DNA of 64,000 nt from positions 140,367,751 to 140,431,750 of the forward strand of contig CM068827.1 in NCBI GenBank assembly GCA_028554795.2, read 5' to 3'. This document shows, piece after piece, positions 1 through 64,000 of the stretch; the stretch's first letter is position 1, and each line of letters opens with the position of its first letter. A program made the translations under genes and the position numbers. The notes under the pieces were generated by a model. That model was not told where the DNA came from and ran no database searches. It saw only the letters and a list, made by a program, of their open reading frames with translations. Origin of the DNA: Sinohyriopsis cumingii (lineage: Eukaryota > Mollusca > Bivalvia > Unionida > Unionidae).

Positions 1-592
1 TTGTATAATTCATTTAAGACGTGGGTATCACTTTGAATGCAATTTTTTTTATTGTCTATGAAATGTGTTTACATGGCAGATGAAACCAATTCTGTTTGAT
101 GGTATATTCAACACCATTATGTTTTTGCATTAGTCATATTTCATAGCATTGTCAATCAGATGTGTTTGCCACCTAATGATGGTCTGTCCACCGCAGTGCC
201 TACAACCACGTGTACACTTATTCATGATAACCATCAGTCAATAATTTTGATAAAAGTTGAAAAATCACAAGTGATAATTTCAAAGAACTCACCAAACTGA
301 TTTACAGGAAATTATTTTATCACTCTTATCTTTTATACAATTGAAAATTTATGGACATTCAACAAAGCATTTGGTGTGTGTGTGTGTGTTCTGGTGGAGA
401 CTGAAAAACCTTTCATACACCGTTTATACCAAAAAAGAAATAAAGTTATAAACCTTTCAATGCAACGTAAGATTTGGAGTAAAAAGCTAATCAGTTTTTG
501 TGGGTGAGGAATAAATTTAAAGATACAAGAAAGCATTTGGAATAAGGTATGCCAGGTGTTAAAATTATCGGGGGGGGGGGGGTTAGAATGGG

Positions 593-875
593 TAGATTTT
601 TAATGTAGCTATTAACAATTAAGTCATATTGCTACAATGTCTGCAATGTGGCAGTTTATACAGTGATGTCTAGCACTGAAGCATCATGTCACAGACATGT
701 GGTATCATGTCCCACTCACATTATCCTGACACCAGGCTGACCTGTCATACCACTAACTTCTTATTGCTGAGTGCTAAATGAGGCAACTGTACCATTTTTA
801 TAAGTCTTTGGTATGACTCGGCCGGGACTCAAACCCATGACTTCCAGCATCAGTGACTGTAACCAGGTAAGTCAG
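593..875 (-). mobile_element. tRNA-derived SINE, older copy
   Basis: Inverse copy of the same family. The body from the TGTCTGCAATGTGGCAG end to ATGACTCGGCCGGG is recognisable, but the A-box end is diverged. Confidence 0.65.
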
Positions 876-2100
876 ATAAGAAATCTATAAACGTTTCATG
901 TTTAACTAGATAATTTTGCTGATTCCCAGAAAAATGAAGAAAAGATATAACTGAAAAATGTGTTCATGGAACACATACAACACCACACTGACCCTAGCAT
1001 GGTCTTAAAGGCCAAAAATAACATTATACACTCAATGCACATTTGCAAGGGGTATAATAAAAATGTATCCCACAATAATAATGCTTGTATATGAATATAC
1101 TATTACTATATAAGTTTAAACATTGTAACTACATTTAAAATCGACATCATTCACAACATTTCTTAGAGATTATTGGATCAATAGAATTTAAAGTATTCCT
1201 GTGCACAAAGAGATTCTGAGAGTTTGACAAATACCTACAATTAGTACTGATTATGAAGAGCACCATGAACTAGTTGGCTATGTAGACAAACTGAAATAAT
1301 TAAGCAGAAACTGCATTTCCTCTTTTAGTCAGTGAACTTGGCCTTTAACCTCTTGACCCCAAAATGCAATAGGCTTCTTCCTACCATACCTTCAGGTCAA
1401 CCACATTTTCTGGTCCAAATCAAGAAATGTTGTATGAAGAAAAAAAATTCCTTCTATTTGACCCTTTGACCCCCAAACCGGGTCTTTATTCCTATCACAA
1501 GTGACTTGAATCCTTCTACCTATCATGCACACATAGCAGAAATAGGTACGTAGTGAATATTTGTTAAGAAGCCTGCTAAATATTTTTCTGCAAGAGCACT
1601 CATCTGTACATATATCAAGATAAGCATTAAGTTGTCAGATTAGTTAATTGGTTAAAAAATACCATACTTGACATAATTTGAAATCTGATGATGTAAAGTG
1701 ATCAATGCAGACAATAATAAAACATTTTCTTACATAGCTAGAGCACTCAACTGTCTAGTCCATGCTATTTAACACCGTCTGGCAAAATTTAATGGTTTAA
1801 AGAATATATTAAAGTACAGGAAAACCAATGAAAGAATCTACTTGTATTATTGACAAAGCAATACAATCTCATTACATTGTTAAAAAGTATGCAATGAATT
1901 CTCACATGTTGTGACAGCACTAACAAGGTGGACAAAATCAAGCATGGATCTTGGTCAGTAAAGAAACTGAAGGTAAATAAACCGATCTGAGACATTTTTG
2001 ATCAACATCAGCCTGTGATGATCAGATTTATCAAAGGAAAAATGGGTTTCCTACTGCAGTTTGTTAAATAAGCATAAGACGGTAAGCTTTCTTAAAAAAT
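876..2100. other. Non-coding, no recognised gene
   Basis: AT-rich sequence. Only a degenerate TGACC-word stretch near 1,330-1,510 stands out. Confidence 0.5.
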
Positions 2101-2128
2101 CACACACACACACACACACACACACACA
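2101..2128. repeat. (CA)n microsatellite
   Basis: About 14 CA units. Similar tracts occur at 2,470-2,490, 46,419-46,444 (GT) and 61,552-61,573. Confidence 0.9.
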
Positions 2129-2723
2129 AAGCATAGAGAATAGGAAGACGATACACTGTCAAGGGTGGAAGGTGATGCAAATCAGTCCTGGACATTGAGT
2201 TCTTTTCACCACTTGTTATTATGATGGAATAAATCCAAACTGGACACTGCTATTAAATTATGTTGACATAATTTAGATTGAATTGGAACTGGCACATTTA
2301 ATTTGTTTTGATTAAATTTGTTTTTTGCTTGTCTAACGGTGCTCGTATTGCTTGATTTCTTCCAAGTATTTTTGCTCATTTCTCTGTTGAAATTCTATTT
2401 TTTCACTCCCACTGGGCTATAACATCAAGGGAGGTCATCCTCTAGATAATGCCAGCCAAATCCAATTAACCACACACACACACACACACATATCTGTATT
2501 ATGTGCTTCAAGTACTTGGCTAAATGATCTCAATTTGATGCACAAATCAATGTCGTTGATTCTTTTTTTTTAAATTTTAAATTTCTATTATAATGACTAG
2601 TATACATAATGTACTAAGTACTTCAAGTACTGGGCTAAACCAGCTTAAATAGATGCACAAATCAATGTCTGCAATTATTGTTTTAATTTTATTTTACTTT
2701 ATGGAGGTTGAGGAAGTGCTGGG

Positions 2724-3222
2724 TTGGCAACAAAAAATAGGGAAACACATTTTTGGCCTTATAACATTCAGACAATGACCTTTACCTTTCACCTTCTGCA
2801 CCAACTTAATAGCTTCTTTAACACAAGTGCAAACCTTCCACATAGTTTCATAATGCCAAGTGCAACTTATCCACAATGTTTGGTTCAAGTTTGTGATGAA
2901 GACCAAATGTTATTGTGTGTAAACAATCATTTTTCAGTCACTGGTTACTTGGTATTTGAAATTTTGGCCCCAAAATCAACAGTCTTATTCCTTACCACAA
3001 ACAAGTACAAACCATCCACAGATTCTGTTAGTTCACAGACCATGACCAATTTAAACTGTTGTGCAGAAACCATTTTTCTTCTTTCGGTGACAGTGACCCT
3101 CATCTCTGACCCTTTGACCAAACTGCAAACCATCCACAAAGTTCAATATATGCAGATGGCAGGAATTTCAAGTTACTGAACATAAATTATATTGGTAATA
3201 GACAGACAGACAGACAGGCAGA
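2724..3222. repeat. Interspersed repeat with TGACC words, ending in (GACA)n
   Basis: Phrases such as GCCCCAAAATCAACAGTC, CCACAAACAAGTACAAACC, AACCATTTTTCTTCTTTC and GTGACAGTGACCCTCATC recur at 57,930-58,170, and loosely at 1,330-1,510 and 32,580-32,850. The copy ends in GACAGACAGACAGACAGGCAGACAG. A 151-codon open frame across it is judged fortuitous. Confidence 0.55.
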
Positions 3223-3229
3223 CAGATGG

Positions 3230-4785
3230 ATATCAGAAGATAACACACTATGCCTCATGATAGGCATATACAAAAAAATTCCTAAATCATTAAATGATAT
3301 TAATACCCATGTCCCAATGCAGTATTATTCACTTTGAGTCCATTATATGGCTTCAATGTTCAATGCCTAATGCTTATTGCATGCCATCTGACATTAAGTC
3401 TTATTTTCATCCCATGTCCCACAGGGAATAATACATGAAAGCTAGTAAAGGCCACTTAAAAACAATAGTGGATGTCTACTAAAAGTATCAGGTCTCTATT
3501 TAATTTAACATATCTGGGCAATTACCATAACTTGCCCCCTGGGAATTCTATACTGATCTAACATGCACTTCCATTAGACATGCCCATGTGGAAATTTCAC
3601 ACAGTTCCACTGGCTTCTGACTCAATAGTAAGTGCATGCAATTCTTTCCTTTTGAAGAAGTAAAAATGGAAAAAAATCTTTACTTGAAAGTTTTATTTAA
3701 TGTGTCTAGATTAGACTTGAATTTCCATCAATGTATCCCTAAATGGATTTGTCACACATTTCTCTTGGTTACTTCTTTAGTTTTGCTCTGCATTGTAGGA
3801 TATGGTTGCAGACAAAATATTGATTGCAAAAAATAGATTTAAACCATTGTTGCCAGTTCTTAGAACTATGTTCCCGCCACAACTTAAGCAAAAGTCAAAT
3901 TTGCTGCAAATGGATTTACACATCACAACAGGCCAAGATACTTAAGAAGTGGTTAGAGTGGGGTGGGTGGGAGTCAACGGAACCCCATATCTAACAAAAG
4001 TAGTACACTTTTCAGTAGAAAGAAAAATCAATTTTTGCCAACTATTATTTTACAAAACACTACCCCATTTAAATTCAAACCCATTAAAACAGTAATGGAT
4101 CCTCTCATGTATGCCACCACTCAGACACTATAGTATGAATGATGTTTTCAGAATTGGTTATACACTAAAAATAATGAGATGGAATGGTGACTATAGTTAC
4201 TGCACACATTAAATATGGTGTAAATATGTTACAGTACTGTGCCTAGACTAGTTCAAGAACAGTGGCTACAGAGAACTGAATATTAACAAATATCAACCAA
4301 ATTCCATAGCCTTTATTATTGTGAGGGAACCAATACTCCAAAAGGACAAAGATCAGCCGTTATTGTTCTGTCCCTCCCAAAAGCAACCTAAGTATGAATA
4401 CTGCAAACTTCAGGGACAAAACAAAACATGCTATAGTAATTCTGAAAACATCCTGTTTGTTTATACCCCACTATTGATTTTAAATGCAGAAGGCATCAAA
4501 GAAATAAAAAATGCACAAAACCAAGTCATTCATTCATCAATGTATAATTTTTAACTTGATTGGTGCTAAGGGGTCCCAAACACTGTCAACTTGTTGGCAT
4601 TTCGAATCAAACAGGAGTTTCTTTAACAATATGGTTGCTATATTTCATTGCTAGATTATGTTTTCAAGCAACAGATATGATGTCATTCACCATCTTTGAA
4701 ATTATTAAAAATTTCATAAATTATGGATTCTCTTTGAATAACAAGAGTTCCTCTGATTTATTTGTTCTATTGTTTTAGATGTGAT
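3230..4785. other. Non-coding, no recognised gene
   Basis: Short chance frames only. No splice-bounded exon was seen on either strand. Confidence 0.5.
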
Positions 4786-4947
4786 GTGATGTAATTTTGA
4801 TTTTTAATTTAGCTTTAACAATTTTTCAGCGAGGCAGCTGTTAGTACCATTTTTGTAAGTCTCTGGTATGACTCGGTCGGGGATCGAACCCAGGACCTCC
4901 CACATCCGAGGTGGATGCTCTAACAACCTGGCCACTGGAGCAGTCTC
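4786..4947 (-). mobile_element. tRNA-derived SINE with internal deletion
   Basis: The tail (TTAATTTAGCTTTAAC) joins directly to CGAGGCAGCTGTTAGTACC and the tRNA-like head (GGGGATCGAACCC, GGCCACTGGAGC). About 165 bp of central body is missing relative to the other copies. Confidence 0.65.
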
Positions 4948-5096
4948 AATTGTTTTAGAAATATTAAAACTAGACATTGCAAATATAGGATGCAGACAAC
5001 ATATTTTTGTTCTGAAATAGACTCTTCTAGAAACCAGAAATGGACATCAAACTGTCTGTCTGCTCATTTACATTGGAAGTTCGACATTGTACTGTG

Positions 5097-5612
5097 CCAA
5101 ACACCTTATAATAAGGGAGAACTGTAGTGTTTAAAATACCTAAACACAGCAGTTGAAGTGCCAAACACCTTATAATATGGGAGAACTGTAGTGTTTGCAT
5201 CACCTAAACACATGCTGAAGTACCAAAAACCTTATAATAAGGGAGAACTGTAGTGTTTGCATCACCTAAACACAGTAGCTGAAGTACCAAACACCTTATA
5301 ATAAGGGAGAACTGTAGTGTTTACATCACCTAAACACAGTAGCTGAAGTACCAAACACCTTATAATAAGGGAGAACTGTAGTGTTCACATCACCTAAACA
5401 CAGCAGCTGAAGTGCCAAACACCTTATAATAAGGGAGAACTGTAGTGTTTACATCACCTAAACACAGTAGCTGAAGTACCAAACACCTTATAATAAGGGA
5501 GAACTGTAGTGTTTGCATCACCTGAACACAGTAGCTGAAGTACCAAACACCTTATAATAAGGGAGAACTGTAGTGTTTACATCACCTAACCACAGCAGTT
5601 GTAGCACCATGA
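5097..5612. repeat. 64-bp tandem repeat, eight copies
   Basis: Copies start near 5,097, 5,161, 5,223, 5,287, 5,351, 5,415, 5,479 and 5,543. The spacing is 64 bp except one 62-bp unit. Each contains CCTTATAATAAGGGAGAACT, whose first 13 bases are a near-palindrome. Divergence between copies is only a few bases. Confidence 0.92.
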
Positions 5613-6397
5613 AACCCTTTTCTATATGAATGAAGACAAGCCAGCTGCACCTTTATGATGATGGGATAGATATAAGCACCTATTACACTCATATCAAATA
5701 ATAATTTTTTAAAAAAGCAACAGAGTGAAATTGAAATAGACAGAATGACATCATGGTGTCAAAGATGTCAACATGGACAAAACCTCATCCATCAAAATGT
5801 TCCATTCTGATGTATTAATATCCTTTAGATGTCAATTGTGAAGTTTTTCCAAGGCAGCATCCTTTCTATTTTAAGCCTGGCTTTTCGATCAATTACTTAT
5901 CAAGACTGATCAATGGTAATTCATGCTGACCCTTGGGACCCTGAACAACAAGCTTTGTACTGTATGCAAATGACATGCAGGCTCAAGAGGGTTCTTAGGT
6001 ATTTTAGCATGCAGCCAGTTCAATATATGCAAATCAGCAGAATGTCAAGTGCAGTATAATTTACTGCTGACTGATCAAGTTTCAACAGACATCATACTCT
6101 ATTGTAGTGTCATTTATGTCTGTTAGAGAAGCTATCAGACATCTGTTGATGAAAACATCTAAAACCAATCAAAGACAGAGAAAAATAATTACAGTTTACT
6201 ACTTAAGAAAATGCCACAAGTATTCAAAATTGCAGCCAAGATGCAAGACAAAAAAAAAAGAGTTATTTAAGAAGTAAAAAATACAAGAATGCAGCAAGCC
6301 TGTAAAAATTACCATACAGGAAACAAACATTACATGATGGCCTTAAAAGCTCTCACATGTACTGTGACTTGTTTGTTGGCGATGTTAAAAATGCAAA

Positions 6398-6605
6398 TAC
6401 CATATATACTCACTTATAAGACAAGTCAAATTGCAGACTGCACACACCCGGATCTGCCTTTGCATAATGCACCAGCAGACCTGGGTCTGTACAATTTTTT
6501 TTAGGAGTAATCAGTAGGTAAAAAAAGGTATACCCCGATTTGCAGGTGCAATGTACTACAGCAGATCATGACTTCGGTTGTTTGCAGTTGGATACAACTT
6601 ACTAG
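6398..6605. mobile_element. Double-hairpin MITE copy
   Basis: Begins TACCATATATACTCACTTAT. It carries the GGATCTGCC/GCAGACCTGGGTC arm pair and the second hairpin with GCAGATCATG. The right end is worn away. Confidence 0.62.
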
Positions 6606-6703
6606 CAATTATAACAAAACTGCAGTCAAGATTCATGCACAAAACTGAAAATAAGACTGCATTATACAGCCACTAGTATCGTGCAGCAACAGTTACAATC
6701 CCT

Positions 6704-6922
6704 CTACCATACTGTATATATATATGTACTCACAAGTCAAATTGAAAACAACAAATATCCTGATCTGCCATAGCATAATGCACCTGCAGACCAGGGTATA
6801 TGTTTTGTTTTAATGATTACTCCTAGCAAGATGAACGACCCAGATCTGCCAGCACATTATGAGATGGCAGATCTGGGTCTGTGTAGTTTGCAGTTGGACT
6901 GATAAGTGAGGACAGATGGTAC
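6704..6922. mobile_element. Double-hairpin MITE copy
   Basis: Both hairpins are present (CTGATCTGCC...TGCAGACCAGG and CCAGATCTGCC...GGCAGATCTGGG). The right terminus reads GATAAGTGAGGACAGATGGTA. It lies about 100 bp from the previous copy. Confidence 0.62.
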
Positions 6923-6959
6923 TTTATGCATCAACTTGTTTTTAACATGCATCCGACCG

Positions 6960-7135
6960 CAGAAAAGGTATAGACCCATCTCTGCCACTGCGCTAATATG
7001 AAAGATCAGGGTCTATGCCATTTGCTTAACAGACAGTACCTAGTAGATCAATCTGCAAGTTCAGTTTGCAGTGGCTGATCTGGGTTAATTTTGTTTACTC
7101 CTGCTCATAATACACCTTCAGATATGGGTATCACA
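6960..7135. mobile_element. Double-hairpin MITE fragment
   Basis: Only partial arms are visible (GACCCATCTCTGCC, AAGATCAGGGTC, GGCTGATCTGGG), and no termini. It completes a run of three related insertions at 6.4-7.1 kb. Confidence 0.45.
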
Positions 7136-7794
7136 ATGTGCATTTGGGAATTACTGTGACATCCATCACACAAAAAATGCACAATTTAAAATATCAGGCT
7201 GATGTATTGTGTGCTATAACTTGTGAAAAATATTTATCACCAAGCAAATAGCAGCCATAATAAATTTCCTGCAAAAACTCATCAATTCGTCTTCAATATA
7301 GAATACAAAAAATCTGAATTCTTAAAAAAGAACACCTTTACCTGTACTGCTCCAAAATATAATCAGGACAGTTTTTATTATTATGTGTACAAGGGAACAC
7401 CTTTCCCACCTGTTAAAGTAACAAATCTGTGCCTGATAAAGGGGCGGGAAAAACATAAAGGGTAAGTCTCCAGTACAATAGGAATTATTTCCTATTCATG
7501 TTTAATGGAGCACGCAAATATCCTTCCAAAACCTTTCCAGCTCATTAGAATTCTTATGAGGTATCCAACGCAAATGAGTTTCATCAATTAAATGCTTTGC
7601 ACAATCAGTGTTTGGCAAAGGTGGGTCAAAATACAGGGTTTATGTGTTCATATCTATAATAAAGCAACTTCTCTCATACATGACATGTTTATGTAGACAG
7701 CAAACTGATCACACCAAAGTATGCCATTGCTTTTTTTCTGCATTTTGCAACCACCAAGAGTCTACCTTCAGTCTTACACAAAGAAATTTTGTTG

Positions 7795-7813
7795 GGGGGG
7801 GGGGGGGCGGGGG
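7795..7813. repeat. Poly-G tract
   Basis: G-run with one C. Comparable tracts are at 569-582 and 32,387-32,403. Homopolymer length may be unreliable. Confidence 0.8.
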
Positions 7814-8603
7814 AGATATTTTTGATTCCTATATTCAGGACCACAGCACACTGAACGTCTGGTAGTCACTTAAGCATAATGACATATAGAGGGTGGGTGG
7901 GCTCGCTCCTTTAACACCAGTACCACCACACCCTTTCTACATTATAGCTATATTAATATTTATCTATGATGTAACATACTTTTTATTAAATTATGTAAAT
8001 TTTTGTCTGTTAAAAAAAGCACCATTTAACACCCCCCCCCCATTTTTATTTTTATTAGGTATGGACAACAATACAGAAATTACCAATACTTATCTGCTGA
8101 TGTTCTTTCTTCCCTTTTCTTCGTTTTAGTTTTCATTTATGTACATACGATTTTCAGACAGAACTTTACATCTAAATCCAATTTAACTCTATTTTGATTT
8201 GCAGTGATTTTATCTCCAGTACAGATTCTAACAAAGTAAACAGAAATGTGAGAATGAATCATACTGATTTGTTATACTCAACCTCCTGCCATCATTTTAT
8301 TGCTGTATCAGCAAACAGGACATGTAACTAAAATTGAGAAAAAAGTACACGTGTACAAATACTTTTAAGTTATCTGATGTCACAGATGTCATTTACATCC
8401 TTGTTCGGAAATGTTAATAACTTTTAGGAAATTAAAGCCTTCTGTCCTTTGCTTCTGAACATTGTTGACAGCGATCTACTGTAAATTGCCAATAAATCAA
8501 TTAATAAAAAGTAAAAACTTTTAGATACACACCGGTTAAGTTCTCTTTTGCCTTTGTAATGACCACCTGACATGACAAAGACGTCGTCAAATAATTTAGA
8601 AGA

Positions 8604-8824
8604 TACCATATATACTCACTTATAAGACGAGTCCAACTACAAACTGCACAGACCCTGATTTGCCAAAGCATAATGCACCTGCAGATCTGGGTCTGTGCAG
8701 TTTGTAATGGGTAATCAGTAGAACAAACAAGATACACCCAGATCTGCAGGTGTATTATGCTACAGCAGATCAGGTTCTTTCTTGTATTCAGATTTAACCC
8801 TTATATGTGAGTATATATACAGTA
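8604..8824. mobile_element. Double-hairpin foldback MITE, best-preserved copy
   Basis: The ends are inverted (TACCATATATACTCACTTAT at left; the right end, read inversely, starts TACTGTATATATACTCAC), possibly flanked by TA. Inside are two hairpins built from the same words. Arms like GACCCTGATTTGCC pair with GCAGATCTGGGTC around a CATAATGCA loop, then CCAGATCTGC pairs with GCAGATCAGG around TGTATTATGC. A linker of the type GTAATCAGTAGAACAAA separates them. There is no coding capacity. This copy is the reference for the family calls elsewhere in the window. Confidence 0.72.
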
Positions 8825-11800
8825 TGTCCCTGTCTCAACAACTTTGTACTGAATATGAACAATAAGCAATGATCAATGATCGCATCTGAATGATTAATCT
8901 CCTTGAACTGATCAATCAATGAATTATGAAAGTGTCTAAAATGTAAACATAGTAAACTCTTTTTTTTTGTATTTCTTCCTAATCTAGTTGTTCAAATTTA
9001 GACCAATTGTTTCAGGGTAAAGTGGTACATCCATGGCTGCTCCAACCATCCTACCTGAATATGCATGTTTTAGCAAGCAAACTACTAAAATGACAATTTC
9101 TGAACATAATCTAGCTGTTAAGTTTTGTTTCGGGAATAAAATTTACAACACAATTTCCATGAGAATGTTTTAAAAACATTTTTCAATTTTCAGTTTTGCT
9201 GTGACATTTGTGATGATACGATCCCATGAAATATGAACACAATCATCCCCTAAACTTTACCATTAAAGTGACTATCAGATGTATCAATACCTAGGTGGAT
9301 CAATGAAAATTCACAGACCAATTAATATCCATTTCATTTGTGTAGAGAGCTTCACACACTTGATATTCCCACGACTTCTGTACCTTATGGAACCTATTTC
9401 AATGAGATGGTCTGTTTTTATGGTCACAGCATCTGAAATTTGAATCTCACCTTTTGACCTTGGGAACAACTTCCTGTGTGCCCATTAAATTTTATCATTT
9501 AAAAAGCCTCTAATCTTTCTCCCTGGACCATGTTAAATCCTTTCATGCAGGACTGGTCATCTCTTTGATCCAATCATGCCTCTTTCTGTTTTATAACATC
9601 CACAAATATCAGAAACATATGTATGAAAGTGCTTTCAAAACTCTTTCTTTTGACCATACCCATAAACAAAACAATAAAAAAAAAACATTTTCATTTTGTG
9701 GTGAAATGCATGGGAAAGCTTAAAATATTGGAGTTGGCCTTAGGTCATAAAATCTTTGAAGTGACGATTTATGGTGACCCTCTAACACAAAACCCATCCA
9801 AGTTGAAGTTCCCTAGTTTGATTAAAAATATTTTTAAAAATTCAATATTCAGTGGTACCAGAACACATGGATTTATTTGACAGCAGTCAATAGCATCAAG
9901 AGTTACAAGTCATTATGAAGTAAAACAATACCTAAGCCACAGAGATTTACTTCTTGTTCTTTGGCATTGGGACTGAGATTCAAAAATATGTAAGATTAGA
10001 AAATCTATTTCAATCCTGAATGAATAAATCAGTTATAAACCACATTCATATTTCAAACAAAGGCCTGCATAACAAATGTGAAACAACATTTTATAAATGC
10101 TCAGTTATACAGTTCATGCTTCACATTAATATTTTTTTGTCATGAACAGTACATGGTCTCTGCACTATAACATTAAAAGGGATCACCTTATAGAGGGGCA
10201 CCTTATAGTGAGGGAGAAATGTCCTTGTGTATTTCATCAAGATTTGAAGGGATATATTCATATTGTTAATCAATGTCACTTGAAAAAGCAAGCCCAGTAC
10301 ATGTACAATTATTGATATTTTGATTCTGGTATTCTTGTTTTACTCAAATGATACGAGTTTTAATGGATTTCATGGTTACTACTGTATTATACAAAACTGT
10401 CAAGTGCAATGATACCTCTCCATAAAATATAAATCTCACTTTCCAATCCATATACTAAAGTACTTGCACATTTTTTGTTGTTGGTAAAACAAAAGAAAAT
10501 GGATACCCAGAATAAATTTTTTTAGAGCATCTCCTTGCCTTTTGTTACAACTCCCATGATTTTAATTAGCTATACATGCACAAACTGCATCAACTAATTT
10601 TACATGAACAATCTGTTCAGAAAAGTCAGCATACCAACTTCCATTCAAGTGACTCTTCTTAGTCATTGAAAATAGTGTTTAATGCAACATTGAAAATAGT
10701 GTTTAATGCAATAGATCTTGACATCCCTGGTGTTGAAAAGGAAACAGAAAGTTTATACCAAAAATCAAATCATCTTATCTTAATGTGTTATTATTTTATT
10801 ACAAAATGACAATTACTACAAGGTACCTTATGTACAAGAAAGCTACAATATAAAATAAGTACAAACAATATTAATCTATTTGGTAATGGAAAAGGTGTTT
10901 AAGGTAACAAAAATTATTGACATACTGATTAAATACTTTAAGTTGCTCATTATGTTCTGGCAAGCCTGTGGTATTATGCATATCTCTTCAACAAATAGAC
11001 TAAAGCAGACTATTATCAGAATGGACACAATCATAATGGCCCCCAATCTGATCAAAATCAGATCTCTGCTGTTCCAAGTGAAGATCAGACAGTGACCACT
11101 TTTAAGGATCATGTTCCAGTGACCTTTGAATTAGTCAATGGAAATGCAACTTTCCTAAATCTGGAAGTGAATCAAATCATTATGCACTTAACAATGCTCT
11201 TCAGCCATACTGTTCATTCTCCAAAACGCAAAGATATAAGACTTCATCTGATTGGCCAAAGTATCAGAGATGATTGTCATAACATAGATCAACAGAACAC
11301 GACCCCTAAATTGTTGCTGTCAGATCTTCACGAAAAAGATTGGAGATCCGATTTTAATCTGATTGTTTGGCCCCAAAAATCTTGGTGGTGATAATGACAT
11401 CTGAAAACTTATCTCAAAATGGAACCATATGGCCACTAAAATCTCTGTGGTGACTGATACTGGAATACTATTCTCAGATAGGAAACCATGTGGCTCCTAA
11501 AATCTGGTGACAGTGAAGATTGTTCTTAGAATGGAAACTGCAGAGAACTCTTTTTCAGGTGGCAAGCATTTTTGCTGATTCTGTGGAAGCAGAACCCTTA
11601 ACTATCTATGATAACAAAAACAACAGAAATCTTTAACCATCTATGAATTTTACATCCTCATAAATACCTGAATTTTATAGAATTTAAATCACAGGACAGT
11701 TAAACAGGACCTCTCTATGCAATCGAGTCAACAACTATCTTTTCAACTGGTCATTAGTGTCTCAACTTCTATGCATTACTGGTAATTACTACCATTTTCC

Positions 11801-12044
11801 ACTCTCACTGGTAATATTTCATCAGCTACATGTAAAAACTTTTTAACCCTTTATGACCTTAGGAAATTCACATTTTGACAGATGATTCAGAACAACAAAA
11901 TGCAATTCTGATGATCTAACTATTACCACATAAATAATATTGCTTCAAGCAAAGCTTTCTCATGTGTGCCTGATATAAGTTTCAGATGGGGTTTGGGAAA
12001 TAAGATATTTGATGATGATATTGTCAAAATTGATTACAAAATTA
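8825..12044. other. Non-coding, with weak internal repetition
   Basis: CACCTTATAGAGGGGCACCT at 10,185 looks like a worn DNA-transposon end. At 11,367-11,545 three loose copies of a roughly 60-bp phrase (CCACTAAAATCTCTGTGGTG and variants) recur. No gene. Confidence 0.45.
10658..10712. repeat. 24-bp direct duplication
   Basis: CATTGAAAATAGTGTTTAAT plus GCAA is present twice in succession. Confidence 0.8.
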
Positions 12045-12453
12045 AACTTTCCGGCAAAACATAAATATCTAAAAAGGCATAAATAATAAAAGATCATTTT
12101 TTTAACTTTCTTCTGTTCTTTAATATGACACATAAAGCAAGAACCACAGTAAGACTTGGAAAACAAATAATCTCTCTGAAAACTTTCTGGCAAAACATAA
12201 ATATCTAAAAAGGCATAAATAATAAAAGATCATTTTTTTAACTTTCTTCTGTTCTTTAATATGACACATAAAGCAAGAACCACAGTAAGACTTGGAAAAC
12301 AAATAATCTCTCTGAAAACTTTCCGGCAAAACATAAATATCTAAAAAGGCATAAATAATAAAAGATCATTTTTTTAACTTTCTTCTGTTCTTTAATATGA
12401 CACATAAAGCAAGAAACACAGTAAGACTTGGAAAACAAATAATCTCTCTGAAA
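12045..12453. repeat. 136-bp tandem triplication
   Basis: Three almost identical 136-bp copies begin at 12,045, 12,181 and 12,317 (AACTTTCYGGCAAAACATAA). They differ at only a handful of positions. The minus-strand reading frames they create are artefacts of the repetition. Confidence 0.92.
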
Positions 12454-12650
12454 ACGATCAGTGGCAGCCATGTGCACTGCACACAGGACTCAAAGGGAGT
12501 AGGTCTGAATCCTACCATCAGATCTGCATGGAATGGCTATAACTGTGTACCCTTGAGCATTAGGCACTTGACTTCAATAGCGTCAGCACTAACTAACCTA
12601 TTTGTGTTGCTGTGCCATAAAAGACCAAACCAAACCAAAACCCAAAATGT
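12454..12650 (+). mobile_element. tRNA-like SINE fragment, second family
   Basis: Shows AGGTCTGAATCCTACCATC as a B box, then GTCAGCACTAAC, TTTGTGTTGCTGTGCC and AAAGACCAAACC. It begins directly after the 136-bp triplication. Confidence 0.45.
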
Positions 12651-12817
12651 CTCTGATGTAGTTGGAACTTGTAGATGATCAGTCCAAAAGTTACGATGGA
12701 TATTACGTAAAGAGGAGAAAATCATCCTCCATAGAAATATCTTCATAACACTTAAATTTTTTCATCACTACATTTGTATTGCATAATGTATTTTCATTAA
12801 ATGTACATTACATGCAG

Positions 12818-13140
12818 GACTGCTCTGGTGGCCTAAGTGGTTAGAGTGTCCACCTCAGATGCGGGAGGTCACAGGTTCAAACCCTGACCATGTCATACCA
12901 AAGACTTACAAAAATGGTACTAGCAGCTGCCTCGCTTGGCGCTCAGCATTAATAGGTTAGTTTTAGGTCTGGTCGGCCTGGTATCAGGATAATATGACTG
13001 GGTGGGACATGATGTTACATGTCTGCAGCATGATGCCCCAGTGCTAGACAACACTATAAACTGCCACACCGCAGACATCGTAGCGATATGACTTGAAATT
13101 TTTTAAAGCAACATTAAAAATCCAAGTCACACACAGAGAC
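12818..13140 (+). mobile_element. tRNA-derived SINE, full-length copy
   Basis: Same family as the copy at 42.1 kb, with A box GGCCTAAGTGGTTAGAGTG and B box GGTTCAAACCC. The complete body runs to GACATCGTAGCGATATGAC and ends in a short CACACA tail. Confidence 0.75.
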
Positions 13141-13454
13141 ACATTATATGCAGCAGTACCAAACAGATGCACCCATTCATCATTTATCCAAACACTGAAA
13201 AGAAACCAAAAATATGTTTGTAAAACAGAGTGCCCCAGCCAATTTTGCTGGAAACCGCTAAGAACTTCTTGTAAGGCCTTGTACCAGATTTTGTTTCAAT
13301 CAAATCCATTGAAAGTTAAAGTAAGTTTGCAACTGAGGAGACTTTATGGATAAACATGGGCAACACTGTATGCCCTCTCCTTGGATATGAAGCGTACCTG
13401 ATGATGATGATAAGCATATTAATTTGGTCACCATCATTTTAATCCATCAACTTT

Positions 13455-13681
13455 GCAAGTGAAGACTTACAATTTAAGTCCATCTGCAAATAATAGAGAC
13501 CCTGATCTGATGTTGTATAATACACTGGCAGATCAGGATCTATGTGGTTCGTTCTACTGATTATTCATAACGAACTACATAGACTAAGATATACCAGAAC
13601 ATTATGTGAATCGCATTGACACATCTGGGTCCGTGCATTCTGCAGTTGTACTCTTACATAAAAATGAGTAATATACAGTAA
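13455..13681. mobile_element. Double-hairpin MITE copy
   Basis: Contains GACCCTGATCTG...GGCAGATCAGG and a second, more diverged hairpin ending ACATCTGGGTC. The right end reads AATGAGTAATATACAGTA. Confidence 0.6.
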
Positions 13682-13684
13682 AGG

Positions 13685-14775
13685 AATGAGAGATCTGCTT
13701 GTGTCTTGTCCCAAAATATGTCATCTCAATTTCAAATTCTTTTGAAGACCTTAGCAGCATCAACTGGATAAATTCAACCCAAACAAATCATGACACAAAC
13801 TGTGCTTGTAAACAAATACATTCCTAGATGAGATTGAGTGAACCAATGGATCAAAACTTAATTGACTTTGTAACATTAACAAAATATCTAAACATGTACA
13901 TGGTATGCAATAATAGATTCTAAACTCAACATTTTCCCAGTTCTATAGAGACCAAACATTTATCCAGTAGGGGGTAGGGGTGCTCCTGGTCCTGGTTTGG
14001 AAAGAAAATCCCCCAAAAATGAAATAATTGGTCACTTGTATAACAAAACTGAACATGCAATTTCTTTTTTCCACCCAATGTACATCTGTTAACCCTTATT
14101 ATGACAAATTTCAGTTTTTATGACATGTCGCTGTTGAATATATCTGATTTTTTTAAATCAAACATCCTTAGGACTGTCACAATAACGTTTCAAACAGCTA
14201 CAAATTCAATGAAAAATCCAGTTATACAACAAGAAATAATGCCTGTAACAGTGTAATTGAAATTCTTGTATGATCAACAATGATTATATAAGAAAATGCA
14301 GTGGCTTACAAGCTGAAAACAGCGTTTCGTTAAAAACAACTGTGTTACCTATGAAAGGTTCTTTTAATGAATGTTTTTCTGAAAGAAATGTGTAGTTTCA
14401 AGAATTTCTGTTCAGCAAGATAGGTAAATCCAACTTATGCCTAATGTCGTGTAATGTACAATACAATCAATCTTCATCAACTCTGGCTTTTTCCTAGTGA
14501 CATCATGGTTGATATAACAATCATTTATACTTTAAAAAAAGAATGAACAGAGACAAATCTTACTGAACAGTAGCCATTATAAAATATATCTAAATAAAAT
14601 CAAGTAGTTGCTGCATCAATGACAGCAGTATACATGTTTGCTTACAAGGTTACCGATTTTGCAAATATTTACTGGCAGTAATCTAAGCCATTTACATCTG
14701 TAAATGTTGCAATGATAATTGAATTTAGTACTATTTTTGTGTACCATGCGCAAACTACTAACTACGAAGACTCTG
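13685..14775. other. Non-coding, nothing recognised
   Basis: AT-rich sequence without repeats or coding signal I can support. Confidence 0.5.
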
Positions 14776-15212
14776 ATACAGGTAAAAACCCATTATAACG
14801 TGATTCATTATAACACGATTTCACTTATAACACGATGGCATCATGGTTCCCAATTTTTATTTAAGGTCACCGCTCTTTTTAACATCCTAAATACATGCTC
14901 TTGGAAAAGCTGATTATTTGTATCCCTAGCAGATACTTAATCCCAACACTGTGTTTAACATGCACTGTTTCCACCATATTGGCATGTATACAATTCAAAA
15001 CTGAAGTATATTTGATGTCTGATGAAACCCGGCAAACAAAACAAACAATATATGATCAAAAGGTTAGTTAAAACTGATTACATTGAAATTTCAATGCACA
15101 TTTTCTATGGGGAAGTTTTGCAAAAAATTTTTTTACGTGATCCTGTTTATATCGCGATGATATTATTTGGACCCCGAGCATCACGTTATAATGCGTTTTA
15201 TCTTATGTTACT
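14776..15212. mobile_element. Inverted-repeat element with TATAACG-rich ends
   Basis: The left end has CATTATAACGTGAT followed by two more TTATAAC-CGAT copies. The right end, inverted, has CATTATAACGTGAT followed by a GATATAAACAGGATCACG-type repeat. The roughly 430-bp interior shows no coding sequence. It looks like a non-autonomous DNA transposon; superfamily not assigned. Confidence 0.5.
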
Positions 15213-15214
15213 GG

Positions 15215-15312
15215 ACAATGTGCTGGCAGATCAGAGCAGGGTATAAACCCTTATCTGCCCATCATTGGGTGATGGCACAATTATGTCTATGCCATTTGCA
15301 GTTGGGAGTAGC
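15215..15312. mobile_element. Double-hairpin MITE fragment
   Basis: Part of one hairpin (GGCAGATCAGAGC...CTTATCTGCCCATC) and the GCCATTTGCAGTTGG tail word. It directly follows the CATTATAACGTGAT element. Confidence 0.4.
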
Positions 15313-15934
15313 TATTACATAGGTAAACAAAACTGATTCTTAAAAAGATTTAGTGCAACAACAGAATGGGTTTCTAACTAGTTATTAACTCAACATAATA
15401 ACAGCACACAAGTTTATGCTGGGGTTGAAAAATTCACTAGCCCAACTCAAAATGGCAGAGAAAAATTTTGGGATCACTCTGGGTACTAAGAACAGTGCAG
15501 AATTTTACAGTATGGAATCTGGGTTTATCATGCGAAGATCCTACTGAAAAAAGTAAGAAGTTATTTAGCAATATATAGCCTGGGTTTTAGTGATGTGCAA
15601 ATAAAACATATACAAACATTCCTACTGAAGAAGAAATCAGAACATCTGAAGAAAATGAATTGTATGTTTGATAATTTCTGTTGTCTGGCCTGAAAATCTA
15701 GCTACTATTTAAAAGTGATATATATGACACTGAAGCTTAGCACAAATGTGATTCTATTTTAATTTTTCTAATTTAGGTACAAAAAAGGTTCAGTTTCGCT
15801 TATTTTGGCACAAAAATTACATCTCAAGTTAGTCTAGCATCATTAATAGCATAAGCCAACAATTAATGATTCCTAGCCACAGAAATTATGACCAAAATAG
15901 GTTTATGTTACATAAAAAACTAATTCACTTTTGG

Positions 15935-16085
15935 TTTCGTTTGGTGTTTTACAGCACGAGTGGTTTATTTAGTGCTGAGACAACTGTAGTAAAGCACTTG
16001 ATCTGATGGTTGGATTCAAACTCAAACCTTTCAGTTGTGAGTTCTGCAAGCTAAACACTGAGCCACTGTGGCCCTACAAACCAGT
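15935..16085 (-). mobile_element. tRNA-like SINE, second family
   Basis: On the minus strand TGGCTCAGTGTTTAGC and GAGTTTGAATCC give the A and B boxes. They are followed by a TCAGCACTAAATAAACCACT body and a CTGTAAAACACCAAAC tail. Related pieces occur near 12,440-12,650, 45,095-45,280 and 55,545-55,605. Confidence 0.5.
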
Positions 16086-16604
16086 TCACATGTTCAGTGT
16101 GAAACATCTAACCACTTATTACTTACCAAGTATACCATACATGAATCTAATCTACCAATAACTGATCCAAATATTTTCATAAATATTAGAGTCTGTGTGT
16201 GTGTATTTGTTGAAAAACTGGTTTTCTTAACAAAGTGAAGTCAAAATAGTTTTGAAAACCTACCATTGTTATACATTTTTCATGGCCCTCAAATGTGCGA
16301 GATTTCTATCTTTAATCAAATATACAGTTCCTTAATATTAATATTCTACATGATCAAAAGCATGATGTTGACAGCTCGCAGTATATTTCAAAAATATTTA
16401 AATTTGGTAAAAGAAAAGAACCCATTTGTCTCCAGCCTGCCTTTAATTTAGCTAGAAATTTTTAAAAAAAATTACAATTGAGCTTCATCTAATAAATTAT
16501 AACTATGAGCTTAATCAGGGGGACTGGACATAAAGACAGACACTGACAATAAAGTGATCCTTACAGGGAAACTTCCACCAAGGTGGGCAGGACAAAATCA
16601 AGTT

Positions 16605-16738
16605 TGATGGACTTGAGACAGTCATATGCACCAATATCAGTCTGATGGACTGGTGGCAGTCATATGTACCAATATCAGTCTGATGGACTGGTGGCAGTCA
16701 TATGTACCATTTATAAGTCTGACGGATGGGTGGCAGAT
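16605..16738. repeat. 38-bp tandem repeat, about 3.5 copies
   Basis: The unit begins GATGGACTGGTGGCAGTCAT. The first and last copies are diverged. Confidence 0.85.
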
Positions 16739-16739
16739 G

Positions 16740-19248
16740 CTGAATATAGGGTAATTTTAAAAGTAGAGAAATATTATTTGATTAAGAGACTTCCAAATAG
16801 GATTGCAGAGGGAAAAAAATCTTATAGATGTTTTATCATGTGGTAAATAACAGTGCCTTATATCAGCAATCACTAATTCAAATAGCCAAAATTTAAAACC
16901 TGCATTTTTTAACAAAATCGCTGACAATTTTGCATCTGCACGAAGAAAAAACATTTACTGTGTTTCAGTTATGAACATAGTTTTCAAGCCCCTATAATAC
17001 TAATCTGCAAGTCAAGGAAGTTTTTTACCAACTCAGTCATCGACAGAATCGTGTTTAAAGGACTGCTACTTCTAAGTTTAATACCTAAGACAACACATAA
17101 GCAAAGAAAACACAAGCTGTGAAATTATACACGAGGATCTGTTGATACTTAAAAGTAATTAAAAAATATAACTAGACCTTTGTGTTTGTGAAACATCCCC
17201 TTTTCCCCCTCTCCCTCCACCTCAATTAAACCTCACAGTATAGTCTATAAGGGTTAGGACTAACCTGGGGCTAATGTAAACTGTATACGTTTTCATTTCT
17301 TGTCCAGTATATGGTTAGGAATGGTTTTACAAGACATCAATACATGAAGGCTATTTAGTGCCAAAATAATTGGAGTAAACTGGTTATAGAAAAAAGCTTG
17401 AAAGTCTCCATGTTTTTTTTTTTGTCTTCTGAGCTTTAAAAATAAATCCGGGGCCAACACTGGTAGCGTATCTGAATTCATGCAAAGTAAATGTATATGT
17501 ACCTATAGGGGGACCTCAAGAGTTTCCAAAAAAATGATCCAGAGGTTAGGCCTCTGGGGGTAAGGAGCCAAGGGACAATGTCAGATGCATATGCCTATCC
17601 ATCCTTTGTGCCTGAAAAATTGCACCTATTATTACCTGTTCCATATACAAAATTTGATTGTAAAATATATATTGGAAGTAATGGATGAAGGATGTTTAAG
17701 CTGGATGGAGAGATATCACACTATCCCTGAAACAGTTGAAAAAGCTTTGGTATAATAAGAGTTGTCAAAATAAAGGCTTTCAGAAAACAGCAAAATCTAT
17801 GCAGTCAGGAAAACTTAACATACCTCCTGCGACTTAAAATTGTCAGCAACTGATATAAATGGAATAAAGTTGTATCAAATGCAACTGTACCTGTAGAGTT
17901 CCAAAGTAAGCATTGCAAGCTAAAATTCCTTTTGGACTTCTCACAGAATCTATGGACTGTAACTGGATAATCCAAAGAAAAGACTGTTCAACTGAGAACT
18001 ATACTTTTTCTATATGGGAGTCGGTAAATCAATACTGACTGAATGTTATAAAACTGAAGCAAGTCTTTCTTTTTACAACTGATCAGGACCCTTTCCCATA
18101 CATCACTTGATCCAAAGTGATGAGGATGGCTTGATGAATGCTCCATTAGGACTATTAGAGAGGGGGTCATAGTTTTATTCCAAATAATATTAAATCCTGT
18201 GCTTTCATATAAACTTGCTGAATAATTTAACTTATGGATACTATATTTCACTGCCAAGGACACCTTACTGTTCAAGTACGTTATTTCCCGCAGTATCTAA
18301 AACACAAAAAGTATATTCTTCTAATTTCCTTATTTACACAGTTTTACATCTAACACTTCCATATTCTACATCAAAACCGATCTTAACCTTTGCTCTCCTC
18401 TAACTATACTGCCCCAAGTCTCAGTGACCGCCTTTTTATCTCAGATAATGTCCCCATTAGCTTCATAAGAAGTTTGGGTCTAGGACACCTGACACCTCTA
18501 TTGAAGAATATAATCAATGCTAATTCATGGGAAAAGTACACATCAGAATGCATACCTTTAAAACCTTGTATGTTTCATATCCTTGACACACCTCTTAATC
18601 TACTACTGAAACTAAAGTAACTTGCACCAGCAACAGTGTATAGACCACCGCCACTAGCCCCCCTCCCCTCAAAACAACTTATCTTTACTGAAAGAAATCT
18701 TTATGCTTACAGTAAATGTCTAATTTCCTTAGGAATGTACTGGAAGGCACATTTAGTTCTGCATCCATTGCAATAATAATGTAATTGTGTAACATACCTT
18801 TGTAGCCATACCAATCTAAATTTTCAGGGTAACAGCATGTAAACTGTTGTCTCATTCACACCACTCTCAGGAAAGATGTGTAAAACGATAAAAATTGATT
18901 CTCAGAATCTTATAGCCATGAAAAGAAACAATATTCTAACATTACTGTAAAGATTTTTTTTTAAAATTCTTGTTTAAAAGATCAACTCAGCACTTTAAAC
19001 AATATGCCCATTTTTGCTACAAAATTGGAGGCATACAAAGTGTTCATGTTTTTTTTTTTTTTACAAAGACATTTCAGCATGGAAAAGGTGTATTCCATTT
19101 TTATAATTAAGCTGACATCATGTAACGAATGACATTCTAAAAACTTCTAAATATTCCACCCCTTTGCCTACTGTAATCTCTTGGCTGTATAAACTGTATA
19201 GTGAAATCCTTGCAAAAGAGTTAAGTGTGTAGAGAAGTACTAAACTTG
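16740..19248. other. Non-coding, nothing recognised
   Basis: Chance frames under 100 codons. No domain or repeat seen. Confidence 0.5.
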
Positions 19249-19758
19249 CATGACAATAGAATAGGGTGTATTAACACCTCATTCCAAATGGCAACTTTGT
19301 ATGACAATAGAACAGGGTGTATTAACACCTCATTCCATATGGCAACTTTGTATGACAATAGAACAGGGTGTATTAACACCTCATTCCATATGGCAACTTT
19401 GTATGACAATAGAATAGGGTGTATTAACACCTCATTCCAAATGGCAACTTTGTATGACAATAGAACAGGGTGTATTAACACCTCATTCCATATGGCAACT
19501 TTGCATGACAATAGAACAGGGTGTATTAACACCTCATTCCAAATGGCAACTTTGTATGACAATAGAACAGGGTGTATTAACACCTCATTCCAAGTGGCAA
19601 CTTTGTATGACAATAGAACAGGGTGTATTAACACCTCATTCCAAATGGCAACTTTGTATGACAATAGAATAGGGTGTATTAACACCTCATTCCAAATGGC
19701 AACTTTGTATGACAATAGAACAGGGTGTATTAACACCTCATTCCAAATGGCAACTTTG
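19249..19758. repeat. 51-bp minisatellite, ten copies
   Basis: Ten head-to-tail units of 51 bp (TATGACAATAGAACAGGGTG, then TATTAACACCTCATTCCA and so on), with only single-base variants. Because 51 is divisible by three and the unit lacks stops in one frame of each strand, both strands show long open frames (17-residue repeats such as ATLYDNRTGCINTSFQM). The frames lack independent coding evidence, so I treat this as a satellite. Confidence 0.93.
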
Positions 19759-19759
19759 A

Positions 19760-22700
19760 ACAGTGACAACTTTTTGTAAAAACAAATTAACAGTTCAAAC
19801 AAAAGCTGTAGCAATTTGTGAGATTCTGAAATTTTTTTTACATGGTTAATATTCTCCATCAGTCCATCATGTATTAAAGTATAACACAAAAATATCAATG
19901 AAGTTCTTATTAAGAATGGTCTTTGGTGCTATTTTTTCTCTAAATTAACACATAGAATATGGGCCTGTCCACTATGATGAAACAATCCTCAACTCTAAAA
20001 TGTAAAACTTTATTTTTTCTTGCTATTCATTCTGTGTGATGAAATTGTTTAATATACTGACACGTTTGGAATTTCTACTAAATTTCTTTTAATGTTGGAC
20101 CCATGTCATAACATTATATCACACTTATTGATGAACAACACATTGACCATATCTGTTGATAAATCCAAACACTGAGCACATCTGTTGATAAATCCATAAA
20201 ATTAATAACATTTGCTGATAGATTCCTACATTAATCATATCTCTTGATAGAATCAATGCATTTATCATATCTGCTGACAAATGATGTCATTTGTTATGAT
20301 ACCCGGATGAACTATGCTTTGATCATGTCCATAGAGGAATGATACTATTTCATTATCTCTGCATGTGTAGAATTGTTAGTTCAGTTTGTGATGACAGAAG
20401 GAAACATGTGACCTAGTTTGTCAGATATTAAATTATCATTTACCTGTATGTAAATAAACATCTCGTTTGTGTGCTTTTGTAATGGATACAATCACACCCA
20501 GTTTCTAAATACCAGCAGTTGCATTATGTTACAATATGCAGGACATGTGGAATATGTTCGCACAACCTGGACTAAAATATACATAAGACATAGAAACCAT
20601 ATGCCAAAACATCTCAGATATTGCTACTTTGATTCTGCACAAATTTTGAAGATCACTTTTTTATACTTAAATGACATGCCTGCATAATCAAATTTTTCTG
20701 GATGCATTAGAAAAGATTTTCTTATGCAAATGAGTTTGCACAGGGCTTAGAGAAAACTTCTGATTGGTCCATTCAAGGACAAAATATGGTGCAGTAAAGC
20801 AAAAATTATCTATCACGGGTTATTTAGACTTTCCAGTCAATAGGAACCAAATGCATCTCCCAAGGATATAATTCACTGTGCACAAAAACTATCAGTTATT
20901 CAAATAGCAAATTATCAAAGCAAAATCAATATCGTCCAATACTCTAGTTAATCAATCTTTTCTAAAAATGTTTGCATTCTATATGAAAAATATAAAAATA
21001 AGATGTTGCAATAGCAAACTCTCCCCAGCCTCCAGCCTATGGTTGCAAATAAAGCCTTGCCACTCAGTGCTTATTGGTATTGTTGTCATTGTTGTTTCGC
21101 ATTTAATGCTATTTTCAGCACATGATAGTCATGGCAGCCTGTATAACTGGTGGATGAAGAACTGGGGAAAACACACTAAGAACCACCGACCCATGGGAAG
21201 CTATAAGCAAGTTTTTGCACATACCCACATTGGTGACTATTTGTACTGAAGACAACTACCAGGTTGTCAGTACTTGTATTTATGCTTGAATTCAACATGC
21301 ACAAGATGCATTTAACACAGATACAAATTTACCATTACATGGACAAAGTTAATTGGGCAGGTAAAAATGATATGGTGAGACAAATCATGAAGAGTGTTTA
21401 TTTCTGCCTCTATGTCAATTCCAATCTGTAACTGCTCTTTCTTTTAAACTATTTAATGTTAATTTAATCATCCAATTCTGCCCCACAAACAGAGAAATAC
21501 AAGAGCTATAGCCTCAAAGACCATTTTACACATTCAACTATTTTGGTTCTCCTAGTAGTTGATACAGATTAGAAACCGTACAAATTAAATTATAAATGTA
21601 AAAATATATATAAAAATTGAACTTTTTCCAATAGTTCATGTAATTATCACTGCATAAACAGGTACATACGGAGAACTAAATACTAAATACATAACCAAAT
21701 ACAACAAAGGGATGCTACTCCACCAAACAAACTACCTGCATAATGTGTCAGGTTCCTCTCCATTTTCATATTTTGCACAAGGTAACAATTGTAAAGAAAA
21801 AGTCCCAACATTTCACCTAAGGGACCATATGTTATTTAATTAAGAATCCAGGAATACTTATACTGGAATCAAGTCAGTTTCATTTATACATTCAGTACGT
21901 ACCAAATGCCGTGGGTAGCTTGTTCAAATATGCTTACCATACCATTCAAGACTATGCACTCTGCACGCCTAGTTTTACAAGCAACATTATGTACCGAATG
22001 TTTGAGATCAAATTTAAAAAGTTTAGCCAGTCAGATTTTCCTCATATTTTATCAAAAGAAAGGAACTGCAACATTAAGGTAATGAAATTTCCATATGAGT
22101 ATTGGTGCAGAAAAACTTTTCAAAAGGGGATGACGCAAAATTACCAATCTTGGACCATTTATGAAGCATTCTGCATGGTCACAATGTGAACTCAAATAAG
22201 TACTGAAAAAGGCTGACATAAAAATATGATCAAATCACCCAACCCCACTTAAAGAGCATATTATTTCAGGATCATAAAAGAGTAATTAAGTCTGTTTTTA
22301 ATCAGTTCTCAACATACAGAACTCCAAGAAGGACACACACAAGGAAGAAAATGCGCATAATCTCATGTAATCCTCCCAATTTTAAGTCATTTTTGTATTT
22401 ATTGATTGTTTTTGGAAATGATGTAAATACAATAAATTAAGACTTTAAAGAGTGGTATTTTATTTGGTTTTCATCATTATTTCTTCATATCAACTGGGCA
22501 AAATCAAAGAACTTTTCAGCAATTTTAAAGAATTTTTGAAGCTAAAGCAAAATTTTCAAATAGTCAACAAGTCTTCAAGGCAGCAACCAATGAAATTAAA
22601 AAGAACCCCATGACGTTATTTGACTTCCTTCATGTAATACACATCACACTAAGAAATTCTTAATTTTTTAAAGTTACAAACTCCAAGATCAACTTTAGTT

Positions 22701-23119
22701 ATAATTATGCAGACATGCAAGGTCAGTCGATGTTATGAGATTAAAACATTGCAGAATTTTTGCTTTGTGTGCAAAGTTATTTTTAAATATGCTTGCATCT
22801 TCTTTTGAACTGAAATATACTAACCAAAACTAGGCAAGTAAATGACTGTTTCATTAATAAACGTCTATGTGAAGTACTATTAATTCATGTTTGACTTTAG
22901 GGTAATTTGATATCATACTGGAATTAGTTACTTTGCATTTTATTGTCTGTTGGTTTGTTTCTGGATGGTGAATGAACAATTTCTATGTTTTCATTTATCA
23001 TCCAAACACACACAAAAATTACAGAACCTGATATACAGTACTGCACTGAAAATAACTAGAGAGCAATAGGATAGTGTAGAGAGCAACAGCTTAGTGCAGG
23101 ACCTTTGACTGTTAAGATA
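19760..23119. other. Non-coding, weak repeats only
   Basis: A loose CATATCTGTTGATAAATCC phrase recurs four times at 20,145-20,285. A fragment of the 57.7-kb repeat lies at 21,170-21,240. Otherwise nothing. Confidence 0.45.
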
Positions 23120-23480
23120 ATGGCTGTTTCAAGAGAAAAGCATCCTAAAGGTTAACAAACTGACTTCTGGCACCAGAGGTTCCAGATATGAATCCCTGTG
23201 GGGACAAGAATCTATTTTCAAACACACCCATTATCATCAATGGCATTATCATGATGCTAAATAGCGTACCATCTGTTGGATGGGAGTACTATATGGCACT
23301 CTCCTGGGCAGGTAAAAAGATCCCTTTGGTGATATAATAAAAAAAGACTAGTGTCTGTTGCTGCCACACTTCTTCCTCCACACCTGTCCATAATATGTGA
23401 TGTACAAAGAAAGGTGTGATAGTAATTGGAGGGAAAAAAATTGTACCCCAACAAAACAAAGTTGTAGATAATAGACGATT
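23120..23480 (+). mobile_element. Probable tRNA-like SINE fragment
   Basis: A B-box-like AGATATGAATCCC follows a degraded head, with the body word CTGGGCAGGTAAAAAGATCC. Family membership is uncertain. Confidence 0.3.
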
Positions 23481-23988
23481 TTGTAATGGACTGCTCAGCA
23501 CTAATAACGAGCAATCAGAGTACAAGTGACACAATGTTCTTCATCAGAAATAAAAAATACACCAGTCAAAAAATACAATAAAATTCAAGAAGTGCAACTG
23601 ATATATGTAATTATTGCTGGAAGTGGAGAAAAACCAAGCTCTCACCCTATTATCGTTACCAGACGGTATAATTAGAAAATAAAAGTTCTTGGTCTTGTGT
23701 AATTATTATTTTTTCCTCCTTGCCAGTCAAAATGTCTATCATCATACAACAGTGGGGGCAGGAAATAACAAAAGAGTGTATTGTGTGAAAACCAACATAA
23801 AATCCATCTTCATTAGTTCGAGTCCATTATTGGCCACATTTGCACCTCCAAGTCTTTATTTCGGAGGTTGTTCTTTTTTTTAGCAAGTACAAAATGTAGC
23901 TGTAAATGTTTGGCCCTACAAATGGTGATATAGTGAAAAGCAACAGCTTACTGTAGTAACAATATACTTTTCATACTGAAATTATTAT

Positions 23989-24201
23989 CAAATTTACTCA
24001 CTTAGAAGTTGAGTCAAACTGCAAACAAGATCCAGATCTACCACAGCATGACATGCCTTCAGATCAGCCTATGATATTTGTTGTACTGATTATCCCTAAC
24101 AAACTGCATAAACCATGACCTACCAGCACATTATGTGACAGCAGATCCTGGTTTGTTCAGTTTGCAGTTCATCTTGTCTTATAAGTGAATACATACAGTA
24201 C
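23989..24201. mobile_element. Double-hairpin MITE copy
   Basis: Begins ATTTACTCACTTAGAAG and ends CTTATAAGTGAATACATACAG, an inverted pair. The interior has CCAGATCTACC...TTCAGATCAGC and GACCTACCAGCAC...GCAGATCCTGG. Confidence 0.6.
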
Positions 24202-24689
24202 AGCAAGATGGAAAATGATATTTTGCTCATAAAATGAATATCTTTGCAGGATAGGTGAGGATGCCAATTAACACAAAATTAAATATTACAATGTCAGTAA
24301 TTGAGTCAATATTTCTGGAAAAGTAGTGTTTGAATATCTATCTTTTAAGTCACCACAAATTCACAAGGCTGAGTTTCTCACTTTCTGAGTATCCCAATTA
24401 TTTATAAAAAAAACTTAGTGCAACCACCTTTTTGCATGGAATGAACAATACTGACCACACTGTAAACTCACTATTTTTATGGGTAACAAACTTTGTCCAT
24501 GTTTTATCCAGAATCTATTCTTGTACACCTGATTAATTAAGTTCATTTCTGAGCTAATTTTTAAACAAGAGTACCTCAATCGGACTGAAGCAATACTGTC
24601 CAAAAAGAATTTCATGGAATTCAAGACCATTACATATTTTCAACTGCAGAGTGTTGAAACCAACTCGGATATTCTTGAACATCAGGATT

Positions 24690-25690
24690 TACAAATTGGC
24701 ATATGGTAACCATGGCAGCCATAATGAATGTAAGAATAGCACCATTTTCATGTAGGACCCACTAGACACCATAAGAAAATAAGAATGCTTTTGGTGAAAA
24801 CCTCATGCCAATATTACCATCCATTCTGGGGAATTAGTGACAAGATCTTCCGTATGTTCATTGCATCATCCATATTGAATGTCTGAGAGGCACCATTTCA
24901 TTTAGGACAAACTAGATATCATAACAAGTCTACAGGTGGAAACCCTATGTTGATATGCTCCTAAATTTGGGAAGAGTAGCACTAACAAGACTGACAAGAT
25001 GGCCACCATGGTGTCAATTTTTTTTATATTAGATCAGCATCATATTCATTCAGACACCATAAGTCATCCAGTGAAAACCCTCATGTCAGCATGACTTTCT
25101 GGATGTCCAAGAATAACTATATTTATTTATGACAAAGTAGACATCATTAGAAGCATTCTCATGAAAACCCCATTTCAATAAGAGTGTTTATTCAGGAGAA
25201 GATTACAAGATTTTCAAGATGGCTGCCATGGTTACCATATTATATGCCAGTTGATCACCATTTTCATTTATAACCACCTAAGCATCTTAAAAAGTGTTCT
25301 GGTGAAAACTCCAGGTTTATGACTTTCAGTTCAAAAGGAGCAGTGATAAGAAAATTTTAAAGATGGCTGCTATGGTGACCATACTGGCTGTCAGATCAGC
25401 ACCATTTTCATTTTAAGACCAATAAGACATATTAAAATGTCTTTTGGTGAAAACCCTATGCTGATACGACCATCCATTCAGATGGAGTAATGACAATAAG
25501 ATTTTCAAAATGGCCCCTAGTAGCCAAGTTGTTTGTCCACATCGTACCTTATGGTACCAACTGCACAGTCTGGAGGAGTTTGCAACCAAAAGGTTTTCAA
25601 GATCGACATCACATCAACATTTAGGACCAACATCGTAAGTAGACTCATCAAAGCTATAATGGATCTCTGAGCAGCACCATTTTGGCTTAG
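24690..25690. repeat. Degenerate roughly 150-bp tandem satellite
   Basis: Words recur in order about every 140-150 bp: AAGATGGCTGCCATGGTGACC, CAGCACCATTTTCAT, GTGAAAACCCTATG, CATCCATTC. About six or seven units are recognisable and all are well diverged, indicating age. Confidence 0.7.
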
Positions 25691-25979
25691 TACCATCTGG
25701 ATGTTGAGGTTAATGTGTGTAAAGTATCATGCAAAATTTCATGAAATCTCTCCTATTTAGAAGAAGTCCCCTTTTTCTTCAAACTGAGGGAAAATTTCCA
25801 ACCTAAATTAGAAATGGTTGCTACAAATCTGATTGAAATATGCAAATGAAAAGTGACCCATCTGTGGAAATTATAGGACCCGTTGCACAAATTCATGAAT
25901 TTAAGTAGTGACAACTATAAATAATTTTATGCAAACCATGAAATCTAATACCATAAAAATAAATGAGTTCAGAACATTT

Positions 25980-26304
25980 GGTGTGTGTGTGTGTGATTTG
26001 GAATTTTAACGTAGCTTTAACACTTTTTCAGTCATATCACTACGATGTCTGCAGTGTGGCAGTTTATAGTGATGCCTAGCACTGAGACATCATGTCACAG
26101 ATATGTAACATGATGTCCCACCCAGTCACATTGTCCAAACACCAGACTGACCAGTCCTAACACTAACCTCTTAATGCTGTGTGCCAAGCGAGGCAGCTGT
26201 TAGTACCATTTCTGTAAGTCTTTGGCATGACTCGGCTGGGGATCGAACTTACAGCCTCCTGCATCCGAGGCGGATGCTCTAACTACTAGGCCACTGGAGC
26301 AGTC
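25980..26304 (-). mobile_element. tRNA-derived SINE, full-length copy
   Basis: Inverse orientation. The (GT)n at 25,980-25,996 is the tail, and the tRNA-like head ends at GGCCACTGGAGCAGTC. The body is well preserved. Confidence 0.75.
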
Positions 26305-26309
26305 AGAAG

Positions 26310-28190
26310 AGAAGAATAACATTTCCTGATAACAATGTATGATCTCCTATCCAAAAGATATCTGTGCAATAATGGTACAAGTGGGACAAAGCCTAAAAAA
26401 ACATTTCCATATTATTCAAGTATTATTTTGTCTAATGATAAAGGTAATATAGGAGTCAATGTTTCTAGACTAGGAGGAAATATTACTTTTATTTTCTGAT
26501 AATAAATTAAACATATGCAAGAAATACGAATAATATCAAAATAATGAAACCCATTTTAAGCCATCTTCAACTACAGCTATAACTGCCAGTCTCCATTTCT
26601 GAGTATCATAAATATAATACTTTTTAGAGCTCATTGCTTAGCTACTACAATAAATAACACCAATGGCCACAAATGATGATTTTATTCTGGCTGCAACAAT
26701 ACATGTAGCTTCTTCAGATACACTAGGCTGGATTTTCTCTACAGAGATTATATGATTTATGGAAACACTGCTGCAGGAAGAAGTTTTCTTAAAAAAATGC
26801 TGTTACAGAATCAAGTCCTTTTCTTGCTAATACTCAGCACACAGGATGGTACATGTAGCTGGTTTTTATTATGGAAGAAATGAGGTAGAAACACGGGTAA
26901 GCTACAGATAGTTAAAACTCAAGCCAAGCTTGCACCTCCTTGCCTTCTGCTGCTGAGGATTTTTTAACATAACACTTTTATAAAGACGGTAATTTTTGGA
27001 TGGGAATAAACAATGGCACGAGTCACAAATGAAAATTTAGCAGACGAGAATAGCTTAGTGTGATTTCAGGGCAATTAACAACCTACATGTAACTTGTACA
27101 TAGCAGAAGATAAGAAAGACAGAAGGTATGATTTGCAAAGCTGTACATAATGGAGAATGTTACATATTATCAATGAGATCAACAGCATCTTTACAACATG
27201 GCCTAAAATGAAACATTTCCATAATGCAAGAAATGATTCCGTTTAATTATGTAATCTAAATATGTTTTGTAATTTTTATAAGAAAATGGAATAAACCTTT
27301 CTATACTGGTCAATAAAAATCACAATAGCAGATCCCAAAGCAAGACAACAACTGCTAGTGACTATGCATAATCCATAGGTGAATTTTATGATGATTTCAG
27401 GTTTGCAAGTAATGAATAAATTTATGTGTTCTAATTGATGCGAGTAATGATGGCAACAGCATTTTTGTAAGGTGTGTATGATAAAATGTAATTATTTTCC
27501 ACATTTTGTATTTAAACATGTTTCCAATAACAAGAATGCCAACAGATTTTGTATTCAACAGGGAACAATGAAACGGAAAGGAAATTTATGCTTTCTGAAG
27601 GATCTTTAACAAATGATGTGCACAGTGATCTCTTGAATTCATTTTCACTCAAAATAAATAAATGAAAAGTAACAGTGCTGTGTATGCAAGTTCCAATGTG
27701 TCAGCCTTGAAACTTCAAATTTGTTTAGCTGATGAAGTTTTACACATTGAATGTATTTACCTAAGAAAATAATAAGGTCAAACTTCAAGAATTTAAACTG
27801 ACATTTAAGAACTGTTCCCCCCCACCAAATGTATTTTAAAGGATCCATAAAGTTGTAAAATTTGAAAATCAATTACTACATGAACAGCCGTGGGATCACA
27901 ATGGCCTTTCATATATAACATGTAATCAATTTGTAAGCTTCATGACTTCAAGAGTCCTTAATGAACATCAATTCTTGTCATTGAAATATTGAATGAAATG
28001 AAATAGCAATGGATGTCAAGAAATAAAATACAGAAATATCCTTCAACCACTGTCTACAGATAATATCAAAGCAAACAATGGTGCACGAATTATGAATATT
28101 CAAGTATTTCTTTCCGGTGTTACGAGGTAACAATTTCATATTCTGCATTAAGTGATACCATTTTAAGCAACAGAAAGGCTTGTTACAAGT
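26310..28190. other. Non-coding, nothing recognised
   Basis: AT-rich sequence between a SINE and the 50-bp array. Confidence 0.5.
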
Positions 28191-28194
28191 CTTC

Positions 28195-29610
28195 ATAAAA
28201 ATGTGTAATTATGTAACCAATGTAAATGCTGCATACAAGGCCTAGTAAAAATGTGTAATTATATAACCAATGTAAATGCTGCATACAAGGCCTAGTAAAA
28301 ATATGTAAATATATAACCAATCTAAATGCTGCATACAAGCCTAGTAAAAATGTGTAAATATATAACCAATGTAAATAATGCATATACGGCCTAGTAAAAA
28401 TATGTAATTATATAACCAATCTAAATGCTGCATACAAGCCTAGTAAAAAATGTGTAAATATATAACCAATGTAAATGCTGCATACAAGGTCTAGTAAAAA
28501 TGTGTAATTATATAACCAATGTAAATGCTGCATACAAGCCTAGTAAAAAATGTGTAAATATATAACCAATCTAAATGCTGCATACAAGCCTAGTAAAAAA
28601 TATGTAAATATATAACCAATCTAAATGCTGCATACAAGGTCTAGTAAAAATGTGTAATTATATAACCAATGTAAATGCTTCATACATTAGGCCTAGTAAA
28701 AATGTGTAATTATATAACCAATGTAAATGCTGCATACAAGGCCTAGTAAAAATGTGTAATTATATAACCAATCTAAATGCTGCATACAAGGTCTAGTAAA
28801 AATGTGTAATTATATAACCAATGTAAATGCTGCATACAAGGTCTAGTAAAAATGTGTAATTATATAACCAATCTAAATGCTGCATACAAGCCTAGTAAAA
28901 ATGTGTAATTATATAACCAATGTAAATGCTTCATACATTAGGCCTAGTAAAAATGTGTAATTATATAACCAATGTAAATGCTGCATACAAGGTCTAGTAA
29001 AAATGTGTAATTATATAACCAATCTAAATGCTGCATACAAGCCTAGTAAAAAATATGTAAATATATAACCAATCTAAATGCTGCATACAAGGTCTAGTAA
29101 AAATGTGTAATTATATAACCAATGTAAATGCTTCATACATTAGGCCTAGTAAAAATGTGTAATTATATAACCAATCTAAATGCTGCATACAAGGCCTAGT
29201 AAAGATGTGTAAATATATAACCAATGTAAATAATGCATATAAGGCCTAGTAAAAATATGTAATTATATAACCAATCTAAATGCTGCATACAAGCCTAGTA
29301 AAAAATGTGTAAATATATAACCAATGTAAATGATGCATACAAGGTCTAGTAAAAATGTGTAATTATATAACCAATGTAAATGCTTCATACAAGGTCTAGT
29401 AAAAATGTGTAAATATATAACCAATCTAAATGCTGCATACAAGCCTAGTAAAAATATGTAATTATATAACCAATGTAAATACTTGTTACATGCCTTAGTA
29501 AAAGTGTATAATGATATAACCATACCAATGTAAATGTTTGATACAAGACTTAGTAAAAGTGTAATTATATAGCCAATGTAAATGCTTGTAACAAAAGTTC
29601 AGTAACAATT
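28195..29610. repeat. About 50-bp AT-rich tandem array, 28 units
   Basis: The unit is TAGTAAAAATGTGTAATTAT followed by ATAACCAATGTAAATGCTGCATACAAGGCC. Variants at the junction (GCC, GGCC, GGTC, TTAGGCC) and at TGT/TAT form recurring longer patterns. The last three units decay. A minisatellite; minus-strand frames through it are spurious. Confidence 0.92.
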
Positions 29611-29614
29611 ATAT

Positions 29615-30082
29615 AAAGTTAAATGCAGTAAATGCATCAGCAGAACAGGTTCGATATACCGTTATGATAAATTATAACCAAGTCAGCATATGGCATGTGC
29701 ATGTAGTAGCAACTGATTAGGGTAAGGATCAGCTCAGTTTGACTTGGCACATCATTTGCAATTACAGACCAAGTGAATTTATCCTGCCTTATTGGTTTGG
29801 AACAAGTTTTTAATGAGTAGGGCCTGGCAAAGCTTTTGTAGTGTGCCTAGCAGATTCTCTCAGATTCTTCCAGATGCTTACTGGTACTGTCTGTCTGGGT
29901 AAACAAGTGAGGGGAGAAACACATTCAAGAGTGGTGTAGAAGCCCATTTATATGTTACCTGTATATCTATCTAGCTATAAGTTTTGTTAAAACCACACTG
30001 AATATGTGTAAGCACAGTTTCAATTCTGATTTGAATGTACTTTTCTCTGGTAAGTACAAAAATGATTGTATAACCCAAACAC

Positions 30083-30157
<75 letters not shown>

Positions 30158-30915
30158 GGATCGGTTCAAGTTAGACATGAAAATGATGTTCATGATTATC
30201 TTCATCAATAATGCTTTTTAATTTCTGATCTAATGTAAACATAACACATCTACCTAGATAACATCTGTAATATTCATAATCATTAATGACCCAGTCATTG
30301 AAACTGAAGGATAGTATTTACTTGTACTTTTTATTGATCGAGAAATCTGAGGTATTTTGGCTGAGCAATTAGTATTCAGAGTTAACAATTTTCAGGCATG
30401 TTAAAATAACTTCATTTCATTTAATCAGACGTATCTACATGGTATTATTCGCTACACAGGTCCATCTCTTTATATCAGTTTACGGTTACATACAATTTGC
30501 TATCTATAAACGAAATATTCACAGAAGATTGACAACAGTGATACACATAGACTCAACTGTGATACATTTTGACTGTGTTGTTATTGCTTGTGAACCACTG
30601 AATCTTTTAAGTGCGGAAAGGACTTGTCAAGTCAGTTAGTTTCAGATTAAACAGAACAAGGCAGTCTACCAACAGATAAGCAGATACAGCCCTAATGCAT
30701 CTGGCTGTGGCAAAGGATGAGACCTGTATACTGTTACAGGGTGAGGGACTCCAAGAACTCTAAACATGCATTAAAAAAACTCCACAAATCTTGCAACTGG
30801 CATATTTGCTGCATGTCTGGGCTAACCAGAAAATCTTGATATTATGTAACAGACAACAGACATTCTGACTGTGAGAAGCATTTTATTAACACTTTAGACT
30901 TTATGGAGCTGGGTT
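29615..30915. other. Left flank of the palindromic transposon
   Basis: Apart from the TA microsatellite no repeat or exon is recognised. The last bases before the terminus are GCTGGGTT. Confidence 0.5.
30084..30152. repeat. (TA)n microsatellite
   Basis: Uninterrupted TA for about 68 bp, roughly 760 bp left of the transposon terminus. Confidence 0.95.
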
Positions 30916-30929
30916 CCCCTGTGAAAAAA
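30916..30929 (+). repeat. Left terminal inverted repeat
   Basis: CCCCTGTGAAAAAA directly abuts the left palindrome array. It pairs with the inverse of 41,725-41,738, differing at two of 14 positions. The preceding bases read GGTT. Confidence 0.6.
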
Positions 30930-31215
30930 TCATGAACTGTTCATGAATTGTTCTTGAACTAGTTCATGAACTGGTTCATGAATTAGTACCTGAACAGAAA
31001 ATGGCCACTTCATGAATCTTCAGTTCTTGATTTGTTCATGAATAGTTCATGAACTAGTTCATGAACTGTTCATGAACTATTCATGAACTGGTTCATGAAC
31101 TATTCATGAACTGGTTCATGAACTAGTTCATGAACTATTCATGAACAAATCAAGAACTGTTCATGAACAGAACATAAATCTAGTTCATGAACTAATGTTA
31201 TTGTTCATGAACTCC
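30929..31215. repeat. Left subterminal array of GTTCATGAAC palindromes
   Basis: About 18 copies of the core TCATGA are packed into 287 bp. Around ten are the perfect 10-bp palindrome GTTCATGAAC, and the rest carry one-base changes such as TTCATGAAT or ATTCATGAAC. Spacers are mostly TA, TG or single bases, so units recur about every 11-13 bp. The minus-strand BEN gene ends about 430 bp to the right. Being self-complementary in each unit and as a whole, the array could fold into hairpins. Its place beside the terminus suggests transposase or accessory-protein binding sites (inference). Confidence 0.9.
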
Positions 31216-31551
31216 GTTCTTTATAGTTTATGGAAGTAAATTTCATGAAATTCAATAACATCTCTTTCTGTGAAATAGAAGCTCAGATTGATGATGCTGA
31301 TTATGAAAAGATACACGGGAAAGCTTTTGAAAAAGCAAAAAAGCAAATAATAGTTTTCCTGTGAAAATAACTTTCCCTTTGACTACTAACATCTTTAGTA
31401 ATAGTCCTTGTGTGCAGATGGGTGTATACAATTTTAGATTAAATGTTGCACTGCAGATTAGTTTTCTAGAAACACACAAATGTCAAAATACATTTATGCC
31501 AATCCTGTTTAAAATTGAAGCACTATTTAAAAATCATTGACAAATATCAAA

Positions 31552-31572
31552 TTTATTAGAACAGAATTTATT
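31552..31572 (-). promoter_or_regulatory. Polyadenylation signals of the BEN gene
   Basis: Two minus-strand AATAAA hexamers (TTTATT on the plus strand at 31,567-31,572 and 31,552-31,557) lie 80-100 nt past the stop codon at 31,652. This is the expected place for cleavage and polyadenylation signals. Confidence 0.5.
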
Positions 31573-31651
31573 AAAAATGTTTTATCATTTCATAATGATA
31601 TTGATCACAATTAGGGTGACCGATGTATATATATATATAAAAAAGAACCTG

Positions 31652-32117
31652 TTAACTTCTCCTCAGGATTTTTTGTAAGTTTTCAAGTTTCTTGTAAAAC
31701 AAGTCCTTGTCCATTGTGGTACACTGTAAAACTAACAATTCCAGCTTGCTCAGTTTTTGAATATCAAGTGGTGGTCTTACAGTGCCCACACATTTAATGG
31801 TTTTTTTCCCTGTTCTTGAAGAATTCTTTAATTCATCCTTTGAGAAAATCTTCAGACATAACACTTTAAAAATGTCTTTATCACATTTTATGTGTTGAAC
31901 ACTTTTTTTAATGTCATCAAGAGTGTCTTCCTTTGGAGCAGAAACACTGCAGCATTCTCCCTCTGCTGCAGGCTGTTTTACTTCTTGAACACTCGATTCA
32001 CCACTGACATCCTGCAGAGAATTTCTCTCTTCAAGTTTTCGTAATTTCCGTCTTAAATACTTATTGTCTTCCTTGAGTGCTTTAACGTCGTCTTCCAGTT
32101 TTCTAATGCGTCTATCC
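31652..32117 (-). CDS. BEN gene terminal exon: coiled coil plus BEN domain
   Basis: The acceptor is a TTATACAG tract read on the minus strand, and the exon runs to TAA at 31,652-31,654. It encodes residues 203-357. First comes a heptad-like charged helix (RDRRIRKLEDDVKALKEDN and on), then an acidic linker, then the BEN domain ending near the C-terminus (KILRRS). Having the BEN domain last and preceded by a coiled coil fits a DNA-binding dimer. Confidence 0.78.
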
Positions 32118-35100
32118 CTGTATAAAATTAGATGCAAGACGATAAACAACAACGATACTATTTTGTTAATGTCTTAATATTTACTAGATGTCATCATGTG
32201 TAAACAGTTAAATGTTGCAGATTTCACAAAGCATAGTTTTGATAATGCAAAATACAGATTTCTAATACAGCTAGAGCCTATTACACTCCCTATTTCCATT
32301 TCAGCCGAATCTGGGTAGCAACTAGCTTATCCTAATAAAAATCTGATATGATTATAAAAATACACCAGGAGTACCAATGTGTGTGTGGGGGGGGGGGGGG
32401 GGGGAATAAAAAAAATTACCTAATGGAGAATTAAATGACATTTTGCCAGTTAGCTTTTTGTGCATAGAAGTTTTTATAAATCTCATTGTAAAGATGAAAG
32501 GTAGCACCCCACCCATTCCGTAACTTGTGAAAATAAAGACCAGAATACTGTGAAAATTATGTGCATGTTGTCACTGTGTACCAATGTTTTCCTTCATGGT
32601 GTCAAGCATAAAGGGGTTCTTCCTCTCACCAAGGGCAATTTACTATGAAGTTTCATGACCCTGGGTGTTATATATCCTGGCTTATTGCACAGAATGCCCA
32701 TGTCCACATGAGGTTATAGCAAAGCTTGACCATTGACCCCCAAAACAATAGGGCTTCTCCCTGGGGCAATATAACTGTCAAGTTTCATGCTAGTAAGTGT
32801 AACATGCTTTCAATGTTATTATCCCTAAAGGTCAACCTTGCAAAAATATTCAGTTGATGGAATATCTATACAATTTTACCTGGAGTTGTTGCTCTCACTT
32901 TCTTTTCTGAGGTAGTCTATTCCCTCATTTGATCCCTTTACTGCAAGTTAAAGGAAGATAAATTAGATGAATATTTACATGCATCAAAAAAGAATACAAG
33001 TTATGGAAACGAACATTTATAGAAAATGCAGGGTTCTTACATGAATTCCGATAGTGGCCGACTTTTCCCAAAACTGACTGAACCAAGAGAAGGTGTATTT
33101 AAAAAGTGCGTGTTAAATACAGGAGTTTATTGGAACTGTCATCACTATGTAATCAGATGTGAAACATCCCTTAAGAAAGCTACTCATTTTAAGTTTTGTT
33201 TTACATGTAACTATTATGACCAGGACATTTAATGGCCAACCAATATTGGTTGAACAGATTGCTGTTTTAATGGCCCATTCATATACTTAACGTCATTATA
33301 AGTAAATCTCATTATTACATTTCTATTATTTTTTAACATGCTCAGATTGTAAGTCTAGTTCTTAAGTACATTTCTGTTAAGCAATTAATATTTGATAAGC
33401 TATAAATCAACATCTCAAATCTGATGTACATTAAATAACCCAATACATATATACATGTCAAGCTTTAGTCTTATTCATTTTACAAATAGAATCAATGTAA
33501 AATATTCAATCACCTGGTAACATCTTGGATATCAGAATATTATGAAACTTATAAATTTAAAGCAGAGTGACCCAAATAACATTCCTGACAAACAGAAATG
33601 AAATGATATTTGCAGTTTTGGAAAAATTCAGACTTTGCTCACAGACTGAAAATAATTAAATGGACTAATAGCAGTTTGGGAAAAGCTATTTAAACTTGAC
33701 TCATTTGAAACCAGTGGGCAGAATCCAATTAAATTTAGCAATTTAAGGATATTAAGTTTGTAGGTGTCCTTTAAAAATAATTAAAGACAGAATATAAGAC
33801 ATGGGAGCATTTCATACTTTGTGGTACCAATCCATCCATTTTGGGTAACTTCTTGTTAGGAGTCGTCTTTTCTGGAGTGATCATATTTGGAGTGGCCGTT
33901 TTCTTTGTTGCTATCTTCTTTGGCGTGGCCATCTTCTCTGGGACTGCAGCACTCTTCTTTGGGGTTGAAAGGTGTGGTTTGTCAGTCACTGATGGGACTG
34001 TATAAGAAATATTTTAAAGAATTTGCTGTGGGTTGAATGAAAGGCAGCATTTAATCAAACAATAACATTCTTAATTAAGCTTTAATATGCATATTCATTT
34101 TCAGTTACACAACAAGCCAAGGTGGTAGCTTATACTGCTTGATGGATCTTTTGTTTCTGTTCTACTCTTGCAGGACAATAGGGAATTTTCCCAGTCATTA
34201 AGTATTAAACTCATTAGTGTTTGCAAATATTGTTGGTAAAATAAATGTTTAAGTTATTAATTTTAGGTTCAACTTTAATCCATATATTCATTTTTTCAGT
34301 CATAAAAATGTTTAAAATAAGATTGTCAACAACTGTCTTTTGGCAAGACATTATTATTTTCATCGAGATTTGTTTAATATAAATTAGTTTTCATTATTTG
34401 TAGTTAAAGTCTATACAGTCTGTATAGTTTTCTGAAAATGTCATACCTTCTGGTACCAATCCACCCAATTTCTCCTCAGTCTTTGGAGTAGCTGTAACCT
34501 TCTTGGTTGAAGCAACTGGTGTGTCAGTCATGAATGGGACTGCATGAGAAATATTTTAAAGAATGTGCTAAAAAGTTGATATATTGGAAAAAATAGTACC
34601 TACATGGACTAAATCACTATTTAATACAAATTTAGTGTTATTAAAACTTTAAGTATGCTTGTAAATATATATGTTCAATTAAGTTATCATTTACACATCC
34701 CTACCTTAAAATAAGCCAAGTTTGGTGCTGTAATGCAAGTTTGAATTATTGCAATCTAACTGAATCTATATTGGCTGCATATGTATACACACACACACAT
34801 ACTCACTGAATTCATTCTTGATTTTCGTTATCCTCTCTTCTTCTTCATCTACATGTGCATTGACTCCAAGGAGGAATTTTTTAAAATGCACTTCAATCCT
34901 CTCTATAGATGACTTGTTCTCTGAAATTCGATTTAAAAAAATGTGTCCATTAACAGACTGAACACGTTATTACCGTTTCGCTTCTTTAGACCTCAAAAGT
35001 ATGAAAATTATCCAATGCACGGCTACCGTATTAAAGCTAACCACTCTTCCAGTTCGAACATTTACACCCAATAGTTAATGAAAATAAACCAAATTCCGCT

Positions 35101-35555
35101 TCTGATCTATACACATGTACAATTTCACTAGCTTATCAGGTTTCATATATTGCGATCAAAATCTCTTATATCTATACCGATAGCAACATTTATGATTGTA
35201 TTTTTTTTTAAAAGTGGACGATGGTGAAATGTGACATCAAACTTGTAGGCTACTTTTCTATCGTTAATCGATGTTCATATAGGCTTGCCGTAGACAAATA
35301 TTTTTTAAAAACTCTTCTGTATATGGAATGCTAACTTTTAAGTTCGAAAAGATAGATTGACCTCGATTTTGTTAAATGAAAACATGCAAACTTACCCGAA
35401 ATTGCAATTAAAATGGCCGGATAAACTTTTCTCAGATAATATGCTTGCACCGTACTTCCTACAGTTAAAGAACCTTCCTTGATGCAGGTTTCTTTCAAGA
35501 CAGACCAGTTGTTTTCTTGTGTCCAGTAAACAAGGATGCTGCGACTGCTTGCCAT
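31652..35555 (-). CDS. BEN-domain protein, transposon-encoded, six exons
   Basis: Exons by GT-AG sites and phase are 35,555-35,396; 34,920-34,807; 34,539-34,447; 33,997-33,818; 32,940-32,880; 32,117-31,652. They sum to 1,074 nt, that is 357 residues plus stop. Phase is kept across all five introns (1,1,1,1,2) with no internal stop. Residues about 7-53 (VYWTQ, then VQAYYLRKVYPAIL) look like a Tudor/SH3-like barrel. Residues about 124-180 are a Lys/Thr/Pro-rich linker with repeated TPKK-like motifs. Residues 203-235 form a charged coiled coil, and 282-357 match a BEN domain (IFSKDELKNSS, then PPLDIQKLSKLELLVLQ). BEN domains are known DNA-binding and dimerising modules. The gene is divergent from the transposase gene and lies inside the same terminal arrays, so I infer a transposon accessory protein that may bind GTTCATGAAC. 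A captured host regulator is an alternative. The start is the first ATG of the open exon, in an AAGATGGC context. Confidence 0.8.
32118..32879. repeat. BEN gene last intron with nested repeat and poly-G
   Basis: This 762-bp intron holds a G-tract at 32,387-32,403. At about 32,580-32,850 lies a degenerate interspersed repeat of the type also seen at 2,740-3,220 and 57,930-58,170 (runs such as TGACCCCCAAAACAATAGG and TTCCCTACC-like text). The repeat is not part of the coding sequence. Confidence 0.4.
33818..34560 (-). repeat. Tandem exon duplication inside the BEN gene (exons 3 and 4)
   Basis: Exon 3 (34,539-34,447) and exon 4 (33,997-33,818) both open with a TCCCAT...GTGACTGACA-type sequence (minus strand) and both close with GGATTGGTACCA just before the donor. 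The upstream intron ends are also alike (TTTAAAATATTTCT...CAG). The shared exon borders and flanking intron indicate a local duplication. Exon 4 has since gained extra Lys/Thr/Pro-rich units. Confidence 0.7.
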
Positions 35556-36399
35556 CTTTTTTTTTTGTTGTGTGTGGGGGTTTTTGTTTCACACGTGCGG
35601 TTTATCGGCAATGCGCATGCTCAACAATTGTCCGTTTTTGTTTCTTTTATTAGTAAACAATATATAGTAGTTATTTATGAAGTTCCAAAACAAAGAAATA
35701 TATTTATCTACAAACATCGTTTAATCTTAAAGAAAACAGCATCGACATTTTGCACGAAATAAAATATTATATCAACTAGCCAATCGCTTGCTTACAATCT
35801 TCGCGCGCTTTCTGCGACGGAGGATGGTAACTGATAGATGTCTGCTTGGACCCGAGTCTGCGGTACCAGAAAAAATGGCAGCCTTACGAAAACAAATGTC
35901 AATGTTCTGCGACATTTATACTTCACCAACCAGTGGAAGGATACTTTGAAGGTTCAGATACAATCGGGGTATGTTAATATGTTTAAAAATAAATAACTCT
36001 TCTTCTAAACCAGTTCAGCACGGTAACTCTTATCTGTAATGGTTATATATATATATATATTCAAGACCAAGGTCACTGGAAGTGATGCATTGCGGGAAAT
36101 TTGAGCCGCCATATTTGACTGAACTGTATATTCGAGGCAAGTTTATTTATTGTTTTGAGTTTTATACAAAAATACACGGTGCACCACCAAAGTCAGCAAG
36201 TTCTCAAAGTATTGTTATTTTATTTGGTTAGTTAAAATTTCAGTGATTTTGTTTGATACTGAACAATTCGCTGTAAAATATCATTGTAACTTTGTAGAAA
36301 AAGGAATTTTATGCATAACTTTGTAACATAATACCTCTATTCCGGTAAAATTTGAACTAGGTGCAGTAATTTCATATTTCTATTTCAGTTCAATCCAGT
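35556..36399. promoter_or_regulatory. Shared divergent promoter region of the transposon gene pair
   Basis: The two start codons are 844 bp apart and face away from each other. The region is richer in CpG than its surroundings around 35,600-35,890. It contains an inverted CCAAT (35,780), an NRF1-like TGCGCATGC (35,613) and a YY1-like GCCGCCAT (36,100). A GGG|GTATGT donor at 35,968/35,969 and a TTTCTATTTCAG acceptor ending at 36,388 would place a non-coding first exon upstream of the transposase start. A short (TA)n tract lies near 36,045-36,060. Motif calls are by eye only. Confidence 0.45.
35820..35968 (+). other. Candidate 5' non-coding exon with a short upstream ORF
   Basis: An ATG at 35,876 opens a 24-codon reading frame that stops at 35,950, ahead of a good splice donor at 35,968. 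Joined to the acceptor at 36,388 it would form the 5' UTR of the transposase mRNA, with the main start 12 nt into the next exon. The left edge is a guess. Confidence 0.35.
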
Positions 36400-39300
36400 A
36401 TGGCGACCAAACAAACCAGTTACAGTGAAATAGTTGTAAACGGTCGAAAGAAGTATCAGTGTTTGATTTGCACAAGGATAGTGGGCAGTAAACATAACAT
36501 CTTACATCATTTAAGTGGAGTACACAGTTTATGTGAGTAGAAATGTTTTTACATATTTAAAAATATAAAATTTTTGGGGAAAAAATTATGTCTTAGCACA
36601 TAATATATGCTATATATGGCAAATAGTTGTAATGATGGAGGTAGACCTCAGACAACTTAACACTAGCTTCCATTTGTGGCACAAGTAACAAGCAAACATT
36701 CTTACAAAATCTGAGGACTAAACCCACAATCACAGCATTGAGACTTGTCAGTCACTCTTCAGACAGTTTTTAATCACTACACCACAGAGAACTATAAAAA
36801 ATACATTGAATGTATTGCATCCTTATTCAAAATTCCACTTTAGGTCATGATCACAAGAAATGAAACAATTACTAAATAAAATGATGATTCATGTAAAAGC
36901 TTTGATTAGACTTGTGTATTATCACTGCCTTTCCATTTCATTTTGCCATCACTTGCTTTGTTTTGTTAAGTTAGTGTCTTAGTATTTCTCATTTTTTATA
37001 TAGCTCCAGTCAAACGAATCTACAAACTGCATGTTTTTGACAAGTCAGTCAAAGTTCCTGTGCGTACAGCTTATCGATGGAAGACAAGTCAGTCAAAGGA
37101 TATGGCTACATGCTGCAATGAATCTGATAATATGCCATTAGATTGTAAGTGCACAGAGTGTTGTAAAAAGCATATACCCATGATTTTAGTCATGAAATAA
37201 TGCTAAATCATAAATTCTACTTTGAAGCGGCACTAGCCAGAAGTAAAGTATATGGTAACATAAGCAAAAACTATGATTGTTTTTTATAGATCAACTTCAT
37301 AATCATTAACTGATGAATATTGCCATATTTGTGATCTTGTTTAAAACAAGTTCACATTTCACCTAAAAGTTATTTATGTCTGCCTCAATTAAGTAGTTTA
37401 TTTTTAGGAAAATTTTATTTTTACAACAGCCACCAGTGGTTATCAGAATAAATTGCTGAATGAAACAATAAAAACATTATCATTTTATGAAATGAAAACA
37501 GTATCACAGACTTAGTGTATATTATTATACTGTTCATTGTTTACCCTCCCTAACATTCATATTTAAATTTATTATAACTTGCAAACTTTTCTCACTAAGG
37601 AAAATGGCTAGTTGTATTCCGAAAGTCAGACTTTAGCTCACAAAATGTTACTTTATTTTAATCCTAATGCTGAAATCATACCAAGTGTAAACAACATTGC
37701 TTAAAGTTGTCTTATTTTTCAGATGATGATAAGAATGCATCATCTTCAGAAAGAAGTCTAACCTATCCTACAGCTGGATCCTCAATAATCCCAGATGATG
37801 TAGCTGCCGATGTATGCTACACAGATAATGATACATGTAGCTCTTTATCAACATGCAATTCAAATGAAAGCGAGGTCACATCTGTACTATCAGACTCAAA
37901 TGACTCTATAATATCGGAAACCTCTTCAAATGTTGAATCTTCTGATAATTTTTCTGATGTGGAGACCAGCAGTAAAGAAGATGCAAATTCATTAGGAAGA
38001 GACAGCAATGATGAAGTGAAAAAGATGCAACCACAGCCTCTTTCAGAAAATGAACTGCAAGCCTTAAAAATTCTTTCCCTCTTTCAAAGACATAATTTAA
38101 CAACCAGTGCCTGTAAAGACATTCTTCAAACTATGAAAAGTGTGTTCCCTAACTCCAAATGTGTTGATGTCCTAGACTTGGATTATATATATTCTTTAGT
38201 TGATATCCACCCAATTAAAGAAATACACTATTGTGACACATGTGACGAGGTATTTCCAAACAACTTGGATGAATTTAGATGTAGCTTGGAAAATTGTGGA
38301 GGCTTTCGTTACAAAGGAAGATTGTTGGATCAACAAAAAAAGGATCGACAACCGAGGAAAAGTTTTATACTGGCTGATACCAAAAAACAGTTGAAACATC
38401 TGCTTGAGACACCAGGTATAAATAAGTTTATGCTTGTATATTTAGAATCCTTAACTGAAGAACTGTGATTACTTTTACATAGTTCTAAGGGAAAATTTAT
38501 TGAGGAGCATTGCACATTTCTTGTTTGATAGGGCAATATCATGAATTGTTTGCACTTAATAAGGTTAATACCGACAAAATTAGTTAAGCAAATCTTATGT
38601 TCAAATAAGGCATATACATTAAATGTAGCTCTATTTTGTTGAAGAACAATTACCTGTAAATATAATCTTCAACTGAAGTAATTCTATTTCTTGTCTTTTC
38701 CAGGTATTTCGAAAGAAATTGAAAATTGTAAGGCAGCACTTGAGGACAGAAAAAGCTCTAGAATTTTGACAGACATAACTGATGGGTTTGCGTACAGAGA
38801 TATGCTGAATGAAGATGGTTTTCTACATCATCCATACAGCTTAAGTGCCATCATCAATACAGATGGAGTAAATCTGTATTCATCCTCGAAAATAGAATTG
38901 TGGCCACTTTTTATGGCTATAAATGAGTTGAGTCCCAAAGCAAGATTTTCGAGGGATAACATGTTATTGGTTGGGATATGGCAAGGAAAGGGAAAACCCC
39001 CTTTTAAACAGTATATGGCAAGTTTCAGTGAAGAAATGAATAGTTTGTACAATGAAGGGGTTGAAGTTAATTGGGACAACAAATTAATTGTTGCAAAAGT
39101 TGCTGTTATTTGTGGTGTATTTGATCTACCAGCTAAAGCAGGTATTCTAAATATGACATATTTTAATGGGACGGAGGCATGCATTACCTGTGAAGAGCCT
39201 GGTATTGTTGTAAAACAAGGAAAAGGAACATCGCGATGTTATCCTCACAGGACTGTTGAAACACAGTATCCACTACGAAATAATCAAGAAGTTTTGCAAA

Positions 39301-40523
39301 ACATGCAAAATGCAACAACGACAAAACGGATTAAAGGTTTTAAGGGCTTGTCTGGTCTTGCATTTCTTCAGTCCTTTGACCTGGTTAAAGGTGTAGTACC
39401 AGATTACATGCATGGGATTTTATTAGGTATAACAAATACATTATTGAGCAAATGGTTCTCACCAACACAAAGTGGTAAGAATTATTTTATTGGAAAACAT
39501 ATTAAAACTGTTTCCAAAAGACTTCAGAATATTCAACCTCCAATCAGTATTGAGAGATTACCCCGTGATTTGGAAAAACATTATGCAAACCTAAAAGCTA
39601 CAGAATTGCAAGCATGGTTGTTGTTTTATGCACTCCCATGTTTAGATGGAATACTACCAGAAGTTTATCTGAAACATTTTGCATATCTATCAGAAGCTGT
39701 GTATATTCTTCTTGGAGACAATATATTGCCAGGACAATTGGACAGAGCAGCTGTTCTTTTTGACAAGTTTTACTCTTCCTTTGCTGATTTATATGGTCAA
39801 GGCTCAAGTGGTCTCAATGTCCATAATGCTTGTATTCATTTGGTTTGGTATGTAAAGCTGTGGGGACCAATGTGGGCATGGAGCTGTTTCCCATTTGAGG
39901 ATAATAATGCAATGTTGCTACAGTCTGTACATGGAACGGGTAATGTTACGAAGCAAGTAATGAAGTACAAACAAGCAGTGTCAAGTTTGCGCAGAAAGGG
40001 TGTTTATTCAGCATCAACAACGCTCTGGAAAAAGACTGCTGAAGCTGCAACTTGTGATATATCAGGGAAGGTGAAATATTTTAGAGACGGTGAAGTGACA
40101 GATGAAGTTTTGGCTACATTAAATTTAGACTGTCATATGGATTTGAGAAAGGTTGACAGAATTAGCATAGGTAGCAAACAATTCTGCTCTTCACAGTACT
40201 TGAGAATGCAGAGAAGAGTCTGTAATGTTGTGCTATATAACCAAAGCAAAATTGGACGTGTTAAATATTTTGTATACAATACATCAAATAAGACTGTACA
40301 TGCAGTTTTGATAAAATATGATGCTGCAAAAACAAAACTTTCACAACTACCAGCTGGAAAACACCTGTTAGCAGTTAAAGCTATGTTGACAATAGATGTG
40401 GTACCTGCTGAAGAGTTGATCGACACTTTAGTTTACATAAATGTCAGTCCCTCTTCATCACCTGAAGCAGAAGCATATGTTGCAGTGATGCCAAACTGTC
40501 ATGGACATGCCATTTTCAAATGA
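36400..40523 (+). CDS. tnp2/CACTA-like transposase with N-terminal zinc finger, four exons
   Basis: Exons are 36,400-36,532, 37,004-37,144, 37,723-38,415 and 38,704-40,523, all GT-AG and all phase 1. They sum to 2,787 nt, 928 residues plus stop, with no break. Residues 21-42 form a C2H2-like finger (C21, C24, H36/H37, H42). Residues about 92-200 are acidic and Ser-rich. A zinc ribbon uses C262, C265, C278 and C283. The catalytic region in exon 4 shows NTDGV (D376), GVFDLPA (D463), a Cys-His knuckle (C482, C485, C501, H504), VPDYMHG (D556) and FPFEDNN (E721/D722), the layout of Transposase_21 (tnp2) RNase-H-like enzymes. It would cut and join element ends in the nucleus. The start ATG lies just after a spliced acceptor, in a CAGTATGGCG context. 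Similar host-annotated proteins exist in invertebrates, but the terminal arrays argue this copy belongs to the transposon. Confidence 0.88.
36620..36795 (-). repeat. tRNA-like SINE fragment in transposase intron 1
   Basis: Read on the minus strand, a GTGTAGTGATTAAAAAC box followed by GTGGGTTTAGTCCTC resembles the A and B boxes of a tRNA-derived SINE. It sits wholly within intron 1 and leaves the splice sites intact. Confidence 0.35.
37723..38415 (+). CDS. Transposase exon 3: acidic Ser-rich region and zinc ribbon
   Basis: The acceptor is CTTATTTTTCAG and the donor ACCAG|GTATAA. The exon encodes residues 92-323. The first hundred residues are rich in Ser, Asp and Glu. The last hundred hold a paired-Cys zinc ribbon (HYCDTCDEVF, then RCSLENCGGFRY). 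An apparent ATG at 37,707 lies in the intron and is not the start. Confidence 0.8.
38704..40523 (+). CDS. Transposase exon 4: catalytic tnp2 core
   Basis: This 1,820-nt exon starts after TTGTCTTTTCCAG and ends at TGA (40,521-40,523). It carries residues 323-928, including all predicted catalytic acidic residues, the inserted Cys/His knuckle and the conserved DYMHG and GPMWAWSCFPFEDNN blocks. The ATG at 38,691 belongs to the intron; phase shows exon 3 joins here as ...TPGISKE. Confidence 0.88.
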
Positions 40524-40840
40524 TTCTAGCATCAGTAATGTTGACTGAATATACTTGTACTTTATGGGGACTGAATGGGATGCAAATGTCAACACTTTAA
40601 ACATGCTGTACTGGTTACTTTTATGTAAAATGATAATTTACAATTATTTACTCACATCAAACTTAGAATCCATAGCCTTACTCTTATTGAATAGATTATT
40701 TTGGTTCCTCTTTAGCATGTTTGACTACAATACAAACAATACACCATCCATCGAGGAACAGCACAGACATGGAATTTTACGCACCTTTTCCCCACCTTTA
40801 CAACAATCCTAATTGAAGTTTTTTTTACTTTTGGAAGGAA

Positions 40841-40846
40841 ATTAAA
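40841..40846 (+). promoter_or_regulatory. Polyadenylation signal of the transposase gene
   Basis: ATTAAA lies about 320 nt past the transposase stop. It is a common variant hexamer, and no closer AATAAA was seen. Confidence 0.35.
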
Positions 40847-41347
40847 GGTCTTTATCACAATTTTTGCCCAAAAGTAACAAAATTTCACTTAGGTAAAGAT
40901 GAAAATGAGATGCACACAAATTCAAAACTTGGCTGGGCTGTTCCTTGATAACAAGTCTAAAAAGTATATACAGAATAATTAGGCCATGTACTGAAACATG
41001 AATATATTTAGAATAATACATAATGTATTTAAGAATATGGTACAATGCACTTCCAGTGTGTTCATTTGGACATAATTTGTTGTGAAATAGGTTGATGTAT
41101 GTAAGCATGTACTGCTAATCTTCAATCACATTTAATTTCAACAGATTAAATCACATTTTGCAGATATCTTCAATTCTTGGAACTTAAAAAATTAGTTACT
41201 ATTTTGTTCATCGCCTTTTTTAAGAAAATGCAATCAAAATTCTCAAATTTAATTCTTCATAAACTGGATTGCTTCAAGGACAGTTGATGAACTACAAGTA
41301 TGCATAACAAGTTTCTAAAATTGTAATTTGTTTGCCTATTTGGTTCA

Positions 41348-41723
41348 GTACTTAACAGTTCATGTACTATTATAAGTTCAAGAACTTAAATTTCATGAAC
41401 TGATATTCATGAACAGTTCATGAACTAAGGAAAAGTTCAAGAACTTTAATTTCATGAACAGTTCGTGAATTTGGAGGAAAAGTTAAAGAACTTGAATTTC
41501 ATGAACTGATGTTCATGAACAGTTCATGAACTCAGGGGAAAAGTTAAAGAACTTGAATTTCATGAACTGATGTTCATGAACAGTTCATGAACTCTAAAGA
41601 AAAGTTCAAGAACTTGAATTTCATGAACTGATGTTCATGAACAGTTCATGAATTAATTTGACTTTTCACAACCAGTTCATGAACTGTTCATGAAGTTCAT
41701 GAAGCGTTCATGAACTTAAGAAC
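41348..41723. repeat. Right subterminal array of GTTCATGAAC palindromes with 61-bp super-repeat
   Basis: About 17 TCATGA cores lie in 376 bp. The middle part repeats as a unit of roughly 61 bp (starting near 41,432, 41,479, 41,540 and 41,601). Each unit has an AAAGTTMAAGAACTT-type spacer, then TTTCATGAACTGATGTTCATGAAC, read as two sites, then a third site. The last 50 bp before the terminus are four tightly packed sites. The arrangement differs from the left array, which has no long spacer unit. Confidence 0.88.
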
Positions 41724-41724
41724 T

Positions 41725-41738
41725 TTTTTTCGCTGGGG
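41725..41738 (-). repeat. Right terminal inverted repeat
   Basis: TTTTTTCGCTGGGG, the inverse of CCCCAGCGAAAAAA, closes the element. The following bases TTCTTG give the TT (or GTTC) match to the left flank. Confidence 0.6.
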
Positions 41739-42102
41739 TTCTTGTGATACTCGAGAAATTTAAAAAGACACAAAATCCATTGACTCCATGCTGCAGAAAA
41801 GATAACTGACATTACAATCAAACCAGTCATTAAGAGCACCTGCTCATAAAGACTGATACTTAAGGATTCATTTTCTTAAGTTCTTTTAAATGTTGCTTCT
41901 CTATAAAGGGCACATACCCACACAGAAGAACTTTTCAGTGGTACCTACTGCCCATTACAGACAAATTTCACTGGAAATGCTGATTATGAATTTTGTGCAT
42001 CTTTTTTAGAAATAAAAATCATTTAGTGTATTTTCCCTATACTTCAGAAGTTGATATTTTAACATAATTTGAATATTGTTGATTAATATTTCATTGCTGT
42101 TT

Positions 42103-42413
42103 TGACCGCTCCGGTGGCCTAGTGGTTAGAGCGTCCGCCTCAGAAGCGGGATGTCGTGGGTTGGAACCCCGGCTGAGTCAAAAATGGTACTGACAGCTGC
42201 CTCGCTTGGTGCTCAGCATTAAGAGGTTAGTGTTATGACTGGTCGGCCTGCTGTCAGGACAATGTGACTGAGTGGGACATCATGCTACGTGTCTGCGGCA
42301 TGATGCCCCAGTGCTAGACATCACTATAAACTGCCACACTGCAGACATCGTAGCGATATGACTGAAATTTTTTTTAAAGCTACATAACAAATCCTAATCA
42401 CATACACACACAC
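42103..42413 (+). mobile_element. tRNA-derived SINE, full-length copy
   Basis: The head GGCCTAGTGGTTAGAGCG (A box) and GGGTTGGAACCCC (B box) are tRNA-like. The body runs GCTGCCTCGCTTGG, GGTTAGTG, GGTCGGCC, GTGGGACATCATG, GCATGATGCCCCAGTGCTAGA, CTGCCACACTGCAGACATCG, and the tail is a short CA repeat. The element lies 365 bp right of the palindromic transposon. The body resembles the conserved central domains of widespread molluscan SINEs, but I cannot assign a named family. Confidence 0.75.
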
Positions 42414-43540
42414 TGCTGTTTTGTAATCCAATAAAACCAAATCAACAAATCTATCAACACCATTCTGACCATATATGTATGCCAAGAGTTGAAACATGGA
42501 AAACATTAATATCCTTAAAATTCTTATGTTCTAAATAACCTGTCTCATGTGTCTTAAAGGTATGGAAAATCATTGAAGCATTTAACACATTTAAAAGAAA
42601 AACTTATTTGTAACAGTTTTAAAAAATATCAATACAAAGAAAACCAAAGAGATGTGCACAAACTACTCCATGAATTATCACTGATGGAGATGCACTTGAG
42701 TTTGGAGAGGACTTTACCTACCTTGATAGCCTTATTAGCAATGACAATGGTTAATTAGCAATGACAACAGTGCCATGATAAATAAAACCAGAGGTGCTTT
42801 CAGCAGACTACCCTATATGGAAATCAAAATAATATAGCCTCCATACAAAGATCAGACTTTACAGACTTGGGTATTTAATACAATATTTAGTTTGTTCTGA
42901 ATTGGTGTTTTGAAAGTGCATCCTGTCCCCCCACCCCCCAGTTTACACACCAACCCAGACTGATAAGATTCAAAGTCCAAACATGTCTGGCGCCATGGTA
43001 ACCATTGAACCACCACGGCTACACTGCCTCCATTAGCTGCATCTCAAGACATGCTGTAGACACTTCCTTTTCTTTGTTTCCATAAACCAAAAACTAAATT
43101 AGGGCAAAATACAGTGACAAGACATTTAAATTAGACCAATTTAGCCAGATAAATGCGCATGCACATGTTATACATGAGACCACATTATAATCAGAAAGCC
43201 TTATAGTGGAAGGTCAATATATCTAGAAATGCTTCTTTTATTGGCTCCACTTTTCACAGCATGACACTAAAAAATTGAAAAAAAAAAGGAAACCAGGTTC
43301 ACATTCAAGTTTTGAAAACCGAGTGTCCTGGAAGCAGGGAATTTCATTGCTGAAATCTTTCACTTCCCAAATGCACACTCTATTTATGAAATTGCCAAAA
43401 TATCATTGCCAGAGGTTGAATCAGTGCTGGAGAGAACCTGAAGAATCATGTAGCATAACAATAACAATGGAGAAGAAAAATATATGGCAAAAAATAGAGG
43501 TTTAAGCCACAGGCACAAGTTGTATTCAAGACCTATAGGT

Positions 43541-43718
43541 AACGCATATACTTGCAAGTCAATCCTAAATTGCAACAAAGAGCCTGATCTGCCATATCAT
43601 AATGTGTCTGCAGATCAGGGTCTATGCTTTTTGTTCTACTGACTACTCCTAACAAACTGTACTGAACCAGATCTGCTGGCACATTATGTGACTCCTATAA
43701 GCGTGTATATATGGTACT
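43541..43718. mobile_element. Double-hairpin MITE copy, shortened right half
   Basis: Has the CCTGATCTGCC...GCAGATCAGGGTC hairpin and half of the second (CCAGATCTGCTGG), ending CTATAAGCGTGTATATATGG. Confidence 0.6.
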
Positions 43719-43794
43719 GTCTTAAACCTGCAGACATGGCTTATAGGCCAGACGTGCCCTCCCATATGTAGCAAGAGGTGACCAATGAAAGTAG

Positions 43795-43965
43795 GAACCA
43801 TGCTGGCTCAGTGGTTCCTGTGCCAGACTTGTGACTAAAGGAGTGCAGGTTCAAAAGCTCATCTGGAAGAGTGTCAGGATTGTAATCCTATGGTCACAGG
43901 TTCGATACCCATCCAGACCAGGCTGGGTCAACTGCTTGTGTGTTTCTGAACAGGTAATTTTCATA
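43795..43965 (+). mobile_element. tRNA-like SINE fragments
   Basis: Two B-box-like words (GCAGGTTCAAAAGC at 43,847 and AGGTTCGATACCC at 43,898) follow a TGGCTCAGTGGTT A box, as if two tRNA-like heads were joined. Confidence 0.4.
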
Positions 43966-43999
43966 TTAGGATTTCTTCTCTCCTTTGGAGTACAAACAG

Positions 44000-45090
44000 T
44001 CCATGAAACAAGATTTCAAGAATTTGATTTAAAAATTTATTTTTAGCAATTCCCATTTGGCATGACAGAATAGTAATTCCAACCATGGGCATCTTATGCC
44101 AAATAGTCATTTGTGTTAGTTATCTCACCTACAAGCCATACCTCCTAAAAGTAATGACAATAATGATGCATATAAACTGTGTGTGTACAAATCATGTGTA
44201 GCTTTTGCCAGTTACCAATGCTACCTACAGCAGGACACAATGTTCTTACAAGGAATTTAGAGAATAATGATAATGTCGTGACTCATAAGGTGACTAATGT
44301 AAGCAACAATTTGCCCAAGATACTTTCTTTGACACCTGGTCCAGGTGAGAAGGTGAATACAGTCACTATAAAAATGTGACTTTGCATTTTAAAGATTTTA
44401 AGTTGTTTGTTTTTTTTTTGTTGGCCTTTAGCTATGTATGTCTTTTTTGGGGTATCTAAAATTAAGTTAAAACTTAACTGGCACAATACAGGTTGCATTT
44501 GTGTTGCTGTACTGTTAACCCCTTATGCACAAATATTGTCCAGTCCTACCACCTCTGTTACCTTATTTTGGAAATGGAACTGTTTGTTTGATTTTGATAG
44601 TTTCACCAGCTGAAAAGCTCAATTTACAAATTCATGTTACAATGGGAGAAAAATGTTTATATCCCCATAGCACTAAAAATGGTTAAGTTACCCTTTGATC
44701 TTCATCATCAAAGGCACAAGCTAATTTCATTGCCACTGATATAAACACCTATCAAACGCTAGAGAAACATAAGGCACAGGGTAATTTACTGGTTTTGCAG
44801 ACTGCTACTCTGAATTTCAACTAAGAAAGAAAGAAAGCTTTGGAACTGATAATGAATAAAATCAGCTCTATCTAATATTAAAAATCACCTTCAGAAAACA
44901 GCAGAGATGTCTAGAGGTTATTTTAATATCTCCTCAACAACCTAATTGTGAAAATTTCTGCTCGTACTGTGGCTGAGTCTATTTTGATAAGGGAAAGATT
45001 TAAATGTAACTTTATGCATTCATCTGTTATTTCAATTTAAAGGAGTTTTTAATATGAAACACAAAATTTACTTAACACTTTTAGAAGACT
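44000..45090. other. Non-coding, nothing recognised
   Basis: Short chance frames only. Confidence 0.45.
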
Positions 45091-45094
45091 AAAA

Positions 45095-45280
45095 GTTGCT
45101 TGGTTGGTTAATTGCATTTAACAGCACTTATAACACTTTAAATGCTAGATCATTCAAGGAAATGGGAGCCAAGTGCCTTTCACAAGGACACTATCAGGAA
45201 ACTAACCTGGGCTAGCCAAGGCAGGCATCTAAGCAATGACCCTCCCTTAGCCACCATGGCTACCAAATTGTCACCAGTTT
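45095..45280 (-). mobile_element. tRNA-like SINE fragment, second family
   Basis: Inverse orientation, with GGTTGGTTAATTGC and ACAGCACTTATAAC at the tail side and TTAGCCACCATGGC at the tRNA-like side. Much decayed. Confidence 0.35.
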
Positions 45281-45504
45281 GATTCCACCATTAAGTACCA
45301 GCTTTGCCCATTTATGTTAGGTGTTTCTTAATGACAGGGGAAATGTTCTTACATGGAATTAATATTTAATACAGTGGACCCTGGGTGGGTTACCTGTAAA
45401 TGGAACAGGTTTTGGTCACATTATGCAGTAAGCCAGAATAATCCAGCTGACGATAAAATCATTGGCAAAATGGACTCAGTTTTGCAGCTGCAACTGACAG
45501 GGAG

Positions 45505-45625
45505 GGGAGCTGCAGTAGCTCAGTTGGCAGAGCACTGGACTTGTGATCCAAGGGTTGCTGGTGCAATACCAGCCCAAGTTGGCTACTTCTGTGTTCTTAA
45601 GAAAGGTACTTTTTTCTCTTTTTTT
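45505..45625 (+). mobile_element. tRNA-like SINE, third family
   Basis: CAGTAGCTCAGTTGGCAGAG is a near-canonical tRNA A-box and D-arm region, followed by a GGTGCAATACCAG B box. The piece then runs into non-tRNA sequence with a T-rich tail. The acceptor stem does not close, so it is not a tRNA gene. Confidence 0.5.
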
Positions 45626-46418
45626 AAAACAAGAAATAGCCAATCAAGTGCTTAACTGCCATTAAAATATAACCAACCAACAGCCCAAATACGCAGTAAC
45701 CAGAATGGATAAAATAAAATACATAACTATCTTTTCCTTGCAATGTTATATAACTGATTTCTGTCACTAATTTATGATCCAATCAGTGTGATATCTGTCA
45801 CTAATTCATGAGCCAATCATTGTGATTTCTAATTCATTCGATTTGTGATTAAATCATTGTGATTTTTAATAGCAATATGACAATTATTACTTCAAGTTTT
45901 GTGAATACAAATAATACCACAGAGCAAATGATACCTTTTTAAAAAAAAACATCTTTTTTATTTATCAATGCACAGTTTAGGTATCCATTGAAATTCCTTC
46001 AACCTAATGCTAGAAACATCAAAAAAAGATTTATGTCACTGTATGCCCCACTGACATCATTTAAGGATTTGTGCAATTTTGAAATAAGTAATTAACACAA
46101 ATTATTTGTGGAAATTGTTCAGAATTCTATGTTTTTATGTTGTGAATACTAATTCCTCACCTAAAAGGAAACAATTCAACTTTAATTAACTCTGCAGAAC
46201 ACTGGGTCTTTTGACAATTTTCGAAAGTTCAAACTGATCAATACTGTTCGTGGATATCAAGAGAACAATCTTTATCAATTAAAATGGAAGCTCTTGCCTT
46301 TGTCAGCTTTGATGAATGGCAAACTGAGAAATCTGCAAATCATTCATACCAGGCTAAAAAAAAATTATACCTGCCTGGAGATTTTCATGATCTTATAGAA
46401 ATATTTAACATTTTCCTT

Positions 46419-46444
46419 GTGTGTGTGTGTGTGTGTGTGTGTGT
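46419..46444. repeat. (GT)n microsatellite
   Basis: Thirteen GT units, followed by an imperfect TG-rich run. Confidence 0.9.
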
Positions 46445-46729
46445 ATTGTGTGCACGTGTGTGGAATAAATTTTAACTACTGTATTTAATACTTACCAACT
46501 ACTATTGCATCACCTTCTTTTTATGGAACTAGAAGTGCCCAGTTCAAATTAATTATTCTCTCTCTCTCTCTGCCAATTAGAATTGGAGGGCCAGAATGGA
46601 AAAGAACATAACCCCTTACTCACAGACAATATATAAAATACCATACTATTCTGACGTGGACCTAGATTGAAGAGCAGGGTGAGAGGAGGAAATTAATGCA
46701 ACAGTATCAGGTAGGTATTACATAATTAA

Positions 46730-48260
46730 AATAAGCTTACCTGCTTCCTTGGCACTGCTGAATTTACCAGTAGGAAGGAGGCTGTAGGCCTCAACAAATC
46801 TGGCATAGAAAACTTCCCTTATGGAAGGAGTGTTTACTACTGTCAGAAAGTTGGGTGGTGTGTTATGCCATCAGTAAAGGTCCCAATCAAACAATGGCTT
46901 TGCTCCAAATTACCAAAGATAAAAGGTACAGGAGGAGAAGGTAGTGTGACACTGACTGTAGTTGATTTTTTATAAAGAAACAGAGGATGGCAAAGAAGAG
47001 AAACCAAATCATAATTACCACTTAACTGTGAATAACCCTTTTCCACTAACAAGGCATGAAGCTTGCTACTTGTCTTTGCTGATGCTAGGGAAAGTAGGAA
47101 AACTGTCTTACAGTTAAGATTATAACAGGGTGCTGACAATGCCAAAGAACACACAACATATTCCATTTTGGCATTAGTGGGTGAGATACAATGCTATAGT
47201 TTCTGAAGCTCAAAATACCTGGTGAAATCAGAATACTGATGGTCTGGGGATCCTATTGTGGAATCAAAAGATAACTTTAGTGTCTCAGAAAGGGCCTCCA
47301 AATAAGGTAAATAGAGGACGCATTCTCTTTCTCAAAAAAAGGAAGAAAACATCTGCACCCAAAGGATGACAAATATGATCGATGCACCAATCACATAAAA
47401 TGCTCCACTTTGATTATCTCCTACCATGGATGATATAGTCAGCCACCTTGCTCAAAAACATTATGCCTGAGAAATGCTACTACCTATATACTACCTATAT
47501 GTTGAATGTGATAAGCATAACACAATCATAACAGCATTTCCAAGCTGTTGATATGAAGTGTTGCTTCTTTCTGGGACCACATTCCCATACCCTCTGGCTC
47601 CTGGCAAGCACCCACCCCATCTAATGCATCACTGTACAGAAAGAAGTGGAGTTTATGGGTGTATATTGAACTCCAGTCAGAAAATATTCCAAATTTAGCC
47701 ACTAACAATGTTGGTTGTGAAAACTGGATTAACAGGGGATCCTAGCTGATAGAAGGTCCCTGTGTGGTCTCCAATTTGCTAGAAAAAGGAAATGGAGAGG
47801 GCACAAGTAAAGTCTTCACAGGGAAACAAAGTCTGCAGACTTCAGGGTCTCCAGGGGAGAGAGGTAAAGGCAATCCAACAATGTCTTGGCCAAAACAACT
47901 GTTATGAGGGACAGGATTTGCTCATCTCTCTCTGGAGAAACATGAACTAGTGGGTGAGGAAATTTATCCCTACATACAAAATCCTAAGATGGAATGAGAT
48001 CTGACTTCTCTAGCATTGAGATCAGATCAAGACAGGTCACCACTGACCAAATGAAGGACATGTTCTTCAGAACAGAATCTCTGAGGATGTTGTGCATCAA
48101 AAAGTCATCAAAATACTAGAGGATGGGGATCCCTAATGACCTCCCACATCACCCTGGAAAAAGTGCTCTGGGGACAAAGGTAAGGCTATTAACGGAAAGA
48201 TCAAAATTAAAATGCCTTCTGGTTGAGACAACACACATCACAGACCTGAAGCACAGAAAT
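46730..48260 (-). pseudogene. Decayed DIRS-like retroelement (RT, RNase H, tyrosine recombinase)
   Basis: Read on the minus strand, three remnants follow in the order of DIRS elements. Near 48,120-48,080 a reverse-transcriptase active-site block reads YFDDFLMHN, containing the YxDD motif, then a P-rich stretch ending SPERDEQIL. Near 47,640-47,526 an RNase H-like block reads YSDALDGVGA, then GMWSQKEATLHINSLE. Near 47,100-46,843 a tyrosine-recombinase block reads KTVFLLSLASAKTSSKLHAL. Several in-frame stops interrupt it (for example just before YFDD and before DFVC), so it cannot encode a working polyprotein. The recombinase C-terminal catalytic residues are not recognisable. Termini were not found. 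Confidence 0.68.
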
Positions 48261-48264
48261 ATCT

Positions 48265-49000
48265 GATCGTTCCGCCAAGGTGTAGATACACTAACATATT
48301 GGAACCTTGGCTAATAAAAATGACATACATTATCAAGCTGCAAAATTTTAGAAAGAGAAAAGTGTATAAAATCATTCAACTTGAAATTCTATCATGAAGT
48401 ACAGCATCTGTCTACTCACTACTGAGGACAAATAGCATCAATATATCCCAATTAGCCCAATTTTAAGTTTGAAGGTATCATTAAACTACCAATCTACAGT
48501 TACCATAGATAGTTGTCATGGTTGCAGACAGATAAGCATATACAAGGACTACCAGGATACCAAGTTATTTGATGTTGATTTGTATCTGCATATCTAACTA
48601 AAATTATCAAATCCTCCTGCATAATGAGCTAGTAATGAACAAAATAAATGTGACAAAGTCCATGAAGGCAAAACGTTGGTTTCAACAGATTCTGCAGCCT
48701 TTTGTACCCATTCTAATGACTAATCTTCATTACCTTTTGCTACTGACTTTTACAAGAAAATATTAGTCGCTGGTTATTAGAATAGCCGATTAGTAAAACT
48801 GTGTAGCAATTTGAAATTAAAAAGAATCGGTATTTGTGCATTTCGGGTAAAAGAAAGTCTCCACTCGCACTCCTCAGGCATCTATTTTCAGTTGGTTCAT
48901 GGTCAGGTGAGCTAAAATAAACTCTACACAACAAAACTGCTCGTCATTTTGGGTTTTTTTTATGTTAGATAGCCATATATTGAGAATCATGGTTGTAATT
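48265..49000. other. Non-coding, possible retroelement edge
   Basis: Upstream side (minus strand) of the DIRS relic. No terminus identified. Confidence 0.4.
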
Positions 49001-49005
49001 ATTAT

Positions 49006-49201
49006 TCTACCATCTTTTATAAGTAGAGTTAAACTGTAAACAACAAAGATCCTGATCTGCTGTAGCATATTATGCACCTGCAGATCAAAGTCTATGTTGT
49101 TTGTTTTAATGACGCAGATCTGCAAGGGCATTATTTTTAAGGCAAATCTGGGTCTGTGCAGTTTGCAGTTGGACTTGTCTTATGAGTATATGTAGTATGC
49201 C
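49006..49201. mobile_element. Double-hairpin MITE copy
   Basis: Starts TACCATCTTTTATAAGTAGA. It carries CCTGATCTGC...GCAGATCAAAG and GCAGATCTGC...GCAAATCTGGGTC, and ends CTTATGAGTATATGTAGTA. Confidence 0.58.
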
Positions 49202-49799
49202 ACCATTTCAAGCGCTGCCACTATTCTATGCAAAATCCGAATAGGAATTATGTTGAATGGTCACACAAACAGCCACTGCATTTCTGTCAACTGATAATGC
49301 GCTGGAGTGTTGTTGACAGTCAAACAAATAGTCTGTTCCCTTTCTGTCAACTTGTAAAATCACACTATCTCTTCTTGCAAAACAAATTCTTCAAACTTAA
49401 TGGCTTTCTCTAAATGGATTCAAGATGCAATTCATTTTGCACAAAACTAATTTTTGTGAGAATGAATATACCACTGCACCAACAAGCTCTTACAAAATTT
49501 TTTTTAAAAAAATTGATTGCAGAATTTGAACCATAATTCCCAAATGTTCCAAATCGCTGATGAGTAATTATATTTTGTTCTATCTAAAAAGTGCAGTACT
49601 ACAGGTGCAGCTGTAATCCCATATGTCCCACACACTAGATGCAGCTGTCTTCTTGTCAACTCATTAAAACTGTGCAATGACTTTACATGGCATGCCCAGG
49701 GTAGTAAACTTCCAACACATAACCACAGTTTATTATTGATCAAAACATAAGGTCTTAGCAAACAAAGTAAACATGAAAGATCAAGGTCCTTTAAATGAT

Positions 49800-50168
49800 G
49801 TCAAGTAATTTAAAGATTCTCTGATTCATTAGAGATCATCTCTTCTGTGAATAAAACCTGACTTCAGTAGAAGAGTCCTGTGTAATACAAGTGACAAATG
49901 AAAAGCACGGTGGCCTGCAATTGCTCTCGACAGTAACCTCATAAGAGATCAGTAGTACATGTTAACTCATCACAAAGACATTTTTTTTTTGCTGGAGGAT
50001 CTAAAAAGAGGATTCATTTGAGATCATCTCTTCTATAAATAAAACCTGACTTCAAAAGAATAGTCCTGTGTAATAAATGAAAAGCACGTGTATGGTGGCC
50101 AGCATTTGCTCTCGAAAGTAGTATATGTTAACTCATCACACTTTTTTTTTCGCTGGAGGATCTAAAAA
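49800..50168. repeat. Tandem duplication, about 160-190 bp, two copies
   Basis: Both copies run from GATTCATTNGAGATCATCTC through AATAAAACCTGACTTCA, TGAAAAGCACG and GTTAACTCATCACA to a T-tract followed by GCTGGAGGATCTAAAAAG. The first (49,825-50,010) has about 30 bp more than the second (50,011-50,168). Confidence 0.8.
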
Positions 50169-50873
50169 GGACTACAATATGATCAGTATTAGCTTTGAAA
50201 ATATCAATAAATCTTGGACTCCAAATAGCCATACAATATAATATAACAGTAAAAGGATATTAATAATTTCATTTTCATTATTAAGATTTAGTTGTAGACA
50301 GGTTTGAAATCGCTGATCATGGATGCATGAGGAAAGGGTCTCTTCACATTTAAGTACAACATAACTCGTGGTGACGTAGTATTGGTTTTCACAAGCAGTC
50401 AAAACATAATGCCTCTACACTGCATATACAACATATTTCTCATCCAAAGCTGAAAAGTACACCATATTACATGGAAAGTACAATGCAGACCAGGTAACTG
50501 TTTAAAAAAAATTGTAAAACATATTGTAAATTCCAGGCCAGGCAAGTAGGCAAATGAATTTATATTGTGGTATTTAATCATAACGTTGTTTATATGACAA
50601 TTTCCAAGATGCTGGACTGATTATACATTACATGCCATCCAAAAGAATGTGCAATCTAGAAGGGTTGATACACCCATATAATTATGTCTGTTTAGTTTCC
50701 TCAAAATCAATAACCTTTTTCAGTCAATCCTGATTTATCCCACCTATAATTTCTCTGACAGCTGGAATGTTTATCACATCCTAAATGAATGACCCACTTA
50801 TCAATGGCTGCTCCTTTTTTTCTATAGCCTGGACTGAATATCAGTGGGTATTCAATACCAATTGCAATAATTG

Positions 50874-51085
50874 TTTATACTCACAAGTCAAGTCCAACTG
50901 CAAGCTGAACAAACCCAGATCTTCCATTACATAATGCACTGTCAGATCTGGGTCTGTTCAGTTTGTTAGGAGTAATCAGTGGAACAAATAATATAGACCA
51001 TGATCTACAGGTGCATTATGCTACAGAGAGATCAGGATCTTTGCTGTTTGCATTTGGAATGACTTATAAGCGAGTAAATATGGTA
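50874..51085. mobile_element. Double-hairpin MITE copy
   Basis: Starts TTATACTCACAAGTCAAGTC, ends CTTATAAGCGAGTAAATATGG. Both hairpins are clear (CCCAGATCTTCC...GTCAGATCTGGG; CATGATCTACAGG...AGATCAGGATC). Confidence 0.62.
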
Positions 51086-51705
51086 GTTGTGTTGGACATA
51101 AAGAAAGGGTGAAATAACAACCAGCAGCTGAGAAAGATCATCTAATGACAACTAAATGCCATGTATTAAAAAAATCTCTCTCTTCTCTGAAAAATAGTGT
51201 GTGAAAGCCATATGGAATGAAATTTTTGAAGTATTGTAATAGTAAACAGTTCATTCTTTTTCAAGCTACGGCACGATATCCACGACATTATATACATAAA
51301 TCTAAAATACATGGATAGCCCATTCATTTAAGGTATTTAGCCATCAGATATGCAAATAATCATGTAAAATCTAAATATATTATAGAAAACTGTTTATGTG
51401 GTAAAATCTAGACAAAAATTGACTCATCCAGATGACCTTTATCCTGTGGTTAAATTGTACTGTGAAGGACTAAGGAGAGTCATGGGTCTGCTCTACTGGA
51501 GTGAATAGCTGTTCTGAGTGAACTGTATAACTTAGCTGGAAATTTGGAAATCCATATACCATCAAGATAAAATGAAGTGTTTCCTATCTAACAATGATGA
51601 ATTCTTGCAAATACCACTTCATGCTATCATTGCTGCCAAATTAAATGCAAATTCAAACTAAAAGACCTAGCTATAAATGTCTTAGTCTGTTATTGCCTGC
51701 GCATA

Positions 51706-51835
51706 CACCATATATACTTGCTTATAAATTGAGTCATACTGCAAACAACAAAGATCCTGATCTGCTGTGGCATAATGCATCTGCATATCAGGCTCCTTTA
51801 TTGTTTGTTCTACTGAATACTCAAAGCAAATCAGG
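51706..51835. mobile_element. Double-hairpin MITE, left half
   Basis: Starts CACCATATATACTTGCTTAT with one hairpin (CCTGATCTGC...GCATATCAGG) and the TTGTTCTACTGAATACTC linker, then stops. Confidence 0.52.
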
Positions 51836-51884
51836 AACTTGCCCTTTTTATTCATGGATGACCTTATTAGAAGGGCAATATACT

Positions 51885-51985
51885 GTATATATTCACTTAT
51901 AAGTCAAGTCAAACTGCGAGCAACAAAGATTTTGATTTACCATATCATTTAGACTCAACTTATTATGCTGTGTGACTCATCCTAA
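51885..51985. mobile_element. Double-hairpin MITE, left-end fragment
   Basis: Starts TACTGTATATATTCACTTAT and continues with AGTCAAGTCAAACTGC, then decays before a complete hairpin. Confidence 0.48.
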
Positions 51986-52413
51986 ACATGATCATCCAAG
52001 AAAAAAATAGGGCAAGTTCCTAACTTGGTGAAAGATTAAAAATGTAGTTTTTTTCTTAGATGCACATTTACCAGCTTCCTAAAATTTGGTGCACAGGTAT
52101 AATGCATCCATGGTTAATTTGTTCAGGTATATTGCACATGTCCAAAGCCATTTATTTTACACCCTTCTGTCTAGATGGGCAAAGACAAAGATTTCATGAT
52201 CATAATCAAGTGTATACTGGATCGAATCTAAGAAACCTAACAGTTCTGAACTTCTGATATGGGGAAATCAACTTTTAAATCAAGACAAGAGACAATATTT
52301 TTAATGTCAACCATTTGGTCACTAAACCATACAGTAATGAAACTGAACGCAAACATTTGACATGCACTCTGAAATCCAAATCAAGCAAACCAAGTGGTCA
52401 TGAGATGGCTCAC

Positions 52414-52515
52414 CTGGATGGCATCTGCCTAAAATAGAAACAATGCACGGACGGTTCAACAAGTCTGGATCAGTAGCATGTTTTATGGAGGAATTTCTTC
52501 CAATGTTACTCATTT
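52414..52515 (-). CDS. Candidate next exon of the same unrecognised gene
   Basis: A strong acceptor (TGTTTTCTTAACTTCAG) begins a 102-nt open exon reading EMSNIGRNSSIKHATDP, then DLLNRPCIVSILGRCHP, ending CCAG|GTGAGC. It enters and leaves in phase 1, matching the donor at 52,830. The two exons therefore join without a frameshift across a 314-bp intron. No further exon was securely found on either side. Function unknown. Confidence 0.42.
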
Positions 52516-52829
52516 CTGAAGTTAAGAAAACACATTTATTGCAACTTCATTTTTATTTATCTTTATTCTTTTTTACACACAGCATTATTTGTCCAATACT
52601 GAAAGACCTTTATTAGTGCATCCCTTTAATTTTCATTTGTGACCCCCACATTTTTTAAATTAGATACCTCAGTTCTAACAAAAAAGTATCCTGTTTTGTT
52701 GTGCAAAAAGCAGTGACATAGTAAGCAATATTTTGCAAGGCATGTACAAGATGCACTGAAACCTTTTAAAATTTCTCAATATTTACTAACAATTATTACC
52801 AATGTGATAATAAAAAAATGAATATTCAC

Positions 52830-53036
52830 CATTAAACAGTGCTGTTACCCGATCCTTCTCTATACTGTCTAGCTGGGATGGCACCTCCTTGATCAAATTC
52901 TGAGGTCCCTCAGAAACTTGTGTCCTTGCTTTAAAGTGCAATCTATTTTTATGGACCCCGTTGTGTGAATTATCGAAGGAGATGTGTACTTCATTTGCAT
53001 CATGTTTAAAGTTAACACAAATGGCAGTAAATAAAA
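52830..53036 (-). CDS. Candidate exon of an unrecognised host gene
   Basis: An open stretch reads FKHDANEVHISFDNSHNG, then FKARTQVSEGPQNLIKEVP, SQLDSIEKDRVTALFN, and ends at AATG|GTGAAT, a usable donor in phase 1. A possible acceptor (TATCTAG) gives a 207-nt exon entering in phase 1, though its pyrimidine tract is weak. The composition is mixed and polar, unlike the Lys/Ile/Phe-rich chance frames around it. I do not recognise the family. Confidence 0.4.
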
Positions 53037-53039
53037 CTA

Positions 53040-55105
53040 GATACATGTATGAACATCAATGATTTTGGTAAACAGTACTTTTCTCAGCGAAATGATATCA
53101 ACATTTTTTCATCCAAACTTGCTCTCAAATAATAGATGTTTGTGGTAGCCCTCTTAAAATTTTCATCTCTCTAGAACATGACCACTTCATCCTAATTGCA
53201 CTATTCCATCAATTACGACAAACACAAGTTGAGTCATATGAATAGATCAAACTGTCTGTTGATTGCTTTAATAAAACATAAACTGATGTTGCATGTGGTC
53301 CCCAAACTTTGAAATTAATATAAATCAATATTTATGTTGAGCATCAAATGATGTATTGAGTGGTCAATGTTTTTTAATGTCTTGTCTTTTGAACAAAATT
53401 TACACACATAACTTAATATCTCTCTCGACAGCTTTATGTACATTTTACTGATTTCAATGACATAATTATCGGCATTTCTGTTTTTTTTTCTTCTGAAAAC
53501 TATAGAATATGTGCTCATGGGGAAAACAATCTAGCATAATGACAAAATGTTGTAACTCAAATCTATGTAATGAATGTATCACTTGAGAGCTATGAAGCAA
53601 CTGCATCCCTTCTTTTGCAATGCCTTTGTTGTGTTCTGGTATATGCATAAGTGTGGTTTATGTTGCTGATACAATATACGTTTTTTTTCCAAAATTCACT
53701 CTACTACATAAAAACCTCTGAAAAAAATTCCATTTTTAAAAACAAGTTTGGAAAGCCAAAGAAAACTGAACATCAGTAACTCACCTTACCTCGCCAGGCC
53801 TTTCAAAGCCAAAGTACTCTCATACCCAACCCAGCATCCACACTAACTTCAATCGTTACCATAAATTAGTGAATATAACACATATCCAAATATAACACGC
53901 ATTCATGTATAATACCCCCAGTTTTTCTATTATGTGTAAAACATATATTACCCAAGGACATACATAATCTGTGGGTTTTCATAAAGAATATGACCAAAAT
54001 CTGTGTTGGCTTCTTATCATTATAAACATAGTATAAAAAACTAGGGTATGGTGTAAATCATCCCTTCTGTTTACATGACTGAACTGTATCTTAACTGTTT
54101 CAACCAAACTGGGTCAATTTTTCATTACTTTCCTCACCTTAAGCAGTCTCAAATATTCCACAATGACACCACATGCTCTTTTTGCAAAATGCAGGATAAA
54201 AGCCTCTCCTATCCATTACCGGTAATTCAAAATTAATAAAATAGTCTCCTTACCATAAATAATCACCAGATGGCATACACTAAACACCTTCCAATTTTAC
54301 GATAAACAATAATGACACCATTTGCAAAGGATGTCAGAAACGTAAATTTCTTCCAGAAGTCGACTTGTCTACATTAGCTCTGAATCCAACTAAAACAGTG
54401 AATCAGACCCATCTATGGAAGTTAAAGATTTTAGTTAACGCAACACTTAGTAAGTTATTAAACAGAAGAAGCTGATTTTATTATATTGATCTTGTCTTCT
54501 TGTTACTATATAGTCTTTAAACTTCAAAAACTTCAGCTGAAATGTACTCAACATTAGACTTGTTTACTATTTTGAACTTCATGCATTGTATGAAATAGGA
54601 AAAAAGTAATTTAAAATATTATGACAACATAGTAATACAAGTAAAAATCAAACTGTATAACACATGGACATATATACCCTGCAGTGGGAATGCATCGTAG
54701 GAAAAAACTTGGATAACCCACATGTTCTAATTTGCTAATCACCTGATAAATACTACCCTATGGTTAAATTCTTCCTGCAGCTCAAGTAAATGGTCCAGTA
54801 TGATCACCTAACCTCTAATCTAAAACTAAAAGGGAAAAATGTCAGTGCCCTTTGAACTTCTGATATAAACTAAACCAAAAAAAATCTTTAACCATGTTAA
54901 ATGCTTTTGTCAAATACACTAACCTTTAATTCTTTTATTGCACTTAATTTATCTTTCTCCATCACAATCAATAAAATGTGTCCCCATAAGGCATTGCTTT
55001 CTTGAAAAAGGACAAAAAATTGTACCAATAAATTCTAGCACAATAAAGATCCAACAACCATAAACTGCACTGTGTCTTTCATAATAAAGAATTATCAAGC
55101 ATTCA
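53040..55105. other. Intron-like or intergenic, nothing recognised
   Basis: No exon upstream of the 52.8-kb candidate could be supported. A GGCCTGGCGAGGTAAGG word at 53,795 (minus strand) looks donor-like but follows no open exon of length. Confidence 0.4.
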
Positions 55106-55107
55106 AT

Positions 55108-55875
55108 CAGATTGGAAGTTGGAGAGAATGTCACAGGATGAAAAGTCACAATTTGAATTTGAACTATTATGAGACATGAAGAGACAAAATGTCATGTGGT
55201 ATTATTAGCCATATGATTTTTAAAAACAAATATTTTCAAGATATTTTATAACAGTTTGCAACAAAAACAAAATATGAGAATACATAGTCCTAACAAAAAA
55301 AATCACTGCTGTAACTCACAACTAATGCAAAAGGTATTCCATATTTCTTGAAATAGCAACACCACAAATAAACCCTTGAATGGTCTGACCTGCCTGGAAT
55401 ACCATCAGTACGCAAATTATGTAGTCTTTTCTGTAGCAGATTGCTCTATGTCTTGTGTTCCTACTGCATGCTGCTTTGGAGACTGTAGCATTTTCTCTCT
55501 AAAACTTGCACATTTCTATCAAAACTAAGGCATTTACTCCAAATGCCTCAGCACTAAATAACCTACTTGTGTTGCTGTGTCATAAAGCAACAAACCAAGT
55601 CAAAGCCTGTTCCTGTCAAATAAGCTTGATCATCTCAGTATTAGGTTTGTTGTACTGATTTCCCTTAAGGCTTCAATTACTAATCAATTTTCCTTTACCT
55701 GCTTTGCTAATAATTTACTGTACTTATTAATAGTAATAACTATAGAATGTGACTTTACGTCCGATGACTTTTTGTTGTACATGTCCACTATTACTATAAT
55801 TCAAATTGTTACTTTTTGTCCTGTGACTTTCTGTCCTATGCATATGTGACTTTTGTTGTCCTTTAACCTTCTGTC
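55108..55875. mobile_element. Inverted-repeat element with GTCACAGGA ends
   Basis: The left block GTCACAGGATGAAAAGTCAC plus CAATTTGAATT (55,127 on) matches, inverted, the right block GTCACAGGACAAAAAGTAAC plus CAATTTGAATT near 55,795-55,828. Further TGACTTTNNGTCC words repeat at both sides of the right block (55,750 and 55,850). It looks like a non-autonomous DNA transposon of about 0.7 kb. Confidence 0.48.
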
Positions 55876-55879
55876 AATT

Positions 55880-57570
55880 AACCAACTTTCAGAACTGGTT
55901 GAGAAAGAAAATTAAGAAAAGAGCCCACCATGCAGCGAAAAATACCTTACCAGAATGAGATAAAAAAAAAATCTATTGCAGTTGTAATTAGGAATGGAAG
56001 TTACATAAAATCGTCCGCATGAACACAAAGTGACAACTAGATCTTCAATGAGATAAAAACAACTGTATTATAGACCAACACCAACTCAAAACAAGTGTAA
56101 AGCTTGGAAGTCATATCAGATGACTGTCCAAGCTGAGTATGGGTGAGAGTATCTGAAACTGGTGATGAAATTACCTGTAATATTTTTTCACAAATGGAGA
56201 CTGAATTCATAAAATGGCTCCACTGAAATAAATGTATATGAATGGAACTTTCTTGATACTATATAGACTTTACCTTACATTTAAAAAAACAAAACAACAT
56301 TAAAGTATATTTCTTATATGGTATTTATTTTCAACAAAAAAAAATATTAGTGTGCATATACAGCAATGACCTGATGCTATGCAAACAGCAAATTTGCTTA
56401 AAAGGCATACCCTCTTTCACTATAATTATTAATGCTACATGTGATAAAAAGGATGACAGGGTTTATACTCTGAAATCCAAACCCCAAATTAATCTATTGT
56501 ATGGACTGCTGACCACAGGCGTACTGCCTTCTTGGGCTTCCCTAATTAATGATCCTTTGCTTACTGGGACCTAAACTGGACAATTAAAAGCCAATTTGTG
56601 GAATACTAACTGATCTTTCGATCCAACATAATAAAAGCAACATCAGGAGATGAAATAATTTGGTAAATTCAATTAAATTTAAGGACAGAACCTGTTCATG
56701 ACAAGAATGCCAAAAATATTTTTTAATAAGGTTTGAATCAGATGGTAGTGTCTAGACAGAATGTCTAAACAAACTTGAAAAGTGTTAACAGTCACTTGTT
56801 CTTCATTTAACAAGAGTTGTGCTATCTTCATCAGTGAATTCAAATGTTCAATACTTCTTAGTAAGCCAGGTATAAATGTGGAGGGACTTGTCAAAAACAA
56901 CATACTGAGATTAAATTCCCACATATCCATTTGAAAAAAGAGGAGTATTTTCTGATTATAGGAGGTATTTAATTTGAAAAAAAGGTAGGGTTTCAAAACG
57001 TGTGATTTTCATGCATTTGGTTGACATTTCACCACAATTTGTTAGGAATTAGAAAGAATCCTGAAATTTTGCATTCTTTGGAATTTTATTTATACATCCT
57101 AGAATAGATGATCTGATAAAAAGCCTGGTAGAAATCAAAGAAAAAAAAGTTTCACATCAAAGATCTCATCACTAATTAAGACACTTCAAAAATCTCAGCG
57201 TTGCCCCATAAAATCCATGCCTGCCAATGAATCTAAAAGAAGGTAGTCCAAGGAATAGACCATAACAGGTAGTCATAAACTTATTATATTTCCATATTTC
57301 TGCCTTCCTACATTCAAACACAAATATACATGTACACACACTTTTTTTTTACAATAATGTTTTGCTATTGCTTATTTCATATTGATTTTCCAGTCTATAA
57401 TTACAGAATGAAGTGAAAATCAAAGTAATGTAATAATAATAAAGTGAATAAGATAATTTAAATGGAAATTAGTGCTCATTTCAATCAATTTACTTTACTA
57501 TGATCTTTCGAAGTACTGATATTCCATTGCACTTATATATCCATCACATAAATCTACCATTTAATTTATC
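55880..57570. other. Non-coding, one unexplained minus-strand frame
   Basis: The 105-codon minus frame at 56,679-56,996 includes SIEHLNSLMKIAQLLLNEEQ, a plausible but unassigned peptide without convincing splice sites. The rest shows nothing. Confidence 0.35.
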
Positions 57571-57699
57571 AGGGTATCAGCGAAAAAGCTGTGATTTTAA
57601 GTCAAAGATGTCATAACATATCCATGTTGACCAAGGATCAAGCAAGCAAAAGACAATATGCCTCTGGTTCCCCAGTTGGCCACGTGGTCTTAAGAGCTT

Positions 57700-57820
57700 G
57701 CCATTAACAATCAATGCCATCTCACCACTGTCTCGAGCTTGACCAATGGGGATACATGAGAAAGCTTGCCAGTAACTTCCTGTGGGTCGATGTTTTTTTG
57801 CCCAGGTTCTTCTTCCAAGT
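57700..57820 (-). repeat. Interspersed repeat shared with 21.17 and 58.5 kb
   Basis: Inverse copy containing ACCCACAGGAAGTTACTGGC and AGCTTTCTCATGTATCCCCA. Related text is at 21,170-21,240 (CCATGGGAAGCTATAAGC, CATACCCACATTGG) and 58,505-58,575 (GTAGCTACTGGCACGCTTTC, CATACCCACACTGGCCGAGC, then a B-box-like CGACTCAAACCC). Confidence 0.45.
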
Positions 57821-57824
57821 GTTA

Positions 57825-57890
57825 AACTGGCTATGATGTATAGCCTATCATGTGCTGAAAATATGATGTATAGCTTATCATGTGCTGAAA
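57825..57890. repeat. 29-bp direct duplication
   Basis: ATGATGTATAGCYTATCATG plus TGCTGAAA occurs twice in tandem. Confidence 0.8.
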
Positions 57891-57924
57891 GTAACCACAA
57901 GTTATTGCACAGAAACCAATTTTC

Positions 57925-58175
57925 AGGCATACTGACCTTCACCTTTCTTTTTCTCACCAAAAAATCAATAGGCTTCTTCCTTACCTCAAGTGCAAGCCAA
58001 TCACAAAGTTTGATAATTGTTGATGACAGAGAACTCTAATTATTAAATGGAAACCATTTTTCTTCTTTCAGTAGCAGTGATCATGACCCTGTAGCAATTG
58101 GCTAAGAAAATAGGGCTCTCTCTTACCCTAAGTGCAGGTCATTCAGAAAGATTGACAACAATAAATGGTGGAGAA
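57925..58175. repeat. Second copy of the TGACC-word interspersed repeat
   Basis: Shares AAAATCAATAGGCTTCTTCC, GTGCAAGCCAATCACAAAG and AACCATTTTTCTTCTTTCAG with the 2.7-kb copy. Confidence 0.5.
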
Positions 58176-59151
58176 CTCAAGTTTAAGATATTGTGAAAAA
58201 ACAAAACTTAGAATACAGATAAAATTCAAAGATCATTTACGTACAACTACAATTAAACAAACCATCCGATGGTGATGCATAAAATATTCCAAATTTGCAA
58301 TTCTCTTCTTTAACTGGTGAAGGCAGAGTTGTGAAAAATACATATATACATGCACCCAGACTTCAAGGTCATCACAAGTGTGCATGGCTGGTAGACAATT
58401 TTAAACTGGATAAATATAGATTATTAGTTTGTGTGTTTAATGCCATTTTTCAGCAGTTGATAGGCTATAATGTCGGCCAGTATATTAAGTACAAGAAGAA
58501 GTCAGAACCACAAGTAGCTACTGGCACGCTTTCTACCATACCCACACTGGCCGAGCCGCGACTCAAACCCACATGGATATGTGAGTGATCTGTAAAGGTG
58601 AATGCCTTAGACTACTTGGCAACATGGGGCTCTGGATTATTATTAATGTTAAATAATCAAACTAAAGAGTATTTACATGGGATTACAGAGTAAATAGTTA
58701 TTTCTTATGATCCTCCTCTTACTTTCTTGTTTCATTATGAGATTTTCAATGTTTTTTAATTTATAAAAATTTTTTTTTTTAAATTCATACATGTGCATAC
58801 TTTCTATTACTGTATAATAGAAACGGATGTCCCCTTGCAAAATGTGCTGGCAACAGCCTTGAACTTGAGCAGGTAGGATCACATAGTGTCTACCAGTATA
58901 TGTTATAAGCAGAGATAGAAATCTGTATAAATTTGAAAGGTCTTCATGCCAGGATGCTTTCTGTCAAGATTTGATCAAATTCTAATTAGTGCTTGTGGAG
59001 AAATAGCCATTCGAAGGTTTTTCTCTTTTTGCTAACTACAGCTTTTCCAATCCTTTAATAACAGCTGCCATAATGAAGCCAGATCAGCTCCATTTGTAAA
59101 AATTGTAAATGTCTTCATGCCAGTATGTATCTTCTCAAATTTTATCAAATT

Positions 59152-59205
59152 CTGTTCTACTTTCATTTAGGAGGATGGTCCTCTTCCCCAAGTGGTCTGC
59201 AGTCC
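59152..59205. repeat. Inverted copy of the 60.1-kb duplication
   Basis: TTTAGGAGGATGGTCCTCTT is the reverse complement of sequence at 60,131-60,160 and 60,195-60,225. The two locations flank the 24-bp minisatellite. Confidence 0.65.
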
Positions 59206-59261
59206 ATAAAATAGATTTTGGGGCATAAAAATGAAATCTGAGTTAGACGATGTTTGCATCA

Positions 59262-59652
59262 ACACTTAGCTTTCCTATTCTATCACCACTTAGCTTTCTT
59301 AATCCATCACCACTTAGCTTTCCTATTCCATCACCACTTAGCTTTCTTATTCCATCACCACTCAGCTTTCCTATTCCATCACCATTTAGCTTTCTTATTC
59401 CATCACCACTTAGCTTTCCTATTCCATCACCACTTAGCTTTCCTATTCCATCACCACTTAGCTTCCCTATTCCATCACCATTTAGCTTTCTTATTCCATC
59501 ACCACTTAGCTTTCCTATTCCATCACCACTTAGCTTTCCTATTCCATCATCACTTAGCTTTCCTATTCCATCACCACTTAGCTGCCCTATTCCATCACCA
59601 CTTAGCTTTCCTATTCCATCACCACTTAGCTTTCCTATTCCATCACCACTTT
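59262..59652. repeat. 24-bp minisatellite, about 16 copies
   Basis: The unit CACTTAGCTTTCCTATTCCA plus TCAC is repeated with few changes. A 24-bp period keeps frames open and yields an SPLSFPIP octapeptide frame and an HHHLAFLF frame. Both appear to be by-products of the repeat. Confidence 0.93.
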
Positions 59653-60110
59653 AAAAAGCTTTCTTATTCCATCAAGACTGCTGAGAAATTAGAATTTCTC
59701 CAATGTTTCATTTCCTGCCAAACTGTACTAACAGATTAAAAAATAAAACCTGACTCAAATCCACCTTATGCACTAAGAGGCACATATTCTCTCAAGTACT
59801 AACAAATGAAAACACAAAGAGTCAAGCAAAGCAACATGCATACTCACAAGTATTAACATTACAAACACAATAAGGTACTGTCTATAATCAGGATTGTCCA
59901 ACATTTTCAACCCAGTGAGTCACATGGAACAAAGTTGTTAAGTATCTTGGGCCATTTTTGATATATATTATCATAATTATACTATAATTATATGACTGGC
60001 TTTCTGTAGAAATGCAGCCCATCTAAAACTGACCCACAGGTGGCCTGTATTTGGACAACTGGTCAAGAACACCAGTAATGTTTAAAAGTATTACAGGTTT
60101 ATGTTTACTA

Positions 60111-60240
60111 CTGCCAAGGTATCAGACTTGGGGAAGAGGACCATCCTCCTAAATTAAAGTCCAGCATGCTGATACTGCCAAGGTATCAGACTTGGGGAAG
60201 AGGACCATCCTCCTAAATGAAAGTCCAGCATGCTGATACT
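60111..60240. repeat. 64-bp direct duplication with a distant inverted copy
   Basis: CTGCCAAGGTATCAGACTTG and the following 44 bp occur twice in tandem. The core AGGAGGATGGTCCTCTTCCC is also present in inverse orientation at about 59,170-59,190. Confidence 0.8.
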
Positions 60241-61551
60241 GAGCACACAAAGCAAAGGTACAATCAATGCTACCACCAATTAAACTTCCTTTAGACTTGA
60301 TGGCTTTTCATCACTGACTGTTCTGAACTGAAGAAATCTTGAATAACTATAAAAGTCAATTTTGATCTCTGAAAAAAATGTTAATCGCCAATGTAACAAT
60401 CATCAGGTGTGATGGATGGCAGGTTTATAACTTCCAGGTTTCAGAAATCAGGGTTTTGATGTAAAGGTGGGTCAGTCCTGTCAACTAATTATTCTCCAAT
60501 CAATCTTTTGTTGGAAGAATATAGTTTTATTTGTTTTATTAACTGACAGATTCCCAAACAAACATTTATTATAGTGCCCAACACAGTTTTAAAATATTGG
60601 ATTGTCAGAGAAAACTTATGGATTGACAACAGCCACTCTTCCATTTTCAAAAGTAAAAAAAAAAGTCTTCCTAGTTGAGGCCTTGAATCCAAATCACCAT
60701 GTACAGCAACTTTAAGCAAGGAGAGTAGTCTGATTGCTAGAGATACATAATTTGGACACAGTTTTCCATTTTTCAACACAGAAATTACTTCTTTGGATGT
60801 AAGAATAAATGTGCATAAACTCACTGGTTACTATAAAAATACACATACACACACACAAAGGAAAATTAACTTTATGCAACAAATATGAGAACCATTAAAC
60901 TTACGCAATGTATTCATGGTATATCCCACTGCCCAAATTTTCATGAACCAATTACAACTGACAGAAGTTCCAGCAGAAAGTATCCATACAAAAACTCAAC
61001 ACATGTCCTAAATACCAACAAGCCAAAATAACATAAAAAACTAAAATTACATTTGAAAGCAGTACTATCAGTTAGTATACAATAATAAAATTACATTTGA
61101 AAGTAGTCCTATCAGTAAGTATAAAAAAATAACACCTGTCTTACTACTGATGTATGCCATCTGGTGACCAGAAAAGGGGAGGCAACTTTTATGCCAAAAT
61201 ACAGTGTCTGCAAAGATGCAAATTAGCAACCGATTCATGGATTTTATTACTGAAATGCATTACACTGTACCTCATCATAGTATATAGTCTCTCCTACCCA
61301 ATCTGTTTATCTGATTGTTGCCAAATGACTTCTTACAGTAATTTCAAATTTGTCACTTGCACAAATATTAGACTTCATATTCTACTGGTCTATTTTATCA
61401 ATAATGAACACAACAAATATACATGTAGTTTTCTGAAACTATACGACTGCAAAGAGATACGAGATAAAGCTCTTTCAAGAACTGCAATTTTGTCTCATAT
61501 GCTCTAATTACTAATGTGCCTTCTTACGAGTTCACTCTCAACTACAACATT

Positions 61552-61573
61552 CACACACACACACACACACACA
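61552..61573. repeat. (AC)n microsatellite
   Basis: About eleven AC units. Confidence 0.9.
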
Positions 61574-62389
61574 AAATGAATCAAAGCAGGTTATGTTACA
61601 GATGGATAGAAGACCTTTAACAAAACAGCTTATGGCCCATAGGGAAAAAATTTAGTTTCCCAAAAGTAACTTTAAACGTCAAAACTTATTCGGTAATGCA
61701 AATGAACAGATAAATATGCAACATTTTTTCATGTAAATTAAACTGTTTGCAAAGTCCTGCCAAGTTTTTCATGCAGGTGATAAATTTGTACCATTAAAAG
61801 AATTCTATCAGCTTTGAACTAATGTGATTCCCAAGTACCATAATTATTCTAATTTAAAAAATTTCTTTGGTCCCATTCAGTTTTGGGACACTTATAATAG
61901 ATACATTATAATTACACTTAAAAATCTTAAGGTGTTAATTTTACTCAAAATTTTCATTATTTTAAACTCAAAATTCTCAATTTTTAATCGTAATGTTCAA
62001 TTCTGGGAGCACTTATAAAACATTAATATTACCCCTTTTCGATCTGAAGGGTGCCAACTTTACTGTAGTACCAAAATTAGAATAATTACAGCTAATAGGA
62101 TGAGTAAGAAGGTTCAAACATCTGATAATATCAAAATAACAAGTTCTTGACAGTTCCATTAAAAGATAAGTGGCACAGTATAACCTAAACAATCCAGAGG
62201 TGACACTGTTTTGATCCTTTTACCCTGTTATCAACTGGATGTGACAACATTCATATTACATGTCAGAATGCTCTAAAAAAACACATAATCGCTATAGATA
62301 ATTACATTCTTTAATTACAACCATTTGCGTTTCATGTTTTCCTTGTACGATCCATGTACACAGAGATCATAGTAACAAATCTTCAGAAT

Positions 62390-62425
62390 ATAATAATAAT
62401 GATAATAATAAAAATAATAATAATT
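62390..62425. repeat. (TAA)n microsatellite
   Basis: Imperfect TAA/AAT run of about 36 bp. Confidence 0.8.
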
Positions 62426-64000
62426 AAACAACTGCTGAGGGTGCAGCTCATTTAGCTAATATTAAGCCAATCAAAGGAGACCAGTAAGAGGCATACATTC
62501 AATTACATATTATAGAATATGTATGTGTAACACAGTAACTGAACGCTCCAGAGAACTGCCAGATGTAGTGCATTCTCTTTTTGATATACAGGTGTCACTC
62601 AGTTTTTGCTATAGATGTGTTGCTGAGGCAATGGCATAAATCAAAAGTAATGTAAATGCATGCACATGATCTGCACACGTCACAGCACTTGGTACCAGCG
62701 AAGGCATAAAAAAAACTAGCATGGCGGTGCAAGCTGAATACATGTATTAGTTTTTTCTTCATTAAAAATGAGATTAAAATGAAAGTGCATAAATCGAATT
62801 GGTGTAAATTTAACGTCACCTCTACAAGCAAGGTTTTCAATGGTCAACTACAAAGATCAAAGGCACAGCAGGCATGAATTATGCCCACCTAGGTGACACA
62901 TTGAAGATAGATGTAATAATGTACTGTTGGAAAACAATTTATAATTTCTAGTGATGGTTTACTATCATCAGTGCTAAAAGAATTAATTTATTACATAAGT
63001 TATTCTGATAAATTTTGTATAATTTTCTGATAGTGACCAAAATAATCTCTGTTTGGTATTCTTAAGACCCAAAAATATACGTATGTTTCTGATTAGCCAA
63101 CTGTCCCTATACTTTTGTTGCTGAGCCTAGCACTCTTCCACCTGGGAATTTTTTTTAAAAATTCCTAAAATCGATTTGTTTATCTGAGCCAGTTCTGTCC
63201 GGTACCTGAAGTTAATGAAACAAAACTGAGTTTAAAATTAGTAGAAATGCATTTTTCCATGTACTATGCATATACGAGGTTAATTCTATTCATGTATAGT
63301 GCAAAAATTAAAAATTCACCTTCTACCTCTCATTTTTCCAAATATAAATCTCCATATAACTTACATCACTGCATGTATAGGCAATAAAATGATTCATTTA
63401 TTTCTTAAATTAAAGATGAAATATTGGAGTACTCTGGTCTATGAAACATGCAGTATGAATCAGGTTCTCTGACCTTCAAAAACTTTACTATATGTTTGAT
63501 AAAATGCACTGTGAATCAAATTTACGTATCAAACTGGTAATGCTGTTGTTTGTTGGACAAGGTATGCAGTTTCAATCCACCTGTATGTCAGCCTCAGAAC
63601 ATAGAAAGGAATACAAAACATGAGGTCCATGTGGGTTAACATAACCTGATCAGCAAACATTAGCTAACATGTCAAAACCTCTGGATAAAAAATAAGTTAA
63701 AATTAGGTTTTCCATTTGGTTGCTATGCAAGCCACACATCACCCAATATGTGGAATGCTTGTCCTGGATATCTATGTATGAATATTTCAAGCTGAAGGTG
63801 TGTTTATGTTGTATGCAGAAAATCTCCAACAATAATCTTTTTAGTGTAAGAACAGTATCATTTTGCAGCAAGTGACCAGTATGTGGTACAAGATCTGAGA
63901 ACACTTCATTATCAAAAGAATTCCAGGAGAGTGTTAACAAGGATAGATGGGCCAACCTCTTCTAAGCCAAGAGGACCACTAGATGACCACCCAACAATAT

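Follow-up and report, generated by a model that had tools for sequence, protein, structure and literature searches.

A recently mobile two-gene transposon of the animal TRC kind in Sinohyriopsis cumingii, with a BEN-like second protein and palindrome arrays at both ends

The segment at positions 30,916-41,738 of the window (the whole 64-kb stretch of DNA that was analysed) is a complete, intact and recently mobile DNA transposon of 10,823 bp. Its tnp2 domain, its inverted ends that start with CCCC and its 2-bp target-site duplication (TSD) agree with the TRC, or animal, branch of the CACTA/EnSpm superfamily; what is new here is the second gene, whose predicted product combines a coiled coil with a BEN-like fold, together with the palindrome arrays at its ends. 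The reading that we favor, with reasonable though far from full confidence, is that of a recently mobile two-protein TRC-type element in which the BEN protein would bind the palindromes and join the two ends to each other for transposition.

The left terminal inverted repeat, CCCCTGTGAAAAAA (30,916-30,929, forward strand), and the right one, CCCCAGCGAAAAAA when reverse-complemented (41,725-41,738, reverse strand), differ at 2 of 14 positions, and matching TT copies of the TSD stand on both outer sides of the element (30,914-30,915 and 41,739-41,740). Each end carries an array of a palindrome with CATG as its core. With at most one mismatch, the motif GTTCATGAAC occurs 41 times in the window: 17 times in the left array (30,939-31,212), 22 times in the right array (41,283-41,715), never in the element body and twice outside the element. 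Shuffled windows, in contrast, held a mean of 3.27 and a maximum of 10 such matches, and none of the 100 shuffles reached 41. An extra site with two mismatches starts at 30,928, to the left of the main left array, and part of the right array lies in a 61-bp tandem unit. Spacing in the left array is mostly 11-12 bp, or about one helical turn.

Two divergent genes lie between the arrays. Their exon structure was predicted from reading frame and splice sites; all eight predicted introns are GT-AG, and neither gene has an internal stop. The BEN gene (reverse strand, six exons, 357 aa) would begin with exon 1 and its start codon at 35,396-35,555 and continue through exon 2 (34,807-34,920), exon 3 (34,447-34,539), exon 4 (33,818-33,997), which resembles exon 3 at both ends, and exon 5 (32,880-32,940) to exon 6 (31,652-32,117), in which Pfam and a structural model place the coiled coil and the C-terminal BEN-like domain ahead of the stop codon. 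The tnp2 gene (forward strand, four exons, 928 aa) is predicted to run from exon 1 (36,400-36,532), with a C2H2-like finger motif that stays below the Pfam cut-off, through exons 2 (37,004-37,144) and 3 (37,723-38,415) to exon 4 (38,704-40,523), which carries the Transposase_21 domain (PF02992; E=2.1e-11, 43.9 bits against a cut-off of 28.6) and the stop codon. The 844-bp central region between the two genes (35,556-36,399) contains no palindrome sites and presumably serves both of them as a two-way promoter. The preliminary description of this DNA had proposed a complete transposon with matching short inverted termini, arrays at both ends only and two intact divergent spliced genes; all of this holds, the genes as predictions from reading frames and splice sites.

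At least eight full-length copies with common exact edges are present in the 2.9-Gb genome. They are 10,785-10,824 bp long, differ pairwise by 0.00-0.71% and are spread over six sequences (C3, C4, C5, C6, C7 and C18). A genome search with the left 785 bp led to at least nine full-length places and one with the right 839 bp to at least eight, with eight in common; the ninth left-end place (C7b) has the left end only. These copy numbers are lower bounds, 40 of 401 left and 40 of 141 right candidates having been scored, and in both lists decayed relatives come after the full-length matches. Twelve loci were examined (the window, ten with left-end or palindrome matches, and C11), and both ends were found in eight of them, with edges that coincide with 30,916 and 41,738, so that the earlier expectation of identical ends at several loci was borne out; with the terminus pattern used, neither end was found in C203, C11 or C13. 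The left terminal repeat is the same in all nine loci where a left end was found, all eight full copies have CCCC at both ends, and their termini are identical except for one base in the right end of copy C7a. Each full copy likewise has 16-18 left palindrome sites, 22-23 right ones and none in the body.

The flanks of the eight copies are unrelated, except for simple repeats of the AT type, one match of 33 bp and another of 199 bp at 75%. Six of the eight have a perfect 2-bp TSD, an outcome whose chance by simple arithmetic is about 1e-6 to 1e-5, and all six TSDs are different (TT, TG, GT, TA, AT and AA); the other two, in C5 (AT/AA) and C3 (GA/CA), are imperfect. C6 carries three copies within 140 kb that differ by no more than 0.01% and have the TSDs GT, TA and AT; since these near-identical copies stand at different sites with TSDs of their own, they point to recent local hops and not to a segmental copy. 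Reading frames and splice sites of both genes are intact in seven of the eight copies, the exception being C7a with a stop at tnp2 codon 499, and the BEN gene is intact in all eight. C203, on the other hand, is old and rearranged, and both of its genes contain stops and frame breaks. Taken together, the common exact edges, the TSDs and the near-identical copies demonstrate that this element has been mobile.

The TRC elements, an animal CACTA superfamily, were described in 2006 from SmTRC1 of Schistosoma mansoni, with relatives in Aedes and Tribolium; CACTA elements have tnp2 proteins as their transposases, and CCC ends with a 2-bp TSD typify the animal TRC group (PMC1636069). The present element has a Transposase_21 domain, terminal inverted repeats with a CCC core and 2-bp TSDs that are perfect in six of eight copies, as compared with 7 of 14 in TRC, and it shares with TRC a second, fast-evolving protein, which in TRC is a suspected TnpA analogue (PMC1636069). 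It differs from SmTRC1, whose second protein is described there as having no similarity to others, in that the second protein comes from a separate divergent gene and has a BEN-like domain, and from TRC in the dense palindrome arrays at both ends, the word “subterminal” being absent from the main text of that report (PMC1636069). The idea of an animal counterpart to En/Spm is supported, with a qualification: tnp2, a non-homologous BEN-like second protein and the arrays all speak for it, but animal CACTA relatives, the TRC elements, had already been published (PMC1636069). Since TRC elements with CCC ends and 2-bp TSDs were on record, what is new is the variant, not the kind.

A two-protein plan with packed ends is best known from plant transposons, where TnpA has known analogues that are non-homologous and come with different motifs, and where CACTA elements generally have CACTA termini and a 3-bp TSD. 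To our knowledge, TnpA itself is not a BEN protein. Soybean Tgmt likewise has CACTA termini and a 3-bp TSD (PMC2613891), unlike the present element, which lies outside the plant CACTA elements in the strict sense with its termini CCCCTGTG/CCCCAGCG and its TSD of 2 bp. It nevertheless resembles maize En/Spm and Tgmt in the two-function plan of a tnp2 transposase plus a (here putative) DNA-binding protein, and plant CACTA/EnSpm elements at large in having deletion derivatives and a repeated motif confined to both subterminal regions, here with 17 + 22 sites and none in the body (PMC2613891). In the plant elements, however, a single unit yields both TnpA and TnpD by alternative splicing, in place of two divergent genes, and the subterminal motifs are GC-rich plus AT-rich, in contrast to the palindrome seen here (PMC2613891).

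The second protein very likely carries a BEN domain, as judged from a fold model and from profile comparisons. Against the Pfam BEN family (PF10523), the whole window protein scored 16.9 bits and its last 82 aa 20.8 bits (E=4.4e-4), both below the gathering cut-off of 23.2; of the two BEN relatives from the same genome that were scanned, one (41% identical) passed that cut-off with 24.6 bits and the other scored 13.1. Because the Pfam cut-off is a convention, we use the term BEN-like, on the grounds of fold and profile, and do not count the domain as a curated member of the family. A genome search with the last BEN exon gave 29 matches, including nine near-identical copies, C203, five decayed loci of closer similarity and eight distant ones, the latter 30-47% identical. 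A family profile of five rows, one of which was pieced together across a frameshift, had two matches at E<=10 in the whole PDB, Insv (0.038) and Bsg25A (0.25), both of them BEN domains, and hhalign of this profile with fragments of four solved BEN domains gave a probability of 87.6%. An AlphaFold model of the domain built from five aligned sequences (mean pLDDT 74) had BEN domains as all 13 of its best Foldseek matches in the PDB (prob 0.69-1.00), with TM values of 0.78 for Insv, 0.73-0.75 for BEND6 and 0.64-0.70 for NACC1; the Foldseek E-values are weak, the best being 0.098 and none reaching 0.001.

When the BEN protein of the window was used by itself, PDB searches did not pick up a BEN chain, the full protein had no homologue at E<=1 among 3165 protein-database candidates, and a single-sequence fold of exon 6 was confident in the coiled coil (mean pLDDT >90 over the first 30 residues) and nowhere else. 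A four-sequence BEN profile ranked the exon 6 ORF first of 621 window ORFs, yet tied with the best of 500 shuffles; that profile lacked power. Matches of the second protein to bZIP and HAUS1 were rejected, being below the cut-off and inside the coiled-coil stretch. In the alignment with NACC1, the R of VRPPLD (before PPLD) falls on R429, by numbering counted from residues named in PMC11472053. Two C-terminal arginines match R468/R469 of NACC1 in a hand alignment, though not in the mafft alignment, and the C-terminal helix and its pair of arginines have been retained in L052 and L054, the two decayed relatives in which that helix was read.

By the model, the protein shares the BEN fold with NACC1, Insensitive, Bsg25A, BEND6 and BANP (PMC11472053, PMC7764960). 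It further resembles BANP in joining a coiled coil to a BEN domain, and NACC1 in that a CATG core, as in the array palindrome that is its candidate target, is found in the NACC1 target; all five of those proteins, in contrast, are host chromatin or transcription factors. We know of no BEN protein that is encoded by a transposon beside its transposase. A literature search in which Repbase and subscription papers were outside the scope, so that a database entry may exist, found no paper joining CACTA/EnSpm elements with a BEN protein.

As we picture the favored mechanism, the tnp2 protein (928 aa) would be the transposase, cutting at the CCCC ends and inserting with a 2-bp stagger, while the BEN protein (357 aa) would bind the TTCATGAA palindromes as an oligomer, coat each end over its outermost ~300-450 bp and bring the two together for the transposase, the role that TnpA has in maize Spm. 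We infer the transposase action, the binding of BEN to the palindromes, the synapsis and the requirement for BEN in transposition. In Spm, repeated subterminal motifs are bound by TnpA, and transposition requires both proteins (PMC2613891). Some BEN domains bind short palindromes, namely CATG/ACATGT in the case of NACC1 and CCAATTGG in that of Insv and Bsg25A (PMC11472053, PMC7764960); NAC2 has been reported on a non-palindromic sequence, so that not all BEN proteins read palindromes (PMC7764960).

It could also be that the tnp2 protein itself binds the palindromes through its N-terminal C2H2-like finger, and that the BEN protein acts otherwise, e.g., by recruiting or blocking host chromatin factors. 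The finger-like motif at tnp2 residues 19-42 (Pfam E 0.39, below the cut-off) would suit such an arrangement, as would the chromatin-related functions of most human BEN proteins (PMC11472053); we nevertheless consider it unlikely, given that several BEN domains read short palindromes, CATG included (PMC11472053, PMC7764960), and that plant CACTA elements use their second protein for motif binding (PMC2613891). Alternatively, the BEN protein might, outside the transposition complex, bind the arrays to repress or silence the element, much as Spm TnpA also has a regulatory role (PMC1636069, PMC2613891). This we regard as quite unlikely: each array is situated past the 3' end of its neighboring gene, and neither the central region nor the body holds a site, which makes promoter repression improbable and the marking of ends more likely than the control of promoters.

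The association of the BEN gene with tnp2 extends to a second, decayed element at C6:121.96-121.97 Mb. A BEN match (C6:121,962,233, reverse strand, 47% identity) and a tnp2 match (C6:121,970,545, forward strand, 45% identity) lie 8.1 kb apart there, with the order and orientation that the two genes have in the window. The 601 bases read where the left end of this element is expected contain AACCTGTGAAAATTTCATGAA, which is identical to the terminus of the window element at 17 of 21 positions, with the first two bases different, and three palindromes with at most one mismatch come after it at the expected place. Among 1000 dinucleotide shuffles, 2 reached the terminus match and none the palindrome count, and none of 173 same-size host windows reached either. 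By arithmetic, about 0.004-0.005 such BEN-tnp2 neighborhoods would be expected by chance, taking 13 BEN loci (the last-exon matches without the near-identical copies and C203), ~50 tnp2 loci, 10 kb on either side and 2.9 Gb. With 72 of 216 tnp2 candidates scored, a tnp2 match was found within 20 kb at one of these 13 diverged BEN loci and at none of the other 12. Thus, BEN, tnp2, the left terminus and the palindromes have been retained together in a much more diverged element.

That the BEN gene is a captured host passenger without a role, with some host factor acting on the arrays instead, would sit well with its weak Pfam score and with the lack of a match at E<=1 among the 3165 database candidates; it is very improbable in view of the intact BEN gene in all eight full copies and of the second element, which at ~45% identity in tnp2 still keeps BEN nearby, along with the terminus and the palindromes. 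Finally, the chance that the segment is not mobile, but a segmental duplication (ruled out by the unrelated flanks) or an assembly artefact, is negligible: three near-identical copies within 140 kb on one chromosome might suggest it, against the same edges, unrelated flanks, TSDs and full-length copies on six sequences.

A broader form of the end-binding reading would make the BEN protein an obligatory partner at the ends, with BEN, palindromes and tnp2 kept together across at least two families, the element a genuine two-component equivalent of Spm in animals, and such elements a possible source of animal BEN chromatin proteins; this is plausible, and we advance it tentatively.

The BEN domain has so far been known mainly from chromatin and viral proteins; if the end-binding reading is true, it would become part of a transposition machine, and one would expect host BEN proteins that derive from transposons. 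The partner protein of SmTRC1 was only postulated, whereas the one described here has a putative DNA-binding fold that can be named and for which structures have been solved. With a candidate target that recurs 39 times at the element ends, and with intact, near-identical copies in one genome, a direct test becomes possible.

Sequence variation among the young copies bears on the arrays and on the BEN gene. The palindromes are no more conserved than their spacers (variable positions on the left 8 of 170 versus 4 of 128, on the right 2 of 219 versus 4 of 244), and variation is highest in the left array (12 of 300 columns). Nor do silent changes outnumber amino-acid changes in the BEN gene of these copies (5 versus 11 variable codons).

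Palindrome arrays are also found without tnp2 or BEN genes, at 19 loci (L030-L048) that belong to one older non-autonomous family: BLAST from L030 reaches all 18 of the others, and the family termini, CCCCTAYGAAA, are related to the CCCC ends of the element. A left-type end with at most 5 mismatches in 36 was found in 16 of the 22 loci scanned (L027-L048). Both ends are present in eight insertions of 1.3-2.9 kb, among which two pairs have flanks in common; with the ends as placed, none of the eight has a 2-bp TSD. The preliminary description had named gene-less arrays at random positions as an outcome that would refute it, and this outcome is seen in a weakened form: gene-less arrays do exist, but as members of one family and not at random positions, which for the loci read rules out random genomic repeats.

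In the protein database, at least 191 tnp2 homologues at E<=0.001 were obtained from 7993 candidates scored, and most of the 120 listed carry PF02992. No transposase relatives were found in viral contigs. The homologues listed include named proteins of clams, abalone, scallops, oysters, mussels, an acorn worm and a fish, and the best named one among the matches listed is from Mya arenaria, at 76%.

The short palindromes arrayed at both ends of the window element also lie at both ends of an older non-autonomous family in the S. cumingii genome (loci L030-L048; for example, L030:2712-5590), whose insertions are 1.3-2.9 kb long (eight insertions with both ends) and whose termini, CCCCTAYGAAATGATCATGAA and CCCCTAYGAAAACAAATTCATGA, differ from those of the window element; outside the arrays, no similarity between the two was found. 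Within L042, at about 547-717, several transposon-terminus-like units (CCCCTACGAAAATGTTCATGATAGATAGATGTCAAA) are arranged head-to-tail, as if they were a small satellite derived from a terminus.

A relative of about 1.8 kb, internally deleted, is located at L029:3007-4831 (C4:142.113-142.115 Mb); it carries the terminus CCCCTGTGAAAAAA, its right end is degenerate, and the bases flanking it do not match as a target duplication would. There are at least about 50 further tnp2 loci in this genome (72 of the 216 candidates were scored), and at several distant ones (e.g., C15:119139768, C55:5991050, C29:4652424 and C3:135590095) the open frame is long and the match free of stops, so that other tnp2 lineages may be intact.

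Within the BEN gene, exons 4 (window 33818-33997) and 3 (34447-34539) are alike at both start (P..TD) and end (GLVP), which suggests an internal exon duplication. To the right of the element, two tRNA-like Rfam matches (window 42108-42180, 31.1 bits; 45515-45574, 40.5 bits) are possibly tRNA-derived SINEs.
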